NCBI GenBank assembly: GCA_030158485.1
Contig: JAOASS010000004.1
Coordinates: 62,001 to 126,000, forward strand
Reading direction: 5' to 3'
Length of the DNA: 64,000 bases
DNA from: Pseudobdellovibrionaceae bacterium
GTDB taxonomy: Bacteria > Bdellovibrionota > Bdellovibrionia > Bdellovibrionales > Bdellovibrionaceae
Made by a program: the position numbers and the translations under genes. Under the pieces are notes generated by a model. That model had not been told where the DNA came from. It saw only the letters and a list, made by a program, of their open reading frames with translations, and did not search any database. Below are positions 1-64,000 of the stretch, one piece after another (within the stretch, counting starts at the first letter, position 1; the number at the start of each line of letters is the position of its first letter).

Positions 1-2527
1 AGAGCTCAAGAGCTTTTTCCATCGTCATGGAATCAGCCGTTTCTCCTTCAGCCAAAGAAGCATTCACTTTTCCAGCTTTCACATAAAGACCATAAGGGCC
101 ATTCAAAAGCTGAATTTCATCTTCTGTTACGGGATGCTGACCTAGTATTTTAAGAGGAGCACCACGACCTCCACGACCTTTTTTAGGAGTCGATAGCAAC
201 GCCATAGCCTGATCAAAAGTCAGTTCAAATAAGCTTTGCCCTTTAGGTACAGAGCGATAATCTTTCTCACAAACAACATAAGGGCCAAAGCGACCAATCC
301 CGACTTTTACATCTTTTGCCAGAGTCGGATGTTTTCCAAGAGTTTTAGGAAGTTCTAAAAGCTGCAAAGCTTTTTTAATATCGACTTGAGTTGGATCAGT
401 CCCCGTGGGAATGCTGACACGCTTAGGCTTTTCGTCGTTTTCACCTAATTGAACATAAGGCCCATATCGCCCCGAAAGAACATAAACATTTTTGTCGGAC
501 TCTGGATCTTTTCCCAAACTATCTTGTCCATGCAATTTTTGTTCAATAATTCGATTAACAGTTTCCATGTTCATATCAGCAGGTGCTTCTGCATCTGGAA
601 TTGAAGCATTTACCTTGTCTTCACCTCTGTGGGTCGTCAGATAAGCACCGTATTTACCAACATGAAAAATAACTCCGGGAAGATTATCAAAATGGATCGA
701 GCGTGCTTCTTCTGGATCAATATTTTTTTCCTGTTTTTCAACAGAAGCTTTTAAACCTTTTGCACCATTATAAAGTTGCTTCAGAAATTTAATCGAATCG
801 AGATCTCCGTCAGCGATATGATCTAACGACTGTTCCATTCCCGAAGTAAATCCTAAATCAACATATTCGGGTAAGTGCTTGTTAAGCAATTTTGAAACAA
901 CGAGAGCTGTAAAAGTTGGAACAAGAGCACTTCCTTGTTTTCGAACATATCCTCGATCAATGATCGTACCAATTACAGAAGCATACGTCGAAGGACGTCC
1001 AATTCCTTCTTTTTCCATTTTTTGTACCAAGCTGGCTTCCGTGTATCTGGCCGGTGGCTTTGTTTCATGATCTGTTACTACTAATTTATTTGTTTTTGTT
1101 TTGTCGCCTTTTTTCAGAAGTGGAAGTTTAACTTCTTTTTCTGCCAACTCAGCTTCAGGATCATCTTGACCTTCAACGTAAGCTCTTAAGAAACCAGGAA
1201 ATTCTATCGTCATTCCTGAAGCTGAAAAAGTCGCATCTCCAGATTTAATTTTTGCTGATACTTGCAATTGTCTGGAATCCACCATCTGGGATGCAACGGT
1301 TCTCATCCAAATCATCTCATAAAGCTTAAGCTGAGCCCCAATCAATCCAGTTTCCCCAGGGTGAACAAAACTAGCACCCGCAGGTCTGACGGCTTCATGG
1401 GCCTCTTGCGCTCCTTTGGCTTTTTTTGCATCAAACAGGCGAGGCTGGGACGGTAAATAATCTTTTCCGTATTCTTGTGATATCCACTTGCGAGCGGCAG
1501 CAATCGCTTCTTGAGATAAAAATGTCGAGTCTGTTCTCATGTAGGTGATAAAGCCTTGTTCATAAAGCTTTTGAGCAACTTGCATTGTTTCTCTTGCGCC
1601 CATTCCTAATTTTCGATTGGCTTCCTGCTGTAACGAGGAAGTGATAAACGGCGCAGCTGGTTTTCGTGAAACTGGCTTTTCATCAACTTCATCAACAGTG
1701 AAATTCAGATTTTTGATTTGCGATAAAATTTCTTCGGCTTTTTTATGGTCTAATAAAGTTACATTTTGTCCAGATAAAAGCAAACCTGTATCAGAATCAA
1801 AGTCTTTACCTGTAGCAACTCGTGTGTTTTTAACAGATTGAAGTTTGGCTTCGAAACCAACTCCATCTTTTTCCAGTTCTGCTGAAATACCAGAATATAT
1901 CGATTTTTTAAACTTGAGTCTTTCCAGTTCTCGTTCGGCTGCCATTCTGACAGCTACAGATTGGACTCGCCCTGCAGATAATCCGTAAGCAATTTTTTTC
2001 CAGAGTAAAGGTGAAATTGTATAACCCACGAGTCGATCCAAAATCCGACGCGCTTCTTGCGCTCTGACTAAGTTAAAATCTATTTGTCTAGTATCTTTGA
2101 GTGATTTTTGGATCGCTTCTTGAGTGATCTCGTTGAAAACCATTCTTTTCATTGGGACTTTGGGCTTTAAGACTTCAACTAAATGCCAACTGATACTTTC
2201 CCCTTCACGGTCTTCGTCCGTTGCCAGAAAAATTTCATTAGCGCCTGATAATTTATCTTTTAGATTCTTAACAACTTTTATTTTGTCTTTGGGAATGCAA
2301 TAAAGTGGATCAAAATTGTCGTCAACATTAACACCCAGCTGAGCCCATTTTTCTTTTTTTACTTTTTCTGGAATATCTTTTGAAGACTGGGGTAAATCCC
2401 GAATATGCCCCATACAAGATTCAACAACGTAGTCTGGACCTAGAAATTTACGAATTGTTTTAGCTTTGGTTGGAGATTCCACCACGACAAGTTTATACCC
2501 AGATTTTCCTGACTGACTTGCTGCCAC
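1..2527 (-). CDS. topA: DNA topoisomerase I (3' end runs off the window)
   Basis: Type IA topoisomerase that relaxes negative supercoils by nicking one strand through a tyrosyl-DNA link. About 842 residues are visible. The N-terminal TOPRIM domain reads KLVVVESPTKAKTI, with the acidic TDEDREGE motif further on. The active-site tyrosine sits in GFITYMRTDST (about Y329). The C-terminal part contains GRYGPYV, GRFGPYV and GPYGLYV repeats typical of the topoisomerase C-terminal repeat. The start is GTG at 2525-2527, preceded by GAGGT with 4 nt spacing; no ATG is in frame upstream. The C-terminus lies beyond base 1. The gene is divergent from the phosphatase at 2662, with a 134-bp gap that must hold both promoters. 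The call is secure. Confidence 0.97.
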   Translation of the reverse strand, partial: MAASQSGKSGYKLVVVESPTKAKTIRKFLGPDYVVESCMGHIRDLPQSSKDIPEKVKKEKWAQLGVNVDDNFDPLYCIPKDKIKVVKNLKDKLSGANEIFLATDEDREGESISWHLVEVLKPKVPMKRMVFNEITQEAIQKSLKDTRQIDFNLVRAQEARRILDRLVGYTISPLLWKKIAYGLSAGRVQSVAVRMAAERELERLKFKKSIYSGISAELEKDGVGFEAKLQSVKNTRVATGKDFDSDTGLLLSGQNVTLLDHKKAEEILSQIKNLNFTVDEVDEKPVSRKPAAPFITSSLQQEANRKLGMGARETMQVAQKLYEQGFITYMRTDSTFLSQEAIAAARKWISQEYGKDYLPSQPRLFDAKKAKGAQEAHEAVRPAGASFVHPGETGLIGAQLKLYEMIWMRTVASQMVDSRQLQVSAKIKSGDATFSASGMTIEFPGFLRAYVEGQDDPEAELAEKEVKLPLLKKGDKTKTNKLVVTDHETKPPARYTEASLVQKMEKEGIGRPSTYASVIGTIIDRGYVRKQGSALVPTFTALVVSKLLNKHLPEYVDLGFTSGMEQSLDHIADGDLDSIKFLKQLYNGAKGLKASVEKQEKNIDPEEARSIHFDNLPGVIFHVGKYGAYLTTHRGEDKVNASIPDAEAPADMNMETVNRIIEQKLHGQDSLGKDPESDKNVYVLSGRYGPYVQLGENDEKPKRVSIPTGTDPTQVDIKKALQLLELPKTLGKHPTLAKDVKVGIGRFGPYVVCEKDYRSVPKGQSLFELTFDQAMALLSTPKKGRGGRGAPLKILGQHPVTEDEIQLLNGPYGLYVKAGKVNASLAEGETADSMTMEKALEL

Positions 2528-2661
2528 TTCTACCTCAACAAAAAATCTCAAATCACCAATTCAATACTAATATATAGACAAAATGAGTTCTTAAGCCCCC
2601 TTTAGGCAAGCGTCTTTTTTGACTTTGCGCGCCGTCTGTCATTGAACTAGACTTAGAAATA

Positions 2662-3462
2662 ATGAAAAAACTTAAAGATCTCAATTTTTGCCCGAATTTT
2701 ATACTCACTGATATCGATGATACTTTAACTGACGAAGGACAATTAAAAGCAGAAGCATATGAGGCTCTTTGGAAATTAAAACTTCACGGATTTAAAATTA
2801 TTCCAGTCACGGGAAGGCCTGCTGGTTGGTGTGAGATGATTGCTCGCTTCTGGCCAGTTGACGGAATCGTAGGCGAAAACGGCGGGTTTTTTTTTCGCTA
2901 TCATCAAAAAAAAATGAAGCGCGTTTTTTTCTGCAACGAAAATGAAATGATTCAAAATCGAAAAAAACTTAAATCAGTTGAAAAAGAAATTCTCAAAAAA
3001 GTTTCTGGAAGTGCACTGGCCAGTGATCAGTTTTGTCGACTTATGGATTTGGCAATCGACTTTTGTGAAGATGTGAAACCACTTTCTGATAAGAAAGTTG
3101 AACAAATTGTCCGTATTTTTCAAAAGCATGGGGCACAAGCTAAAGTCAGCTCTATTCACGTCAATGGGTGGTTTGGCTCATATGATAAAGTCACAATGCT
3201 TAAAAAATTATTAAAAACTGAATTCAAACTGAACGAACGCAGATTAAAAAATGAATGTCTTTTTATTGGAGACTCTCCAAATGATGAGCCTCTATTTGAA
3301 TACTTTCCACAGTCAGTTGGCGTTGCTAATATCCTCCCGTTTCTGTCTAAAATAAAAACCCCACCGAATTATATTTCGGAAAAAAAAGGGGGAAAAGGAT
3401 TTGTCGAACTTGCAAACAAACTTCTTAAATTAAAAAGCTCTGATAAAACCAAAGTCGTTTGA
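2662..3462 (+). CDS. HAD-superfamily (IIB/Cof-like) phosphatase
   Basis: This 266-residue soluble protein has the HAD signature in order: motif I D17-I-D19-D-T21, motif II threonine T50 in PVTGRP, and motif III/IV GDSPND at about residues 203-208. The long insert between motifs II and III fits the C2B cap of sugar-phosphate phosphatases (Cof, sucrose-phosphate or mannosyl-3-phosphoglycerate phosphatase type). The substrate cannot be read from sequence. It stands alone, divergent from topA, and its last codons form one arm of a strong hairpin terminator. The start ATG is the first in the open frame. Family assignment is firm; specific reaction unknown. Confidence 0.85.
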   Translation: MKKLKDLNFCPNFILTDIDDTLTDEGQLKAEAYEALWKLKLHGFKIIPVTGRPAGWCEMIARFWPVDGIVGENGGFFFRYHQKKMKRVFFCNENEMIQNRKKLKSVEKEILKKVSGSALASDQFCRLMDLAIDFCEDVKPLSDKKVEQIVRIFQKHGAQAKVSSIHVNGWFGSYDKVTMLKKLLKTEFKLNERRLKNECLFIGDSPNDEPLFEYFPQSVGVANILPFLSKIKTPPNYISEKKGGKGFVELANKLLKLKSSDKTKVV

Positions 3463-3480
3463 TTTTATCAGAGCTTTTTA
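3431..3480. terminator. Bidirectional intrinsic terminator overlapping a CDS end
   Basis: Perfect 18-bp inverted repeat: left arm 3431-3448, right arm 3463-3480, 14-nt loop. The T-rich arms make it usable on both strands. The left arm lies inside the last codons of the HAD phosphatase, and the stop codon lies in the loop. It separates this gene from the convergent small basic protein. Confidence 0.88.
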
Positions 3481-3506
3481 GAAGCGAAAATATTATTCAG
3501 GTGTTT

Positions 3507-3608
3507 TTACTTACCAGAACGCTTGTTTTTAACTTTATTCATTCTTTTCTTTTTGCTTAATCTTTTTTTCTTAGCGCGAACACTCTTGTTACGTACTGCT
3601 TTAGGCAT
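3507..3608 (-). CDS. 33-residue very basic small protein
   Basis: A small ORF encodes MPKAVRNKSVRAKKKRLSKK followed by KRMNKVKNKRSGK, more than half lysine or arginine. It has an excellent Shine-Dalgarno (AAGGAG, 7 nt before ATG at 3608), which argues that it is translated. It lies just downstream of tex on the same strand, only 16 nt from the tex stop. The composition resembles small ribosome-associated proteins (Thx or L34 class), but it does not match the S31e/Thx or L34 consensus that I know. RNA or ribosome binding is an inference from charge only. Confidence 0.7.
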   Translation of the reverse strand: MPKAVRNKSVRAKKKRLSKKKRMNKVKNKRSGK

Positions 3609-3624
3609 TTCATTCTCCTTGGTT

Positions 3625-6114
3625 CTATTTCTTATTACCAGTTTGGTTATTGTTTAATAAAGCTGCAAATGGATTATTGAATGGCGAACCGGCTGGGCGA
3701 CGACTTTCTTCACGAGGTCGATTCCCGCCCGAACTTCCGCCCTGAGGTGGCTTTCGATCTCCAGAGTTTCGACTGTCAGGTCGAGTTTGATTTCGATCTC
3801 TGTCATCCCGCCTTGGTGCAGATCTTGAATCACGTGCTCGATCTCCAGCGCCTTCATCCCGATTATTTCGATCCTGCATCCGAGGCTGCGATTGAGATCT
3901 TGGCTGCTGAAAGTTATCTCTCTTGGGTCGAGATTCCATTTTAGGAGCTTCTTCAATTTTCATCGAAAGTGAGATCTGATTTTTAACAGTATCAACTTTC
4001 AAAACCCGAATCGTGACTTGCTGCCCAGGATTCACAACTTTACGGGGATCATCTACAAATTTATGAGAAATCTCTGAAATATGAACAAGTCCATCTTGAT
4101 GGACTCCAATATCCACAAAAGCTCCAAAGTTTGTCACGTTCGTCACAATCCCAGGGCAAATCATTCCTTCAACTAAATCTTTCACTTCAAAAATATCTTC
4201 TCGAAATTTAAACACTTTAAAAGGATCACGGGGATCACGTCCTGGCTTTTCTAATTCTTTTACAATGTCATCAAATGTAAATTCGCCCACTAAGGTAGCC
4301 CATTTTGTTCGTTGATCCAGGAGCTTTTTAGCACCCTCACCTATCAGGTCAGAAATCGAAACTCCCAAATCATGAGCCATATCTTTGACAGCTTGGTACC
4401 TTTCAGGATGAATACCCGTGCTGTCTAAAACTAACTTACCGTTTTGTATTCTTAAAAATCCAGCTGCCTGTTCAAATACTTTTGCTGAAAATTTTGTAAT
4501 TTTTAGCAAATCATCTCTTTGCTGAAAAAGACCTTTTTCTTCTCTGTGTTTAACAATATTTTGAGCTGTTGCTGGACCGATTCCTGAAACATGGCTTAGT
4601 AACGCAGCGGAAGCCGTATTCACATCGACACCAACATTATTCACTGCCGACTCTACAACAGCATCCAAAGACTTCTTAAGGTGAACTTGATTGACATCAT
4701 GTTGGTACTGACCAACACCGATCGACTTAGGATCAACTTTGACTAATTCCGCCAAAGGATCTTGTAGCCGTCTGGCAATTGAAATAGCACCTTTAACAGT
4801 TAAATCCAAATTTGGAAATTCTTCTCGAGCTAAATCGCTGGCCGAGTAAACACTGGCTCCGGACTCGTTCACCATAATGACCGGGGTCTCAAGGCTTAAA
4901 TCTTTTAAAATTTTGCGTAAGAAAATTTCAGTCTGACGACCATGAGTTCCGTTGCCAACTGCTATTGCTTCAATTTTGATTTGCTTAGTAACTTCTCCAA
5001 ATAAGGCTTTTGCTTTGGTCTCTGCACCATCACCTTCAGTGTGCATAACAGTATGAGAAATAAATCTTCCGGCCTTATCAATCAAAGCAATTTTACAGCC
5101 TGTGCGAATACCAGGGTCAACTCCTAGGACACACTTAGCTCCATAAGGAGAAGCCAATAAAACTTTCTTCACATTTTCAGCAAAAACTTGGATCGCTTCA
5201 AAATCAGATTTTTCCTTAAGAGCTCTGTGAACTTCATTCACAACCGATGGAACAACATAAACAGTCAAAGCTGTTTTCGCGACGACAGATAAAAAAGCAC
5301 CAATCGGATTATCCGGATTATGAGTCGTATAGCGAGTAAAGCTTCTCAGTAAACTTTCGTCTTCCGCTTGAATTTCGACGCTTAATTCTTCTTCTTGCCA
5401 TCCACGCTTCATCGCCATGTAGCGATGAGAATTTTTTGTTTCCAAAAGCGACTTCACGTTTTCTTGAAATTCTTTATACATTTCAAATTTTGAACTAGGC
5501 TTGTAACCTTTAGCCGCTTTTGAAATCACTACGCCTTTTTCCATGTAGTTTTTTAAAACAAGCGCGCGCAGTTCAGGCTCATTCGCTGTTTTTTCAACAA
5601 GAATGTCTTGAGCTCCCTTCAGCGCTTCATCGTAAAGTTGAATACCTTTCACTGCATTCAAAAACTCTTTCGCTTTAACTTCCATCGGAGTGAGATCTTG
5701 AAGAGTTCCGTGGCCCACATCCCAAATCCAATTCGCCAAAGGTTCAAGACCCGCTTCGCGTGCCAAAGTTGCTTTTGTTTTCTTTTTCTTTTTGAAAGGC
5801 CGGTAAATTTCTTCTAACTCACCCAAGTCCCACGCTAAGTCGATACGCTTCTTAATTTCTTCAGTGAGGTTATTTTGTTCACCAATTTCTTTAACTAAAA
5901 AAACTTTTCGTTTCACAACTTCGTTATAAACTTCATGAGCTTCAATCACTTGACGAATTTGAACTTCGTCTAGATTTCCCGTCTTTTCTTTACGATAACG
6001 AGCAATGAAAGGAACCGTGCCACCTTCCGCCGCCAACTCAATAACAGTCTGAGCTGACTTGGCAGAAACACCTGGCACCATCTTCGACAGATAATTCTGT
6101 AATGGGGCTTCCAT
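3625..6114 (-). CDS. tex: Tex-family RNA-binding transcription accessory protein
   Basis: 829 residues with the full Tex layout: N-terminal helical part, a YqgF/RNase H-like fold beginning at VLGVDPGIRTGCKIALID (about residue 330), helix-hairpin-helix (VSGIGPATAQNIVKHREEKG, about 510-530), and an S1 RNA-binding domain (GIVTNVTNFGAFVDIGVHQD, about 655-720). Tex binds structured RNA/DNA and acts in transcription. The last ~100 residues are an Arg/Asp/Asn/Ser-rich disordered tail longer than in E. coli Tex (about 773 aa), with RD and NNRD repeats. ATG at 6114. It is probably in one transcription unit with infA upstream (6154). Confidence 0.95.
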   Translation of the reverse strand: MEAPLQNYLSKMVPGVSAKSAQTVIELAAEGGTVPFIARYRKEKTGNLDEVQIRQVIEAHEVYNEVVKRKVFLVKEIGEQNNLTEEIKKRIDLAWDLGELEEIYRPFKKKKKTKATLAREAGLEPLANWIWDVGHGTLQDLTPMEVKAKEFLNAVKGIQLYDEALKGAQDILVEKTANEPELRALVLKNYMEKGVVISKAAKGYKPSSKFEMYKEFQENVKSLLETKNSHRYMAMKRGWQEEELSVEIQAEDESLLRSFTRYTTHNPDNPIGAFLSVVAKTALTVYVVPSVVNEVHRALKEKSDFEAIQVFAENVKKVLLASPYGAKCVLGVDPGIRTGCKIALIDKAGRFISHTVMHTEGDGAETKAKALFGEVTKQIKIEAIAVGNGTHGRQTEIFLRKILKDLSLETPVIMVNESGASVYSASDLAREEFPNLDLTVKGAISIARRLQDPLAELVKVDPKSIGVGQYQHDVNQVHLKKSLDAVVESAVNNVGVDVNTASAALLSHVSGIGPATAQNIVKHREEKGLFQQRDDLLKITKFSAKVFEQAAGFLRIQNGKLVLDSTGIHPERYQAVKDMAHDLGVSISDLIGEGAKKLLDQRTKWATLVGEFTFDDIVKELEKPGRDPRDPFKVFKFREDIFEVKDLVEGMICPGIVTNVTNFGAFVDIGVHQDGLVHISEISHKFVDDPRKVVNPGQQVTIRVLKVDTVKNQISLSMKIEEAPKMESRPKRDNFQQPRSQSQPRMQDRNNRDEGAGDRARDSRSAPRRDDRDRNQTRPDSRNSGDRKPPQGGSSGGNRPREESRRPAGSPFNNPFAALLNNNQTGNKK

Positions 6115-6153
6115 AAATCCTCTAAGTTTTCCTTGTGTATTTTATTAAGTGAA

Positions 6154-6372
6154 TCATTTATGCCGAAACATAATTAAACCATGAGTGGGGTCGTAAGGCG
6201 AAACCCCCACAGTGACTCGGTCACCGACGACAACACGAATGTTAAAACGGCGCATTTTTCCACAAAGTTTAGCTGCAATTTCCACTTGGTTGTCCAAAAG
6301 GATTTTATATAACCCTCCGGCCAATGCATCTATTACTTTACCATCTACTTGTGCTAAATCGTCTTTTGCCAT
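6154..6372 (-). CDS. infA: Translation initiation factor IF-1
   Basis: 72 residues, the standard IF-1 length, a single S1-like OB fold. It matches the family along its length: MAKDDLAQVDGKVIDAL at the start, GKMRRFNIRVVVGDRVTV in the middle, and a short C-terminal strand ending GLIMFRHK. IF-1 binds the ribosomal A site of the 30S subunit during initiation. Here it lies 39 nt upstream of tex and is likely co-transcribed with it, rather than sitting in the ribosomal protein cluster. Confidence 0.95.
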   Translation of the reverse strand: MAKDDLAQVDGKVIDALAGGLYKILLDNQVEIAAKLCGKMRRFNIRVVVGDRVTVGVSPYDPTHGLIMFRHK

Positions 6373-6476
6373 GCGCCCCTTATATTGAGTCTGCGTTATT
6401 TAGATTTCATCTCATCAAGATTATTGGGATAAAATCCAATGAATAACCGATGATGTCCAGTCAAAAAAAGTTAAAA

Positions 6477-7037
6477 TCACGATCCGCGGTAATTACTGAT
6501 CAACATTCGCTTTCCATCTTTGAATAAGACTTCAAGTCGGTCATTTTCATTTGAAACAACCCATCCCCAACCCAAAACTTTGTGTTGTATCGGAGCGGCA
6601 GCTTTAAAAGTTGCTTTCATATCATAATTCGAAGCCTGTGCATCTTTGTATTTGTTATACATTTCAACCCACTTGGCCTGCTCTTCCGTCATGGACTTAT
6701 CAATTTTAACTTTTTCAGCGGTTTCAGCAGCTTGTGAAGCTTTAGATGAACTTGATTTAAGTGCGGTTTTTTTTCCGACTGCAGCTGTTGTTGTCGCTTT
6801 TTTCACAGACTCTTTTGTGAGGGGGTTCGCAACAGCTGTCTTTTTTTCAACAGCCGCAATTACAGTTTTCTTCACAGCTTCCACTTTTGAGACAACTTTT
6901 TCAGGAGATTTTGATTTCAAAGCTTTAACCGAAGTCGAAGACTTCGCTAACGCAACTGCTTTGCTAGGTTTTTTCGCAACAGCTTGCGCTTTCGCCTTCA
7001 CACCCGATTTACTCGTCAATTGAGCTTTTTTTGCCAT
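6477..7037 (-). CDS. Histone H1-like Lys/Ala-rich protein with C-terminal KOW-like domain
   Basis: 186 residues from ATG at 7037, chosen because GGAGG lies 8 nt upstream; the frame stays open upstream but without a better site. Residues 1 to about 115 are nearly all K, A, V, S and T, with repeated VKK/AVEKKTA/ALKS patterns like bacterial and eukaryotic H1 tails. The last ~70 residues are globular, containing [20 protein letters not shown] and [14 protein letters not shown], which look like a small SH3/KOW-type beta barrel. DNA or RNA compaction is inferred from composition; the C-terminal domain has no name that I recognise. Confidence 0.75.
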
Positions 7038-7128
7038 AAATGAAAACCTCCCTCGAGTTTTCTTTGGATTTATACTAAGAAGAAGAGAAGAGACAAAAAC
7101 CAAATTTATTTTGACGCGAGAGCTAAGC

Positions 7129-8151
7129 ATGCAATTGAAATCACTTCTCCAATTTAAATCGCAAGGACTTAAACATCTTCAAGGCTCTTTAGAGCTCAAC
7201 GTGCACAGGGTGCTTCCCCCGTCAGAATGTGCTCCCGATTGCTTGGTTTTTGTGTCAAAAGTCGAGTTTGCAGAGATCGCTATCAAAAATGGCGCAAAAG
7301 TTATTGTGAAAACTTCGTCCCTCGACTTTCAGTTTTCAGCCGAGATAACAGTTTTTGAAACGCCTTCTCTTTCCGCTGGAATGGCCCTCATTCTTCCTTT
7401 TTTTGATTTAAAAGAAAAACGATTCGAAAATTCACCCCATCATTTTGCACACCCAACTTCCAAAATTGCTGAAAATGTCATAATCGGAGCCGGTTCTGTT
7501 ATCGGGGCTCGAACAACAATTGGAGCTGGTACAAAAATCGGATCACAAGTCACAATCGAAAATGATTGCGTCATTGGTGAAAACTGTCTTTTACATCCTC
7601 AAGTTTTCATTGGGGCTCAAACAATTATGGGAAGCTCATGCGAAATTCATCCTCACTCAACACTCGGTTCCGATGGTTTTGGCTATGTCACAGATCCTCA
7701 AACTGGAAATATCCATAAAATTCCACAACTAGGAAAAGTGGTACTTGAAGATCATGTTGAGATCGGAGCCAATTGCACAATAGATCGCGCAACTTTAACT
7801 GAGACCCGAATTAGATCTGGAGCTAAATTAGATAATATTGTTCATATTGCTCACAATTGTGATGTCGGCGAGAACTCTTTGATCACAGCTGGCTTTATGA
7901 CAGCAGGATCCACAAAGTTTGGAAAGCATTTTACCACCGGCGGCCAATGCGCGACCACTGGACATATTGTCATCGCAGATCATGTGACGCTTGCCGGCCG
8001 CACAGCTGTAACTTCAGACATTAAGGAAGCTGGAACCTACGGGGGATTTCCAGCCGTGAAAATTCAAAAATTTCTCAAAACACAAAGAGCTCTTTTAGAT
8101 TTACCAGAAATTTGGAAAACTTGGCGTAAGCAAAATAAATCAGAAAATTAA
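7129..8151 (+). CDS. lpxD: UDP-3-O-acylglucosamine N-acyltransferase
   Basis: LpxD adds the second 3-hydroxyacyl chain to UDP-GlcN in lipid A synthesis. The 340-residue protein has the N-terminal uridine-binding domain and then a left-handed beta helix made of many hexapeptide repeats ([20 protein letters not shown]). The catalytic histidine is in [12 protein letters not shown] (about H243), and [11 protein letters not shown] is at the C-terminal end. ATG at 7129 is preferred; a TTG 18 nt upstream is possible. It is not beside lpxA/fabZ here. It overlaps the convergent chemoreceptor by 4 bp. Confidence 0.95.
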
Positions 8152-9731
8152 AAATCACTTAAGTTCGAAATTTTCTTTTCTTTTGCATTAAACAAAGGTT
8201 TTTTAGATGCAGCCTCTTCCAAATTAATCAGGACTCCATTTTTTGAATGGTCCATTACATTTTTTTTGAGTTTCAGATTCTCAGAAACTGCATTTTCTTG
8301 ATTTGTAAGCTGACCGCCCATAAAACGAATACTTAAAGTTTGAATCAATCCACCTAAACGAGTGGACTCTTCGAACATTTGATCTGAAATCATTGAAACT
8401 TCTTGCGCGCCGGTTGCCGTCTGCTGAGAAGCTGAATCCAACTGGTTCATAGCATGACTGATTTGTTTAATACCAGAAGACTGCTCCGTGCTGGCCGTCG
8501 CGATCTGTTGATTTAAGTTTGATACTTCTTTGATTGAATTAAAGATAACATGCAAAGATTCACGAGAAGAGTCGACAAACTTTCCACCAGAGTCAATTTT
8601 ATAAATACTTTCTTTGATCATCGTACTAATATCTTTTGCAGCAGAAGAGCTTCTTTGTGCTAGTGATCTGACCGCTTCAGCAACAACGGCAAAACCTCGC
8701 CCCTGTTCGCCTGCTCGCGCTGCTTCAACGGCCGCATTGAGGGCCAATAAATTAGTTTGAAAAGCAATCTCATCGATTACATTGATAATTTCTTCCATTT
8801 TTTTGGAAGATGTTTTGATTTCACTCATCGCGGAACTTAAATCCATAATTTCTTTTTCGCCTTTTTCTGCTGACTCTCGACTTAAAATTGAAACTTCAGA
8901 AGCTTTTTGAGCGTTTTCTGTATTAAGAGCCACCATGCTTGATAACTGATCCAGTGAAGCGACTGTTTCTTGAAGCGAAGCCGCGCCTTCAGTAGCGCTT
9001 GACGAAAATTGACTATTGGCCCCTGATAACCTTTCGCTAACAGATGAAATGTTTTCGCTCGTTCTCACCACTTCTTGTAAAAATCCTTCAATAAATTTCT
9101 TCAAATTTTTCATAGACCACAATGAAAAGAAAAAACCTAAAACAACACCTAGAAATGAAAGGCTACCAATCATGTAAAGAGTATTTGAGCCCGTAGATGA
9201 AACCGCGGATGTTTCTTTTTCTATAGCCTCACCGAGTAATTCTAATTTTAATTCAAGTTCTAAAAAACTTTTACTAAAATCAGAATTCAAAGCTTCCGCT
9301 TCGTCCATCTTCCCTTGACTTACAAGGTTAACAATTTGAGAAGATATCTCAGTGTAATTTTTGAGTTCCGGCTTACTCGTTAGAATTTGATTTTCAATTT
9401 CTTTATTCAACTTCAGAGATATGATCTTATCAAAATAGGATTCAAATTCGAGAATTTTTGCGTCTTTCTCTTTAACCAGATCTTTTAATTCATGAAGTTG
9501 ATTTTTACTTCCACGATACAAAGACTCCATGACAATCGCTTTTAATCCATCATGAGCCATATCTGCTAAGGTCATATTTCTCAAAGCAGGTATTTGCTTA
9601 TTTGTTGTTGAATCCAGAGCACTAAAAAGTGCCGCTGAACGCCAAAAAGTAAACCCACCCAGTAACGTAATGATTGCCACAAGAAACATTGTGAGTAGCC
9701 AAAGCTGCCGCATGATCGATGTTTTTCCCAT
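8148..9731 (-). CDS. Methyl-accepting chemotaxis protein
   Basis: 527-residue chemoreceptor. TM1 is at about 11-33, followed by a periplasmic four-helix-bundle type sensor (about 35-180), TM2 at about 183-207, a short or degenerate HAMP region and the long coiled-coil signalling domain. The signalling hairpin tip reads [20 protein letters not shown] then [20 protein letters not shown], which binds CheA/CheW. No C-terminal NWETF-like CheR/CheB tether is seen. The ligand is unknown. ATG at 9731 has a weak GGTGA upstream. Confidence 0.93.
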
Positions 9732-9833
9732 TAAAATTCACCCCACGATATAGTACCATTCTATCGGTCTGTTTATAAAAAGGATGATTAAATTTTAAAT
9801 TTAGCGGCTGATGCAGGATTTTAGTCCAGGTCA

Positions 9834-10958
9834 TTACCGAATTTCATAACGTAAAAAACGACATTCGATACTTCCGTTGTAAACAAAATGTTTACGACTC
9901 GACTTAAGCTTTAAATCTCCGATCAGGTCTTTATTGCCGGATAAAATCCAAGCATCCCAACCTTTGAACTGATTTTTTAAAGTATGACTAAAGTCTCGGT
10001 AAACATCGCGAAGATTATCTTCATCACCTAACCTCGCTCCATAAGGAGGATTCGTGATGATAAGACCCTTTTCAACAGGCGCAACAAGAGTTGTTACATT
10101 TCCTTTTTTAAATTGGATAAACTCATTTACTCCGGCACGCTTTGCGTTTTCAATCGCTTTATCAAGAACACGACGATCCATGTCGTATCCATAAAAATGA
10201 AGATCAGTTGTTTCGACTTCCGCAGATATCGCTTCGTCAACAATGTCATCCCATGCGGGTCGATTGAAATTTTTAAGATTCATAAAACCAAAACGCTTAC
10301 GCAGTGATCCCGGAGCAATTTTTAAAACCATCATCATAGCTTCAATTAGAATAGTCCCCGAACCACACATAGGATCAACAAGGGGAGTTTTCATATCCCA
10401 ACCGGAAAGCTGCAATAAACCAGCAGCTAAGTTTTCTTTAAGGGGCGCTTCTCCGGCTTCGAGTCTGTAACCACGCATAAAAAGCGAATCACCACTTGTA
10501 TCAATCGCCACCGAAAAATTATTTTTATAAACTTTCACGTAGACAGTTAGGTCTGGTCTATCATTTTCAACATTTGGGCGCTCTCCCGTTTTTTCTCTGA
10601 ACTGATCAACAATTGCATCTTTGACTTTCATTGCAATAAAACGCTGATCTTTGATCATGGAATCTTTTGTTGAAGCATCCACTTTTAATGTCTGGTGAAC
10701 ATCAATATATTTCGTAAAATCATGTTTGCGAATATTATTATAAAGCTCTTCTGGCTGATAGGCAGGAAAATTAAGAACGGGCATCAAAATCCGGCTCGCA
10801 AAACGGGAATAAAGATTTACTTTGTAGCAACCTTCCCAATTAGATTCAAAAAATACTCCATTTTGAGATCGATCATAAGGATGCAGTCCAAGACTTTTTA
10901 ATTCTGATTCAAGAGGCTCGACTAAACCTTTAGGACAACTTGCAAAGAACTGAGGCAT
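9834..10958 (-). CDS. THUMP-domain class I SAM methyltransferase (RlmL/YcbY-N type)
   Basis: 374 residues. The N-terminal ferredoxin-like/THUMP half begins FFASCPKGLVEPLESELKSL. The catalytic half has VDPMCGSGTILIEAM (SAM motif I) and ITNPPYGARLGDED (the NPPY motif of N-methyltransferases acting on a base amino group). This matches the N-terminal module of 23S rRNA m2G2445 methyltransferase RlmL, without the RlmK half of the E. coli fusion. Start ATG at 10958 is chosen for its AAGGGA site 6 nt upstream over a TTG at 10982. Confidence 0.88.
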   Translation of the reverse strand: MPQFFASCPKGLVEPLESELKSLGLHPYDRSQNGVFFESNWEGCYKVNLYSRFASRILMPVLNFPAYQPEELYNNIRKHDFTKYIDVHQTLKVDASTKDSMIKDQRFIAMKVKDAIVDQFREKTGERPNVENDRPDLTVYVKVYKNNFSVAIDTSGDSLFMRGYRLEAGEAPLKENLAAGLLQLSGWDMKTPLVDPMCGSGTILIEAMMMVLKIAPGSLRKRFGFMNLKNFNRPAWDDIVDEAISAEVETTDLHFYGYDMDRRVLDKAIENAKRAGVNEFIQFKKGNVTTLVAPVEKGLIITNPPYGARLGDEDNLRDVYRDFSHTLKNQFKGWDAWILSGNKDLIGDLKLKSSRKHFVYNGSIECRFLRYEIR

Positions 10959-11027
10959 AAATTTTCCCTTCGTTCGAGACAAGTTTTCAGCTTATGACCA
11001 AAGCCAAATGCTTTAAAGTCAGACTGA

Positions 11028-12755
11028 TCAAGTCTCGTGATATTGTGGACCGCCACCTCCCTCGGGCACAGTCCAATCGATGTTTTCGAATGGGCACTTT
11101 ATATCACAAGTTTTGCAGTGAATACAGTTCGTGTAATTTATTTGCAGGTCTTTTTTGCCAGGCTCAATCTGCGACGGAACCATCTCATAGACTTGAGCTG
11201 GACAGAACAGATTACACGGACTTTTGTATTCAGGCTCACAAACGCTTCTACAAATATCATCATTTTTTAAAATTAAATGATTGGGTGAGTTTTCATCATG
11301 TACTGTCCCCGTCAGGTAAACACTCGATAGCTTATCAAAGAAGAGAACTCCGTCTGGCTTGGGCAATTGATTTTCCGGTGCCTGTTGGCCTTCTAAGCCC
11401 CATACTTCTTGTAATTTTTTCGTTGTATCGGCATCAACATGAGACTTCATTTTATCTTGAAGCCCCCGACCACCCGTTATTTCTTGTAAAGCAATCAAAG
11501 GTAGCGACTTAAGCAATCCTAAACTCAAAGTCTGATGGAAATTTCGAACGCGATAGAGTTCTTTCTTGATATAAGAAGCATGAACTTTGTCTTCATAAAG
11601 CTTCATCTGACTTTCTGAAGTATCGGACGTCTTAAGTCCTTCAATTGCCACTTCTGCAGCCGTCATTCCTGACTTCATTGCTAAGTGAATTCCTTTGAGT
11701 TTTTGCACATCAACCATAGAGGCCGAGTCTCCGCAGACCATCCAGCTATCGCCGTAAAGCTTGGGCATTGAATACCATCCACCCGCAGGCAAAGTTTTCC
11801 CACCGTAAGCTATGACTTTTCCACCTTTGATCATGTTTGAAATAAACGGATGAGTTTTTAATTTCTGTAACTCACGATGCGGATCAAGAAGAGGATCTTT
11901 TGAATCCAAATAAGCCACTAGACCTAAAATGATTTTATCCCCGGGGATTGTATATATAAATGTTCCGCCGATACTTTTCTTTAAAGGAAACCCCACAGTG
12001 TGAATAACTTGCCCTGCTTTTACAGTGCCGGCAGGCATTTGAATTATTTCTTTTACACCCTCTTCGTAAGTTTCTGGATTTTTACCTTCTCTTAAGTTCA
12101 ACCGAGCTTGGACTTGTTTGAAGAGGGAACCACGAGTTCCCTCTGCAAAAATTGTTATTTTAGATTTTAAAATCAGACCTGGTTCAAAATTCGGTTTTGG
12201 AAACCCATTTTTATCTCGGCCTTTATCTCCGGTTCTAACACCGATTATTTTTTGACCTTCGTACAAAGCTTCAACAGCTGCAAAACCGGGGAAAATATTA
12301 ACTCCGTTGGCTTCACATTGACTCGCCAACCAGCGGTTTACTTTGCTGATCGAGACAATATAGTTCCCTTTGTTATGAAAAGGTGGCGGCGTGATCGGCA
12401 TCTTAAAACTTGATTTATCAGTTAAGTAGTAAACTGCGTCTTCCGACACTTCTGAATCAATGGGACATCCTTTTTCTTTAAAATCAGGAACTAACTCAGC
12501 TAGAGCTTTGGGGTTTAAAACAGCACCCGATAAGGAATGTGAGCCAACTTCAGAACCTTTTTCTAAAACAACAATCATCGGATCTTGAATAGATGTGCCA
12601 GAAGTTTTTCCGGAAGTAATATCTTCGTTATGCTTTTTTATTTGATTCGATAAATGAAGCGCACAAGAAAGACCCGCCGAGCCTCCGCCTACAATTAAAA
12701 CATCAACGTCCATTATTTCTCGCGTAACACCTTCTGGAAGTGAATCATTTATCAT
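11028..12755 (-). CDS. Electron transfer flavoprotein-ubiquinone oxidoreductase
   Basis: 575 residues, normal for bacterial ETF-QO. It moves electrons from reduced ETF (fatty-acid and amino-acid oxidation) to the quinone pool at the membrane. The FAD Rossmann motif is VLIVGGGSAGLSCALHL (about 19-35). The quinone/membrane region includes GGKTLPAGGWYSMPKLYGDS and VCGDSASMVDVQKLKGIHLA. The C-terminal 4Fe-4S ligands are in CNLFCPAQVYEM and NCIHCKTCDIKCPFENIDW. ATG at 12755 has GAAGGA upstream. ETF subunits are not in the window. Confidence 0.95.
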   Translation of the reverse strand: MINDSLPEGVTREIMDVDVLIVGGGSAGLSCALHLSNQIKKHNEDITSGKTSGTSIQDPMIVVLEKGSEVGSHSLSGAVLNPKALAELVPDFKEKGCPIDSEVSEDAVYYLTDKSSFKMPITPPPFHNKGNYIVSISKVNRWLASQCEANGVNIFPGFAAVEALYEGQKIIGVRTGDKGRDKNGFPKPNFEPGLILKSKITIFAEGTRGSLFKQVQARLNLREGKNPETYEEGVKEIIQMPAGTVKAGQVIHTVGFPLKKSIGGTFIYTIPGDKIILGLVAYLDSKDPLLDPHRELQKLKTHPFISNMIKGGKVIAYGGKTLPAGGWYSMPKLYGDSWMVCGDSASMVDVQKLKGIHLAMKSGMTAAEVAIEGLKTSDTSESQMKLYEDKVHASYIKKELYRVRNFHQTLSLGLLKSLPLIALQEITGGRGLQDKMKSHVDADTTKKLQEVWGLEGQQAPENQLPKPDGVLFFDKLSSVYLTGTVHDENSPNHLILKNDDICRSVCEPEYKSPCNLFCPAQVYEMVPSQIEPGKKDLQINYTNCIHCKTCDIKCPFENIDWTVPEGGGGPQYHET

Positions 12756-12773
12756 AAAATATATCCTTCAAAA

Positions 12774-13049
12774 TTAATCATGATCTTGTCCATCTGGATC
12801 ATTTTCTTTTTTATCAATAACCGGAGAAATTTTTCTCTGGGGTTTTGGCAACTGCGCCTGAACACGAAGTTCGCCCTCTTCCGAGCCACCTTTATAACGA
12901 TGAGCTTTCGCTTTTTCAATAAGCTCGCGATTTTGAATAAGTTGGGCGGGATTTCTTTCAATTTCAGAATTCAAATTTTCAGCTGAAGCGAATTTGAAAT
13001 TCAAGAAAAAGGAAAGCAAAACAAAAAATAAAAAGAATTGTGTTTTCAT
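12774..13049 (-). CDS. Small secreted protein of unknown function
   Basis: 91 residues. A clear Sec signal peptide (MKTQFFLFFVLLSFFLNFKF, cleavage after ASA at about residue 23) precedes a short, charged and probably disordered mature part rich in E, K, Q and P, ending DPDGQDHD. No recognised domain. It lies between ETF-QO and the nitrilase-family gene on the same strand, with short gaps, and may share their transcript. Confidence 0.6.
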   Translation of the reverse strand: MKTQFFLFFVLLSFFLNFKFASAENLNSEIERNPAQLIQNRELIEKAKAHRYKGGSEEGELRVQAQLPKPQRKISPVIDKKENDPDGQDHD

Positions 13050-13084
13050 AAGCCTATTCCAAACTAAGTCAGAACAAATGTCAC

Positions 13085-13909
13085 TTAAGAAGGTCCAAAT
13101 GGACCACGCCGATGATTTTTCATTGGTATTTGCGTCCGTACAGCTTGAATACGACTTTTTTGCAGATCAACGATTTGAAGGGCCGGAGAATCGATAAGTT
13201 CAACAATAATTGTACCCCAAGGATCGATTACAACACTATGTCCATAAGTTTCACGCTGCCCCCGAGAACTCTTGTGAAGGCCCGCCTGAGCACTTGCAAT
13301 GACATAACATTGACTTTCAATAGCTCGAGCTCTCATCAAAATATCCCAGTGAGCTTGCCCTGTTTTAACTAAAAAAGCAGATGGGATCAAAATAGCGTCA
13401 ACATGCTGTCTGGCATAATAATGGTATAAATCTGAAAACCGAAGGTCATAACAAATTGACTGACCTAATTTCCATTCATTTAAATTCAAAATTTTGGGGC
13501 CTTCGCCTCTTGAAAAAATATCAGATTCTCGAATGGGTTTCTGATTTTCAAGCTGAATATCGAAAAGGTGAATTTTACGATAAGAAACACTCACTTCACC
13601 ATGGGAATTAATCCAAACAGTTCCATTGAATAAAGAATCTTTTTCACGGATAGGAACTGACCCTAAGTGAAGTGCCGTTTTATTTTTAACAGACCATTCG
13701 CTTAGCTTTAAAAAAGCAAAATGATTGAGCTCTATTCCTTCTATTTTTTCGCCTTCTTTTAATCGCATGAAAAGGCAGTTTTCAGGAAAAAAAACAGCTG
13801 ATACTTCTTCAGGGGAAAGTTTTTTTAAAAGTAAAAAAATAGTTTTAAGATTTTCTTCTAAATCATCCACTGATGTCATTTGCGTCAGGGCAATTTTAAG
13901 ATGATCCAT
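13085..13909 (-). CDS. Carbon-nitrogen hydrolase (nitrilase superfamily, Nit1-like amidase)
   Basis: 274 residues with the Glu-Lys-Cys triad of the superfamily: E43 in FFPENC, Lys in SYRKIHLFD (about 111), Cys in GQSICYDLRFSDLY (about 150). The last motif, together with HWDILMRARAIESQCYVIA and TYGHSVVIDPWG, is typical of the Nit1/deaminated-glutathione amidase branch (branch 10), which removes side products of transaminases. The exact substrate is inferred from motif similarity. Cytoplasmic, no signal peptide. It sits 5 nt downstream of the small secreted protein gene at 13915 on the same strand. Confidence 0.88.
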   Translation of the reverse strand: MDHLKIALTQMTSVDDLEENLKTIFLLLKKLSPEEVSAVFFPENCLFMRLKEGEKIEGIELNHFAFLKLSEWSVKNKTALHLGSVPIREKDSLFNGTVWINSHGEVSVSYRKIHLFDIQLENQKPIRESDIFSRGEGPKILNLNEWKLGQSICYDLRFSDLYHYYARQHVDAILIPSAFLVKTGQAHWDILMRARAIESQCYVIASAQAGLHKSSRGQRETYGHSVVIDPWGTIIVELIDSPALQIVDLQKSRIQAVRTQIPMKNHRRGPFGPS

Positions 13910-13914
13910 AAGTT

Positions 13915-14256
13915 TTACATTTCAATGAGGTTAGAAACTCGAGATTCCTGAACGTCACGACACTTCCAGTCTGCAGACTCTAAAGTGACACGAACTTTAC
14001 GGATGATTTCCAGACAAGAAGCTTCACTTGAAGTTTGCCCAATACTTTGATCTTTACCAAATTTAGTATAAATAGCGTTACATTTTCCGATTGAGTCTTT
14101 TTCCACGCGAAGGGTCCGAACTTCTTTTTTATTTCGGCAAAAAATAGATGAGCCTGCCTTTTGACCCGTCTGAGAATAAGACTGAGCGTAGAAACTTAAT
14201 CCCAAGAACAAAATCAATAAAAGTGATTTGTATTTCATTTTCATTTTATTAGGCAC
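13915..14256 (-). CDS. Small secreted cysteine-containing protein
   Basis: Up to 113 residues. The hydrophobic signal peptide (SLLLILFLGLSFYAQSYS) is followed by about 85 residues with four cysteines that could form two disulfides (FCRN, GKCNA, SCLEI, WKCRD). GTG at 14256 has AGGAAG upstream; ATG at 14244 or 14238 would give an equally good signal peptide. No family recognised. Confidence 0.6.
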   Translation of the reverse strand: MPNKMKMKYKSLLLILFLGLSFYAQSYSQTGQKAGSSIFCRNKKEVRTLRVEKDSIGKCNAIYTKFGKDQSIGQTSSEASCLEIIRKVRVTLESADWKCRDVQESRVSNLIEM

Positions 14257-14307
14257 TCGCCACTTCCTGCCAACTGTTCAACTCAAGTTTAGCCATTGAT
14301 GCAAGCA

Positions 14308-14338
14308 AAAACACCCAAACTTGGCATTTGGGTGTTTT
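14308..14338 (-). terminator. Intrinsic terminator downstream of the L24/L28 genes
   Basis: Perfect 12-bp stem: 14308-14319 paired with 14327-14338, 7-nt loop. On the minus strand it ends GGGTGTTTTT, a T tract. It lies about 100 nt past the rplX stop and ends the rpmB-rplX transcript. Confidence 0.8.
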
Positions 14339-14438
14339 AAATATGACTCATTGAGTTTAATCTTATGATGCTCTGGCTGTATGTTCTAGTGCTAACCGCT
14401 TCAGAGCTTGAATTTAAGCTTAATTTGCGACTTTAGAA

Positions 14439-14702
14439 TTAGGCAGATTTTGCTTTACTAGTCTTTTTGCCAGCTACTTTTTTATCAGGAGCTTTTTCAA
14501 TCAATTTCACATTTGAATAATGGATAAATCCTTCTTTTTTAAGAAGACCTTCTTTTTTATCAAAGTGAGTTTGAATCTTAACGCCTTGAACTTTAACAAG
14601 TAATTTTCCAGGGTTAATCTCGAGGACAGAACCTTTTTTGCCCTTGTCGTTACCAGTGATAACTTGAACTGTAGCGCCTTTTTTAATTTTTAATTTAGTC
14701 AT
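14439..14702 (-). CDS. rplX: Ribosomal protein L24 (uL24)
   Basis: 87 residues starting at ATG 14702 (AGAGG upstream). The N-terminal KOW motif region reads KKGATVQVITGNDKGKKGSV, the typical L24 signature. GFIHYSNVKLIEK is the conserved strand after it, and a short Lys/Ala-rich tail follows. L24 helps initiate 50S assembly and is normally in the spc operon between L14 and L5; here it is 11 nt after rpmB instead. It could be the only copy or an extra paralog; the window cannot tell. Confidence 0.85.
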   Translation of the reverse strand: MTKLKIKKGATVQVITGNDKGKKGSVLEINPGKLLVKVQGVKIQTHFDKKEGLLKKEGFIHYSNVKLIEKAPDKKVAGKKTSKAKSA

Positions 14703-14712
14703 CTGAAAACCT

Positions 14713-15012
14713 CTATTGTTTCTTTGCTGGTTTCGCAGAAATCTTGCGAATAATGCGGTTTTTGACGTCAAGCGCTCGAGCTGAAAGCTTGGAATCATCT
14801 TGGTTGATAATAAAATGATCAAAACCACCCATGTGTTCCATGTCTTTGATTGCTTTAGTTGCAACTTGAAGACGAATAAATTGGTCTAAATACTTGCTAA
14901 ACAAGCGTTTTGATTGAACATTTGGATTCGATTTCGCCTTGGTTTTACGATTTGAGTGACTTACCAAGTTCTTGACCATAGGTCTTTTTCCACTAATTTC
15001 ACAACGGCTCAT
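14713..15012 (-). CDS. rpmB: Ribosomal protein L28 (bL28)
   Basis: 99 residues, longer than E. coli L28 (78). The N-terminal signature MSRCEISGKRPMVKNLVSHS and the middle part NVQSKRLF...FIRLQVATKAIK are diagnostic. A single Cys (C4) is present, so it is the form without a zinc site. First gene of an rpmB-rplX pair, divergent from rpsR with a 98-bp gap. Confidence 0.9.
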   Translation of the reverse strand: MSRCEISGKRPMVKNLVSHSNRKTKAKSNPNVQSKRLFSKYLDQFIRLQVATKAIKDMEHMGGFDHFIINQDDSKLSARALDVKNRIIRKISAKPAKKQ

Positions 15013-15110
15013 ATATATTCTCCCGAAGAACGTGATTTATAGCCAAAAAAGACACTTGATGGCAAACCCTTTTTTTAGTACACAGATGTTTCGCTGAAAA
15101 CGGGGTAAAT

Positions 15111-15380
15111 ATGAAAAAATCAAGCAAATCAAAATACAGACAAGAGTTTTCTGGTGATCATAAATTTGATTACAAGGACCCCATGTCTCTTATGCGCTTT
15201 ATTGGTGATGGCGGTAAAATCGTTCCTGCTCGCATCTCAAAGCTCAGTATTTCTCAACAGAAAAAAGTTGCTGGTGCAGTTAAAAAGGCTCGTTCTTTAG
15301 GTCTTTTACCTTCTGGTATGGAACACTTTGATAACGTGTACCGTCTGGAAGCAATCAGCCCAGCTCCTTTCGAAGCTTAG
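15111..15380 (+). CDS. rpsR: Ribosomal protein S18 (bS18)
   Basis: 89 residues; GGKIVPARISKLSISQQKKV and KKARSLGLLPSG match the S18 core (rRNA-binding helices). The N-terminal Cys residues of zinc-binding S18 are absent: the protein has no Cys at all. S18 normally sits in rpsF-rpsR-rplI; here it stands alone, facing away from rpmB, with its own terminator. There is an unusual ~15-residue C-terminal extension after LLPSG. It may be a paralog or the sole copy. Confidence 0.88.
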   Translation: MKKSSKSKYRQEFSGDHKFDYKDPMSLMRFIGDGGKIVPARISKLSISQQKKVAGAVKKARSLGLLPSGMEHFDNVYRLEAISPAPFEA

Positions 15381-15409
15381 AACTTAGAATAGATATCTTT
15401 ATAAAAGAC

Positions 15410-15437
15410 GCGCAGTTTTTTTTCTGCGCTCGTTTTT
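15410..15437 (+). terminator. Intrinsic terminator of rpsR
   Basis: GCGCAG (15410-15415) pairs with CTGCGC (15424-15429) across an all-T loop, followed by TCGTTTTT. About 30 nt after the rpsR stop. Confidence 0.65.
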
Positions 15438-15468
15438 ACTAGATATTTTGCAGTTGAGATAAAAAACT

Positions 15469-15502
15469 AAAAGCTCTGACGCCATCAGGGCTTTTTTAGT
15501 TT
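15469..15502. terminator. Bidirectional hairpin between rpsR and a convergent gene
   Basis: Eleven-bp stem (one G-T pair): 15469-15479 with 15485-15495, loop CGCCA, T-rich on both flanks. Likely ends the membrane protein gene at 15510 (minus) and backs up the rpsR terminator. Confidence 0.7.
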
Positions 15503-15509
15503 GTAAAAT

Positions 15510-15905
15510 TTAAGCTTGAGAAGTTTTTCTACTTTTGAGCCAGCTCCAAACAGTCACTGCCATTAAAAATAAATAACTGAAACTTGAAGCCTGATGCCAA
15601 AGCTGCGCAGGAATAGGCCCAACGCTGACTTCGCTAAATGATGTGTGTGAATATTTTATCCTCAAGACAAAAAGAGGCAGCGCAAATAAAAACCAAAACT
15701 GAAGTACGGCTCCCCACCAGGGGCGATTCGCGAATTTAAATAAGATCCATTCACGACTCATCATTGATATTGGCATGAGAACAAACATGGCCGAAGCCCA
15801 AAAAGAAGCTTGCAAAGTGTTGGGGTTCATCTTGAAAAGATATGTCACACCAAAAATTAAAAGTACCTGAACTAAAAAGTCATAAAGATATTTTTTACGT
15901 CTCAT
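15510..15905 (-). CDS. Small integral membrane protein, unknown
   Basis: 131 residues with four likely membrane helices (about 8-24, 33-50, 64-83 and 106-124) and short loops; no signal peptide or known motif. ATG at 15905 follows a start region without a strong Shine-Dalgarno. Function not recognisable. Confidence 0.6.
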   Translation of the reverse strand: MRRKKYLYDFLVQVLLIFGVTYLFKMNPNTLQASFWASAMFVLMPISMMSREWILFKFANRPWWGAVLQFWFLFALPLFVLRIKYSHTSFSEVSVGPIPAQLWHQASSFSYLFLMAVTVWSWLKSRKTSQA

Positions 15906-16031
15906 TTCTAAGAATTAAAACACACTCAGCCTAAGGTTCAAGGCTAAAACCTCGCTTATTCAGTTTATATGACATGTCGCGGTTGGCCCCTTCTCTGCAT
16001 TTTCAATTCGTAAAAATTCGAAGGGGAATTT

Positions 16032-16220
16032 ATGAATACAACTTTATTAAAAACACTTTACAAACAACTTTGTAACTTTGGATTAGACTCAAAAGAATGG
16101 GTTATTCGTCCTGTTTCAAAAAATAATTACCTTATCTGTCATCATGCTGACCCTAGCTTCCAACTAAGAGGACAAATTGATCGTCAAACTTGGACTCAAA
16201 TTTGGCTTGAATCGATCTAA
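16032..16220 (+). CDS. Small soluble protein, unknown
   Basis: 62 residues with an excellent ribosome binding site (GAAGGGGAATTTATG). Trp-rich C-terminus (WTQIWLESI), no membrane segment, no recognised domain. Overlaps the convergent gene at 16217 by 4 bp. The strong site supports real translation. Confidence 0.55.
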   Translation: MNTTLLKTLYKQLCNFGLDSKEWVIRPVSKNNYLICHHADPSFQLRGQIDRQTWTQIWLESI

Positions 16221-16891
16221 AGATAATTTTCACAACGAATAGAAAAAAGACTTCTATTCCAAATATCCAGCTCGCTCATCAGTTTTGTTGCAGAGCGAGC
16301 TGTTTTTAAAATCTCTTTTGGATCCTTGGGCAAATCCACTTCTTCTCCTGGAAACTTTTCAAAAACTTTTTTTCTTAAAGAGTGCCAACTCTCTTCACTT
16401 GATCCCGCAATAACTGCCGATTTTAAGTAACAAAATAACGCAAGTTCAGAATCTTGCAGTGGACCGAAACGACCGAAAGCACCAGCCACAGGTGGCTTAT
16501 CTCCCCAAGCGAGCAAAGCCATATTGGTCACGCCCTCTTGGAGAGATTCTTTCACATCACGAATTAAGAAAATTTCAGGACGACATTCCGAAGTTCCCGC
16601 CATCACAAAGCGAGCAAGGCTTCTCAAAATTTGAAAATAATCGTAGCAAGCTCCCGGAGTGCTACCTTGATAACAATTCTCCAAAGCTTTATTGATCTTG
16701 GCCGGCATCGTTTGTTTCTTGATTTTAAAAGGCTGCGTTAAACCAACCAAATTTTCCTTCACTTGGGAAGTTTGAGTATCACAAATGGTATGAGGCGGAG
16801 AAAACAACATTATCAGAGCCACACCGATAACAATTGCCCCAATAACAAGCACCGGCCGGGGTAAGTTTTGAAGAAACTGTTCAGCATCCAT
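16217..16891 (-). CDS. Membrane-anchored periplasmic protein, unknown
   Basis: 224 residues: a short cytoplasmic N-terminus, one membrane helix (about 13-30, PVLVIGAIVIGVALIMLF) and a ~190-residue periplasmic domain with several cysteines (ICDTQ, NCYQG, ACYDY, ECRPE, FCYLK, RCENY). The spacing could allow disulfides. No family recognised. The ~120-bp gap upstream separates it from the tRNA-Pro gene. Confidence 0.6.
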   Translation of the reverse strand: MDAEQFLQNLPRPVLVIGAIVIGVALIMLFSPPHTICDTQTSQVKENLVGLTQPFKIKKQTMPAKINKALENCYQGSTPGACYDYFQILRSLARFVMAGTSECRPEIFLIRDVKESLQEGVTNMALLAWGDKPPVAGAFGRFGPLQDSELALFCYLKSAVIAGSSEESWHSLRKKVFEKFPGEEVDLPKDPKEILKTARSATKLMSELDIWNRSLFSIRCENYL

Positions 16892-17015
16892 CGTCAGAAT
16901 ATTCTAAAAGGACTTTCAAAAACCCACAATCAGACTTGCGTAATTTTATAGTATTGTGCAATATAGGTCCAGTTTTTAGGCTGATGAGTTCTCAGTCCTT
17001 ATTTACTTCTCGTGT

Positions 17016-17092
<77 letters not shown>

Positions 17093-17250
17093 ATTTATTA
17101 TTCAAATAGTTCGCAAAACCCAAAAAAAACAAGAGTTCTAAGTATTTAAAATCATTACGAGTCGAGATCGCCCATTTTTAGAATGGCCTTCTGCGCCCGT
17201 AGAAATCCTTGTGGTTCCCTTCCTTTTCCCTTCCACCGCTGCCTCCACTT

Positions 17251-17301
17251 AGCGAACGTTCGCTCAAGTTCAAAAAATTTAAAATCTGGCGATTGTTCGC
17301 C
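17251..17301. promoter_or_regulatory. Paired palindromic operators upstream of the XRE gene
   Basis: Perfect 14-bp palindrome AGCGAACGTTCGCT (17251-17264) and related dyad GGCGATTGTTCGCC (17288-17301), with centres 37 bp apart. Both fit RGCGAnnnnTCGCY. They lie 45-95 bp before the double-HTH regulator at 17346, the expected place for autoregulatory binding. Inference from position and symmetry. Confidence 0.55.
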
Positions 17302-17345
17302 ATCGTTCATTTTTTATCAAAATTCCCTAGAGAAAAGAGGTCTTT

Positions 17346-17924
17346 ATGAATCACTATGGAGTCATTTTAAAAAAGCTCAGAGAATTGAATCAACTCACTG
17401 TCAAACAAGCCGCTCAAAAAATTGGGCGAAGCTCAGGATGGATCAGTCAGGTTGAAAACAACAGAGGGGCTGCACGTCTTAGAGCCGATGTGTTTGAAAA
17501 GATCGTGGTCGCCTATGATGGCGAAAGCTACAGAAAACAATTCGGCGCTTGGATCTCTCGATCCAAAATTCAGGAGCAAGCGCCACTGGAAATCTCATTT
17601 GATGGGTCTATCTTAAAGTATTTAAGGACCAAGGCAGGCTTAACTGTGCAACAAGGGGCAAAGAAAGCAGGCCTTTCCAAAGGACATCTGTCTGACCTTG
17701 AAAATGGCGTTAAGCGCCTATCTGGAGAACTGCGCGATAAACTGATGCGTATTTATGGCTATAGCCCCGCTAGTTTTCGCAATTTCACAGATGCCGACAA
17801 GCGAGCTAAAAATATTCCGACTCGGTACAAGCTCAATCTGCTGCTTGGAAAACTGAGTGAATCTGAAATTGAAAAAGTTTTTGCCTTCGCGTTTGAGCGC
17901 GGCGGCACCCAATTGCGTAAATAA
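17346..17924 (+). CDS. Transcription regulator with two XRE-type HTH domains
   Basis: 192 residues. Two Cro/C1-type helix-turn-helix domains are in tandem: residues about 5-60 (LKKLRELNQLTVKQAAQKIG then GWISQVENNRG) and about 80-140 (LKYLRTKAGLTVQQGAKKAG then GHLSDLENGVKRLS). A short C-terminal helix region follows. Tandem XRE domains let one chain bind paired sites, and two matching dyads lie just upstream. The Shine-Dalgarno is GAAAAGAGG. The next small gene follows within 26 nt and is likely co-transcribed. First gene after tRNA-Pro; part of the accessory island. Confidence 0.85.
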   Translation: MNHYGVILKKLRELNQLTVKQAAQKIGRSSGWISQVENNRGAARLRADVFEKIVVAYDGESYRKQFGAWISRSKIQEQAPLEISFDGSILKYLRTKAGLTVQQGAKKAGLSKGHLSDLENGVKRLSGELRDKLMRIYGYSPASFRNFTDADKRAKNIPTRYKLNLLLGKLSESEIEKVFAFAFERGGTQLRK

Positions 17925-17949
17925 CAAGTTTTAAGAAGGAGTTAGGAAA

Positions 17950-18099
17950 ATGAAAGAAATTATTGGTGCGGTTATTTTAGTTGTCGGTTTGTACGGCGGG
18001 ACAAAAGCCATCAAAGAAATTCACAATACTATTAGAAGAGCTGCCCTAGAGAAGGCGGCAAAGGGCTTACCGCCTTTACCGAGATTTAGAAGAAATTGA
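17950..18099 (+). CDS. 49-residue single-pass membrane peptide
   Basis: ATG at 17950 has a strong site (AGAAGGAGTTAGGAAA). It begins MKEIIGAVILVVGLYGGTKA, a single membrane helix, followed by a basic, proline-containing tail ending LPRFRRN. It is 26 nt after the XRE gene on the same strand, so probably one operon. A toxin-like or holin-like role is possible from its shape but not shown. Confidence 0.6.
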   Translation: MKEIIGAVILVVGLYGGTKAIKEIHNTIRRAALEKAAKGLPPLPRFRRN

Positions 18100-18250
18100 G
18101 TGATTCCAGGGTCTAAAGATTGCACACGTTCTAAAAGCATGAATCAAAAAAATTGGATACTTTTAAATGTTCAAATTAGAATATGATTTTACAAAAGAAT
18201 ATGCGTGTTTCGATTTAGTCTGACGGTCGTTAAAATTAGGAAACCAGGTG

Positions 18251-18766
18251 CTATCGTAGCTTTTTGAGAGGCGAAGAGTTAAACTTTTCGTACAATTCTT
18301 TGCCTGATGGATCTTTAAAAGCATAATTCTGCGAAAAATAGATTTCATTATCCTTAAATTCTAATATCCACTCAGTCAAACCTGGACCAATAATCCAAGG
18401 GTCAGTCCATACGCCTTCTGTGAAATGACTAAACGATAATTTATGACCAGTGCATGAAACTTGAATAGGGATACGAGCTCCGTTTCGATCAATGTAATGG
18501 TACCCAGTTCCATTGTAAATTACCTCTGGAGTCCAACAGTTGAGCCGTTCATTCGACCACATTGAAACTTGGCACTCTGAAATCCTAAATCCCTGAGATG
18601 TTTTTTCTAGGATAAGTTTGAGGGGACCATAATCTAGAGTAGAGTTATCATAATAAGTGTAATCAATTTTTGCAGCGCTGTAGGAACCATGATAACGCTC
18701 TACGAATTCGCAAGCATCTGAATAAATCGAAATAAGAAGAAATAAAAGCGTCAAAAATAATTTCAT
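18251..18766 (-). CDS. Secreted protein of unknown function
   Basis: 171 residues with a Sec signal peptide (MKLFLTLLFLLISIYSDA) and a mature domain rich in aromatic residues and beta-strand patterns (four Cys: DACEF, SECQV, LNCWT, VSCTG). No known domain. It lies in the island between the XRE unit and the acetyltransferase; about 270 bp without a supportable gene lies upstream (18767-19035). Confidence 0.6.
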   Translation of the reverse strand: MKLFLTLLFLLISIYSDACEFVERYHGSYSAAKIDYTYYDNSTLDYGPLKLILEKTSQGFRISECQVSMWSNERLNCWTPEVIYNGTGYHYIDRNGARIPIQVSCTGHKLSFSHFTEGVWTDPWIIGPGLTEWILEFKDNEIYFSQNYAFKDPSGKELYEKFNSSPLKKLR

Positions 18767-19035
18767 GAATTCGCCCCCCCCACAACATGGTCATAGTAAG
18801 TAGCAAAGTGTGTTCTGTCCACAATCCAAATTTTGCGGCGCGCCTTAGCTGTCAATAGAGCTCGCAAAACGCAATCGAATTCTAAGCGAAGCAGCTCCGC
18901 ACAGCCAGACCTCCCATGTCACAGATCGAAGTGCCAATCTATCGCTTGGTTTTGGGGAGAGTTTTGGAGTTATCGCCACAAATGTCTGGAAAGAAAAATT
19001 GAGAAGGTATGATCAGATAGCAACTTCGCAGTGAT
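18767..19035. other. Intergenic stretch without a supported gene
   Basis: About 270 bp inside the island. The only reading frame of note is a 28-codon frame at 18917 without a ribosome site. No hairpin with a T tract and no repeat of the tRNA end was seen. Confidence 0.4.
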
Positions 19036-19566
19036 TTAAAGCAGACCATGAAAGTCTTTCTTTCTGAGTGAATACGTCATTGCAACGATCTTTTTCCCTA
19101 GACGATCCGATTTCTCATCTTGCCGAACAAGGATGGCTCCAATTTTTTCCAATGCTTTTCGCGAACGGCGATTTTCACTGCCCACATCAAAAAGAACGGT
19201 ATCTACAAATTTAAAAGCGTGATTAAGCATAAGGTGCTTAAGCTCCCTATTGAATTTTCCACCCCAACAACTTCTTTTCAAAAAAGTAAAACCAACTGTG
19301 ATTTCCATTTTATCTTGGGAAAAGTCATAAAATCGTGAGCTCCCGACGACTTCGCTAGTGTTTATTTCCTCGATAACCAAGCAGCCTTTGCAAGCTATAC
19401 CTGAATCAAAGTATCGTTGAAAGATATCCCTCTGGTATCTCAGAGGATCGGGATGCTGCTCCCAAATTAATGGATCATTCGCAGCGGCGTAAAGGACTTC
19501 AAAGTCTTCACTCGTTAGAGGTCTTGTTCTTAACAATTTGCCGAATAAGCGAGGCTGCAACTCCAT
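19036..19566 (-). CDS. GNAT-family N-acetyltransferase (RimJ/RimL type)
   Basis: 176 residues. The N-terminal LRTRPLTSEDFEVLYAAAND and the later VVGSSRFYDFSQDKMEITVG then NHAFKFVDTVLFDVGSENRR and SRKALEKIGA follow the RimJ/RimL-like pattern, in which the acceptor is usually a protein N-terminus, an antibiotic or a small amine. The substrate is unknown. ATG at 19566. Confidence 0.8.
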   Translation of the reverse strand: MELQPRLFGKLLRTRPLTSEDFEVLYAAANDPLIWEQHPDPLRYQRDIFQRYFDSGIACKGCLVIEEINTSEVVGSSRFYDFSQDKMEITVGFTFLKRSCWGGKFNRELKHLMLNHAFKFVDTVLFDVGSENRRSRKALEKIGAILVRQDEKSDRLGKKIVAMTYSLRKKDFHGLL

Positions 19567-19659
19567 TCGAAAAAAATAGCAACTGGATGTTCGGGTGTCT
19601 ATAGGGAATCAATCGTGGCATGCTGCCGCGTCTGGCCTTATAATGAGTTTTGGTCGAGC

Positions 19660-20034
19660 CTAATTTCGGAGGCCAAAACCATATGGAACATTCAAAGGGC
19701 TAAGTCCTTTACCTTCTGAATTTTCAAATTTGAAACATGGGTTTAGCTGAGGGCAATTTTCTTTCCTTAATTTGTCCTGAAATTTCCCAAACGTAATTAA
19801 AAGAAATGGTTCTTTATACTTCCATGTGCCTCTAATTAAATTCTTAGGCTTCATAGTTCTATTGCCATCGGAATTAAAATAATCTGACGTAACGATCGCT
19901 TTTTCATTGGCCTGCAGTTCAAATGCAACAGTGTCATTTACGATCGGAGCTCCGGCGTAAACTCCTAATTGCACAGCGTTGACTGTGCTCGCCAGCGTAA
20001 AACTGATGAGTAGAAGAAAAAATATCTGCTTCAT
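19660..20034 (-). CDS. Small secreted protein, unknown
   Basis: 124 residues from ATG 20034, which directly begins a signal peptide (MKQIFFLLLISFTLASTVNA). An ATG 18 nt upstream is possible but puts an acidic stretch before the signal. The mature part is about 104 residues with a Cys pair (ENCPQLNPCFKF). No family recognised. Confidence 0.55.
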   Translation of the reverse strand: MKQIFFLLLISFTLASTVNAVQLGVYAGAPIVNDTVAFELQANEKAIVTSDYFNSDGNRTMKPKNLIRGTWKYKEPFLLITFGKFQDKLRKENCPQLNPCFKFENSEGKGLSPLNVPYGFGLRN

Positions 20035-20221
20035 GAAATGATTCTCAGGCATTATAATGTAGTGGTCATTAAGAAAATGCTTAATCTATTTGAAGGTCAT
20101 TTATTCGAGCTTGATCGGATCTGGTCCACCAATAAATTAAGTGCCAATATTTCAACGAAATTGTCAGTCTTGATCGAAACTAGGCTCGCAACGCTGTAAG
20201 ATCATGTTCTAACTTCTACAG

Positions 20222-20779
20222 CTAAATTGAATTTAAAAAGCTCTCTGCTTCCGCAGGTTTTTTGAATTGAATTATCTGAATATGTTTATAGTTAGGGTCG
20301 CTGATCAAATCGGTATATTGTTTTCTTCTTAAAGCATAGGTCTGCCACGCCCATAGAATAATTGATTCTTTACTTAGGAATGTCTTTTTGAAACTTTCTT
20401 TGTTTCCTGCCCAAAGTGATTCGCTTCTAAAAATGCGCAAAAGTGATCTTTTCAGCACTCGCCACATCACGATTGATTTTGGATAATCCAACCAGATTAT
20501 GGTTTTGGAATTACCCCAAGTAAGGTCTCTGACTTTATTGTAATTGCCATGAATAACCCAGCCAGGGGCATTAGACATTGCATTGCTAATTTTGATGCGA
20601 AACTCCTCTGGATCAGATTGAGTCCAGTTTTCTTTCCAGAATAAAGCATCAAGTTCTATGTCATCAATTTGAAGTTTTTGAGCAAGATTTTTTGCAAGCG
20701 TACTTTTGCCTGAACCACTCGTTCCGACAACCAGAATTTTTGAATGAGAATCAAACTTAAAATTAGATTCCGATTTCAT
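20222..20779 (-). CDS. P-loop NTPase, adenylate kinase-like (FlaR/topology-modulation type)
   Basis: 185 residues. Walker A is ILVVGTSGSGKSTLAKNLAQ (about 15-34), followed by IELDALFWKENWTQ and GWVIHGNYNKVRDLTW, the pattern seen in small adenylate-kinase-like proteins annotated as FlaR or DNA topology modulation proteins. IIWLDYPKS is the Walker B-like strand, and ALRRKQYTDL is in the C-terminal part. The phosphate acceptor is not known. It overlaps the gene fragment at 20763 by 17 bp. Confidence 0.8.
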   Translation of the reverse strand: MKSESNFKFDSHSKILVVGTSGSGKSTLAKNLAQKLQIDDIELDALFWKENWTQSDPEEFRIKISNAMSNAPGWVIHGNYNKVRDLTWGNSKTIIWLDYPKSIVMWRVLKRSLLRIFRSESLWAGNKESFKKTFLSKESIILWAWQTYALRRKQYTDLISDPNYKHIQIIQFKKPAEAESFLNSI

Positions 20780-20975
20780 GATAAAACTCTTTAAGCCGTT
20801 CGTATTCCCCAGGTATCTCTTCGTGCTTGATTTTTGAGACTAAATTTTCAGAATTAAATGTGATGAATTGCTTGCAGGAATACTCATGGGTTTTCCCATT
20901 TTTAGAAATAATATCTTTATAAACGACACTGAACTCGAACGAGTTTATTTCTTGAACGGAAGACTCATAGATCAC
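20763..20975 (-). pseudogene. Gene fragment resembling the C-terminal half of a SnoaL/NTF2-like protein
   Basis: About 70 residues from a GTG at 20975, with alternating beta-strand character (SFEFSVVYKDII, YSCKQFITFNSENLVSKI) ending EYERLKEFYHEIGI. The frame stays open for about 20 more codons upstream without a good start, then hits a stop just before the inverted repeat at 21028. NTF2-like proteins are about 120-140 residues, so this looks 5'-truncated. Family assignment is tentative. Confidence 0.4.
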
Positions 20976-21027
20976 CTTATCAAAAGTACTGTTTCTATAT
21001 ATGATCCCGTTACCCTCTTGCTCATTT

Positions 21028-21083
21028 ACTTAGTAAAGCATTCTTTCTCAACCATTTCAATAGTAAAGAATGCTTTACTAAGT
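21028..21083. repeat. Perfect 19-bp inverted repeat at the island edge
   Basis: Left arm 21028-21046, right arm 21065-21083, identical on opposite strands; 18-nt spacer, followed on the plus strand by TTTTT. The core AGTAAAG also recurs nearby in the spacer flank. It lies between the truncated NTF2-like fragment and the recombinase remnant. It could be a terminator, a recombination site or an element end. Confidence 0.75.
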
Positions 21084-21135
21084 TTTTCTAAAGGAAAGTA
21101 GACTTTACTCTGGCTTTTAATTAGGTAACTCAGAT

Positions 21136-21519
21136 TTAAAGTTTATTTTTCCACCGCTCAAAAATATTGAGAACAGTGCCGTGGTCCCATTTGGTACTAC
21201 CGATGCGGTTCTTGCAGCCCCTTGCCCCAAGTTCACGGGCCACGGCAATTTTAGAAAAACCTTGTCGCTCGATAAGCTCTGCGACCAACCGACAAATTCG
21301 AATTTCAGATTTATTTATAATTAAATGACCATCTTGAATTCTGAATCCATAGGGAGGATTTCGAACTCGGTAGTTATTGGGGTTCGTGATGCGACCCGCT
21401 TGGGTCTGAACTCGAACGCCCATCCGATGCAAAGTTGAAAGAATAGTGGCTTTTGAAACATTGTACTTCTGAGCAATTTGAGGAGCCGAAAGATCTTCGT
21501 CGAGAAATAAACAACGGTT
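21136..21519 (-). pseudogene. Serine-recombinase-type C-terminal domain remnant
   Basis: About 127 codons without the N-terminal resolvase catalytic domain. The upstream part reads like a helix-turn-helix (DEDLSAPQIAQKYNVSKATI). Then comes NPPYGFRIQDGHLIINKSEI, with KIAVARELGARGCKNRIG and WDHGTVLNIFERW, matching the Recombinase (PF07508-like) domain that follows resolvase domains. The only canonical start in frame is a TTG at 21432, inside the HTH region. The open frame reaches back to the stop of the catalase-like gene at 21520-21522, which is in the same phase. It could also be a free-standing DNA-binding protein. Confidence 0.6.
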
Positions 21520-22512
21520 CTACTTCTTTATCTGATGTCGAAAGAAAATTTCGTTATCACCAAATTCTGAAGCAACAAATTCAGAAGTTGTTACAACATC
21601 CGCAATGTGAACTGATTCTTTCACCAAGATTGGAATCTGATCCATTTTGTAGTCGGTGACATAGTTGTAGCCTTTTTTACCATCTGAAACAGCATGAATA
21701 CGGTAGATCACAGTGCCCGTTGAAATTTTTAAAAAATCTTGTCGCACGTCATGTTCTTTTGAAGAAAAATTTAAAACTTCTCGCCCCGGTATAAAGAAAA
21801 TTTGTCGAGGTGCCATTTTACTCGCAACAACTGATCCTTGGGCATCAATCGCTGCCATATCCTGGACCAAAAGCTCCTCTGGATATTTTGAGACTCGACT
21901 GAAAATCGTGTGCACAACTTTTTGGCCAAAATCATTTCCTACAGGAACAATATTCGACATGGGGAACTTAAAGAAATTGTAATCTTTCGCTTGCCCCGAT
22001 AAAGATACCAGCGCTGAAATATTCGCACTTCGAGTTCCATCACGTAACACTTTTAATGCGAGTCCTGGTGCGACTGCTCTATCTGAAGTAGGTTTATAAG
22101 TTAATGACAATCGGAGCAAACCACATTCGGCTCCCGCAAAAATTCCTGTGTATTGATGATTTGTTGGAACTATTCGAATTTTTGCAACAGCCGCTTTTGC
22201 ATGTAAATATTTTTTCCAACCTGCCGGCGCAAAGTCTGAATAGTTTTGACTTTTTGTAGCAAGAGACTGTCTTGCCAGTCCCACGATCTGACGAATACCA
22301 AATTCATGATACTCGGGCAGATGCTGATGCTGTGTGTTTTGAATTTTCGTCCATAAAATTGATTGCTTTTCGCAAGCACTAAATGCTTCATAATTTGGGG
22401 AAACGTCCCTTGGAATAAAGACTCGAGACTTAACTTCATTCTGCAAGACGCTAGCAAAACTAGTCGTCATATAAAAGAACATTCCTAAATGAGTCAGAAC
22501 TTGCGTGAACAT
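21520..22512 (-). CDS. Secreted catalase-like heme protein (putative)
   Basis: 330 residues from ATG 22512, chosen for AAGAGGA 6 nt upstream; it starts straight into a signal peptide (MFTQVLTHLGMFFYMTTSFA). The region YTGIFAGAECGLLRLSLTYK and APGLALKVLRDGTRSANISA, then the GQ...FFKFPMSN pattern and the FFRHQIKK end, resembles the small SrpA/AOS-like catalase fold. The usual catalase heme Tyr motif is not obvious to me, so the call is tentative. Its start lies 11 nt before the peroxidase stop, so the two are translated from one mRNA. Confidence 0.5.
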   Translation of the reverse strand: MFTQVLTHLGMFFYMTTSFASVLQNEVKSRVFIPRDVSPNYEAFSACEKQSILWTKIQNTQHQHLPEYHEFGIRQIVGLARQSLATKSQNYSDFAPAGWKKYLHAKAAVAKIRIVPTNHQYTGIFAGAECGLLRLSLTYKPTSDRAVAPGLALKVLRDGTRSANISALVSLSGQAKDYNFFKFPMSNIVPVGNDFGQKVVHTIFSRVSKYPEELLVQDMAAIDAQGSVVASKMAPRQIFFIPGREVLNFSSKEHDVRQDFLKISTGTVIYRIHAVSDGKKGYNYVTDYKMDQIPILVKESVHIADVVTTSEFVASEFGDNEIFFRHQIKK

Positions 22513-22522
22513 AAACGTCCTC

Positions 22523-25312
22523 TTATTCATTCCAAGGGTTAAATGCTGTTTCAAGTCCTTCAACTTTAGAAGCTAACTGTGGCATGTGACGAACAATCAC
22601 TTGAGCCATCGTTCCTTCATTATCAATCCAATCAAGACCCGTACTTGTGTAATATTCTGGTCTATAATCAGTCGTAAAAAAGCGATCTGCCATCAGTCTA
22701 CGAGAGGCCATCAAAATAAAGATTTGAAATTGAGTTTCTCCAAATCCAAAGTTAGTCGGTCTGACTTCTTCCGCCAAAGTTCCAACAAGAAGATCCACCA
22801 TTTCTACGTTATCGTTACCCGCAGAGTCTTTTCCGTATACTTTGTAGAACTTGTCTAATACCGCTTGTCTTTGAGCTGTCATCGGTTCGTTTGCCGGGAA
22901 AAAGTCACGGTATGTTTTAATCGGTCTTAAATTAATAGCTCTTCGAAATTGATTATAACGAGGCACTCCTCTTTCACGGTCACGAACTATGTCCACCATT
23001 CCTAAATCCATTGGACGCTGGCCTGGAATGTTTAACTCCTGCATGAATTTGGGGAAGTTGTTAAGAACAATTTGCCCAGGGTTTTGCCTACCAAAAGAGT
23101 AAAACAAATCTTTTGGATCGTTATTTGCCATCATGTCATAACTTTTTTCATTCCGAGTCTGATCAAATGTGACAGAATTTACATTGTGTTTGTCAGACAA
23201 AGTTCTGAGATCAAGTTTTTCAGGCAATAAGGAGTGCAAGCGATAAACAGATGTGAACTCTTCAGTGATACTAAATGGAACACCGTGATTTTTCATCTGA
23301 TCACCAACAACTCCACCTAGTAAATATCCTGATTGTAAAGCTGTGAACCAATCTGTCTGGTTAAACCCTGGAATTTTTTTAAGATACTTTGACCAAGTTT
23401 GAGGATTTACTAATCCATACCAATTTGTATACATTCCAATTTTAAGCGTTTTATTCGGCAAAATGGCCGGAGTCCACTCGACAGTGTGGATTTTCGCCAT
23501 GACAGCCGCATTAATTAATCTAGCGGTTTGGAAGATTTTCTCGTCCAACTGCTTTCGGTCCATGCGCTTCACTACTTTTTCATTTTTCCAAATATAACTT
23601 GAAGTTTTTTGATCAAATGTAACATGCTTTTTCATGAGCTTTTCTGCAATAGCGTTGTGCTCTTTAACAAACAAGCTATGAAGCATGCTCAAGCCAACCC
23701 ACCAGTTGTCTCTGAAGCCCGTCATTTCATAACCTTGATTTTGCTTATTGTAACTTGTAGTTAACTCACCTTTTGGTAAAAGCTCACGACCATTCACAAC
23801 TTCCATTCGCATTTTACCACCGGAAAATGCTCTTAACGTATTTTGCTCTTCTTGGCTGCTACCATAAATTTGAGATCCATCCCACCAGTGTGTCACAGTA
23901 TTAGCAGAGATTTTTCCGTAACCTCTTTTGTAATCATTTTGCGTGTTGGAAATCCCTTGAGTTCTTTCAACGTAATGGGTTTTTCCATCTGCTCCATCAA
24001 TGACGTAGGGATTGTTAACCATATTTTTACCATGCGACATCCAGTCATGATTCATAAATTGAATCCAAACAGCTGCCAGCATATTTAAAAATGGAACTGG
24101 CTTAAACTCATCGCGAGTAAAAAACTCTTTCGAAACAAGTGAGGGATTTGGAATCATTAATTTCGCTGCTGCATTTTGATCAATAAATTTTTGACTCACA
24201 TTGCGTCCGAATGCGACACCGGCGGCACCGACATTGGCATTACTTAAATCAGTACATGTTCCATCTGCACTTCTAAATGACTTATCAACATTATCACAAT
24301 TGATTGATTTGTATCCCAAGTAACCGACATGGGGATCATGAAGATTTTTTTCAAATAACTCTTCTCGAATTCCTTTGAGCATAAGAATTCCGCCAATTGT
24401 TCCTTTTTCAGACCAAGTCGTCCAAGGAGTTTCTTCATTTGATGAGCTCGGACCACGCCAAGAACGAGGATGCACTAAATATCCTTGGTGTCTTTCATAA
24501 TAAAAACCAACGTCGTTTGCGTCTTCAGTGTTAATTAAAAGAAGTTCTTCTGTCGTGAATTTTTCGAGACCAAAACTTTTCCAATTCACGATATCGACAA
24601 AAACACCAATGCGGCCCTGAATTTTATCAGTCCCTTTTAAGTTATTTCCTTGTGGTGTAAAAACAAATAAACCAGGAGCTTTTTCAGCAATACTAAACTC
24701 TCCGAAAATATCATTTCGTGAAAATTTTGCGACAAAATCAGTAAACAATTCTGTATTCACACCTTTTTTAAGATAATCTCCGCCTGTATTATCTATTGTT
24801 CCAAAATATTTGCCAGGCACATAAGGTTCCCAAGTAGAATTAACAACACCTTTAAATTTAATTTTTTCTGGCACTTGCGACTTTTGATCGTTTCGAATCA
24901 ATTCCGCGCCGTTCATTTCATTGGAAGCTTTCAGCATGAGCGTGCTTGATTTAACACTTGTATTAATATCGATCTCGCCTGCGGCAGTAACCAAAAGAGG
25001 GCTCAGTGTGTATTCTAGATCCGCTATTTTATCGACTCGGTAGACATACATTCTTGGAACCCATTTTGTGAGCGCCATTTTTTTACCGCCCAAGTGAGTC
25101 ACGGGTACTCTGTCATATTCAGAAAGAATCGCGTAGTACCGATCTTTATTTGCTGGATCCTTTTTTATTAAGAAGGCCATGACATCATTGCCCTTGAGCA
25201 ACTGACTTTGTCCCTTAAAAGCTCCTTCAGGTAAAGCCGACGCAAATCCGATCGACGACGCCAAAATTGAAGATAAAAGTAAATACTTTAAACCAGGCAA
25301 ATTGTATTTCAT
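22523..25312 (-). CDS. Secreted animal-type heme peroxidase
   Basis: 929 residues with a Sec signal peptide (LLLSSILASSIGFASA). About 350 residues of an N-terminal beta-rich domain without a name precede the peroxidase domain. The distal histidine is in IQFMNHDWMSHGK (about H421), followed by WWDGSQIYGSSQEEQNTLRA and LSMLHSLFVKEHNAIAEKL. The proximal histidine is in SVYRLHSLLPEKL (about H693). These are the hallmarks of the myeloperoxidase-cyclooxygenase superfamily (PF03098). Start ATG 25312 has GAGGAG upstream. Exported oxidant or oxylipin chemistry is possible; the substrate is unknown. Confidence 0.9.
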   Translation of the reverse strand: MKYNLPGLKYLLLSSILASSIGFASALPEGAFKGQSQLLKGNDVMAFLIKKDPANKDRYYAILSEYDRVPVTHLGGKKMALTKWVPRMYVYRVDKIADLEYTLSPLLVTAAGEIDINTSVKSSTLMLKASNEMNGAELIRNDQKSQVPEKIKFKGVVNSTWEPYVPGKYFGTIDNTGGDYLKKGVNTELFTDFVAKFSRNDIFGEFSIAEKAPGLFVFTPQGNNLKGTDKIQGRIGVFVDIVNWKSFGLEKFTTEELLLINTEDANDVGFYYERHQGYLVHPRSWRGPSSSNEETPWTTWSEKGTIGGILMLKGIREELFEKNLHDPHVGYLGYKSINCDNVDKSFRSADGTCTDLSNANVGAAGVAFGRNVSQKFIDQNAAAKLMIPNPSLVSKEFFTRDEFKPVPFLNMLAAVWIQFMNHDWMSHGKNMVNNPYVIDGADGKTHYVERTQGISNTQNDYKRGYGKISANTVTHWWDGSQIYGSSQEEQNTLRAFSGGKMRMEVVNGRELLPKGELTTSYNKQNQGYEMTGFRDNWWVGLSMLHSLFVKEHNAIAEKLMKKHVTFDQKTSSYIWKNEKVVKRMDRKQLDEKIFQTARLINAAVMAKIHTVEWTPAILPNKTLKIGMYTNWYGLVNPQTWSKYLKKIPGFNQTDWFTALQSGYLLGGVVGDQMKNHGVPFSITEEFTSVYRLHSLLPEKLDLRTLSDKHNVNSVTFDQTRNEKSYDMMANNDPKDLFYSFGRQNPGQIVLNNFPKFMQELNIPGQRPMDLGMVDIVRDRERGVPRYNQFRRAINLRPIKTYRDFFPANEPMTAQRQAVLDKFYKVYGKDSAGNDNVEMVDLLVGTLAEEVRPTNFGFGETQFQIFILMASRRLMADRFFTTDYRPEYYTSTGLDWIDNEGTMAQVIVRHMPQLASKVEGLETAFNPWNE

Positions 25313-25472
25313 AGGAACTCCTCATATCATTTTTAAGATCAGATCCTGTTAATGCGATATCTATTCCAAAACGAGAGCTCCTTAAATTCGAATAGGCCTT
25401 TTAAAAGTGTTTAATTTATAAACAGGAAACTTTTATGGCGTACTGAATAGAAGTTGGCCATAGCTTTATGAA

Positions 25473-26264
25473 ATGCACTTTGCTACGCTCAAGATGATGG
25501 ATTTAACTTGGCTTGGTACAGCAGGATTTATTGTGAAGACAAAAGAAGGGGAAATTTCTTTTGATCCTTTTCTTTCTCGTGGCCCCGGACAGCAGTCACC
25601 TTTTACAGTGAAAACTTTTGAAAATACTCAAGCTTTGTTTGTAGGCCACGGGCATTTTGATCATACTTATGATATCCCAGACATTGTAAAAGAATCAGAT
25701 TTAAAAGTTTATGCACCTGGTTTAACGGGTCAAATTCTAAAACTCAGAGGTGTACCCGCTTCACGGCTTCTTGAAGCTAATAATAAAGAAGTACTTTTCA
25801 GTCCTTTGAAAGTAAGAGCTTTTCGTAGCTCACATGTAAAGTTTGATATTCCGCTGATATTTTCAACTTTAAAAAGGTGTACTTTCAAAGACTGCCTCCA
25901 TGTTGGGTACTTGGGACTGGCTTACCCCAAGGGTCTGGTTCAAACTTACTTATTTGAAGTTGGTGGAAAAAAAGTTTTATTTATCAGTTCAGGTGGATGC
26001 ACAGATGCAGAGCTTGTTGAATACCGAAAATTAGAAGTGGATTATTTATTAGCTCCGCTGCAGGGACACAGTTCAATTCAAGAATTGATAGCGAAACAAA
26101 CTGTTATGATTCAGCCTCAAGTTGTGATTCCCCATCATCATGACGATTTCTATGCTCCGTTAAGTCAAAATATTTCAGTTGATGTTTTCAGAGATCATTT
26201 AAAGTTTTTGGGATTCAAAGGACTTGTTTTAGAAATTCCTCTTTTTAAAAGCTCACAAATTTAA
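25473..26264 (+). CDS. MBL-fold metallo-hydrolase (UlaG/RNase Z-like superfamily)
   Basis: 263 residues. TWLGTAGFIVKTKEGEISFDPF starts the beta-lactamase fold, and HGHFDHTYDIPD is the metal-binding HxHxDH motif (about 63-70). Later ligands are likely in AFRSSHVKF and VIPHHHDDFY. The ascorbate-lactonase-like (UlaG) subgroup is likely; the substrate is unknown. ATG at 25473; a second ATG 24 nt later is also possible because neither has a strong ribosome site. Confidence 0.8.
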   Translation: MHFATLKMMDLTWLGTAGFIVKTKEGEISFDPFLSRGPGQQSPFTVKTFENTQALFVGHGHFDHTYDIPDIVKESDLKVYAPGLTGQILKLRGVPASRLLEANNKEVLFSPLKVRAFRSSHVKFDIPLIFSTLKRCTFKDCLHVGYLGLAYPKGLVQTYLFEVGGKKVLFISSGGCTDAELVEYRKLEVDYLLAPLQGHSSIQELIAKQTVMIQPQVVIPHHHDDFYAPLSQNISVDVFRDHLKFLGFKGLVLEIPLFKSSQI

Positions 26265-26319
26265 GTCTTCTCCAAAACACATGATTGCAAAATAATACTG
26301 AAGCTGACAAAGTTATTAT

Positions 26320-26772
26320 ATGCAAAATCTTCAGCACTTACTGGATCAATATGGCGAATCTCATCAAAATTCTTTGAATCAAAAAATTCACAAAATTTGT
26401 GTTCCATTAATTGAATGGAGCCTACTTGGCCTCTTGTGGGTCATTCCTCAACCAGAATTTTTTGGAAATTTACATTGGACACATGTGTTTGTCGCTTTTG
26501 CTTTTATTTATTACGCACAATTCAGAAATTTAAAATTAATCTTAGCTAGTTTGTTGCTCATGCTACCTTTTTGGATTTATATCAGCTTGAAACCAGCACA
26601 AATTTTTGAAACTTCTTTAGTTATTTTTGTAATTGCATGGTTCGGACAATTCTATGGACATAAAGTGGAAGGAAAAAAACCGTCTTTCTTCCAAGATATT
26701 TTTTTCCTTTTGATTGGCCCTATTTGGATCAGTGAAGCTTTACTTAAAAAGTGGGGACGAAGTTTAACTTAA
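26320..26772 (+). CDS. Mpo1-like (DUF962) membrane protein
   Basis: 150 residues with four membrane helices. The conserved pattern is YGESHQNSLNQKIHKICVPLIEWSLLG near the N-terminus (HxxxxN...H...P), then WFGQFYGHKVEGKKPSFFQD (W..Q..GH..EG..P) and IGPIWISEALL. In yeast, Mpo1 is a membrane iron-dependent dioxygenase in alpha-oxidation of 2-hydroxy fatty acids from sphingoid bases; the bacterial role is not established. Confidence 0.8.
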   Translation: MQNLQHLLDQYGESHQNSLNQKIHKICVPLIEWSLLGLLWVIPQPEFFGNLHWTHVFVAFAFIYYAQFRNLKLILASLLLMLPFWIYISLKPAQIFETSLVIFVIAWFGQFYGHKVEGKKPSFFQDIFFLLIGPIWISEALLKKWGRSLT

Positions 26773-26782
26773 AAAAAGATTT

Positions 26783-29221
26783 CTAGGGTAGAATTGTACC
26801 ATTATTTATTAAAGTCCCATACGAAATTGAATTGAAGTTTTGATTTAAGAAAGTTCCCGATGCTAAGCTCAAAGAGTCAGAAACATTCAAATTTCCATTT
26901 AGACTCACTGATCCACTTATGATTGCAAAGTCTTGACCAGCCGCTGCCAAATTAAGATTAGTGCTAATCGTCAAAATTGAAGCGGTTTTATTAACTTCAA
27001 TTAAACCACCTAAAAATTGAGTTCCTGTCTGCGATAGAGTTTGAGCAAAAGATCCCGCAAACTCTATCCCTGTCGTTCCCAAAGCACCTGCATTTAAAAA
27101 GTTCACATCTCCGTAGGCTCTGATTTTACCTCCGTTAATTTTATCACCTAATGTTGGTGATTGAAAATTTAAGGTATTGTAAACGTCTAAATATCCTACA
27201 ATTAATCGACTATAAATGTTTGGATTACTACTTCCTGAAAAGTTAACATTGTAAAATTGAATATTTCCGGTCGCAATTGTCGTATTTTGATTAATCGGAT
27301 ATGCAGGATCACCGAAAGAAACTGTTGTAAACGTAAAATCAACTGCGCCTGACGTGTATAAAAAATTTCCATCGAAAATGACATTGTAACCAGAAAACGA
27401 AACAATCCCACCTGTGTTACTTACTTCAATCGATGGCAATACAAGTGGGTTTCTATCTGAAGTAAATGTCTGATTACCAGTCCCAACAAATTTAATAAGA
27501 CCATTTCCACCGTATCCATACTTTGATGCCACATTTGAAAGATTAGGGCCATAAAACAAAATTGTGCCGCTATTAAATTTTTTTCCGAGATTACCTGCAT
27601 CCAAAAAAAAGTTATTCAAAATACTGACTTGCCCACCAGAAAAGCTATGTCCTGAATGACTACCGGTGCCGCCTAATATAAAATTATAAAAAATTGGAGA
27701 ATTCGTAAAAGTATGTGTTGCCGTACCAATGACTGAAGTCGCCATTTTGAAACTACCATTATTATGATTAAACACAGAACTACCAGAAAAGTTAACCATA
27801 CCACTTACAGTTAATAAATTAGAAGGTGCTGTCATCATTCCACCCACTAAAATCAATGGACCTGAATTAATCGATAAATTACCAGTACCACCGACAAAAG
27901 CTCCACCTGCTTGATAAAATCCACTAACTCCATTTAATGTCAGGCTAAATGATAATATTGATAAAGTTCCAGTATACTGAGAGCCTAAACGCAGTCCTGC
28001 AATTGTGACAGGGCTTGATAAGTTCGAGCTACAATTTGGCGAACAAATATCATCGAACAGTACAATACTTCCAGTTGTCGGAGTCGTTCCAGCATTACAG
28101 CTAGCCAAATTAGTTGCAGCTCCCCCACACCAATTTCCAGGCAATGACCACGCATTAGATAATGTTCCCAACCAAGTTCCATTGCCGACAACTTTTACAT
28201 TGATGGTACCAGTAGCTTCTGCGCCTTTTGAGTCTTGAATTGTATAACTAAAAGAGTCTGTTCCATGAAAATCAAAATTAGGTGAATAGGAAATCGCACC
28301 TGCGCTTAAGTTCACTGTTCCATGGGATGCGGCGCTGACACTCGAAACAAATAAAGTATCACCATCTGGATCAAAATCATTACTTTGAGGAGTTGCTGCT
28401 GCAGAGTGAAAGTTTTGAGATCCTCCATTTCGATTCACAAAATAAGTGTCTGCTAAGGTCGTTGGAGGTCGATTCACACGAAACGCGTAAAGATTATTCA
28501 CTGCTGCGATTGTGTTGATATACCTAACAGCTTCGACTTTAACTTTATATTGCAGTCCAGCCGTTAAAGCACAACTTGAAAAATTATACGAAGTGGCCGC
28601 AGTTCCAATCGTTGCACATTTGACCGTCGTATTATCGTCTTCAAAAACTGTGACTAAATAAGATAGCGCGTTCGCTGAAGAGCTCCATTGAATAGTCGGA
28701 AATAATGTTGAATTCAAATTATCATCTACTATGGAATCCGAGCCTCCAACAATTCCAGAAATAGAAAATGAACTTGGAACTAAGTTATCAACAGTTACAA
28801 GACTGCTAGCACCGCCGCCTGAGTCTGGAACTGAAACAATATTCAAAGCTTTACCGGCGGCAACTGATAAAATTTGAACTGTTCCTGACCCCACACAATT
28901 TGAAAGAATTAGTTCGTAGCTTTCAGCGATTGGGTAGGAACTAATTTTATTTAAAACCGTATTACAACTGGCTGAACCCGTCAAAGAAAGGCTGATGTCT
29001 GATATCACCAAGCTAGAAGAAAAAGCTCCTGAATATGTTAATGAAATAGAGTTCATGTCCGTCGCATTAACAAATGCTAAACTTGGATTACCAATGGAAA
29101 GCATAGGCGCAGGGAAAGTCGAAGAAGATTGAAGATCAGAGATACTTTCGACCTCAGGAACGATATTTTCGCAACCAGCTAAAATTAAGATTAAAATAAA
29201 AGAACCAATCAAGCTTTTCAC
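26783..29221 (-). CDS. Large surface lipoprotein with cadherin-like domain and beta-solenoid-like repeats
   Basis: 812 residues. Lipobox LILAGC with Cys at about 17. About 130 residues of variable beta-rich sequence come next, then a fibronectin-like region (ISWSS... FRVNRPP), then a tandem-type cadherin/Big domain (NDFDPDGDTLFVSSVSA, GTDSFSYTIQDSKG; about 280-345). The second half is dominated by short alternating strands with N, G, S, F and I (FNSGTILFYG, IKFVGTGNQTF, INGGKIRAYGDVNF), which look like a right-handed beta helix. Start GTG 29221 lacks a strong ribosome site. Probably exposed on the cell surface; adhesion or matrix role inferred. Confidence 0.7.
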   Translation of the reverse strand: MKSLIGSFILILILAGCENIVPEVESISDLQSSSTFPAPMLSIGNPSLAFVNATDMNSISLTYSGAFSSSLVISDISLSLTGSASCNTVLNKISSYPIAESYELILSNCVGSGTVQILSVAAGKALNIVSVPDSGGGASSLVTVDNLVPSSFSISGIVGGSDSIVDDNLNSTLFPTIQWSSSANALSYLVTVFEDDNTTVKCATIGTAATSYNFSSCALTAGLQYKVKVEAVRYINTIAAVNNLYAFRVNRPPTTLADTYFVNRNGGSQNFHSAAATPQSNDFDPDGDTLFVSSVSAASHGTVNLSAGAISYSPNFDFHGTDSFSYTIQDSKGAEATGTINVKVVGNGTWLGTLSNAWSLPGNWCGGAATNLASCNAGTTPTTGSIVLFDDICSPNCSSNLSSPVTIAGLRLGSQYTGTLSILSFSLTLNGVSGFYQAGGAFVGGTGNLSINSGPLILVGGMMTAPSNLLTVSGMVNFSGSSVFNHNNGSFKMATSVIGTATHTFTNSPIFYNFILGGTGSHSGHSFSGGQVSILNNFFLDAGNLGKKFNSGTILFYGPNLSNVASKYGYGGNGLIKFVGTGNQTFTSDRNPLVLPSIEVSNTGGIVSFSGYNVIFDGNFLYTSGAVDFTFTTVSFGDPAYPINQNTTIATGNIQFYNVNFSGSSNPNIYSRLIVGYLDVYNTLNFQSPTLGDKINGGKIRAYGDVNFLNAGALGTTGIEFAGSFAQTLSQTGTQFLGGLIEVNKTASILTISTNLNLAAAGQDFAIISGSVSLNGNLNVSDSLSLASGTFLNQNFNSISYGTLINNGTILP

Positions 29222-29421
29222 TGTTTAATCTATCGTCATTTTTTCAAACTTTATAAAGTCTAATCTGGATCAAATTAAGACGACGGCAACTGATTCTCGA
29301 AATGACACAGAATGGAATTTCGATAACGTATCAAATTTGAATATTTTTATAATAAATGACATAGGATTTGAGAATATATGAGTCTTGAAAAAGACCACAG
29401 ACTCCGCCATTCTAAATCCGT

Positions 29422-30636
29422 ATGACTTTAAAGCAAAAAACTATTTTTATTCATTTATTAGGATATTTAGGAATTCTTTATTTTTACATGAAGTCACCTA
29501 TACCCTATCAGAAATGGATCTGGTTCGTCTGGGCAACTAATTTATTTACATCTATTTTTTTCATTGGATTTCAATCTTTTTATTTTGCCTTTCGAGCCTC
29601 AAAAGACGCTCGAAAGGTTTTTCGTTCTCTTTTGCTTATTGTGCCAGTTATTTTGGGTCATTTAATTTTAGGAGCTTTTTTTAGTTTTTTTGCGCAAATG
29701 GAACCTCTTGAATATTTTGGACCAAACGGTTACATCAACCGTTTCAGCTTCGTTAAACTTTATGAAACCTATCAACCTGCTGAATATTTCTTTTTATTCT
29801 ATTTGTTAACAAAAGTGAGTTATTTTTACTCGGCGGATTCATTCAAACTTTCAGGTTTTCCCTTGATTCGAGATCCCTTTTTAACTTTGATTGGCTGTGT
29901 AGCCATTCCTTTACTTTTCTTAAAATACGGTGTGACAAAAGAAAATTTAATAACTTACCCTTATTTATTTGCGACACTCTGTGGATTGGTTTTTATTCCC
30001 TGGAATCTTTTTTTTAGTCAAGATGTTCAATCTCTTATTGATGATCAAGTTGCACACATTAAACCCAATCAAATGCTTTTCCCAATGCAAATCGAGGCCC
30101 GTGGTGCTAAAGGATGGGGTCTTATTTTTGCTTTATTCGGAATTATTTTTATGATTGTCGGATTAAGCCTTATCCAAATTATCTTTGCAAATCCTACGCA
30201 AAATATTTTTGCTATCTATTTATTTGGATCTCTTGGCATTTTAATGTTTACCGCAATCGGTTTTCTATTTTTTCTCGTGGGTCTTAATTTGCAATGGGCG
30301 CAAAAGTCATTTTTAATTACGGATTCGTCTATTGAAACGACTCAGACCGCACTTTTCCCTTGGCCTATCACCAAAAAGTGGACCCAGACTTTATTAGATT
30401 TTAACGGTCCTGAAAAAGTCGTAAAAAGAGTTCGACAAAGTGATGGTCCAGCCTACAACGTTTACCGAGTTGTTCTTCGTAAAAGAAAAAACACTGATTC
30501 TAAAAATATAATTTTAAAACCATGGCTAGATCGAATTTATTCAAATTCAGAAATCGTATTGTATGAATCTTATTTTGCGAACTCGGTTGATGAAATTTTG
30601 CACCAGTTTAAAAGTCTGTTCCAATCAAAAAAATAA
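29422..30636 (+). CDS. Polytopic membrane protein, unknown
   Basis: 404 residues: about eight membrane helices, with the last ~120 residues (from SFLITDSSIETTQ) a soluble beta-rich domain. No motif known to me. ATG at 29422; no clear ribosome site. It lies between the large lipoprotein (divergent) and the DUF4402 operon, 228 nt from the latter; functional link unclear. Confidence 0.65.
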   Translation: MTLKQKTIFIHLLGYLGILYFYMKSPIPYQKWIWFVWATNLFTSIFFIGFQSFYFAFRASKDARKVFRSLLLIVPVILGHLILGAFFSFFAQMEPLEYFGPNGYINRFSFVKLYETYQPAEYFFLFYLLTKVSYFYSADSFKLSGFPLIRDPFLTLIGCVAIPLLFLKYGVTKENLITYPYLFATLCGLVFIPWNLFFSQDVQSLIDDQVAHIKPNQMLFPMQIEARGAKGWGLIFALFGIIFMIVGLSLIQIIFANPTQNIFAIYLFGSLGILMFTAIGFLFFLVGLNLQWAQKSFLITDSSIETTQTALFPWPITKKWTQTLLDFNGPEKVVKRVRQSDGPAYNVYRVVLRKRKNTDSKNIILKPWLDRIYSNSEIVLYESYFANSVDEILHQFKSLFQSKK

Positions 30637-30863
30637 GTTGATGTCTTTAACTGAACTAAGTTCAATCTAAAATTCTGTAAAAGTGAGTCTACACTCGCAT
30701 CGGAAGATACCAACCGGTTTGCCAGTCTCTCCAAGTTATTGAATCTTGCATCGTATTAAAAAAATTAAATAATTTTTCCAACTTTTCAGTTTCAGTAAAA
30801 AAATAAAAACTCCGAAAAGAACTTGTAAGCATTGTGCTTTACTTAAACAAAAAGGGAAACCAA

Positions 30864-31367
30864 ATGAAAAACCGCAAATATGCACTTATGATAACAGTTT
30901 TTGCACTTGTTATGTCCACCCAAACCGCAGTTGCTGCAGATGGTACCGGTACTGCAACAGCAACTATTATTGCTCCAATCACAATTACTCCCGTTCTTGA
31001 TTTAGCTTTCGGTAAATTAAGCGCTAATACAGGTGGTACTGTTGTTATCAGTACTGCTGGTGCACGATCTGTTGGGTCAGGTACTGTTGCTCTTGTTAAT
31101 ACTGGTAGCACTCAAAACCAAGCTACATTTGATATCACAGGTGATGGCGTTTCAACTTACGCGATTACATTACCAGGTGCAGCTGCCACAATCACTTCTG
31201 GCGGTGATACAATGTCGGTTGATACTTTTGTGAGTGATCCTGCTGCTACTGGAACTTTGACTGCAGGCGCTCAAACTGTAAACGTTGGAGGCACTTTAAC
31301 AGTTGGTTCAGGACAAGCGACTGGTTCGTACACTGGGACTTTCACCGTCACAGTAGAGTACAACTAA
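30864..31367 (+). CDS. DUF4402 pilin-like subunit (probable major)
   Basis: 167 residues with an N-terminal signal (MKNRKYALMITVFALVMSTQ, cleavage near AVAA). The mature domain has TITPVLDLAFGKLSANTGGT near the front and VGSGQATGSYTGTFTVTVEY at the end, the two diagnostic ends of DUF4402, an Ig-like fold related to chaperone-usher subunits. No Cys. Start ATG 30864 has AAAGGGAAACC. Downstream come a strong terminator, a second DUF4402 gene, a PapD-like chaperone and an usher-like protein. The terminator right after this gene suggests that it is the most abundant product. Confidence 0.85.
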   Translation: MKNRKYALMITVFALVMSTQTAVAADGTGTATATIIAPITITPVLDLAFGKLSANTGGTVVISTAGARSVGSGTVALVNTGSTQNQATFDITGDGVSTYAITLPGAAATITSGGDTMSVDTFVSDPAATGTLTAGAQTVNVGGTLTVGSGQATGSYTGTFTVTVEYN

Positions 31368-31394
31368 GTTAATTTTTTTGATTAATGATTTTTG

Positions 31395-31427
31395 AAAAAG
31401 AGCTACATTTCGTAGCTCTTTTTTTTC
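31395..31427 (+). terminator. Intrinsic terminator inside the pilus-like operon
   Basis: Perfect 12-bp stem (31395-31406 with 31412-31423), 5-nt loop, then a T run into 31426. It lies 28 nt after the first DUF4402 gene and before the second, so it can reduce downstream transcription and set subunit ratio. Confidence 0.85.
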
Positions 31428-31478
31428 GCGTCCAGTCTTGTTGTGATTTGAAATTCCTTATGACAAAATTTTCTAGTT

Positions 31479-31937
31479 ATGAAGAAATTTTGGGCAAATT
31501 CAGTGCTAATTGTCTTTTTCATGCTTTTGAGTTTATCATCGTATGCTTTGACTGTAACTTCACTCGCTCAACTCTCTTTCGGAAAAATTGCAGCTAACTC
31601 CGGTGGATCCGTTATCCTGTCGCCTGCAGGTAGCCGCACCCGAACAGGAAGTGTCGCCATACTCACATCTGAAACTGGGTCGGCAGCTCGGTTTCGCTTA
31701 CAAGGAAACGCCGGCCTTGCCTATATCGTAACACTTCCTCTTGATAATGATGTGATATTAACTTCAGGTGGAAACTCAATGAGTCTGACCGATTTCACTA
31801 TAAGTCCTGCGAATCCAGGGAATCTAGATGGAGCAGGAGAGCAAATTATTTCACTAGGTGCGACTCTTAATATTGGATCATTAAAACCCCCAGGAGAATA
31901 CAGTGGCACAATTTCTTTCACAGTCGATTATCAATAA
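31479..31937 (+). CDS. Second DUF4402 pilin-like subunit (probable minor)
   Basis: 152 residues: signal peptide MKKFWANSVLIVFFMLLSLS (cleavage near YA), then LAQLSFGKIAANSGGSVILS and LGATLNIGSLKPPGEYSGTI with SFTVDYQ, again the DUF4402 ends. It is clearly a paralog of the gene at 30864 but diverged. ATG 31479 has only a weak ribosome site. It reads directly into the chaperone gene (18-nt gap). Confidence 0.82.
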   Translation: MKKFWANSVLIVFFMLLSLSSYALTVTSLAQLSFGKIAANSGGSVILSPAGSRTRTGSVAILTSETGSAARFRLQGNAGLAYIVTLPLDNDVILTSGGNSMSLTDFTISPANPGNLDGAGEQIISLGATLNIGSLKPPGEYSGTISFTVDYQ

Positions 31938-31955
31938 AAATAGGAATTCTAAAAC

Positions 31956-32798
31956 ATGAAAAAGCAAAATATAAAAAAATACTTTTTATTTACTCTTGTC
32001 TATTTCGCATCTTCTGCGACTTATGCAGCCGCTGGAAGCTTGATGCTCTTTCCAACACGAGCTATATTTAAAAATAATACTCGTGCGATTCAAATCGATT
32101 TAACAAATACGGGGTCAGAACCCGCTTCCTATAGAATTACTTTAGAAAATCGACGAATGACGGAATTGGGGCAATTTATTCCTGCAATTCCTCCCATGCC
32201 CGGAGAATTATCAGCAGACAAAATAATCCAATATTCACCAAGACAAGTTGAGCTTCCTCCTGGCGGAGGACAAACAGTCCGAATTATCCTAAGAAAACCA
32301 GTAGATTTAGCAGTAGGCGAATACCGCACACATATGGTTTTCAATCGTTTGCCAAATCCAAAGGCGAAAAGTCTAGATAACGAAGATAAACAGGAAAGTG
32401 GAATTGGTATCACTCTGACTCCTCTGATTGGGGCTTCTATACCTATTATCGTCGAAAATGGAGAGACAACGGCTAGTACGAGTTTAAAAAACCTCAAATA
32501 TATAAAAGCGAAAAAAAATGAACCTTCACGAATAGAAGTACGTATTGAAAGATCAGGAAATCGTTCAGTTTATGGTGATTTTAAAGTTAAATTTGCACCA
32601 AAAGATGGCGGCGAAAAAGATTTGGCCACTGTGAAAGGAGTTGCTGTTTACGCTCCTTACCCATCACGATTAGCTAAAATCACATTACAAAATGATGAGC
32701 AAAAACCTCTTGTCAATGGGAAATTAGTTGTCGAATTCAGTGAGACTCGAGAAGCCGGGGGGAAAATTCTTTCCGAGACCTCGATTGAAATTCCATAA
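31956..32798 (+). CDS. PapD-like periplasmic chaperone
   Basis: 280 residues with a signal peptide (ending ATYAAA). Two Ig-like domains: LMLFPTRAIFKNNTRAIQID and LTNTGSEPASYRITLENRRM are the first, and the C-terminal part from about 170 is the second. SPRQVELPPGGGQTVRIILR matches the G1-F1 zone of archaic/alternative pilus chaperones (PRxxxLxPGxxQxVR). It would stabilise DUF4402 subunits by strand donation before delivery to the usher. Site AATAGGAATTC before ATG. Confidence 0.88.
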   Translation: MKKQNIKKYFLFTLVYFASSATYAAAGSLMLFPTRAIFKNNTRAIQIDLTNTGSEPASYRITLENRRMTELGQFIPAIPPMPGELSADKIIQYSPRQVELPPGGGQTVRIILRKPVDLAVGEYRTHMVFNRLPNPKAKSLDNEDKQESGIGITLTPLIGASIPIIVENGETTASTSLKNLKYIKAKKNEPSRIEVRIERSGNRSVYGDFKVKFAPKDGGEKDLATVKGVAVYAPYPSRLAKITLQNDEQKPLVNGKLVVEFSETREAGGKILSETSIEIP

Positions 32799-35700
32799 AA
32801 AAATACTGTTATACTCTTTTTTCAATTTTTATTTTTCTTGCTGAGTTTTGCTATTCGGCTAATCCTACAAATAAACTTCTTGATGACCTTCTTCTTTTCG
32901 AAGTTCACCTAGATCGATCAATTTTAGCGCAAGGACTTAACTCCTATCGGGAAGGCTCCTTGATTTTTTTACCACTCGGAGAACTTTCAAGGATTTTAAC
33001 AATTGCGGTTCAAGCAAACTCCGAAGTTAAAACCGCAGAAGGTTTTATTGTAACAGAAGATCGACAATTCTTACTTGATGTCAGTCAGTCAACAGTTGCC
33101 ATCGGAGTACAAAAAACTAACTTTGATCCCAATCTAATTCGCATTCAAGAAAATGAAATTTTTATTGAAAGCACACTTTATCAAAAATGGTTTCCAGTTG
33201 AACTCAGTTTCGACATTCCAGGACTTATGTTGACTGTGACAGCAAAAGAAAACCTACCCATTCAATCAAAAATTGATCGAAGTAAAAAAACAATTTCTGA
33301 AAATGAAACAAGTCATCTTCAATTTATGAACTTTGACACTCCTTACTCAATTCTAGATAAACCTTTCGTAGACCAAACTTTACAACTCAATTCTAATAAA
33401 AAATCAAATTCACAAGTTCAATCATCACTTCAATATACAACACTCTTGTCTGGCGACTTTCTGGGTTTGAAAACCCATTTTATAGCAAATGGTAGTGATC
33501 AGAAAAATTTAGAAAATTACCGATTTAGCATGGGTCGTGACGACCCGGAAGGAAACCTTTTAGGAATCGCAAATGCACGAACTTTTTCTTTTGGTAATGT
33601 CAATTTACCTTCACTGAATTATGTCAATCGTCCGACTTCTTTGGGAAGAGGTGGCTTTATCAGCAATAAGCCCCTCAGTAGACCCAGTCGATATGATTCA
33701 CAAAGCTTTACGGGTGACCTACTTCCTGGTTGGGATGTCGAACTCTTTCAAAATGGTGTTCTCATCGGTTACCAAACATCAAACGATCGAGCTCAATATG
33801 AATTTAATGATCTGCCCCTTTACTTTGGGGGAAATGATTTCAGACTTATCTTCCACGGTCCAACCGGACAAATGAGAGAAGAACGATATCGATTTATGTT
33901 AGAAGACTCAATGGTACTACCAGGTGAAACCTATTATTCGCTCGGCGCAGTACAGTTCGAAGACGGTCGAAAAAGAACTCTGATGCAGATCGACCAAAGC
34001 TTGCTTACACAACTTTCGACAACATTTGGCATTGTCGCAAATGACGTTTCTTCTGTATCAAACGATATCAATACAACGGGTGCGTATCGACCCAACTTAT
34101 CTTATTATAATTTAGGTTTAAGGTCTTACTTAGACTCAGTTTTCTTAAGCGCGGATGGAATTTTAACAAGTGATGAAGGTTCATTAGGCTCACTTTCTCT
34201 TAAAACTGGATTCTGGAATTCATCATTTTCAATTTCTCATGCTGTTTTAGAAAATTTCATAAGCGAAGATTTTCTTCCTTCTGATGATTTGGAAAATGAA
34301 CGATCTAAAGCTCGATTTGATACTTTTGTTTTTAAAATGCCATTTTCATTAGAAGGTACTCGTTCACATTTAACTTCAGGACAAGTCAACTATGATGTCT
34401 CAGCGAAAGTGTCTGCTTATATAAAAAGTATTTCAATTACTCATCGATTAAAATATCTGCATAGCCCAGGACTTAATTCAACTTCCGGTGAACTTCAAGT
34501 TAGCAGTCGTGTTGGTCGATTTCAAATCAGAGGTGGATTAACTTATGAAATAGAACCTATTTCAAGAACGACTTCGATCGATTTAAATGGAAATATTCGC
34601 CTCAATCGGGAGTTTAATTTTACACAAAGTATTTCAAGCCAAATGCAGTCAAATGAATCTCGACTTGAACTTGGTATTAATAAAGAAATTGGCGAATACG
34701 GACTTGGTATTACAACTGGTGGTACAAATTTAGGCGAACAGTTTGTAGGGTTTAGACTGAATATCGGTATTGGTGTTGAGCCCAGAAGATCCAAACTTTA
34801 TACAAGCGCACAGTCGATGGCTACAACAGGAGCCGTTTCTGCCTTAGCTTTTTTAGATCATAATTTAAATGGACAGTGGGACGCTGATGAAGATTTGCTT
34901 CCTGGAGTTGGCTTTAGAGTCGATGGTGGCATGAGTCCCATTCGAACTGAAGACGATGGAGTTGCACTCTTAACACATCTGCCGACAGGACAAAGAATCA
35001 ATATTGGAATTGATCGCAATACAATCGATGATCCACAAGTAAGTCCTTTTATAAAAGGCGTACGGCTTTTACCTCGTCCAGGAAAAATTGCTGAAGTGAA
35101 TTTTCCATTTATCAGAACAACTGAAATAGATGGAATTATTTCAATCGATAACGGTGTAGAAACAAAACCTGCATCTGATATTCAACTTGAACTGGTCGAA
35201 TTTTCCGACAAAGAGCAAGTTGTCAGAGAAACGAGTACAGCTTTCGATGGATATTACATATTAGATGAAGTTCCTCCGGGAAAATATATTTTACGTATTG
35301 AATCTGAACAAGCTGCACGATTGAATATTGCAGTACCGGATTTAAAAGTTTTACGAATTTTACCTCACTCAAATTTTATAAACGGGCTCGACTTTATACT
35401 GAAAAGGTATTCCCAAAAAGCAGACGACGTTATCGAAAACCAACCTCTTCTTATCTCGCCTGAGCTGAATACAGAAATGGAAGATCTTTACTTTGTTATT
35501 CTAGGCTCTTTCGCTCTCGAAAGAAGTTTCGAGCCTCTGACGACGAAACTAGTTCAACTCAAAATTCCTTATGTCGTGAATCAGTTCAGTCGACCTTTAA
35601 AAGTTTTTAGAATACAAACCGAGTTTGAAACCGAAGCTCTTGCGCAAGTTTTCATGGAAACCTTAACAACTTATGAATACTCGTTTGGAAAACAAGAAGA

Positions 35701-35962
35701 CGTCGGTAAAATTAAAATTTTCATAGGACCTTATTATTCCGAAAATGAACTCCAAAAAGAAAAATCCGTCATCACTGCGGCTTTTCCAAACGTGAAAATG
35801 AAAATGACAAGCAATGTTGAATCTCTTGATATGAATGAAATTGCTGTTGGTGGCTTTAACAGCCAAAAAGAGGCCACTGATTTCGCTTCAGTTATCAAAA
35901 AATATAACTTTAATGATATCACAATCCAAAAAAGACCAAACAAACAATGGAAGTCACCTTGA
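32795..35962 (+). CDS. Usher-like outer-membrane protein with C-terminal SPOR-like repeats (apparent ATA start)
   Basis: If started at ATA 32795 the protein is 1055 residues and begins KKYCYTLFSIFIFLAEFCYS, a proper signal peptide with cleavage before NPT. The first canonical start (TTG 32960) would delete the signal, and no ATG, GTG or TTG is in frame between the upstream stop (32786-32788) and it. Then come an N-terminal domain, a plug-like segment (LPGWDVELFQNGVLIGYQTS, FNDLPLYFGGNDF), a long beta-barrel zone, a carboxypeptidase-regulatory-like domain (DGYYILDEVPPGKYILRIE) and, from about 35480, two or three SPOR-like units (YFVILGSFALER; EIAVGGFNSQKEATDFASVI). ATA overlaps the chaperone TAA as ATAA. 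It would secrete the DUF4402 fibre. Confidence 0.75.
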   Translation: MKKYCYTLFSIFIFLAEFCYSANPTNKLLDDLLLFEVHLDRSILAQGLNSYREGSLIFLPLGELSRILTIAVQANSEVKTAEGFIVTEDRQFLLDVSQSTVAIGVQKTNFDPNLIRIQENEIFIESTLYQKWFPVELSFDIPGLMLTVTAKENLPIQSKIDRSKKTISENETSHLQFMNFDTPYSILDKPFVDQTLQLNSNKKSNSQVQSSLQYTTLLSGDFLGLKTHFIANGSDQKNLENYRFSMGRDDPEGNLLGIANARTFSFGNVNLPSLNYVNRPTSLGRGGFISNKPLSRPSRYDSQSFTGDLLPGWDVELFQNGVLIGYQTSNDRAQYEFNDLPLYFGGNDFRLIFHGPTGQMREERYRFMLEDSMVLPGETYYSLGAVQFEDGRKRTLMQIDQSLLTQLSTTFGIVANDVSSVSNDINTTGAYRPNLSYYNLGLRSYLDSVFLSADGILTSDEGSLGSLSLKTGFWNSSFSISHAVLENFISEDFLPSDDLENERSKARFDTFVFKMPFSLEGTRSHLTSGQVNYDVSAKVSAYIKSISITHRLKYLHSPGLNSTSGELQVSSRVGRFQIRGGLTYEIEPISRTTSIDLNGNIRLNREFNFTQSISSQMQSNESRLELGINKEIGEYGLGITTGGTNLGEQFVGFRLNIGIGVEPRRSKLYTSAQSMATTGAVSALAFLDHNLNGQWDADEDLLPGVGFRVDGGMSPIRTEDDGVALLTHLPTGQRINIGIDRNTIDDPQVSPFIKGVRLLPRPGKIAEVNFPFIRTTEIDGIISIDNGVETKPASDIQLELVEFSDKEQVVRETSTAFDGYYILDEVPPGKYILRIESEQAARLNIAVPDLKVLRILPHSNFINGLDFILKRYSQKADDVIENQPLLISPELNTEMEDLYFVILGSFALERSFEPLTTKLVQLKIPYVVNQFSRPLKVFRIQTEFETEALAQVFMETLTTYEYSFGKQEDVGKIKIFIGPYYSENELQKEKSVITAAFPNVKMKMTSNVESLDMNEIAVGGFNSQKEATDFASVIKKYNFNDITIQKRPNKQWKSP

Positions 35963-35973
35963 TCATGAGTGGT

Positions 35974-37950
35974 TTAAAAATACCAGTAGCTGAAGACTCC
36001 AAAACTGTCACTTTTAAGACGAGTCCCCAATTGAAAAGACTTAAAAAATGACTTTCTATACTCAACCAGATAATCTTCGTATCTTCTACGATTTAATGGA
36101 TACTCTTGACCATAATAGACGAGTATTGAATCAAAATCACTAAATCGATGCAAGATTCCAACTTCAACTCCGGGGGCAAAGTAGTCTTTCGAATCTGTCA
36201 GCGAGTCACTGTATCTAAGGTTGGCCCTTAACATTGCCCAAAACATTGATCTATTATTTGAAGCGAATAAATTTTTTGTAAAACCGTACTTAGCTAAAGC
36301 ACCGTAAAGCAAGCACTGTCCATTCGAGCTGTCGCAGTACTTCGGCTTATTTTGAATTCCCAAATCAAATCCCCATGATGGCTTTGTTTCAAAAAAATTG
36401 ACGGGATTTAAATTGAGAACTTTAAATAAACTAAACTCTTCCAAGTATAATCGAGACTGTTGAGAGCGAAAGCTAAAATTAAAAAATTCAAGTTGAGAAT
36501 TACGCGGCAATCCCACTTGATAATCAAGTAAATCATGAAGTGCAAATCGATAATCGAGCAAAGCATAATTTTTTTCATCTCGATTTAAAAAAGAAACTCC
36601 TAAACGAGACGAGCCATGAGAATTGGCAGGCTGTTCATTCATCTCAATCGGCAAGTCTACTGGCTTCGAAATATAATTAATTTTAGCACGCTGGCTTAGT
36701 AAAAATTCTTTTTTCAAATAAAGAGTTTTGTTTTTTTCTAAGGTGATTTGTGGGTTTTTTAAGTCAAATAAATCAATCGCAGCATCTAAAAACAAAGATT
36801 TTTGTTCATCACTTAGATCAGTAAAAAAAACTTCTGATGCAGGATCTGCTTTTGCGTAGTCCGCAAATCTCTGTTTAACATGAGGCTCAAGACGGTGGGC
36901 TCTTTCTAAAAAAACCTGGCGAATACTAGGACGATAAGAAATATTTCCGACTAAACCAGGTTCGTAAAACAAAGCTTTTAATGAATCTGCAGGAATCACG
37001 TAGTAAAAAGGTACATTTTCAATTAAATGTAATCTAGGCGCCGCCGCTTCAAGTAAAGTGAGCATATGGAATGCGCAGTTTTGAGTAAAAAAATAGTATG
37101 TGTAGTAATGAGATCCCACTTCCCAAAGATGAAGAGTCAACATTTCAACTTCATCCGGTGTCAAATTTAAATCATAAGACCATAAATCACGCGATTCAAA
37201 ATCATTATACTCTCGGACTTTATAGTAATAAGGAACGTTGGACCAAGATCCTTTAAAACCCCCGACTAAACCCAATACTGCATATAAAAAGCCATTTGAA
37301 GTTGTTACGTTCGCAGCATACCCGACTCCGTAATCAAGAAGTTCTTGCTTATTTAAGCCACCATTTTCTTTTCGATTCATTCGAAAAAAAGTATGCCCAA
37401 AAGCAGATCCAGGACTGTCTGAATAGTAGGATGAAAAAACATAACTAACTGACTGAACAGAAAGGGCTTCCAAGTATATTTTTTGAAAAACACAATTAAC
37501 ATCTGGCAATTGAGACCAATAATCACGGGCTTCTGGTAATTCCTTTTTTAAAAATTTTAACCGTGCAGGAAATAAGCAAATCGGGTGCTGACTATGATCC
37601 ACTATTTTATTTGCTACTTTTTTCAATTGAGCCGTCGGCGCATCAATCATTTTTTCATATGTAGCTGCCGGCAAAGTAAAAGCTTGCAAAGTCGCTTCAA
37701 TTTCTGTCAATTGATTTAATATTTCTAAATTTGATAGTTGAAATTTTAGATCTGTTACTTGTGTCGACTTAAGGCCGATGACATTGGGTTCAATGTGCAT
37801 TAACTTTTTCCAAGCTCTTGATTCGGATATTTGCTTTAAATTAGCTAAATCGAGGACTTGCCTAAGACCTGAATTTTCAGCCTGAGCTTTTTGAATTGAA
37901 GAAGTTAAAACCAATACCAGCGGAAAAAGAAAAGTCCCAAAATTTTTCAT
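35974..37950 (-). CDS. DUF4105/Lnb-type outer-envelope protein
   Basis: 658 residues with a signal peptide (NFGTFLFPLVLVLTSSIQKA). The central domain contains SVSYVFSSYYSDSPGSAFGH, TFFRMNRK, GYAANV and HYYTYYFFTQNCAFHMLTLL, the pattern of the Lnb N-terminal periplasmic domain (DUF4105, cysteine/histidine-containing, papain-like in outline: His in FGHTF, Cys in QNCAFH). The C-terminal ~250 residues have beta-strand and aromatic patterning that suggests an outer-membrane barrel. Peptidase or lipoprotein N-acylation activity (as for Lnb) is an inference. The start codon lies in a hairpin. Confidence 0.8.
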   Translation of the reverse strand: MKNFGTFLFPLVLVLTSSIQKAQAENSGLRQVLDLANLKQISESRAWKKLMHIEPNVIGLKSTQVTDLKFQLSNLEILNQLTEIEATLQAFTLPAATYEKMIDAPTAQLKKVANKIVDHSQHPICLFPARLKFLKKELPEARDYWSQLPDVNCVFQKIYLEALSVQSVSYVFSSYYSDSPGSAFGHTFFRMNRKENGGLNKQELLDYGVGYAANVTTSNGFLYAVLGLVGGFKGSWSNVPYYYKVREYNDFESRDLWSYDLNLTPDEVEMLTLHLWEVGSHYYTYYFFTQNCAFHMLTLLEAAAPRLHLIENVPFYYVIPADSLKALFYEPGLVGNISYRPSIRQVFLERAHRLEPHVKQRFADYAKADPASEVFFTDLSDEQKSLFLDAAIDLFDLKNPQITLEKNKTLYLKKEFLLSQRAKINYISKPVDLPIEMNEQPANSHGSSRLGVSFLNRDEKNYALLDYRFALHDLLDYQVGLPRNSQLEFFNFSFRSQQSRLYLEEFSLFKVLNLNPVNFFETKPSWGFDLGIQNKPKYCDSSNGQCLLYGALAKYGFTKNLFASNNRSMFWAMLRANLRYSDSLTDSKDYFAPGVEVGILHRFSDFDSILVYYGQEYPLNRRRYEDYLVEYRKSFFKSFQLGTRLKSDSFGVFSYWYF

Positions 37951-37960
37951 TTTGGGACTT
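37932..37960 (-). promoter_or_regulatory. Hairpin enclosing the Lnb-like start codon
   Basis: 11-bp perfect arms 37932-37942 and 37950-37960 around a 7-nt loop. On the mRNA the AUG (37950-37948) begins at the edge of the stem and no Shine-Dalgarno is apparent, so initiation may be controlled by opening this structure. Confidence 0.5.
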
Positions 37961-38013
37961 TATTCTAAAAAGTTTATTTCTGCAACTTTACATGAAGCAG
38001 AAACAAATAGAAA

Positions 38014-38520
38014 TTAACCTAAAAGGTTACATTCTTTTGAAATTTCAGGATTACTTTTGATAACTGAAATCACGCTGTCAGTTACTTCATTAACTTCAAC
38101 GTCGCCTGCAAAAATTGTTGAATAGTTTGCTTTTAACTCCTGACCAATCTGAGCAGAAGACTGTCCGCAACCCATAAAGCTTCCAAGAGCAGCTATTGTT
38201 TCGCCATTTCCACGCGCGATATCACCTTGAACTTGTGAACGGTTCACCATGATAAACTGATCCATTCGGCCTGCAAATTCAGCCGTTGGGCTGTCAACGC
38301 AATTCAAAGTTCCAGCAGAAATACCAAACATTTGATTGTAAAATGTTGAATTTGTAGTCGCAGCAAAAATTTGTCCGCCGCTCTTACCCACAACGACAGA
38401 TCCTAAACCACAGCCTGCTAAACCATAGGCACGGCTAAAAGCTTGTGATTTTTCTGACTTTTTCTGAGCAAATGAAAATGATGTTACTAATGTCAATAAA
38501 ACAATTAAAATCTTATTCAT
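38014..38520 (-). CDS. DUF3015 secreted protein
   Basis: 168 residues with a signal peptide (MNKILIVLLTLVTSFSFA). The mature part follows the DUF3015 plan: YGLAGCGLGSVV, then IFAATTNSTFYNQMFGISAG and a C-terminal GNGETIAALGSFMGCG with LKANYSTIFAGD. Four conserved Cys suggest disulfides in the periplasm. The function of the family is not known. Downstream paralog of the gene at 38534. Confidence 0.85.
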   Translation of the reverse strand: MNKILIVLLTLVTSFSFAQKKSEKSQAFSRAYGLAGCGLGSVVVGKSGGQIFAATTNSTFYNQMFGISAGTLNCVDSPTAEFAGRMDQFIMVNRSQVQGDIARGNGETIAALGSFMGCGQSSAQIGQELKANYSTIFAGDVEVNEVTDSVISVIKSNPEISKECNLLG

Positions 38521-38533
38521 GATAGTTTCCTTT

Positions 38534-38989
38534 TTAACCTAATGTGTTACAAGTTTGTTGAGCAGAAGTATGCATCTTAATAGCTTCTAAAATCTCTTGA
38601 GCAGACTCTTGACCGAAAATAGCATTGTAGTTGGTTTTAACTTCTGAATGGAATAAACCTGAATTTTGACAACCCAAAAGAGTGCTCAATCCACTTAGAG
38701 TTTCACCATTACCACGAGCAGCGTCAGATTTTAAAGAGACTTTGTTGATCTCAATATAATCTAATTTTGCTGAAGAACTGTTTTCTTCGTAGCACCCTGA
38801 CGTTCCAGAAGTGATCGCAGACGTCTGAGGTGATACAAAGTTATTCAAAGTCGCAGCTACGATTTGAATTTTTCCTGGCTGATCCTTGAAAACAAGGGCG
38901 CCGACTCCGCATCCTGCCATTCCGTAGTGAGCAGCATAACCGTTGCTCAAAGCTAAAAGCGTTATAATACAGCTTAATTTTTTAAACAC
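38534..38989 (-). CDS. Second DUF3015 secreted protein
   Basis: 151 residues from GTG 38989, taken because GGAGG lies 5 nt upstream and a signal peptide follows at once (VFKKLSCIITLLALSNGYAA). YGMAGCGVGALVF, VAATLNNFVSPQTSAITSGT and GNGETLSGLSTLLGCQ align with the neighbour gene, so the two are tandem duplicates that diverged. Gap of 13 nt to the next gene: one operon. Confidence 0.82.
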   Translation of the reverse strand: MFKKLSCIITLLALSNGYAAHYGMAGCGVGALVFKDQPGKIQIVAATLNNFVSPQTSAITSGTSGCYEENSSSAKLDYIEINKVSLKSDAARGNGETLSGLSTLLGCQNSGLFHSEVKTNYNAIFGQESAQEILEAIKMHTSAQQTCNTLG

Positions 38990-39148
38990 AAAAACCTCCA
39001 ATTTGTTTTGTTTTTTAAAGTTGTCATAGCGCATAGTCGCGTGTCCACAAAAATTTAATTAAATTTACATCCTAATTCTTAACAATAGTTTGATATTTTT
39101 TAAGACTTTCTGTTTAATACTCGAATAATGAAACCAAGGAGCTTTTCA

Positions 39149-39409
39149 ATGAAACAACTCTTAGCCACTACTTTGATGCTCGCTCTTTGCGCAACATCTC
39201 TGGCTGCTGAAGAAAAAACTTCTCAATCTAAAGACAAGGCTTCGATAATAAACAGTGATGATTTCAGATGTGAACGTTTAACAGGCGTTAGTTTAGCTGA
39301 TTTTAAATCAAAACTAGTTGAAAATTGTAACTTGAATAAACCTTTTTCCTCTTCATTAAGTCGTGTTTTAAATGAAGACAACTATTTCTACTGTTGCCAA
39401 AAACGCTAA
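39149..39409 (+). CDS. Small secreted Cys-containing protein
   Basis: 86 residues starting at ATG 39149 (AAGGAG with ideal spacing); an earlier ATG at 39128 has no site. Signal peptide MKQLLATTLMLALCATSLAA, then a mature part of about 66 residues with four Cys, two adjacent near the end (FRCERL, ENCNL, YCCQKR). Unknown family. Followed by the lipoprotein hydrolase 24 nt downstream. Confidence 0.6.
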   Translation: MKQLLATTLMLALCATSLAAEEKTSQSKDKASIINSDDFRCERLTGVSLADFKSKLVENCNLNKPFSSSLSRVLNEDNYFYCCQKR

Positions 39410-39433
39410 AAACTTAGACGATAAGCCCTGATT

Positions 39434-40357
39434 TTGAACAGCTTTTTTGGCTTTCCCAGTTTGAAGACTTTTTTTTCACTTATTCTTATCAGCTCTCTCG
39501 GTCTGACTGGATGTAATCATTTACTCTATCCTGCGGATCGCGAAGCTTTCGTGAAAAAAGAGCTGATTGTTCCCGAACCAATCGAACTCATGATTCCCAT
39601 TGCAGACGACAAAGCCGAGCCCTACCTTCACGCTTGGCTTTTCAAATCAAAATCACAAAAACCAAAAGCCCTGATTATCCACTTTCACGGGAATGGACAA
39701 AATCTAACGACCCATTTTATGTTTTTCCGGTGGCTCATTGATTACAATTATGACTACTTAATTTTTGACTACAGAGGCTACGGCTTAAGCTCTGACAAAA
39801 AAGCTTCCCAAGAAAAAACCATCCAAGACGGCCTTGCCGTTTTTCATCATATCGAAAAGCATTTTAAAAATGTACCCGTTATCGCAATTGGACAAAGCTT
39901 AGGAGGCAATGTTTTAGCTCGAACTTTGCAAGAAATGAATCAACAGAAAAAAAAACTTCCCGTAATGGCTGTTTTTGACTCGACATTTTTATCTTATAAA
40001 AACGCAGGATCGTCGGTTTTAAGTCAACGTTGGTTTCTTTACCCTTTGAAACCATTAGCTTATATTTTAATTGACGACACTTGGAGCGCCAAAAAAGAAG
40101 TTGATCAAAGTCCACCTCTACCGGCCCTCTTTTTCCACGGAACAAAAGATCCTATTATAAAATACCACCTTGGCACTGACGCTTATAATCGATGGCCAGG
40201 ACCAAAACACTTTATGGCTCAAGACGGGGGCTTTCATACATCAGCGTTCGGAGATAAGAACTTCATTCATAATCGTCCCCTCATTTTATCTTGTTTTGAC
40301 TCAGTTCTTAAAATCAAGGGGGCGTTTGAAAATTGTCTTTCTCTTCGTAATGAATAA
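39434..40357 (+). CDS. Lipoprotein alpha/beta hydrolase
   Basis: 307 residues; signal peptide with lipobox (GLTGC, Cys at about 27). LIIHFHGNGQNLTTHF is the oxyanion region, FDYRGYGLSSDKKA the strand-4 turn, and AIGQSLGGNVLARTL the nucleophile elbow with Ser. Acidic residue in FHGTKDPIIK and His in GGFHTSAFGD complete the triad. The start is TTG 39434. Resembles BEM46-like serine hydrolases; substrate unknown, probably envelope lipids or esters. Confidence 0.85.
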   Translation: MNSFFGFPSLKTFFSLILISSLGLTGCNHLLYPADREAFVKKELIVPEPIELMIPIADDKAEPYLHAWLFKSKSQKPKALIIHFHGNGQNLTTHFMFFRWLIDYNYDYLIFDYRGYGLSSDKKASQEKTIQDGLAVFHHIEKHFKNVPVIAIGQSLGGNVLARTLQEMNQQKKKLPVMAVFDSTFLSYKNAGSSVLSQRWFLYPLKPLAYILIDDTWSAKKEVDQSPPLPALFFHGTKDPIIKYHLGTDAYNRWPGPKHFMAQDGGFHTSAFGDKNFIHNRPLILSCFDSVLKIKGAFENCLSLRNE

Positions 40358-40376
40358 ACCAGCCCCCTGTTATCTA

Positions 40377-41000
40377 TTAATGTGTGACTCTTTCGTCTCT
40401 TGGCACATTACTTTTTAGCATAAGATTTTCAATTTTATTTTCTCTGACCGTTTTAAGCGCAATGGCCCAGGTCACAAGTTGATCCAGCATTGTATGCGTT
40501 GATTTTACATGATGCTCTGATGCTTTAAGCGAATTCCCATTTTCAAAATCATGAAAAAGGGAAAATGTAACTTGCGTTCGAACATCTGCTATTTGCAGTT
40601 CGGCCATAATTTGGCGAAGCTGCTCAACGGCTCGAATACCATGACCACTACCGAAGCTTACAAAACCCGCGGCTTTGTTATTCCATTCTTTATAAAGGAA
40701 ATCGATAGCATTTTTAAGAGCACCAGAGGGGCCATGATTATACTCTGGCGTCACAAAGACAAAAGCATCAAGAGATTCAATTTTAGCAGCCCATATTTTG
40801 GTATGCAGTTTTTCATACTGTCCCATCGCAGGAGGAATTGGTTCATCTAATAAGGGTAGTTTAAAGTCCGTTATGTCGATAAGCTCGTAGTTTGCATCTT
40901 GTCGAGTTTTCGCTACTTTAAAAGCCCATTCCGCAATAGACTGAGTATGACGACCTGGACGAGTACTTCCAATAATAAAGCCGACTTTAATCATAATCAA
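40377..41000 (-). CDS. NADPH-dependent FMN reductase family
   Basis: 207 residues with the flavodoxin-like fold of this family: VGFIIGSTRPGRHTQSIAEW (FMN phosphate loop), VFVTPEYNHGPSGALKNAID (substrate/FMN side) and AGFVSFGSGHGIRAVEQLRQ. Members reduce flavins, quinones or azo compounds and some act in arsenic metabolism (ArsH), but ArsH-specific sequence is not obvious here. It sits between the lipoprotein hydrolase and the arsenosugar genes, on the opposite strand. Confidence 0.85.
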   Translation of the reverse strand: MIMIKVGFIIGSTRPGRHTQSIAEWAFKVAKTRQDANYELIDITDFKLPLLDEPIPPAMGQYEKLHTKIWAAKIESLDAFVFVTPEYNHGPSGALKNAIDFLYKEWNNKAAGFVSFGSGHGIRAVEQLRQIMAELQIADVRTQVTFSLFHDFENGNSLKASEHHVKSTHTMLDQLVTWAIALKTVRENKIENLMLKSNVPRDERVTH

Positions 41001-41294
41001 AACCCCCCTTTTTAAGAAAACATTAAATCAACGGTATTTCCGAATTAAATCTTTGAAAGTTTCGTGCCACATTAAATTGAATCAAATGCCTGTGAACCAT
41101 CATTTTAATGATTTTAATAACCAATATACCCACTTCCACTTAATAAAAGAAAAGTCGCTCATTTTGACTCAAGTCAATTTGCCCCTCGATACAAACAAAA
41201 TAGGCCCAGCTCTAAACGTTGCTAAAAAACATTTCTTCTTGCTTATAAATTCACTATTGATGATTCTTTATACACACAAATAAAGGATCTCAAC
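41001..41294. other. Intergenic promoter region of the arsenosugar operon
   Basis: About 294 bp between divergent genes, very AT-rich. A 76-codon open frame (41053-41283) has no ribosome site and odd composition and is not accepted as a gene. No ArsR-type palindrome like that at 49302 is visible. Confidence 0.4.
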
Positions 41295-41945
41295 TTGAAA
41301 GCTCAGTTCGACATTAAAAGAATCTCAATTCTCGCCGCTTTAGCGATTCCTCTGAATCAAAAAAGTGATTGGAATGAAATATCATTTGATAAGATTCGTC
41401 CGAATCAAGTGACTTATTCAGCAGCAGGCATCCAAGTCGAAGTAAAAAATTCCGCTAGCCCGCTTGTTTTTAAATTAAAAGAATCACAATTCGTAAATGG
41501 ATTTGAAGCCCAATTAAAGTTTCAAGGTGATCTCAAACTCAGTTCGTCAAACTCTGAAATTGCAGAAGACTCGATTTTTCGACTAGGACTTGTTGTTCAG
41601 GGAAAAAAAGTTTTAGCTGGAGCCAAAAAGTTTTTTGCTCCGAATTGGATCAAGCAACTCTTCGCGTTAACGCCTGAAAATAAAGGTTTAGATAAAATTT
41701 ATTTTTTTAATATTGGCCACAGCCGTAATATTTTGGGCCAATCACGCACTCACCCAAAAAGCGATCTTATGTTTGAAGAAATTGTGGCTCTCAAAAAAAC
41801 GAATGAAACGGCTTTAAAAGTCACAAAAACTTTTGATCAGCCTTTAAATATCGCTGCTTTATGGCTCAGCCTAGATGGGGACGACACTGAATCAGAATAT
41901 ACAACAAGTATTGAAAAGATTATTTTGCAGACTCACTCACCTTAA
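41295..41945 (+). CDS. Unknown protein, first gene of the arsenosugar operon
   Basis: 216 residues from TTG 41295 (AAAGGATCTCAAC upstream). SDWNEISFDKIRPNQVTYSA and VEVKNSASPLVFKLKESQFV give a beta-rich, probably jelly-roll-like fold with GFEAQLKFQGDL, FRLGLVVQGKKV and KIYFFNIGHSRNILGQS. There may be distant likeness to DUF3047-type proteins; I would not rely on it. No clear signal peptide. It is 11 nt upstream of the AhpD-like gene, so function in arsenical metabolism is inferred by operon only. Confidence 0.65.
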   Translation: MKAQFDIKRISILAALAIPLNQKSDWNEISFDKIRPNQVTYSAAGIQVEVKNSASPLVFKLKESQFVNGFEAQLKFQGDLKLSSSNSEIAEDSIFRLGLVVQGKKVLAGAKKFFAPNWIKQLFALTPENKGLDKIYFFNIGHSRNILGQSRTHPKSDLMFEEIVALKKTNETALKVTKTFDQPLNIAALWLSLDGDDTESEYTTSIEKIILQTHSP

Positions 41946-41956
41946 AAAGGATTTTT

Positions 41957-42292
41957 ATGTCAGACGCTTATTATAACCCCGACGACCTCGCAAAATTTAA
42001 AGAAATTGGAACTTTTGCTCCGGATTTAGCGCAAAAGTTTTTTTCATATTATGGCGACGTCTTCAAAGATGGGGCCCTCAGTGCCCGTGAAAAGTCATTA
42101 ATTGCTTTAGCTGTTTCCCATGCCGTTCAGTGCCCCTACTGTATCGATGCCTATACTGTTGATGGTCTTGAGAAAGGGATTAGCGAAAAGCAGATGATGG
42201 AAGCTGTGCATGTAGCAGCAGCTATCCGTGGTGGCGCTACGCTCATACACAGCGTTCAAATGATGAATAAATCTAAAAAGTTAGGAATGTAA
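41957..42292 (+). CDS. AhpD-like protein of arsenosugar biosynthesis
   Basis: 111 residues of the carboxymuconolactone decarboxylase/AhpD fold. The redox pair is CPYC in AVSHAVQCPYCIDAYTVDGL (about 54-57), with KQMMEAVHVAAAIRGGATLI following. This is the arsenosugar biosynthesis-associated peroxidase-like subfamily, normally encoded next to arsS as here. Start ATG has AAAAAGGATTT. The stop is directly followed by the arsS ATG. Confidence 0.88.
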   Translation: MSDAYYNPDDLAKFKEIGTFAPDLAQKFFSYYGDVFKDGALSAREKSLIALAVSHAVQCPYCIDAYTVDGLEKGISEKQMMEAVHVAAAIRGGATLIHSVQMMNKSKKLGM

Positions 42293-43351
42293 ATGGAAAT
42301 AACTCGATCTCTTAAATTCAGAAAAAGTGATCTGACAACAGGTGATAACCAGATCAATCAGTTGACGCATTTCAGTTCACGTATTGAAAATCTACCCTCT
42401 TTTCAAGACAAAATGAAAGCGGCTACTCTTTTCCCGCTGCAGCCATCGAAACTAGAAATTTTCCAAGTTAATATGGGAAAAATGTGCAATCAAACTTGCA
42501 AACATTGCCATGTCGACGCCGGCCCAGACCGTAAAGAAATTATGACTCGGCAAACAATGGAAAAAATAATCACTATTCTAGAAAGTTCAACGGCACACAC
42601 TGTTGATTTAACTGGTGGCGCTCCCGAAATGAATCCACATTTCAGATGGTTCGTTGAAGAACTTTCAAGACTTGGAAAAAAGATAATTGTCAGATGCAAT
42701 CTGACAATTATCTTAGCAAATAAAAGTTATCATGATTTACCTCTCTTTTTTAAAATGCACGGTGTTCATGTTGTTTCTTCTCTACCTTATTACGACAAAG
42801 ATAAAACAGACCGACAAAGAGGCGACGGCGTTTTCCAAGATTCCATCAAAGCTCTTCAAATGCTGAATGAAATTGGCTATGGTAAAATAAATTCAGGATT
42901 TAAACTCGATTTAGTTTACAATCCAGCAGGTGCCTTTCTTCCTGGTTCCCAAGCTGCGTTAGAAAAAGACTTTAAAATTGAACTTAAAAGACTTTTTAAT
43001 ATTGAATTTAACTCTTTATTTGCGATCACAAATATGCCGATATCTCGTTATTTGGATTACCTCATTCAAAGCGGTAATTACGAAGCTTATATGGAAAAAC
43101 TCGTTAATGCATTTAATCCAACAGCTGCCGCAGGCGTTATGTGTCGAAATACGGTTTCAGTCAGTTGGGATGGATTCTTATATGACTGTGATTTCAACCA
43201 AATGTTAGAGCTTAAAGTTGATAGTCAAAATAACACTCATCTTGATCAATATGACGAAGCGATGTTGCAAAAGCGAAATATTGTCCTCAATCAACATTGC
43301 TTTGGCTGCACAGCGGGCGCAGGCTCAAGCTGCGGAGGAACAACATCATAG
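42293..43351 (+). CDS. arsS: Radical SAM protein ArsS (arsenosugar biosynthesis)
   Basis: 352 residues. Radical SAM cluster motif CNQTCKHCHVDAGPDRKE (CxxxCxxC, about C63/C67/C70), HTVDLTGGAPEMNPHFRW and VRCNLTIIL, all typical of ArsS. The C-terminal SPASM-like Cys are in GVMCRNTVSVSWDG, LYDCDFNQ and HCFGCTAGAGSSCGG. ArsS is thought to transfer the 5'-deoxyadenosyl group to dimethylarsinous acid. It abuts the AhpD-like gene (0 nt) and overlaps the glycosyltransferase by the ATAG junction. Contains a perfect 15-bp inverted repeat in its coding sequence. Confidence 0.93.
   Translation: MEITRSLKFRKSDLTTGDNQINQLTHFSSRIENLPSFQDKMKAATLFPLQPSKLEIFQVNMGKMCNQTCKHCHVDAGPDRKEIMTRQTMEKIITILESSTAHTVDLTGGAPEMNPHFRWFVEELSRLGKKIIVRCNLTIILANKSYHDLPLFFKMHGVHVVSSLPYYDKDKTDRQRGDGVFQDSIKALQMLNEIGYGKINSGFKLDLVYNPAGAFLPGSQAALEKDFKIELKRLFNIEFNSLFAITNMPISRYLDYLIQSGNYEAYMEKLVNAFNPTAAAGVMCRNTVSVSWDGFLYDCDFNQMLELKVDSQNNTHLDQYDEAMLQKRNIVLNQHCFGCTAGAGSSCGGTTS
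42680..42714. repeat. Perfect 15-bp inverted repeat inside arsS
   Basis: Arms 42680-42694 and 42700-42714, loop TGCAA. No T tract follows, so not a standard terminator. It covers the codons of the conserved VRCNLT motif. Confidence 0.75.
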
Positions 43352-44007
43352 ATCAAAAAACTATTTTACTTAGCGTTGTCATACCCACGACTCAAGAAAC
43401 AGAAACTACTTTATTCGAGGAAGCGCTTCGATCACTTTCCGAAATTCCGAATTTGGAAATTATCTGTATTGACCAAAAAGAAGCATCGACTCGCGCAAAG
43501 AGATTAAACTTAGGTTTTTCCCGAGCAAAAGGAACCATGATTCTTTTTCATCACCCAAGAAGCTTGATCCAGAAAAAAGGCCTCGAACATTTAATCAAAA
43601 TTCATGATCAAAAATTTTGGGGAGGATTTCATCACCAATTTGACTATCATCACCCACTTCTTCGTTTTACCAGTTGGTATTCAAATTCAATCCGTGGGCG
43701 CATAAGAGGAATTCTTTACTTAGATCACTGTATTTTTTTTCACCGCTCACTTTGGACAAGCGATCTTCCCGATGTGGAAATATTTGAAGATACGATTTTA
43801 AGTAAAAATCTATTGTCTCACTCTAAGCCTTTGATTCTACCTTACACCTCGACAACTTCAGCTATCAGATTCATAAAAAAAGGAGTTTTTTTTCAAGCTT
43901 TAATAAATCAACTCACTAAAGTTTTTTTCTACATCGGAATATCCCACCACAAAATTAACAAAATATACGAAAGTGGATTAAATCTGAATACGAAAGTAAA
44001 ATCCTAG
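43348..44007 (+). CDS. Glycosyltransferase of the arsenosugar cluster (TIGR04283-like, apparent ATA start)
   Basis: About 219 residues. The GT2-like N-terminus begins LSVVIPTTQETETTLFEEAL, then LEIICIDQKEASTRAKRLNL and GTMILFHHPRSLIQKKGLEH (acidic DxD replaced by HHP in this subfamily). GGFHHQFDYHHPLLRFTSWY and DHCIFFHRSLW follow. Such short glycosyltransferases co-occur with arsS and are thought to add the sugar. The start is uncertain. GGAGG at 43334 lies 9 nt from ATA 43348 (6 nt from an ATC); the only upstream canonical candidate is TTG 43297, 55 nt inside arsS. ATA overlaps the arsS stop as ATAG. Confidence 0.8.
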   Translation: MDQKTILLSVVIPTTQETETTLFEEALRSLSEIPNLEIICIDQKEASTRAKRLNLGFSRAKGTMILFHHPRSLIQKKGLEHLIKIHDQKFWGGFHHQFDYHHPLLRFTSWYSNSIRGRIRGILYLDHCIFFHRSLWTSDLPDVEIFEDTILSKNLLSHSKPLILPYTSTTSAIRFIKKGVFFQALINQLTKVFFYIGISHHKINKIYESGLNLNTKVKS

Positions 44008-44033
44008 AAAAGCCCAAGCCGAATCTGTTCCCA

Positions 44034-44447
44034 CTATGATTCAGCGACTAGTTTTTGTAACTTAGTTTTGATTTCATCGCGAATTTTTCTAAATGATTGA
44101 AGCTGATCTTCATCCGTTAATCCCGATACAGCCGGATCGTGAAGGGGCCAATGAAGTTTTTTGATGGGCTTAAAGTTTACTATCGGACAAACTTCTTCAG
44201 CGCAAAGAGTGATCAGTAAATCCAAATTTTCGCGAAAATCAAATGCCAACTGGTCCCAAGATTTCGATGAATGGCTCATAATATTGATATCAATTTCAGA
44301 AAGTACCTTTATCGCCATAGGATGAACAAAGCGTGGCTCAGAACCTGCGCTTTGAATTTCAAAATGCGATGGAAATAAAGATCTTGCAAGGCCTTCTGCC
44401 ATTTGGCTTCTTGCTGAATTTGCGACGCACATAAATAAAATTTTCAT
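44034..44447 (-). CDS. arsC: Arsenate reductase (thioredoxin-coupled, LMW-PTP fold)
   Basis: 137 residues. P-loop MCVANSARSQMAEG with catalytic C7 and R13, and the redox pair in LLITLCAEEVCPIV (about C82 and C87). The acid DPAVSGL (Asp) comes near the end of the fold. It reduces arsenate to arsenite with thioredoxin. Convergent with the arsenosugar operon, divergent from arsM (107-bp gap). Confidence 0.93.
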   Translation of the reverse strand: MKILFMCVANSARSQMAEGLARSLFPSHFEIQSAGSEPRFVHPMAIKVLSEIDINIMSHSSKSWDQLAFDFRENLDLLITLCAEEVCPIVNFKPIKKLHWPLHDPAVSGLTDEDQLQSFRKIRDEIKTKLQKLVAES

Positions 44448-44554
44448 CTGCCTATCAAGCTACGAAAAAACTTTATTGTCTAGCAACAAATAACTAGTCA
44501 TTAAAAAAACTCTCTGACAAAATATTCCAAACTTGAACAAGAAGAGGGTCAGAA

Positions 44555-45631
44555 ATGGATATACAACTCAGAGAACAACTTCAAAATAAAGAAACTCAAA
44601 CTTTAGATAACGTAAAATCTTATTATGGTGAATTTTTAAAAACGAATGACGATCTTCAGACTAGTGCCTGTTGCACAGCTGAAGCCATGCCTGCGCACCT
44701 CCGAGCTCTTCTAAAAGAAATTCACAGTGAAGTGCAAGAAAAATTTTATGGATGTGGATCTCCGATTCCCTCTGAACTTGAAGGGCGAACTGTTCTTGAT
44801 TTAGGATCTGGATCTGGTCGCGATTGCTTTCTTCTTTCAAAACTTGTTGGTCCGAATGGAAAAGTTATTGGCATCGATATGACCAACGAACAATTGGCAG
44901 TTGCCCGCAAGCACTTGGATTATCATACTCAGAAATACGGTTACTCAAAACCAAATATCGAATTCAAACAAGGCTACATTGAAGATTTAGAAGGAGCAGG
45001 TATTGCAACCGGATCCATTGATGTTGTTGTTTCAAATTGTGTTTTAAATTTATCTCCCGCAAAAAACAGAGTGTTTGGAGAAATTATGCGAGTTTTAAAA
45101 CCCGGCGGAGAACTTTATTTTTCCGATGTGTTTGCCGATCGTCGGATCCCAGCTGCTCTTGCTGAAGATCCCGTCTTACTTGGCGAATGCCTAGGTGGAG
45201 CTCTTTATATTGAAGATTTTAGAAGACTGATGGCTGAAAAAGGCTGCTTTGACTACAGAGTCGTATCAAAATCTAAACTAGATCTTCAAACTGGGGATAT
45301 TCAAAAGAAAATTGGAATGGTTAACTTTTATTCATTAACAATTCGAGCTTTCAAAATGAACTTAGAAGATCGATGTGAAGACTATGGCCAAGTCGCTTAT
45401 TATTTAGGTACTCTACCTGAAGCTCCACACTCTTTTATTTTAGATGATCATCATAATTTTAAAACTGGTCAGCCACTTCTTGTCTGTAGCAACACAGCCC
45501 AAATGCTGTCAGCATCACGATATGCTAAACATTTTAAAGTACTCGGCGATACTCAAAATCACTACGGACTTTTTGATTGCAATCCTGAAAACTCACAAAG
45601 CGCAAATGGAATGCCAGCTGCTTGCTGCTAG
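44555..45631 (+). CDS. arsM: Arsenite S-adenosylmethionine methyltransferase
   Basis: 358 residues. SAM site VLDLGSGSGRDCFLLSKLVG (about 80-99), then GIDMTNEQLAVARKHLDYH and VVSNCVLNLS, and GELYFSDVFADRRIP. As(III)-binding Cys candidates: ACC (39-40), YGCG (about 67), SNC (about 166) and GEC. The C-terminal domain ends with NGMPAACC. Produces methylated arsenicals, the precursors for ArsS. GAGGGTC lies before ATG 44555. Ends convergently inside the pstB 3' end. Confidence 0.94.
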   Translation: MDIQLREQLQNKETQTLDNVKSYYGEFLKTNDDLQTSACCTAEAMPAHLRALLKEIHSEVQEKFYGCGSPIPSELEGRTVLDLGSGSGRDCFLLSKLVGPNGKVIGIDMTNEQLAVARKHLDYHTQKYGYSKPNIEFKQGYIEDLEGAGIATGSIDVVVSNCVLNLSPAKNRVFGEIMRVLKPGGELYFSDVFADRRIPAALAEDPVLLGECLGGALYIEDFRRLMAEKGCFDYRVVSKSKLDLQTGDIQKKIGMVNFYSLTIRAFKMNLEDRCEDYGQVAYYLGTLPEAPHSFILDDHHNFKTGQPLLVCSNTAQMLSASRYAKHFKVLGDTQNHYGLFDCNPENSQSANGMPAACC

Positions 45632-46455
45632 CCACGAAATCCGCTGATGTATGAAAGCGTCAGCGGATTTTTTGGGTTTTCAAAAATTTCTTTTGTCGGA
45701 CCAAATTCAATTAAACTTCCAGCACCTTCTTGAACCCAAAAGAAGGCAACATAGTCAGCAATACGCTTCGCTTGAGCCAAATTATGAGTCACAACAACAA
45801 CTGTATAGTCTTTACTTAAATCTTTCATAAGATCTTCGACAACGGCGCTTGAAAGGGGATCTAAAGCACTACAGGGTTCGTCCATCAACAAAATTTCTGG
45901 CTCAAGTGCCAAAGCTCGTGCGATACAAAGCCTTTGCTGCTGACCTCCTGAAAGCTGAAGTGCAGACGTTTCAAGTCTGCTTTTGACTTCATCCCAGAGT
46001 CCTACCTTTTTTAATACAAATTCAAGTTTTTCATTCAATATTCTACGGTTTTTCTGACCATGCTCCATTAAAGGTAGAATGATATTTTTACGAATAGAAA
46101 ATGGAAAGGGGCTCGGTTTTTGAAAAATCATCCCAATTTTTTTTCTAAGAGCAACTGTACACGCTCCATTTTTCATCAAATTATTTTGATCAAGCTCAAT
46201 ATGTCCCGAAATTTGGGTATCGGGAATCATTTCAGCTAATCGATTGAGACACATTAAGAAACTTGATTTCCCACAACCAGAAGGTCCCACAATAGCTGTA
46301 ATTTTACCAAAGTGAATCGGCATACTAATATTATGAAAAGCTTTTTTTGCTCGGTAGCTCATGGAAAGCTCATGTGTTTGCAAAAAAGGCTTCGGTGCTA
46401 AATTTTGGTTGTCGAAATTTTCTTTAAAAATCTGTCTTTCATTTTCTGGAATCAT
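45628..46455 (-). CDS. pstB: Phosphate ABC transporter ATPase
   Basis: 275 residues. Walker A AIVGPSGCGKSSFLMCLNRL, Q loop MIFQKPSPFPFSIRKNIILP, signature LSGGQQQRLCIARALA, Walker B LLMDEPCSALDPLS, H loop VVVTHNLAQAKRIADY. The ...FPFSI..N.. pattern is typical of PstB. It overlaps pstA by 4 nt (ATGA). The final gene of an arsR-pstS-pstC-pstA-pstB unit. Confidence 0.95.
   Translation of the reverse strand: MIPENERQIFKENFDNQNLAPKPFLQTHELSMSYRAKKAFHNISMPIHFGKITAIVGPSGCGKSSFLMCLNRLAEMIPDTQISGHIELDQNNLMKNGACTVALRKKIGMIFQKPSPFPFSIRKNIILPLMEHGQKNRRILNEKLEFVLKKVGLWDEVKSRLETSALQLSGGQQQRLCIARALALEPEILLMDEPCSALDPLSSAVVEDLMKDLSKDYTVVVVTHNLAQAKRIADYVAFFWVQEGAGSLIEFGPTKEIFENPKNPLTLSYISGFRG
45637..45676 (+). 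terminator. Terminator of arsM lying within the pstB coding end
   Basis: Perfect 11-bp stem 45637-45647 / 45660-45670 with a T-rich tail (TTTTTTGGG). The stem falls inside the last codons of pstB on the opposite strand. Serves arsM and possibly the pst transcript. Confidence 0.8.
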
Positions 46456-47306
46456 TCGTTCATTACCTTTCGTGCCAATAACCTATCTGCTAAAAACATC
46501 GTGAGCGTATTAAGAAAAAAAAGTAAAATTAAAATAACAAAAACACTTTTGTAAGCATTCGATTCTCCACCCGGCACATTCATTGAAAGATCGTAAATGT
46601 GAACAGATAAAGATCTTCCTGAATCACTAATTGAACTTGGCATTCGATCAACATACCCACTCGTAAAAACAAGAGCCGCCGTCTCAGCGACTGCTCGTCC
46701 AATACCCAAAACAAGTCCTACGACAATTCCAGGAACTGCTAAAGGCAAAATCAAATGATAAAGTTGAGAAAATGTCGATAGCCCCAAAGCCGATGCAGAA
46801 AAGCGATGTTCAGATGGTATCGACCGAATTCCAACTTCAATTGAACGAATTAAAATGGGTAGCACCATGCAGGCTAAAGTTAAGCCGCCTGAAATAATCG
46901 AAAAACCAAGCCCTAAGTAACGGCAAAACAAAGCATTTCCAAAAAGTCCAAAAACAATCGAAGGAACTCCTGCTAAAATATCAAGACTTCTTCTAATGTT
47001 CTGACCTAAAAAACTTTGAGAAGTCGTAAATTCTGTAAGCCAAATGGCAGTTCCAAGACCAATCGGAATGGCAACAAAAAGACAAACACCGACGATCAGT
47101 AAAGTTGAAATAAGAATGGATGAGATTCCACCCGACCTGCCCGAGTTAAGAGGCTCTGATAAAAAGTAGTCCCAGCGAATTGTCGAAAAACCAGGACCAA
47201 CCATTTTATAGATCAAAAAGATCATTGATAAAAGTAACAAAATTGACAGACCCCAAACAATATAAGTCACAAGATATTCAACTTTTGATTGCGCCGATTT
47301 AATCAT
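46452..47306 (-). CDS. pstA: Phosphate ABC transporter permease
   Basis: 284 residues from ATG 47306 (AGGATTTACGTT upstream). Six membrane helices, with the PstA permease loop DILAGVPSIVFGLFGNALFC and GIRSIPSEHRFSASALGLST. Start overlaps the pstC stop by 8 nt. Membrane subunit of the phosphate importer. Confidence 0.94.
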   Translation of the reverse strand: MIKSAQSKVEYLVTYIVWGLSILLLLSMIFLIYKMVGPGFSTIRWDYFLSEPLNSGRSGGISSILISTLLIVGVCLFVAIPIGLGTAIWLTEFTTSQSFLGQNIRRSLDILAGVPSIVFGLFGNALFCRYLGLGFSIISGGLTLACMVLPILIRSIEVGIRSIPSEHRFSASALGLSTFSQLYHLILPLAVPGIVVGLVLGIGRAVAETAALVFTSGYVDRMPSSISDSGRSLSVHIYDLSMNVPGGESNAYKSVFVILILLFFLNTLTMFLADRLLARKVMNE

Positions 47307-48171
47307 AACGTAAATCCTGTTCAAAAAAATCGGCAATAAAAACAAGTCCCACCACTAATATCAGCAATAAAAGACCACTTACGAATAGAGCAGATCGGTG
47401 CTGTCCCGTGGCGTACGCCATTTCAAGAGCCATATTTGCCGTCAAAGTTCGAACTGGGTCAAAAAAACTTTTGGGAAGCTGAACAACATTTCCACAAACC
47501 ATCAAAATAGCCATCGTTTCACCAAGAGCTCGTCCAATTTGCAAAATAAATCCGGCAAAGAGATTTTTTCTAGCTGCTGGAAAAACAATTTTATATATTA
47601 TGCTCCACTTTGAAAAACCCAGTGCCGAAGCACTTTTTAATTGTGATTTTGATGTTGTTCGAAATATCGCATCCGCCGTCATCGCCATTGTTGGCAAAAT
47701 CATAATCGTTAAAATAATAATTCCCGATATTAAACTAGCTCCGGGTGGGCGCAAAGAGCCTATCCAAGGAACTAAAAATACAAGCCCCCAAAAACCGTAA
47801 ACAACTGAAGGAATCCCAGCTAATAAATCAATACAACGTCGATAAAACCACGCCAAACTTTGTGGGGCATAGAAGTTACAAAATACACCGACTAAAATTC
47901 CCAACGGAGCGGCTAGCAAAGCAGCCCCAAATGCCGCGAGCAGGCTCGCCGCTAGCATCGGAACTAAATTAAAAAGTCCTTCTTTGGGATACCAGGATGC
48001 GTCTGTAAAAAAAGAAAGCCCGCCTATCTCTTGTATGACAGAACTGGATTCAAAAACGATGAAAAGCAAAATAAGCAAAGACAAAGCTCCGCCTATTAAT
48101 GAAAGACTTCTTAAAGTCCAAAGCAAAAAGAAATCATTTCTTTGCGGGGACAAAGTATTGCTGTTGAACAA
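47299..48171 (-). CDS. pstC: Phosphate ABC transporter permease
   Basis: 290 residues from TTG 48171 with AGAGGTG 7 nt upstream; it overlaps the end of pstS by 38 bp. Six helices; cytoplasmic loop LKSASALGFSKWSIIYKIVF and PxxxxG motifs (CIDLLAGIPSVVYGFWGLVF). Normal for PstC. Confidence 0.93.
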   Translation of the reverse strand: MFNSNTLSPQRNDFFLLWTLRSLSLIGGALSLLILLFIVFESSSVIQEIGGLSFFTDASWYPKEGLFNLVPMLAASLLAAFGAALLAAPLGILVGVFCNFYAPQSLAWFYRRCIDLLAGIPSVVYGFWGLVFLVPWIGSLRPPGASLISGIIILTIMILPTMAMTADAIFRTTSKSQLKSASALGFSKWSIIYKIVFPAARKNLFAGFILQIGRALGETMAILMVCGNVVQLPKSFFDPVRTLTANMALEMAYATGQHRSALFVSGLLLLILVVGLVFIADFFEQDLRYD

Positions 48172-48952
48172 GGGTATTCACCTCTGATGATGTTGCAAAT
48201 TCAATAAATTTCTTTTGAAGCCCTTCAGGACTGGCTTTGGTTACCAAATTAAGAGGTCTTGATAAGGGGTACAGGCCTAACTTAATATTTTCTGTCGTAG
48301 CCAAAACTCCAGACATTGAAAGCAACTTGATCGGGGTTCCTAATTCAACATTGTATTCTGCTGCGCCGATCGATACATAACCTATCGCATTTGTATTTCC
48401 AGAAACTGTTTTAATCCCTTGTTCGTTATCTCCGATCACGACACTGGCTTTAATTTCGCTATTTTTAAGTTTAAAATATTGTTCAAAAAGCTCCAACGTT
48501 GACCGTCCTTCTGCTTTATTTACAACTGTAATGGCCGCGTCTAATCCGCCGACTTGTTTCCAGTTCTTGATTTCGCCTTTAAAAATTTGGATAATTTGCT
48601 GATCTGTTAGTTTTACAACAGGATTATTTTTATTTAAAATAATACAAATTCCATCTAAAGCGACAACATAATTTTTCAAATCACTTTCTTCTGGCTTTAA
48701 TCCCCTTGATGCCATTCCGATATCGGCAAGCCCGGAACGAGCATCTGATAATCCACGGGATGATCCACCACTTTGAACATCGATACGCACTCCAGGATTC
48801 TTTTTTTCAAATGCTTTAGCAATTTCAAGCATTAAAGGGGCCACCGTACTTGAACCCGTTATGATGAGCTTCTGCTCGGAAGCGATGACCCGATTAAAAG
48901 GTAAAAATAAAATCAATGCCATGATTAATTGAATTGTTAATTTTTCTTTCAT
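48134..48952 (-). CDS. pstS: Phosphate-binding protein of the ABC transporter
   Basis: 272 residues, signal peptide ending VIASEQK. Phosphate-contacting motifs ITGSSTVAPLMLEIAKAF and DVQSGGSSRGLSDARSGLAD, TVVNKAEGRSTLELFEQYF, and VSIGAAEY. Gene order arsR-pstS-pstC-pstA-pstB with ATGA coupling to arsR at 48949-48952. A binding protein regulated by arsenic might be selective for phosphate over arsenate; this is an inference. Confidence 0.94.
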   Translation of the reverse strand: MKEKLTIQLIMALILFLPFNRVIASEQKLIITGSSTVAPLMLEIAKAFEKKNPGVRIDVQSGGSSRGLSDARSGLADIGMASRGLKPEESDLKNYVVALDGICIILNKNNPVVKLTDQQIIQIFKGEIKNWKQVGGLDAAITVVNKAEGRSTLELFEQYFKLKNSEIKASVVIGDNEQGIKTVSGNTNAIGYVSIGAAEYNVELGTPIKLLSMSGVLATTENIKLGLYPLSRPLNLVTKASPEGLQKKFIEFATSSEVNTLVQQQYFVPAKK

Positions 48953-49275
48953 TTTGATAAATCCTTATTTTTTTTGGGAAAATTAAGACTACAACATCCC
49001 AGATTGATAGTTTGTGCTTGAGAGTTGCTTAAAATTTCAGGTGAAGTCTGATAAAGTACAGATTTTCCATTTCTCTCTGAAAAAACCAAACCTGCATCTC
49101 TTAAAATTTTAAGATGGTGAGATAACAAACTTTGTTCAACTAAAATTTTTTGATTAATTTGCGATACGGTTTTTGATTCTTCTATGATTTCCTGAATAAT
49201 CATCATCCTTGTCTCATCCGCTAGAACTTTCAGCTGATGAACACAATTTTTGATGGAATTTTTAGATTTCTTCAT
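48949..49275 (-). CDS. arsR: ArsR-family transcription regulator
   Basis: 108 residues from ATG 49275 (GTG 49281 and TTG 49278 are alternative starts). Winged-helix domain LADETRMMIIQEIIEE and VEQSLLSHHLKILRDAGLVF. The classic alpha-3 ELCVCDL metal site is missing; candidate As(III) ligands are C13 and the C-terminal INLGCCSLNF. A perfect 30-bp palindrome lies just upstream. It is co-transcribed with pstSCAB, suggesting that derepression on arsenite switches on this transporter. Confidence 0.9.
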   Translation of the reverse strand: MKKSKNSIKNCVHQLKVLADETRMMIIQEIIEESKTVSQINQKILVEQSLLSHHLKILRDAGLVFSERNGKSVLYQTSPEILSNSQAQTINLGCCSLNFPKKNKDLSK

Positions 49276-49301
49276 CAACACCTGTTTTTAATATGAATTC
49301 A

Positions 49302-49331
49302 AGCTCATATGAATTCATATTCATATGAGCT
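49302..49331. promoter_or_regulatory. Perfect palindromic operator of arsR-pst
   Basis: 13-bp arms AGCTCATATGAAT and ATTCATATGAGCT around TCAT. It is 27 nt upstream of the arsR start, the position expected for an ArsR/SmtB operator, between arsR and the flavoprotein at 49494, so it may control both directions. Confidence 0.75.
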
Positions 49332-49493
49332 TTATCATAAGAACAGGATCCCACCGACATAAAGACATTTAATTTGAAAACCCGTTTTGACGCGGCCCAA
49401 AAAAAATCCTTATTCAATTTCTAGACCTTGATGTTGAACCCGCTCCATTTAATGACTACTCTTTTCTGAACATGATGATCGGATTAGTTTTTT

Positions 49494-50609
49494 ATGAGCT
49501 CAAAAAAAAATATCTTGCTCGTCGGGGGTGGCCACTCAAACATTCAAGTTCTCCATTCATTATCTAAAATAGATCGCTCTTTATTCAAATTAACTTTAAT
49601 CTCAGAATATGCTCGGTTTCCATATTCCGGAATGATACCTGGTTATTTTGCAGGTTTGTATCCAATCGAAAAATTAGAATTTGATTTGAGGGAAATTTGC
49701 AACCGATTTGATTATCAATTTATTGAAGATCAAGCTATTCGCATCAATTCAGAAACCCAACAAGTTGAAACCGCAAAAGGTCATTATATAAAATTTGACA
49801 TTTGCTCTTTAAATCTAGGTATTGTCCCAACTAAAATTAGTTCTAATAAGATGGAAATGCAGAATATTTTTTACTTGAAGCCCACTTCAAAAGCTTGTCT
49901 CGATTGGGAAAAAATTAAAAGTAGTTTTAATCCTCAATCTCAAAAACTTGACTTAACCATTGTAGGCGGCGGTGCCGCTGCTTTTGAAATTGCGATCGCA
50001 TGCCGACAGGCTTTTGGGCCTTTAAATACTCAAATTAAAATCATAACGGGTCTCCATGGCCTCTTGAAAAGTCAAAATAGAAAAACTCAAATCCAAGCAA
50101 AAAAAGCACTTTTGCGTCACAACATTGAAATTTTCGAAAACGTCAGAGTCACCGATATAAATGCCAACCAAATTTTTTTAAGCGACGGTAGACGACTTCC
50201 AAGACAAATATGCTTTGTGAGCACTTCTGCCAAAGGGTCTGTTTTTTTTGAAGAGTCTCAGCTACCCGTGACGCCCGAAGGCTTTGTCCACGTGAAAAAG
50301 AACCTTCTTGTTGAAGGTTCTCAAAATATTTTTGCATCGGGTGACTGCTGCCATTTCCTTTCAAAACCCCTTCCAAAAGCCGGAGTTTTTGCTGTCCGCG
50401 AGGGGCCGATTCTTTCAAAAAATATAATTTCATTAATAAAAAATGAAAACGTCTTAACCGACTACAAACCACAGGCCAACTTTCTCACAATATTGGTTTC
50501 TGGAAAAATGCAAGCAATCGCATCTTACAAGAATTTTTCTTACGAAGGAAAGTTTGCTTGGCTTTTAAAGAATTATATCGATCTCAAGTTTATGAGTTGC
50601 TTCAAATAG
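49494..50609 (+). CDS. FAD/NAD-dependent oxidoreductase (SelD N-domain/NDH-2-like)
   Basis: 371 residues. FAD motif ILLVGGGHSNIQVLHSLSKI at the start, ISEYARFPYSGMIPGYFAG, second Rossmann site LTIVGGGAAAFEIAIACRQA, and NIFASGDCCHFLS with PKAGVFAVREGP. This matches the flavoprotein module seen fused to selenide-water dikinase or free-standing in arsenic and selenium gene clusters. Donor and acceptor unknown. Divergent from arsR, sharing the palindrome region; probably part of the arsenic island. Confidence 0.8.
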   Translation: MSSKKNILLVGGGHSNIQVLHSLSKIDRSLFKLTLISEYARFPYSGMIPGYFAGLYPIEKLEFDLREICNRFDYQFIEDQAIRINSETQQVETAKGHYIKFDICSLNLGIVPTKISSNKMEMQNIFYLKPTSKACLDWEKIKSSFNPQSQKLDLTIVGGGAAAFEIAIACRQAFGPLNTQIKIITGLHGLLKSQNRKTQIQAKKALLRHNIEIFENVRVTDINANQIFLSDGRRLPRQICFVSTSAKGSVFFEESQLPVTPEGFVHVKKNLLVEGSQNIFASGDCCHFLSKPLPKAGVFAVREGPILSKNIISLIKNENVLTDYKPQANFLTILVSGKMQAIASYKNFSYEGKFAWLLKNYIDLKFMSCFK

Positions 50610-50684
50610 ATAGTTCTATTTGGCCCGAGCAATTGAATTCTAGCTACACAGATTCCATCTGAACCTGTGCATTTCAAGTTATCT

Positions 50685-51203
50685 TTAGATTCCAGAAGGA
50701 AGATCTGGATTTTCTGGATTGTATCGAGATGGATACTCGTTAAGCTCATCTTGGTCACGACATGGAGATCCGTAGTCTTCACAAGTGTACCAATGACGCT
50801 TATCTTGCGATCCTGACGATTCCGCATAGGGATCGGTTACGTCAACTCGTGCGCTCTCAAGATTTTTACAGCTTGGGCGACCCTTTTTATTAAATCCTGT
50901 ACACTCTTTATAAAACTTTAATGGAACAGTCTCGCCCAATAGTTCACAACGAGAATTTCGGCACTGATACTGAGCCATTCCGTACTCGTAACGATGCACA
51001 CCCCATCGTGCGATATAGTACTTTCTTAAAATCGTAAAGCCGCTCTTTTTTTCAACTAGCTCTGGAGCTGTCTGCGCAATCACAATATGTTTGTAAACAC
51101 CCCCAACCGTTTTAAGCCTAGGCAAACTGATTTTTTGGGTGGCTCCATAAACTGTTAAAGCTGTTAACAAAAAGAAAAAACTTACAATAGAAACGTTCTT
51201 CAT
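50685..51203 (-). CDS. Secreted protein with several Cys, unknown
   Basis: 172 residues from ATG 51203 (AAAGGATACGGCG upstream), with a signal peptide (VSIVSFFFLLTALTVYGA). Mature domain has YYIARWGVHRYEYGMAQYQC, NSRCELL, KECTG, PSCKN and WYTCEDYGSPCRDQDE, seven Cys in all. No family recognised. Confidence 0.6.
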   Translation of the reverse strand: MKNVSIVSFFFLLTALTVYGATQKISLPRLKTVGGVYKHIVIAQTAPELVEKKSGFTILRKYYIARWGVHRYEYGMAQYQCRNSRCELLGETVPLKFYKECTGFNKKGRPSCKNLESARVDVTDPYAESSGSQDKRHWYTCEDYGSPCRDQDELNEYPSRYNPENPDLPSGI

Positions 51204-51341
51204 CGCCGTATCCTTTATTGAGTTGCAACCTGCATTTACCGGTCTACTTGCCTTATTCATATAGCAAAATTGAAGCCGATTCTATGCGGCAATTTTATAT
51301 CTCATGACAAGCCACATGAGCTATGAAAACATTTCAAACTT

Positions 51342-52382
51342 ATGAATAGATTCTTCGAACTTAACAAATCCCTCGTTTTGACTCTTCTTATGGCTTCTCT
51401 GGTCGTCCCGTTTATTTGGATTCTCTACCCTTTTTGGCTCACGATCATTTTAGGTTTAGTTTTTGCTGTCAGTTTAGAGCCTCTTCTAAGCTGGTTAGAA
51501 AAAAAAATGAAAACTACTTCAAATTGGGCTCTCGTTTTGATGTTGGTTACGCTGACAATGCTTTTTATTGTGCCCTTTGCTTTTGTTCTTATAAAAGGAA
51601 CTCAAGCCTTATGGATTCAATTGCAAAAGCTGACAACACCAGAGTCTCTCGAACTACTCAAAATTTATCAAAAAGATTTCATATCCCAACTTGTGCTTTT
51701 GAAAAACTATGGAATAGATACGGATGTCATACAAGAAACTCTGTGGAACGCTGGCCAAAAAGCAGGCACATTTATGACAAGTCAGTTGGGTGAAATTTTA
51801 TCTCAGATTCCAGAATCAATTCTTTTATTTCTTGTCCTTATTCTCTCAATCATTTCTTTCCTTATGATGAGACGAGATATCTCAATAAAAATTAAAAAAG
51901 TGACTTGGATTTCGACTGAAGGACGGCAAATACTAATTCAAAAATTTGTCACCTGCTGCCGATCCGTCGTCGTGAGTACAATTGTGACCGGTGTGCTTCA
52001 AGCCAGCATAACAACAATTGGGGCCTGGATTTTCACTGACTACAATGGACTCCTCGTTTTCTTTATCACTTTTATTTTATCTTTTATTCCTGTTATTGGA
52101 GCTGGGCCAGTTTCTCTTGTGATGGCTCTTATTGCTTTTGCAGGATCTCATATTGGAAGTGGAATTGGGCTTATGGTCTTTTTCGCTGTCACTTCAATTG
52201 CTGATAATATTATCCGCCCCTGGCTTCTTGCCGGCTCAACAGAAATTCCCTCGATATGGGCCCTTTTTTGTACAATTGGAGCTGTTGTCACTTTTGGCTT
52301 ACCGGGCCTTATTATTGGCCCCTTGATCGGAGCACTCACGATAGAGCTCTTGCCAATCTTGGCAGAAGAATACAAAAAATAA
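51342..52382 (+). CDS. AI-2E/PerM-family transporter
   Basis: 346 residues, eight membrane helices with the long central soluble part of this family (about 90-160). Late conserved region FVTCCRSVVVSTIVTGVLQA, FIPVIGAGPV and FGLPGLIIGPLIGALTIELL are the diagnostic C-terminal motifs (PF01594). The substrate is unknown. Confidence 0.85.
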   Translation: MNRFFELNKSLVLTLLMASLVVPFIWILYPFWLTIILGLVFAVSLEPLLSWLEKKMKTTSNWALVLMLVTLTMLFIVPFAFVLIKGTQALWIQLQKLTTPESLELLKIYQKDFISQLVLLKNYGIDTDVIQETLWNAGQKAGTFMTSQLGEILSQIPESILLFLVLILSIISFLMMRRDISIKIKKVTWISTEGRQILIQKFVTCCRSVVVSTIVTGVLQASITTIGAWIFTDYNGLLVFFITFILSFIPVIGAGPVSLVMALIAFAGSHIGSGIGLMVFFAVTSIADNIIRPWLLAGSTEIPSIWALFCTIGAVVTFGLPGLIIGPLIGALTIELLPILAEEYKK

Positions 52383-52423
52383 CTTTTCAAAAGTCTGCCG
52401 CGCGATACCGTTCGGCGACAAAT

Positions 52424-53827
52424 TCAAGTTCTTTTATAATCATCTTGATAACGAACGATATCATCTTCACCAAAATAAGAGCCTAGCTGCACTTCAACAA
52501 ATTCTAAAATATCAGATGTTGTATTGCGGATTCGATGTTTTGCACCGAGTGGGATAAAAACGTGAGAGCCCGCTTTAACGGGGATGATCTCGTCATTTAA
52601 AACAACTTCTCCTGCACCTTTTGTAATGATCCAATGCTCAGCCCGCTGAGCATGTGACTGATAAGAAATTTGCGAATTGGCCCCTACTTTAATTAATTTT
52701 GATTTGAAATTCGGTTGATCTCGTAAAATTTCAAATTGCCCCCAAGGTCTCTCCTCAAAAGTATTTTGCTCAACTAATTGAGGCTGAGTCTGACTGAGCA
52801 TTTCAACAATTTTTCGCACATTTTGCGTTGATCCCTTTTCTGAAATCAAAAGTCCATCAGGAGTATCAACCACAATTAAATTATTAACATCGACAAAACT
52901 AATTGTTCGACCTGTTTGAGAAAAAACAAAGTTGTTGTTAGCGTTATGAGCAAGGTCTGTGCTCACGACAGTCGCCCCAATTTCATTTTGACCTAATGCT
53001 CGGTAGTGAGCCGCAACAGCATCCCAACTTCCCACATCGTTCCAACCAAGATCAACCGGAACAACCGAAAGCTCGGATTCACCTAGCTTTTCCATAATAG
53101 CGTAATCGATACTTAAATTTTTAAACTCTTGATAAATTTCTTTTAAATTTGAAAAATCTGATTTTAAATTTTGAACAATATTCCACATTTCAGGCTGATG
53201 AGTCTTAAAAGACTTCAAAAAGATTTCAACTGTCCCAACAAAAATACCCGCATTCCAAAGATATTCTTTTGATGCCAGAAATTGATTCGCTTTTTCTAAG
53301 TCGGGCTTTTCGTGAAACTTGACGACTCCAAAAACTTTAGAATCAAGAGACAGATTTTTTTTGGTTTTTTGGATGTAACCGTAACCCGTTTCAGGATAAG
53401 TAGGCCGAACTCCTAAAATAACAATTCGCCCCGACAGGGCGGATTTTTCTGCTACTTTCACAGCTTGAATGAACTCATCCTCATCTTGAATCAAATGATC
53501 TGCAGGAAAAAAACCGACACATTCTTTTTCAAGTCCTTTTTGCGCAAGCCCCCAGCAGCTGACAAGCACTGCTGGAGCCGTATTTTTGGCCATGGGCTCA
53601 TAGATAATTTGCTCGACAGAAACCTGTGATTTTTTAACGTGAATTTCAGTTAATGACTTCAGCTCTTGATTTGTGACGATGTCAGGATTTCCTAGCTTTG
53701 CCACCCTCTTCAGAGTCAGAGTTTGAAGTGAATCAGCAAAGATTTCACAAAACTGCTTGGGAAATTTTTTTCTCGAGACCGGCCAAAGTCGTGTGCCGCT
53801 CCCACCAGATAAAACAACAGGTTTCAT
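52424..53827 (-). CDS. manC: Mannose-1-phosphate guanylyltransferase / mannose-6-phosphate isomerase
   Basis: 467 residues, the bifunctional size. The N-terminal nucleotidyltransferase begins VVLSGGSGTRLWPVSRKKFP and includes LGWNDVGSWDAV; the C-terminal cupin isomerase starts NTFEERPWGQFEILRDQP and ends HRIRNTTSDILEFVEVQLG with SHAQRAEHW holding metal ligands. Makes GDP-mannose. Site GGAGAAATTGTATC before ATG. Divergent from the aminotransferase. Confidence 0.95.
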   Translation of the reverse strand: MKPVVLSGGSGTRLWPVSRKKFPKQFCEIFADSLQTLTLKRVAKLGNPDIVTNQELKSLTEIHVKKSQVSVEQIIYEPMAKNTAPAVLVSCWGLAQKGLEKECVGFFPADHLIQDEDEFIQAVKVAEKSALSGRIVILGVRPTYPETGYGYIQKTKKNLSLDSKVFGVVKFHEKPDLEKANQFLASKEYLWNAGIFVGTVEIFLKSFKTHQPEMWNIVQNLKSDFSNLKEIYQEFKNLSIDYAIMEKLGESELSVVPVDLGWNDVGSWDAVAAHYRALGQNEIGATVVSTDLAHNANNNFVFSQTGRTISFVDVNNLIVVDTPDGLLISEKGSTQNVRKIVEMLSQTQPQLVEQNTFEERPWGQFEILRDQPNFKSKLIKVGANSQISYQSHAQRAEHWIITKGAGEVVLNDEIIPVKAGSHVFIPLGAKHRIRNTTSDILEFVEVQLGSYFGEDDIVRYQDDYKRT

Positions 53828-53999
53828 GATACAATTTCTCCAGATTTTGAGGTCTCAAAACACAATATTGGGTTATTCAAACCACACTTCCATGAGGCCT
53901 CAAAGCAACAAACTTGATTCGACTTGTCAAGAGTCTGTTTGGACCTCCCGCTTGAACAAAAAAAAAGGCATACTAGAAGTCTCTCGAAGGAGTGTGAAT

Positions 54000-55115
54000 A
54001 TGTCATCAGTTCCCTTTATCGATTTAAAAACTCAGTACAAAGCTCTTAAAGAATCAATCGACTCCCGGATCATGAAAGTCCTTGATTCTGGCGCTTACAT
54101 CAGTGGACCTGAGGTTGCAGAACTCGAACAGAAATTAGCAGCTCATACCGGAGTAAAGCACGCTCTGGCTTGTGGTAGCGGAACTGATGCTCTTCTCATA
54201 CCTTTAATGGCTTTGGGTATCGGCCCTGGCGACGAAGTGATAACTTCAGCATTTTCATTTATTGCAACAGCAGAAGTTATCGTGCTTGCCGGAGCAAAAC
54301 CCGTTTTTGTAGATATCCAAAAAGACACTTACAACATTGATGTTAAAGCGATCGAAAAAGCAATTACCCCACGTACGAAAGCCATCATGCCAGTTTCTCT
54401 TTACGGTCAAATGTCTGATATGGATGAAATTAATACGATTGCCGTGCGCCACAATATCCATGTTATTGAAGATTTGGCACAAAGCTATGGAGCTCGATAC
54501 AAAAATAAAAAAAGTGGCTCAATGTCGATTGCCGCCGGCACGAGTTTTTATCCAGCGAAACCACTTGGTTGCTACGGTGACGGCGGTGGTATCTTTACCA
54601 ATGATGACAAGCTAGCCCTCGCGATGAAAGAAATCCGCGAACATGGTTCAGAAAAAAGATATTATCACACTCGCTTAGGTGTAAATGGACGTCTTGATAC
54701 AATTCAATGTGCGATTCTTCTTGCGAAGCTTGAACGCTACGACTGGGAAGTCGAACAACGTCAGAAAATTGCCAACAGATACAGTTCCATCTTTTCAGAA
54801 ATTAAAGCCGAAGGCTTTTCTTTTCCCGTGGTCAGACCTGATCGCGACAGCGTTTGGGCCCAGTACACTTTAACAGTGAAAGACAGACCTGCTTTCGCCA
54901 AAAAGCTTCAAGAAAAAGGCATTCCGACTTCAATCCATTATCCCATGACGATGGCTGACCAACCTTGGTACAAACAAAATGCTGGTGGAGCACAAGCTGA
55001 CATTCCAGTCGCTCGCTGGGCAGCTGATAATGTCATTAGCCTTCCCATGTTTCCCGATATGGATCAGACAACGCAAGACCGAGTAATTGAAGCTGTTGTC
55101 AGCGCACTGAAATAA
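54000..55115 (+). CDS. DegT/DnrJ/EryC1 aminotransferase (WbpE-like)
   Basis: 371 residues from ATG 54000 (CGAAGGAGTGTGAAT). Starts VPFIDLKTQYKALKESID, PLP pocket ACGSGTDALLIPLMALGI, IEDLAQSYGARYK, and the PLP lysine in SFYPAKPLGCYGDGG (about K187). The SFYPxKxLGCYGDGG(A/G)IFT form is typical of WbpE/WlbC enzymes that make UDP-3-amino-3-deoxy sugars. Part of the surface-sugar cluster with manC and kdsA. Exact sugar inferred only. Confidence 0.87.
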   Translation: MSSVPFIDLKTQYKALKESIDSRIMKVLDSGAYISGPEVAELEQKLAAHTGVKHALACGSGTDALLIPLMALGIGPGDEVITSAFSFIATAEVIVLAGAKPVFVDIQKDTYNIDVKAIEKAITPRTKAIMPVSLYGQMSDMDEINTIAVRHNIHVIEDLAQSYGARYKNKKSGSMSIAAGTSFYPAKPLGCYGDGGGIFTNDDKLALAMKEIREHGSEKRYYHTRLGVNGRLDTIQCAILLAKLERYDWEVEQRQKIANRYSSIFSEIKAEGFSFPVVRPDRDSVWAQYTLTVKDRPAFAKKLQEKGIPTSIHYPMTMADQPWYKQNAGGAQADIPVARWAADNVISLPMFPDMDQTTQDRVIEAVVSALK

Positions 55116-55172
55116 TTTTTGAAAATAAGCATATAATCGACAAAACGATGTGCTTTAAAGAGAAGGTAAAAA

Positions 55173-56033
55173 ATGTTGCATCAATTTAATCCGCTTGAAC
55201 GTCCGGTTGAACTCAAATCGGGATCTCACCATATTACTTGGGGTGATGGAAAAAACTTTGTTCTCTTCGCGGGTCCTGACATTATCGAGGATGAAGGCCT
55301 CGTCATGGAAACCGGAAAAGAAATGAAACGAGTAACTCAAGAAATGGGTATCCCTTGGATCTTGAAATGCTCTTATGACAAAGCAAACCGACAAAGCGCT
55401 AAAAGTTTTCGTGGCCCAGGAGTCAGCTCCGCACTTAAATCATTACAAAAAATTAAATCGGATCTTGGCTGTCTACTTCTGACAGATGTTCACGAAACAT
55501 CTCAAGTTCAAATAATGGCAGAAGTTGCAGATGTTATTCAAATTCCAGCTTTCCTGAGTCGCCAAACAGACTTGATGATAGCCGCTGCAAAAACAGGAAA
55601 AGTCATTCATATTAAAAAAGGACAATTTTTAGCTCCTTGGGATATGAAAGCCATTGCACAAAAAGCTGTGGATGCTGGGAATTCAAAACTTTTGCTTTGT
55701 GAACGAGGCACAACTTTTGGCTACAATAGGTTGATCAACGACATGACTGGATTAGTTGAGATGCGCCAATTTGGATTCCCAGTGATAATGGATGTGACTC
55801 ACTCTACTCAATTGCCCGGAGCTGGCGCAACAGGAGAAACCAGTGGTGGGCGCTCCAATATGATAGCTCCTCTTGCGCGCGCAGCGCTCGCAGTTGGGGT
55901 CGACGGCTTATTTTTAGAAGCTCACCCCAATCCGGACCAAGCGCTCTGTGATGGACCAACTTCCCTTCCACTTAAAGACCTAGGTCCTTTACTTAAGCAG
56001 CTGCAAGCTGTTTGGAAAGTTCACCAAAAATGA
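55173..56033 (+). CDS. kdsA: KDO-8-phosphate synthase
   Basis: 286 residues. FVLFAGPDIIEDEGLVMETG, CSYDKANRQSAKSFRGPG, LLLTDVHETSQV and VIQIPAFLSRQTDLM, IHIKKGQFLAPWDM, CERGTTFGYNRLI, MDVTHSTQLPG are the family blocks. Usual AGPC is AGPD here, so this is the metal-independent-looking class by that residue. Makes Kdo-8-P for LPS core. AAAGAGAAGG before ATG. Ends in an ATGA overlap with the next gene. Confidence 0.95.
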   Translation: MLHQFNPLERPVELKSGSHHITWGDGKNFVLFAGPDIIEDEGLVMETGKEMKRVTQEMGIPWILKCSYDKANRQSAKSFRGPGVSSALKSLQKIKSDLGCLLLTDVHETSQVQIMAEVADVIQIPAFLSRQTDLMIAAAKTGKVIHIKKGQFLAPWDMKAIAQKAVDAGNSKLLLCERGTTFGYNRLINDMTGLVEMRQFGFPVIMDVTHSTQLPGAGATGETSGGRSNMIAPLARAALAVGVDGLFLEAHPNPDQALCDGPTSLPLKDLGPLLKQLQAVWKVHQK

Positions 56034-57013
56034 AATTAAAGAGCCGTCTTACGACACTCTTTAAAATTTTATTTGCGATTGGATTAATCTACTGGCTCAT
56101 CGCGACTAAAAAATTAAATATTGAAGATATGAAGCCTTTCCTTTCTTGGCAGGGCTTGCTTCCTGGTCTTATTTTAATTGGTGCAAATATCACTCTTCTG
56201 GGCGAAAGATGGCGCTACCTGATTAAGTCGCATGTCGCATCCGTTAAATTTTGGCCAACATACAAACTCAATTTGATGGGAATTTTTTTTAATTTCGCTA
56301 TGCCAGGTGGCATCGGTGGAGACGTTGTAAAAGCTTATTACTTGCAAAAAGACTTAGGCTCAAGTCGCACAATTGCCTACACGAGCGCTCTGATGGACAG
56401 AGCGCTTGGGCTTTATACAGCCACATTGATGGCTTTTACAGCTCTCCTATTTGAATACTTATACTCTTCAAATCATAACCCGATGATTCATAAACTTTTA
56501 ATTTCAGTCAGTATTTTATTTGCAGGCTTGAACTTAGGACTTTTGGGACTAATGCTTTGGCAGTGGCCCGAAAGATACAATCAAGCACCTAGTCTCATTG
56601 GAAAATTTTTTAGATTTATGCACACTTGTCGTCTTTTTATAAAAAGTTACCGTCAAATTACAATGGCAATTACTCTAACTATTATAGCACAACTTTTTAC
56701 TATTTTATTTTTTGGCTGGTCCCTGCAAATTATTTTACAAGAGACAATTGATTGGTCTACTTTATTTTTTATTGTACCCGTCGGGTTTATGGTCGTTGCG
56801 ATACCTCTCACTCCGGCAGGGGTCGGAGTCGGACAGGCCGCTTTCTATTTTTTATTTCAAAATTTTTCGACAGTACAAAGTCAGTCCGGACCTGCGGTCG
56901 TAACTGCATTACAAATCATTCAGTTTTCTTGGGGAATTTTAGGTGCCTATTTTTATCTAACCCGCCGGTCAAAGCCCCTGACCGATACTTCTGATATTCT
57001 GAAATCGCATTGA
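56030..57013 (+). CDS. LPG synthase TM-domain (UPF0104/AglD2-like) membrane protein
   Basis: 327 residues; start is the coupled ATGA (56030). About eight helices. Signature NLMGIFFNFAMPGGIGGDVV near residue 80 and VVAIPLTPAGVGVGQAAFYF in the last third match the lysylphosphatidylglycerol synthetase TM region family (PF03706) without the aminoacyl-transferase domain. Likely flippase or lipid-linked sugar handling. The last 98 bp overlap the AGE gene on the other strand. Confidence 0.82.
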   Translation: MKLKSRLTTLFKILFAIGLIYWLIATKKLNIEDMKPFLSWQGLLPGLILIGANITLLGERWRYLIKSHVASVKFWPTYKLNLMGIFFNFAMPGGIGGDVVKAYYLQKDLGSSRTIAYTSALMDRALGLYTATLMAFTALLFEYLYSSNHNPMIHKLLISVSILFAGLNLGLLGLMLWQWPERYNQAPSLIGKFFRFMHTCRLFIKSYRQITMAITLTIIAQLFTILFFGWSLQIILQETIDWSTLFFIVPVGFMVVAIPLTPAGVGVGQAAFYFLFQNFSTVQSQSGPAVVTALQIIQFSWGILGAYFYLTRRSKPLTDTSDILKSH

Positions 57014-58094
57014 TAATATGATAAAGAGAACTTGCTTTAACAGGTAGATCAACAAATAAACCTGTTTCTAAAATTGTATCTTTCCACAAGCCCTGATCCA
57101 TTAATAAAAAGTTTTTCATCAGTGATTGTAAAGCTCGATCTGCAATGAGGCCTTCACCCAGAACAATCGCAGATTTGACTCTCTCACATTGTGGCCAAAA
57201 TCGTGAACTTCTTTTTCGAATAGTTCCATCACTCCATACTTCGTCAAAAACCAATTCATGGTTTGAAGACAATCCGTATTTTTCCGCTTTCAAAAATAAT
57301 TTTTCAGAAATTATATTATGAGTCCCTTTCAGCTGATGATAATGAAAAAACAGCCAACTCCATTCGTAATGATGACCTGGTTCAAAAATAAATTTTCCAT
57401 TTTCACGATTTGGATTCCAGTTTTCATCGAAACTTTCCGCCAACAATCCCGTGGATGAATCAATAAACTTTTCTACACACAACTCAGACACATTCTCTGA
57501 AATACGATTCCAAACGGGATCTTGATCAACTTTGGACCAAACGATCGAAGCTTCAAACAAATGCATATGAGGATTTGATTGAAAAAAAACCTGATCATTT
57601 TTTATTTCAGTAAAACCACCCGTATGATGCTGGCGATATTCTAAAAGATAATGGGCCAACTTCAGTGCTGCTTTTTTGAAAGCCTCATCGTGGGTGATCT
57701 CATAACCATGGGCAAGACCAAATAATGCGAATGCTTGGGTATAAAGATCCAGATCACAATCCAAATGCTGACCTTCAGTGTCTACAGAATGAACAAAAGC
57801 TCCGCTTGCTAGCGAATAACTTTTAATAAAAGAATTTGTGCTCGCATGAATTAGTTTTTTTAAAGCAATTGGATCTACCAAGCCCAGCTTAGAAGCTTCA
57901 GAAAAAGCGTAAATCTGCCTAGCTTGCACTAATGCTCTTCTTGAAGAAACTTGCGCTTTACCATCGAAAGAAAGGTTTTCACAGAAAACTCCGGATTCAA
58001 GATTCACTGCTTCTCGAAGCCAAAGGGGAAATACTTTTTCCTTTAACCAGTAAGAAGAGTCTAAGATGATCTTTTGATAATCAAGCGTCGCCAT
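56916..58094 (-). CDS. AGE-family sugar epimerase/isomerase
   Basis: 392 residues from ATG 58094 (GAGGATTTTT upstream). (alpha/alpha)6-barrel pattern: VSSRRALVQARQIYAFSEAS, TYQ-type QAFALFGLAHGYEI, RQHHTGGFTEIK, NPHMHLFEASI and EPGHHYEWSWLFFHYHQL, KRSSRFWPQCERVKSA, each with catalytic-type His/Glu/Arg. The family covers N-acetylglucosamine 2-epimerase and mannose/mannose-6-P isomerases; the neighbouring GDP-mannose gene favours a mannose route. 98-bp convergent overlap with the preceding gene. Confidence 0.85.
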   Translation of the reverse strand: MATLDYQKIILDSSYWLKEKVFPLWLREAVNLESGVFCENLSFDGKAQVSSRRALVQARQIYAFSEASKLGLVDPIALKKLIHASTNSFIKSYSLASGAFVHSVDTEGQHLDCDLDLYTQAFALFGLAHGYEITHDEAFKKAALKLAHYLLEYRQHHTGGFTEIKNDQVFFQSNPHMHLFEASIVWSKVDQDPVWNRISENVSELCVEKFIDSSTGLLAESFDENWNPNRENGKFIFEPGHHYEWSWLFFHYHQLKGTHNIISEKLFLKAEKYGLSSNHELVFDEVWSDGTIRKRSSRFWPQCERVKSAIVLGEGLIADRALQSLMKNFLLMDQGLWKDTILETGLFVDLPVKASSLYHIINAISEYQKYRSGALTGGLDKNRHLKFPKKTE

Positions 58095-58252
58095 AAAAAT
58101 CCTCACTCATTGAAAAAGAATAACATGTGACTCGGCATATAAAAAGAAAAACCTGACTCAACATGATTTCTGGACAAAACACGAGACCGAAACTTTAATA
58201 GGAATCGTGACTGCCAGCGATTTTCATTAAACTCTTCTAAAAGGGATATTCA

Positions 58253-58780
58253 ATGAGTTTGCTTCTCAAACAAATTTTTAATTTTTTTAAACTCCTGAAC
58301 TCTGATACGGGTACGTATCAAATTGCAAGTGGGCTCACAATAGGAATGTTTTTAGGTTTTTCCCCATTTTTATCTCTTCAAACTTTGATCGTTCTTTTAG
58401 TCCTTTTTTTCTTTCGCATTCAATTTGGCGCAGCTTTTTTGGCAGCGTTCTTTTTTAAGTTTATAGCTTTCATCATAGATCCTCTTGCCGATATCTTGGG
58501 GCGCGTTGTACTAGAAGCTGAAAGCTTACGAGAAATTTGGGTAATGTTGTACAATATGCCGATCATACCTTTTACTCGATTCAATAATTCAATTGTCATG
58601 GGTTCATTTCTTGTTGCTCTGATTTTAGCCCTACCTATTTTCTTTTTATTTAAAAGCTTTGTTATCAAATACAGAGAAACTGTTGTTTTTCGCTTCAAGC
58701 AAACAAAGTTTTGGAAGCTTTTCACTGCTACAAAATTTTATAACTGGTACCTCACTTACGATAAACTTTACGGGGCATAA
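58253..58780 (+). CDS. TIGR03546-family membrane protein
   Basis: 175 residues with about four helices; IASGLTIGMFLGFSPFLSLQ and FFKFIAFIIDPLADILGRVV match the TIGR03546/DUF2062-like pattern. AAGGGATATTC before ATG. It is 5 nt upstream of its usual partner TIGR03545. Role unknown; co-occurrence implies a shared inner-membrane function. Confidence 0.8.
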   Translation: MSLLLKQIFNFFKLLNSDTGTYQIASGLTIGMFLGFSPFLSLQTLIVLLVLFFFRIQFGAAFLAAFFFKFIAFIIDPLADILGRVVLEAESLREIWVMLYNMPIIPFTRFNNSIVMGSFLVALILALPIFFLFKSFVIKYRETVVFRFKQTKFWKLFTATKFYNWYLTYDKLYGA

Positions 58781-58785
58781 AAAAT

Positions 58786-60729
58786 ATGAAAGAACACAAG
58801 GGTCTCAAAAAAATAATCCGCTTTGAAGCTGTTTTGCCCGTCGTAGTTATTATTTTTATTTTTGTTCTTTACTTTAAATTATTTTTTGATCTTCACGTTA
58901 GAAAAGGGCTTGAATGGGGACTCACAAGCGCGCTAGGTGCAGAAGTTAACATCGAAAATTTTGAAACAAAAATTTCAGATTTATCACTCAAAATTCAAAA
59001 AATTCAAATCACAGACTCGAATAACCCAAAGCTTAATGTCATCCAAGTGGGCGAAGTTCGGTTCTCTGCAATGTGGGACGCGATTCTTAGGGCCAAACTA
59101 GTTGTCAATGAGGCCGCTGTTGAAAATATTGAGTTTGCTGTCCCTCGAAAGTCCCCTGGGTACATTGCGCCTCCCGATCCTCAAGACCAACCCAATCAAG
59201 AAAAAGAAAGCTCAGTTGATAAGCTCAAAAATCAGTCGCTTCAAATTGTAGAAAATAAATATGACAACAATGTAATAGGCGACGCTGCTAATTGGCTTGG
59301 AAATACAAATAAAGACCCGCTCGATGGGATCGAAGCCAATCTTCAATCAAAATCACTCATTGAAAAATTTCAAGCTGAAGTATCATCTAAGCAGAAAGAT
59401 TGGGACCAAAGACTCAAAACTTTACCTAAACCGGAAGAATTCGATGCCCTAGGCAAAAAGTTAAGCCAAGTTAAAACTTCTAACCATAAAGATTTAAATG
59501 AACTTACAAAATCACTCAAAGAACTTGATGAAATTTTGAAAGAAGCTGACTCTCAATACAAAACTCTAGATAACGCCAATAAAGACCTGAACAGTGATAT
59601 TAAAAAAATTGATCAAGACGTAAAGCTGATTCAGTCCCAAGTTGAACAAGATATTCGAGATTTAGAAAAACATCTCAAAATTCCAAAGTTGGATTCACAA
59701 TCAATTGCAAAAAGTATTTTCGCATCTTACTTGGCGCCTTATCAGCAAAAGTTTTTTCATTACAAAAAATTAGCAGACAAATACTTACCGCCCAACGTAA
59801 TGAACAAAAATAAAAACAGCCCCGATGAATCAATTCAGCCAAGACCACGCGCAAAAGGCCTTTCGTACGAATTCGGAAGACCTCGATCATACCCCCTCTT
59901 GTGGATTAAGCGGACAAAAATATCCTCCCAAGCTGGAATGTCACCACATTCAGGATTTATTGACGGAGAAATTCGTCATATCTCGACAAATCAAATTCTA
60001 ACTGACGAACCTCTTATAGCAGAAATAAAAGGAGATTTCCCCTCTGCTGAACTCAAGGGTCTTTACACTTTAGTAAAATTTGATAATAGAAAAAAAGATA
60101 GTGTTATCGACTTTAAGTTCAGTCTTGACTCTTACCCCGTACAGACGCCTAAAAAACTTATTGATTCCCCTGAAGTTTCTTTAGATTTAACAAAGTCGAA
60201 TGGACGTCTTAGTGTTTCAGCAAAGATTGAAGCTTTAAAAAAATATTCCTTCGATCTTAAATCAACTCTGACTCAGTTTAGCTTCAATGTTGATTCAAAA
60301 CAAAATGTCGTAAAAGAAATTTTTAATAACGCTTTAAAATCAATTCCAGAAATTTTTATAACTGCAGAAGCAAAAGGGTCACTCCCGAACTTCCCACTGC
60401 AAATTGATTCCAACTTAGCAAGAGAACTAGGAAAAGCTTTTGAAATCGAACTTCGCGCCCAAGTAGAAAAAGCCAAAAAAGAACTTCAAGCAAAAGTAAA
60501 CGCTGAAATTAATAAGAACCGAGAATCTCTGAATCAAAAAATCGCAGATCTCAAAAATAAAGTTCAAGGTGAGATTAATAAACTCAAACTACAAGCAGAT
60601 AATCAAAAAAAATCAGCTGAAAATAAAATCCAAAATACAAAAAAAGAAAGCGAAAACAAAGGCAAAAAACAGCTCGAAAAAGAGGGCGAAAAAGTCCTGA
60701 AAAATTTAAAAAAGAAACTCAAATTTTAA
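58786..60729 (+). CDS. TIGR03545-family protein
   Basis: 647 residues: one N-terminal membrane helix (VVVIIFIFVLYFKLFFD), then an AsmA-like start (GLEWGLTSALGAEVNIENFE), a coiled-coil zone (about 205-300 with K/E/L heptads), a beta domain, and a Lys/Glu/Gln-rich coiled-coil C-terminus from about 560. Matches the TIGR03545 conserved family that always sits next to TIGR03546. Function unknown; likely periplasmic and envelope-spanning. Confidence 0.8.
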   Translation: MKEHKGLKKIIRFEAVLPVVVIIFIFVLYFKLFFDLHVRKGLEWGLTSALGAEVNIENFETKISDLSLKIQKIQITDSNNPKLNVIQVGEVRFSAMWDAILRAKLVVNEAAVENIEFAVPRKSPGYIAPPDPQDQPNQEKESSVDKLKNQSLQIVENKYDNNVIGDAANWLGNTNKDPLDGIEANLQSKSLIEKFQAEVSSKQKDWDQRLKTLPKPEEFDALGKKLSQVKTSNHKDLNELTKSLKELDEILKEADSQYKTLDNANKDLNSDIKKIDQDVKLIQSQVEQDIRDLEKHLKIPKLDSQSIAKSIFASYLAPYQQKFFHYKKLADKYLPPNVMNKNKNSPDESIQPRPRAKGLSYEFGRPRSYPLLWIKRTKISSQAGMSPHSGFIDGEIRHISTNQILTDEPLIAEIKGDFPSAELKGLYTLVKFDNRKKDSVIDFKFSLDSYPVQTPKKLIDSPEVSLDLTKSNGRLSVSAKIEALKKYSFDLKSTLTQFSFNVDSKQNVVKEIFNNALKSIPEIFITAEAKGSLPNFPLQIDSNLARELGKAFEIELRAQVEKAKKELQAKVNAEINKNRESLNQKIADLKNKVQGEINKLKLQADNQKKSAENKIQNTKKESENKGKKQLEKEGEKVLKNLKKKLKF

Positions 60730-60888
60730 AAAATTTGATTACTGAAGTATCATTATAAAATTTTAAGTTACTTTAAAACGTACCCCTACTGCATTTTGTA
60801 TTTTTTTAAAAGCGAAGCACAGCTAGACTTTTTTTAAAAGTGGCGCGGTCTAGAATCTAGCTTATGCACTCAAGTAAGATAGATAGAA

Positions 60889-61476
60889 TTATTTACTAGC
60901 AGACTGATTCGGTTTCCTCAGCTTATCAAAATACTCTTTTGTATCCTGAGAAGTCCAACTCACCACTCCACTTATTCTTTTTGCCAACTTTCGGTCTGGC
61001 CCGTATATGAAGCTTTCTGGTAATTTATTAACTTCCCATTCATTCATTATTTTATGTTCTTGGTCCCAAATGATATGGAAGTTATCTGTAGTTTCAGCAT
61101 CTTTAAAAGATTTTATAAAGGCTTGAATTTCTTCAATTTCTTTATCTTCTGAAATTGCAAATACTTTAACCTGCCCCTTAAGGGCTTTCGCCATATTAAT
61201 TAAATCTGGAAACTCATGGATACAAGGCGCACACCAAGAAGCCCAAAAATGCATAATGATAATCGGCTCTACAGCTCCACTACCTTCGTATTTAAGACCT
61301 TTCCAAGTCTTAAATTCCTCGACGTTGAGACGTTCAAAAGTTTTAATTTGATTATGAGGTTCAACTACGACTTCTGCAAATTCGGATCTGTTTGAAAGTG
61401 CCACTAAGTAATATGCAATTAAAATAATGACTGGAGAAAGAATGAGAAAAGGCTTTAAATAATACTTCATGATCAT
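60889..61476 (-). CDS. TlpA-like thioredoxin-fold protein
   Basis: 195 residues with one N-terminal anchor helix (FLILSPVIILIAYYLVAL). Active site IIMHFWASWCAPCIHEFPDL (WCxxC), cis-Pro in NKLPESFIYGPD. A periplasmic disulfide reductase for cytochrome maturation or protein repair. ATG at 61476. Confidence 0.88.
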   Translation of the reverse strand: MIMKYYLKPFLILSPVIILIAYYLVALSNRSEFAEVVVEPHNQIKTFERLNVEEFKTWKGLKYEGSGAVEPIIIMHFWASWCAPCIHEFPDLINMAKALKGQVKVFAISEDKEIEEIQAFIKSFKDAETTDNFHIIWDQEHKIMNEWEVNKLPESFIYGPDRKLAKRISGVVSWTSQDTKEYFDKLRKPNQSASK

Positions 61477-61527
61477 ATTTGATCATAATTTCACCGTTTA
61501 GAACATCTCCTGCTCTAAAAAATTAAA

Positions 61528-61554
61528 AAGCCCAAAGGAATTACCAATGGGCTT
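61528..61554 (-). terminator. Terminator of the alpha operon
   Basis: AAGCCCA (61528-61534) pairs with TGGGCTT (61548-61554). On the minus strand it is followed by TTTTTAATTTTTT, ending the rplQ transcript. Confidence 0.8.
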
Positions 61555-61579
61555 CATAATTTTTATTATGAGTAACTAA

Positions 61580-62101
61580 TTAAGCTCTTGATGCTGTACG
61601 AGCTTTTTTCTTAGCTTTTACTGCACGCTTTCTTTTTGCAATGATATTAGAAGTTGCTACTTTTTTAACTTTTGCTTGGCTTTTTTTATCAGCCTTTTTT
61701 GCGTCAGCTTTAGTATCAGCTTCGGTTGCTTTTGCACTCCAGTCATAGTCTACAAACTCAAGAAATGCCATTTCTGTGGTATCTCCTGGTCGACGACCGA
61801 TTTTAATAACACGAGTATAACCACCTGGACGCGTATTCATTCTTTTGGAAATATCGTTTACTATGACCCCTGCTGCATTCGGATTGTTAATCCTAGAAAT
61901 TATAAGACGTCTTGCTGCTACATCACCCTTTTTTCCAAGAGTGATGAGTTTTTCAATGTGTCTTCTTACTTCTTTGGCTTTAGTAACTGTCGTTTTGATA
62001 CGACCATGCTCAACAAGTGAAGTCATAAGACCGCGCATAAGAGCAAGTCTTGATTTTGTATCACGATTAAATTTTTTAACTCTTCTTCTATGGGACGACA
62101 T
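61580..62101 (-). CDS. rplQ: Ribosomal protein L17
   Basis: 173 residues. Core SRLALMRGLMTSLVEHGRIK and KEVRRHIEKLITLGKKGD are L17, but the usual length is 116-127. The extra ~50 C-terminal residues are Lys/Ala-rich (KADAKKADKKSQAKVKK). Last gene of the alpha operon, with its own terminator. Confidence 0.95.
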   Translation of the reverse strand: MSSHRRRVKKFNRDTKSRLALMRGLMTSLVEHGRIKTTVTKAKEVRRHIEKLITLGKKGDVAARRLIISRINNPNAAGVIVNDISKRMNTRPGGYTRVIKIGRRPGDTTEMAFLEFVDYDWSAKATEADTKADAKKADKKSQAKVKKVATSNIIAKRKRAVKAKKKARTASRA

Positions 62102-62110
62102 ATTTTACCC

Positions 62111-63148
62111 CTAAACCTGCTCACGCTTTGTAGTTATTTGCGGAGCTGTGTTTGGATCCCAACCTGGAGGAGGCCAACCATCGATCTTCATACCAAGACC
62201 AAGCCCCATTTCAGTTAGAATCTCTTTGATTTCGTTCAATGATTTACGACCAAAGTTCTTCGTCTTAAGCATTTCAGCCTCAGAACGAACAACTAATTCG
62301 CCTATGAAGCGAATATTGGCATTCTTCAAGCAATTTGCTGAACGAACAGAAAGTTCAAGGTCATCAACTGAACGAAACAAATTTTCATTAAGTTGCGGAG
62401 AAGAAGGATCTCTTTTTTCTTCTTGAGGCTCCATCGCCTCATCGAAAGTAAGAAAAATTTGAAGCTGCTCTTTCATAATTTTAGAAGCTAGGGAGATAGT
62501 CTCTTCTGGCTTGAGAGATCCATCAGTCCATACTTCCAAAGTCAATGCATCATAATCAGTTCTTTGGCCAACACGAGCATTTGAAACCGCGTAATTCACT
62601 TTGCGAATCGGGCTGAATAAAGCATCAACACCAATGAATCCAACGGGTAAATCACTTTCACGGTTTTCAACTGGAACGTAACCGCGGCCAAAAGCTACGA
62701 TTATTTCTGCGTTGAAATTCGCACTTGCACCCAAAGTTGCAATATGTTGGTCCTTATTTAAAATTTCGATTTTATCAGTGACTTGAATGTCCGCAGCCGT
62801 CACCTTTCCAGGTCCCTTTTTAGAGATCTTTAAAGTCACAGGCTCAGATGTGTACTGCTTAAAGCGAACTTCTTTTAAGTTCAAAATGATATCAGTTACA
62901 TCCTCCAGAACATCTGGAATTGTTGTGAACTCGTGTAGAACGCCATCGAAGCGAACTGCCGAAACAGCAGACCCCATCATGGAACTCAACAGAATTCGAC
63001 GAAGAGAATTGCCAAGTGTCACACCGAAACCGCGCTCAAGTGGACGAATGACAAACTTTCCGTACTCATCACGGAGAGATTCTTTATCAACCTCAAAACC
63101 TTTAGGCTTAATAAGATCTCTCCAGAATTTATAATAGTGCTCTTGCAT
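62111..63148 (-). CDS. rpoA: RNA polymerase alpha subunit
   Basis: 345 residues. N-terminal domain [41 protein letters not shown]-terminal HhH domain [39 protein letters not shown]. About 15 residues longer than the E. coli protein, owing to the C-terminal tail [17 protein letters not shown]. 9 nt before rplQ. Confidence 0.97.
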
Positions 63149-63172
63149 AGGTTAACCCCTGACTTGTAAATC

Positions 63173-63799
63173 TTAACGAGAATAGTATTCTACAACCATG
63201 TTTTCTTCTACCGGAGCTGTGACTTCATCCCGAGTTGGAACATCTTTCACTAGCCCTGAGAATTGACCATGATTTGCTTCTAACCACGATGGAATTGTAC
63301 GACGACTCACTGCTTGAATAGCAGCCAAAACCCGCGTGTGCCCCATAGCTTGACCCGTCAACTGTATGGCATCACCTTTTTCGACCAGTAAGCTGGGAAT
63401 GTTAGCGCGCTTGCCATTAAGTAGTACGTGATTGTGCTTAACAAGTTGTCGAGCTTCGCGACGAGAATTTGCGTAGCCTAATGTGTAAAGTACGTTATCG
63501 AGTCTCATTTCAAGAGACTTGAGTAGCGCTAATCCAGTCAAATCTTTTGATTTAGAAGCATTATCAAAATAACGGCTAAATTGCTTTTCAGAAAGTCCAT
63601 ACCATCTTTTTGTTTTTTGCTTTTCACGAAGCTGAAGAGCAAAATCAGAAAATTTAATTCTCTGTTGGCCATGCTGGCCTGGTGGATAGGGCCGGCGTTC
63701 AAAAGAACATTTGTCTGTGTAGCAACGGTCACCTTTTAAAAACAGCTTAGCGTTTTCACGGCGACATAGTTTACACACACTATCATTAATGCAGCTCAC
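63173..63799 (-). CDS. rpsD: Ribosomal protein S4, zinc-binding form
   Basis: 208 residues. The N-terminus has Cys C9, C12, C26 and C31 (CKLC...RCYTDKC), the zinc-ribbon form of S4. The S4 RNA-binding fold MRLDNVLYTLGYANSRREAR follows. GTG start at 63799 has CAGGAG upstream. Confidence 0.96.
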   Translation of the reverse strand: MSCINDSVCKLCRRENAKLFLKGDRCYTDKCSFERRPYPPGQHGQQRIKFSDFALQLREKQKTKRWYGLSEKQFSRYFDNASKSKDLTGLALLKSLEMRLDNVLYTLGYANSRREARQLVKHNHVLLNGKRANIPSLLVEKGDAIQLTGQAMGHTRVLAAIQAVSRRTIPSWLEANHGQFSGLVKDVPTRDEVTAPVEENMVVEYYSR

Positions 63800-63818
63800 T
63801 GATTACTCCTGTTAATTA

Positions 63819-64000
63819 TTAAATTCTACGACGCTTAGGTGGGCGACATCCGTTGTGAGGAATTGGAGTTGTATCTTTCATAGAAAGTACTTTCATTCCA
63901 ATTGCAGCAATCGCTCGGATTGCGGGCTCACGACCAGCTCCTGGGCCAGTCAAAAAGACATCACACGATTTCATACCAGCATCCATAGCTTTCTTTGCGG
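63819..64000 (-). CDS. rpsK: Ribosomal protein S11 (5' part outside the window)
   Basis: Last 60 residues visible: [20 protein letters not shown], then [19 protein letters not shown] and [18 protein letters not shown]. This is the highly conserved S11 C-terminus. It precedes rpsD on the same strand, as in the standard alpha operon. Confidence 0.96.

Follow-up and report, generated by a model that had tools for sequence, protein, structure and literature searches.

A chaperone–usher operon with DUF4402 subunits, and the pairing of its usher family with SPOR domains

The locus described here raises the question of whether two DUF4402 proteins, a PapD-like chaperone and a large outer-membrane protein, encoded one after the other, assemble a surface fibre of the chaperone–usher kind, and of what SPOR-like units would do at the C-terminus of its usher. 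All four collinear genes that a sequence-only reading had placed at 30864–35962 of the window (the whole stretch of DNA analysed, 64,000 nucleotides) are present as ORFs with Pfam matches (Table 1). The answer that we favour, with a probability of about 0.6, is that they form a DUF4402-branch operon for a chaperone–usher pilus or thin fibre, whose assembly platform would be tethered to peptidoglycan.

Table 1. Features of the DUF4402 chaperone–usher locus, in window coordinates.
Feature	Position	Strand	Details
DUF4402 subunit 1	30864..31367	+	167 aa; PF14352 E 3.7e-31
Hairpin and T-run between subunits 1 and 2, terminator or attenuator	31394..31424	+	-16.3 kcal/mol, z -5.15
DUF4402 subunit 2	31479..31937	+	152 aa; PF14352 E 7.7e-29
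PapD-like periplasmic chaperone	31956..32798	+	280 aa; PapD_N E 0.0015
Outer-membrane usher	32795..35962	+	~1055 aa from presumed ATA start
Usher beta-barrel with inserted plug region	33329..34807	+	residues 157 to ~649 of the mature-protein model; DSSP strands, VIA matches to FimD/PapC
Usher C-terminal domains (SdrD_B/CarboxypepD_reg-like)	34829..35407	+	model residues ~657-849; Pfam, DSSP, VIA
C-terminal extension with SPOR homology	35426..35959	+	PF05036 E 6.4e-7, 30.1 bits, in three stretches

The usher reading frame is open from 32789, and the ATA at 32795, which overlaps the stop codon of the chaperone gene in the geometry ATAA, is the sole start that retains the usher signal peptide (MKKYCYTLFSIFIFLAEFCYSA-NPTN); no ATG, GTG or TTG does so, and the listed start, a TTG at 32960, would leave out the signal peptide together with conserved residues of the N-terminus. 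In the homologous locus L127 the chaperone/usher junction has the same 4-base overlap, with an ATG start. The ATA could be a rare initiation codon that limits usher expression, or a sequence error. The terminator that had been read after the first subunit gene corresponds to a real hairpin, to which no shuffled sequence came equal; a simple consensus terminator scan did not list it.

Two neighbouring genes lie on the opposite strand. One, at 35974–37950 (-), converges on the usher gene and encodes a 658-aa Lnb_N/DUF7840/DUF7843 protein related to the lipoprotein N-acyltransferase Lnb, with a second homologue on another contig (C22) of the same genome; the other, at 26783–29221 (-), encodes an 812-aa probable lipoprotein with Big_9/cadherin-like domains, a possible surface protein.

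Predicted folds of the usher, the chaperone and the subunits

No match to Pfam PF00577 was found in the window usher itself, phmmer against the PDB returned nothing and a profile search matched only a C-terminal TTR-like domain. The empty PF00577 and phmmer searches would suit an unrelated outer-membrane barrel encoded beside the DUF4402 genes, a reading that we dropped and to which we give practically no credence, as it is contradicted by usher-specific structure and profile matches and by the conserved linkage to a PapD-like chaperone. In an AlphaFold2 model built from an alignment of 62 relatives, most of residues 1–850 lie above pLDDT 85; Foldseek placed FimD (3rfz) first (E 1e-26), and the first 15 VIA matches were all FimD or PapC (Z 17.2–20.6, the next family reaching 15.6). 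The VIA matches span residue 157 to ~850, and residues 1–156 form an N-terminal domain, none of which VIA aligned to that of FimD. The predicted structure is that of an usher barrel, as had been supposed, and comprises the barrel, plug and C-terminal domains that mark ushers of the chaperone–usher superfamily. As hhalign gave no informative result with FimD or EcpC as single sequences, a multi-sequence set of archaic ushers, two members of which were confirmed by PF00577, was used instead, and the usher profile aligned to it over 508 columns with a probability of 98.2 (E 3.3e-14).

Two features by which the sequence-only reading had set this protein apart from classical ushers did not hold up. 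The carboxypeptidase-regulatory-like domain is what ushers ordinarily have at the C-terminus, since every relative scanned, and an archaic usher too, shows SdrD_B or carboxypeptidase matches, and the protein, taken to exceed the classical size of about 800 aa, measures about 870 residues without its tail, a normal usher size.

The PapD_N match of the window chaperone lies below the cutoff. That of a relative (locus L031) reaches 25.8 bits, above the cutoff of 23, and a profile of the 51-member chaperone family matched both FimC (E 7.7e-4) and archaic chaperones (E 1.6e-5); through these matches the protein is placed, as proposed, among the two-domain PapD-like chaperones. Alignment with FimC suggests that it retains the Arg found at position R8 of classical chaperones, and a conserved Glu-Tyr-Arg appears to line up with the archaic Tyr-Arg. 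Non-classical chaperones are reported to be marked by an Arg in strand F of domain 1 that anchors the carboxylate (PMC4654587).

Pfam confirmed both DUF4402 proteins, which are 39% identical to each other. Subunit 1 has a signal peptide, followed by a ~15-residue N-terminal extension and the pilin core, and ends in Tyr-Asn; in subunit 2, aligned with subunit 1 and relatives, the core directly follows the signal peptide, with no extension, and the C-terminus is Tyr-Gln. Tyrosine followed by one residue, the usual pilin ending, closes 130 of 164 DUF4402 ORFs, and tyrosine is the last residue in 15. The AlphaFold2 model of subunit 1 (pLDDT 94.9) was matched best in Foldseek by chaperone–usher pilins (probability up to 1.00, E no better than 0.007), CfaB among them. 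All 50 of the VIA matches listed, which include CsuA/B, were chaperone–usher pilin or adhesin chains, at Z 6.0–7.8, a range below 8 in which fold matches can be generic and are weak by themselves; we read DUF4402 as a pilin despite this because the list of matches is so uniform. The fold predicted for subunit 1 matches that of donor-strand pilins, in keeping with the sequence-only reading, and the DUF4402 subunits combine the Ig-like pilin fold with the C-terminal Tyr-x of the chaperone–usher superfamily.

By a crude count over 62 loci, 57 have extended subunits and 15 have short ones. We propose that the N-terminal extension of subunit 1 may be the donor strand, and that the short subunit 2 may be a tip or terminal subunit. 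Beside this tip reading we set the Holophagaceae loci of Geothrix and relatives (L103, L104, L110, L113), which in place of the short subunit encode, 3' of the usher gene, ~313-residue proteins with two DUF4402 domains, likely two-domain tip adhesins.

Distribution and phylogeny of the DUF4402 systems

Clusters of one to six DUF4402 genes, a chaperone and an usher were found in dozens of genomes, which belong to Bdellovibrionota, Acidobacteriota, Alpha-, Beta- and Gammaproteobacteria and further groups. The 80 named loci come from Bdellovibrionota, Acidobacteriota, Alpha- and Gammaproteobacteria, Zixibacteria, Chlorobi and Nitrospinota, and the cluster is also present on plasmids of Polaromonas, Sphingopyxis, Novosphingobium and Pseudoalteromonas. 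Within the window's own order it is rare, DUF4402 being found in 7 of 141 genomes, and it recurs across the phylum. In a tree that samples only four archaic ushers, the DUF4402 ushers group together as a single clade (bootstrap 98), which falls on the non-classical, archaic/alternative side. This monophyly, together with the wide operon conservation seen in the survey of DUF4402 neighbourhoods, lends support to the claim of a new chaperone–usher branch.

The homology of the usher profile to archaic ushers, the closeness of the chaperone to archaic ones and the match of the DUF4402 model to CsuA/B, among others, could also be explained by an ordinary archaic (sigma/Csu-type) pilus with pilins too diverged to be recognised. 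We consider this highly improbable, since the DUF4402 usher clade stands, with 98% support, apart from both the SCPU ushers and EcpC, the pilin family is DUF4402 and not SCPU, and the chaperone, as aligned with FimC, also retains the Arg at the classical position. Within the separate DUF4402 branch that we favour, the window usher is sister to the usher of a betaproteobacterial Polaromonas plasmid (support 0.997), which suggests horizontal transfer. The genes that flank the window operon are on different contigs in the sister species, so that no insertion site could be shown.

Other Bdellovibrionota genomes (L088, L091–L094) carry operons of the archaic type, in which chaperone and usher genes are followed by that of an SCPU two-domain adhesin. 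In another genus of the family (genome G050, locus L007, 234–380) we found, at a contig edge, a short usher fragment with 57% identity over 49 residues and an internal stop, possibly a relic.

RefSeq names these ushers carboxypeptidase regulatory-like, SdrD B-like or hypothetical, and neither "DUF4402" nor "PF14352" was found in the 5.39 million open-access papers searched. The evidence supports the view that the DUF4402 systems are a chaperone–usher branch that has gone unrecognised in databases, and that the usher–SPOR pairing recurs in other bacteria. Chaperone–usher pili are among the best-studied surface fibres, and this branch has been hidden under the names "DUF4402" and "carboxypeptidase regulatory-like". 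To recognise the branch is to assign a function to a family that had none, and to a large number of ushers annotated as hypothetical, some of which are encoded on conjugative plasmids or in lineages of predatory bacteria.

SPOR domains in and beside the usher genes

The claim of SPOR-like units at the usher C-terminus was borne out when the 178-residue tail was searched in isolation, its score exceeding the PF05036 cutoff of 21; within the full-length usher the domain scores 20.9 bits against a cutoff of 21.0, and the first unit alone reaches only E 0.16. The tail probably consists of two divergent SPOR units, at about 35483–35700 and 35705–35944. A phmmer search with the tail matched no SPOR structure, and in the AlphaFold2 model the tail falls under pLDDT 50, with no aligned relatives. 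No SPOR tail was found in any other usher of the phylum in a phylum-wide search, and because close relatives (Polaromonas, other Bdellovibrionales) have ushers without it, the tail seems dispensable for assembly. On the phylum search the tail could be taken as peculiar to the window, an idea that we gave up once matches had turned up on a plasmid and in gammaproteobacteria.

A SPOR tail is also carried by a 1062-aa usher of Pseudoalteromonas, and the operon of P. xiamenensis lies between SPOR genes, one of which overlaps the usher gene. An usher search of 395 genomes of one gammaproteobacterial order, with a query from a SPOR-tailed usher and matches aligned to the core only, gave matches in 31, mostly ORFs of 950–1230 aa. 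Twenty loci with flanks and two Pseudoalteromonas loci were scanned with a locally built SPOR profile, which found SPOR in the usher in 11 of the 22, separate SPOR genes in 12 and one or both in 19. With Pfam, SPOR was found in 9 of 21 usher tails, where it was the only Pfam family, and in 19 of 21 flanking proteins, and most of those flanking proteins that were read resemble coiled-coil lipoproteins. At a background of 1.37 SPOR matches per Mb, a 14 kb locus would be expected to contain about 0.02 separate SPOR genes, against the 12 of 22 loci observed to have one; the binomial value of 1e-15 overstates the significance of this enrichment, the loci being related. The local profile missed the window tail and is less sensitive than Pfam, so that counts of SPOR around other loci may be too low. 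Among the flanking ORFs of the named multi-phylum loci (L095–L174), SPOR was not one of the commonest families. The L123 tail looks SPOR-like by eye and was left out of the counts for lack of a Pfam match. In the L095–L174 flanks, 4 of 115 ORFs carry peptidoglycan amidase domains (Amidase_3/AMIN/LysM), possibly another link to the wall, perhaps only from related strains.

The window usher is placed far from the gammaproteobacterial SPOR ushers in the tree, and its tail would thus most simply be an independent gain. Other modules are found at the same position: a Nitrospinaceae DUF4402 usher has a C-terminal ShlB-type POTRA_2 domain (L124, 7530–8015, E 1.3e-16), which no two-partner secretion barrel follows, a Thermoanaerobaculia usher has a TPR tail (L101, 5200–6012), and that of L030 has a Pro-rich one. 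A position that accepts such various periplasmic modules, together with the modest score of the SPOR match and the degenerate unit, leaves room for a working DUF4402 pilus whose SPOR-like tail serves protein contacts, such as gating the intake of chaperone–subunit complexes or holding a periplasmic partner, or is decoration, and does not bind peptidoglycan. We regard this as a serious alternative, if an unlikely one: that SPOR is the sole Pfam family in the gammaproteobacterial tails, and that separate SPOR genes flank the operons, suggests selection for a SPOR function. We therefore favour the reading in which SPOR would tether or position the assembly platform. Wall anchoring gains independent support from the recurrence of SPOR genes and SPOR tails in the gammaproteobacterial relatives, and the comparative evidence suggests that peptidoglycan-tethered pilus assembly may be a repeated feature of the branch.

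Proposed assembly and comparison with known systems

In the model that we propose, the DUF4402 subunits would be secreted and then capped by the PapD-like chaperone, and the usher would polymerise and export them by donor-strand exchange, with the extended subunit 1 as the polymerising subunit and subunit 2 as the tip or terminal one. Both ends of an usher are periplasmic, as established for FimD, so that the SPOR tail could reach the wall; it would bind glycan strands there and hold the platform in place, perhaps where amidases strip the glycan, as at the septum or pole. Between them, the terminator that follows subunit 1 and the weak start of the usher gene may hold usher levels low compared with those of the subunit. 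A wider proposal, which we advance tentatively and hold at somewhat short of even odds, is that the DUF4402 systems are a further major chaperone–usher branch, spread over several phyla and conjugative plasmids, in which SPOR domains anchor the platform to peptidoglycan and place pili at sites of wall remodelling, either as part of the usher, through fusions that arose more than once, or within lipoproteins encoded in the flanks. The usher–SPOR link poses the question of whether ushers are anchored to, or positioned by, the cell wall.

As in SPOR proteins of the FtsN, DamX and RlpA type, a PF05036 domain would be exposed in the periplasm, whereas here it is fused to, or encoded beside, a pilus assembly platform, an arrangement of which we found no description in the literature searched. 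With classical type 1 and P pili (FimD, PapC) the system shares the usher fold (Z up to 20.6), a PapD-like chaperone and Ig-like Tyr-x pilins, but the DUF4402 ushers split off from the classical ones (FimD, SfmD, HtrE, ElfC, YbgQ, YehB) with support 100 and show little sequence similarity to them. As for the alternative pathway (alpha, CFA/I, ECP), EcpC is the nearest non-DUF4402 usher in the tree (support 90, long branch) and CfaB resembles the DUF4402 pilin in fold; in contrast, the DUF4402 branch forms a separate clade without a CS1-type pilin, and EcpC, at 841 aa, has no such tail. The archaic pathway (sigma, Csu/CupE-type, SCPU pilins) has a homologous usher and chaperone and a matching pilin fold, and the alignment points to the same non-classical Tyr-Arg in chaperone strand F. 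The window branch differs from it in that Pfam finds DUF4402 instead of SCPU (PF05229) pilins, in that its ushers fall outside the archaic clade (support 98, with only four archaic ushers sampled), and in having SPOR, POTRA or TPR usher tails and several tandem subunits.

Follow-up and report, generated by a model that had tools for sequence, protein, structure and literature searches.

Where does translation of the usher gene begin in this Pseudobdellovibrionaceae genome? The stretch of DNA analyzed here (the window) is 64,000 nucleotides long, and the usher frame on its forward strand opens after a TGA at 32786-32788. The next ATG, GTG or TTG in the ORF listing is TTG 32960, which is residue 56 when numbering starts from the ATA at 32795. 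The frame contains 1057 codons without a stop and is open to the end of the gene (Table 1). The stop codon of the preceding chaperone gene, a TAA, shares two bases with this ATA, so that the two genes would overlap by 4 nt in the -4 register. Translation from the ATA gives (M)KKYCYTLFSIFIFLAEFCYS-A, in which two lysines are followed by a hydrophobic core, the normal layout of a signal peptide. The first-pass annotation had described the opening of the frame after the TGA, the two bases shared by ATA and TAA and the lack of an ATG, GTG or TTG ahead of TTG 32960; the first two points are confirmed by the sequence and the third by the ORF listing. It had placed a run of seven A residues at 32798-32804. 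The run in fact lies one base earlier, at 32797-32803, because the third base of the ATA belongs to it.

Table 1. Features of the putative pilus operon and of the chaperone/usher junction, in window coordinates.
Feature	Coordinates	Strand	Remarks
DUF4402 pilin-like subunit gene 1	30834..31367	+	ORF as listed; ATG 30864 has a better Shine-Dalgarno sequence
DUF4402 pilin-like subunit gene 2	31479..31937	+	
PapD-like periplasmic chaperone gene	31956..32798	+	PapD_N match at E 0.0015, short of the curated cut-off; homologues upstream of the usher at 61/80 loci
Rival TTG, third frame	32785..32787	+	Would join the usher frame only after loss of one base from the A run or slippage on it
Usher gene	32795..35962	+	1055 codons from ATA, plus stop; predicted FimD/PapC fold, extra C-terminal SPOR-like domain
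ATA at the expected usher start site	32795..32797	+	4-nt overlap with the chaperone stop; register as in the starts at 4/61 homologous junctions
Chaperone TAA stop codon	32796..32798	+	From the sequence
A7 homopolymer	32797..32803	+	From the sequence; codes for two lysines after the ATA
Signal-peptide segment KKYCYTLFSIFIFLAEFCYSA	32798..32860	+	From the translation; model helix 2-18; predicted cleavage position
TTG, first canonical codon in the usher frame	32960..32962	+	Residue 56; rejected as functional start

Neither the window protein nor the 17 members of alignment A3 gave a match to the Pfam Usher profile, and the usher fold was therefore tested by model; a divergent usher can escape this profile. 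An AlphaFold2 model built from 68 aligned sequences had a mean pLDDT of 80.0. When this model was compared with the PDB using Foldseek, ranks 1-18 were all FimD/PapC (best E 8.6e-28), with identities of about 9-15% in the structural matches. With a structural aligner, the best Z score against PapC (7lhh_C) was 20.6 over 543 residues (rmsd 9.2). Judged by its predicted fold, the window protein is a true usher, though a divergent one. Two tandem DUF4402 pilin-like genes and a weakly PapD-like chaperone gene, all with intact frames, lie upstream, and from this combination we read the locus as a divergent chaperone-usher operon. The protein resembles the FimD/PapC ushers in its predicted fold and in having a chaperone gene directly upstream, but it differs from them in its low identity, in the lack of a Pfam Usher match and in its SPOR-like C-terminus. 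The SPOR-like segment (window 35723-35908, residues 977-1038) is borderline with respect to the Pfam cut-off and was seen in no other of the 17 usher members scanned, those others having been trimmed to their matched region. No mention of DUF4402 was found in the set of papers searched.

Relatives of the usher were collected by an alignment scan of genome contigs, which gave 199 sequences, of which 80 loci were kept. Two of these run off a contig end, leaving 78 complete frames, and at 61 of the 80 loci a chaperone homologue was recognizable just upstream of the usher. All of the aligned homologues are distant from the window usher (24-37% identity). Single-protein scans of genome contigs and viral contigs detected no close orthologue, and no usher orthologue was found when viral contigs were scanned with the alignment; across the searches the best identity was about 37%. 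A plasmid scan with the usher alignment returned 7 distant records. Most of the annotated plasmid matches are named 'carboxypeptidase regulatory-like domain-containing protein', and the usher family is thus poorly annotated. The family is patchily distributed: matches to the usher were present in 11 of the 140 genomes of the order, and a search of the class gave 11 matches in 143 genomes, with a genome set nearly identical to that of the order; both counts include the genome studied here. Two genomes of the same genus showed no usher match, and the searches yielded no orthologue from the species or the genus. One genome of the same family (G081) carries an usher fragment of about 49 codons (L013:234-380) that is 57% identical and contains a TGA. 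No further usher match was present on the 1880 bases examined in that genome, and the fragment is likely to be a relic of the operon. In an empty-site comparison within the same genus, the downstream neighbour of the window usher had only a 36% match, in G001. The closest relatives of the usher (L021-L100) are mostly betaproteobacterial, at 33-37% identity, whereas those from the same order are at 18-29%, a pattern that suggests horizontal transfer of the usher.

The first canonical codon, TTG 32960, has a good Shine-Dalgarno sequence (GGGAAGG, -5.9; 37% of genes have one at least as strong), but initiation there would produce a shortened protein from which the signal peptide and part of the N-terminal domain had been deleted. 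An usher that is not exported cannot reach the outer membrane. The deleted part would include the modelled strands 32-39 and 42-53, the first of the conserved N-terminal domain, in a block with pLDDT of about 88-91. Residues 31-55 have a mean identity of 0.27 across the homologues, compared with 0.33 for residues 56-80, and a canonical start lies upstream of residue 31 in all 78 homologues with complete frames. Since residues 31-55 are conserved and carry modelled strands, the start has to lie upstream of TTG 32960. A functional usher cannot credibly begin at this codon, and the probability that translation begins there is very small indeed. The first-pass annotation had likewise recognized the gene as an usher and seen that its signal peptide is complete and would be lost with a start at TTG 32960; both the translation and the predicted fold agree with it. 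The annotation of the gene would be better begun upstream, most likely at 32795. Two in-frame ATT codons, 32825 and 32831, were also considered as starts and rejected; they lack a Shine-Dalgarno sequence and lie inside the hydrophobic core.

Homologous chaperone/usher junctions were then compared with that of the window. At 4 of the 61 junctions the usher start could lie in the same -4 overlap: it is ATG in L061 (CCATGA, where the window has CCATAA), GTG in L089 and L094 (CCGTGA in both) and TTG in L023 (CCTTGA). The chaperone ends with a proline codon followed by the stop in 36 of 62 cases, as it does in the window; with the chaperone end homologous, the window ATA therefore sits where these four starts sit. 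An alignment of orthologues had been proposed in the first-pass annotation as a check on the start. These four junctions bear out the position, but the other 57 of the 61 do not use the overlap, and ATA was found as the usher start in no homologue. In the genome studied here, close same-strand junctions are most often of the -4 type (22 of 84), and all 22 such overlaps end in TGA; the window junction reads ATAA. The same register is found in the ATGA and GTGA pairs described for termination-reinitiation, and a 4-nt overlap is considered suited to restart by the terminating ribosome (PMC6728339, PMC10666635). In those pairs the start is NTG and the stop is therefore TGA, whereas the window combines ATA with TAA. 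PMC10666635 discusses ATT at -5; no ATA was found in its main text. Taken together, the aligned junctions indicate that 32795 is most likely the usher start site.

The question is then whether ATA is used there. Shine-Dalgarno energies were calculated with a generic anti-Shine-Dalgarno tail. For ATA 32795 the duplex energy at proper spacing is 0.3, and 82% of genes have a value at least as strong. Over a broader interval the value for the ATA is -3.0; the median of the 22 overlaps is -6.0, and only four of them are this weak. With no well-spaced Shine-Dalgarno sequence at the ATA, any initiation would depend on a ribosome that restarts where it has just terminated, and it would probably be weak. 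The first-pass reading of ATA 32795 as the start thus holds as to the site, for which it is the best candidate and which the homologous junctions support; productive initiation there would have to do without a correctly spaced Shine-Dalgarno sequence. MKK begins only 2 of 61 signal-like genes sampled, so the two lysines after the ATA add little to the case.

Precedents for such a codon exist. AUA starts in Staphylococcus aureus are real for infC, ccpN and citZ; ccpN and citZ were tested, and the output from the tested near-cognate starts was roughly 10% of that from AUG, with ccpN reaching up to 30% in rich medium (PMC13009471). The AUA of citZ occurs only in the NCTC 8325 lineage, and extended Shine-Dalgarno motifs are found at infC, ccpN and cvfC1 (AUU) (PMC13009471). 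The window junction is similar to infC, ccpN and citZ in that AUA would have replaced AUG, and the lineage limit of citZ resembles a recent change. It is unlike infC and ccpN in that their Shine-Dalgarno motifs are extended, whereas the window ATA has no well-placed one and overlaps an upstream stop. In a 64-codon assay, as quoted in PMC10666635, ATT gave only about 0.3% of the ATG value. Other near-cognate starts are the ATT of infC in Escherichia coli, the ATC of infC in Streptomyces and the GTC of sigR (PMC5472188). These IF3-controlled starts share with the proposed AUA start a lower output, but infC and sigR are regulatory genes, which the usher is not. The infC gene of the genome studied here (L125, G000:C13 near 88618-88824, - strand) itself appears to start with ATC behind a full AAGGAGG, with a Shine-Dalgarno energy of -13.3. 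No paper joining a non-canonical start codon with usher and fimbria was found in the set searched.

Contigs C1, C2 and C4, which comprise 407 kb or one sixth of the genome, were surveyed by codon usage for other genes without a start. The 302 gene models were made with a simple codon-usage score and cover 78% of the 407 kb. Among them, the usher shows the longest stretch scored as coding ahead of a first canonical start: 34 codons, as against 22 in the next model. The survey flagged seven models including the usher, and four of the six others were accounted for. One flagged model contains a 10-N assembly gap, another has a GTG start followed by signal-like sequence, and a third is an MlaE permease with an ATG. 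The fourth, at window 41226, was considered as a second A-run frameshift and is explained by TTG 41295 with a Shine-Dalgarno sequence, AAAGGA, upstream. A further flagged model begins MKLWGGRFEK, which resembles the start of an argininosuccinate lyase. No second start-less or displaced-frame gene was established among the 302 models, the flagged model at C4 175722-176390 (- strand) lying outside the check.

The reading that we prefer, tentatively and at somewhat less than an even chance, is that 32795 is the start site, that its codon is now ATA and that it is used in a weak coupled restart. The usher start would lie in the 4-nt stop/start overlap with the chaperone. The ATA would most simply have arisen from an ancestral ATG by one transition, which would also have changed the chaperone stop from TGA to TAA and left the chaperone unharmed. 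Ribosomes finishing the chaperone may restart in place on AUA with the initiator tRNA. Such a restart would be inefficient and open to rejection by IF3, and the usher, hence pilus assembly, would be present at a low level. The same site may instead be a lost start, with the usher in practice not made, whether the cause is a genuine recent mutation, a minor variant of the strain or an error of one base in the consensus. We consider such a loss rather unlikely, but it has several observations in its favour, namely the canonical starts in all 78 complete homologues, the lack of a compensating Shine-Dalgarno sequence at the ATA and signs that the usher family is being lost nearby, where the G081 fragment contains a stop and the two genomes of the same genus have no match. 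Against it, the frame runs on without a stop for 1000+ further codons, the structural model is good and neither the pilin frames nor the chaperone frame are interrupted; so long an open frame disfavours old decay. Consensus errors also appear to be uncommon here, since the survey established no second start-less gene among its 302 models.

A start at TTG 32785 would move the gene into a 14-nt overlap with the chaperone, and would require either an A run one base shorter than that in the assembly or slippage of the polymerase or ribosome on the A7. From this TTG there is no stop ahead of the A run, and K-rich codons lead into the same hydrophobic core. A GAG is present at workable spacing (-3.0), slightly better placed than that of the ATA. 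In this genome sample TTG starts 27 of the 187 genes whose start lies near the coding onset, three 14-nt overlaps occur in the genome, and in the order-level homologue L002 the first start is a TTG ahead of a signal-like stretch. However, an accidental canonical start in such a frame was found within 60 nt for 75 of 186 genes, and the 4-nt overlap, not this one, recurs in four homologous junctions. A run of seven A residues is short for slippage, which counts against the slip route from TTG 32785. No stimulatory RNA structure was predicted at the junction (z -0.50), and no other frameshift-like gene was established among the 302 models. On balance we regard this start as unlikely. A longer A run was rejected, as it would put the usher in the frame of the chaperone, where a stop follows immediately. 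The first-pass annotation had offered an error in the A run as one alternative to the ATA start. A run one base shorter does make the frame join, but the codon that it joins is TTG 32785 and not an ATG.

Returning to the preferred weak restart at 32795, a stronger form of it would take ATAA as a working, deliberately weak variant of ATGA, in which in-place restart on AUA needs no Shine-Dalgarno sequence, the chaperone can have a TAA stop and the ratio of chaperone to usher is set high. We think this form unlikely. If it were true, gene finders that are limited to NTG starts would fail to see ATAA and ATAG overlaps.

The absence of a canonical start codon at the head of the usher gene is real and slightly unusual, and sequence alone cannot say whether a weak AUA start or an outright loss is the outcome. 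Each element is known, the near-cognate AUA start as well as the 4-nt overlap; their combination as ATAA was not found in the passages cited here. Since S. aureus already provides examples of AUA starts (PMC13009471), the novelty is modest. If the AUA is not used, the locus would be a clear case of an accessory gene that has lost its start and that gene finders would misannotate as a short protein without a signal peptide. If it is used, near-cognate initiation would extend beyond the few genes for which it is known, and this would suggest that stop-restart overlaps can accommodate non-NTG codons, which standard annotation misses or truncates.
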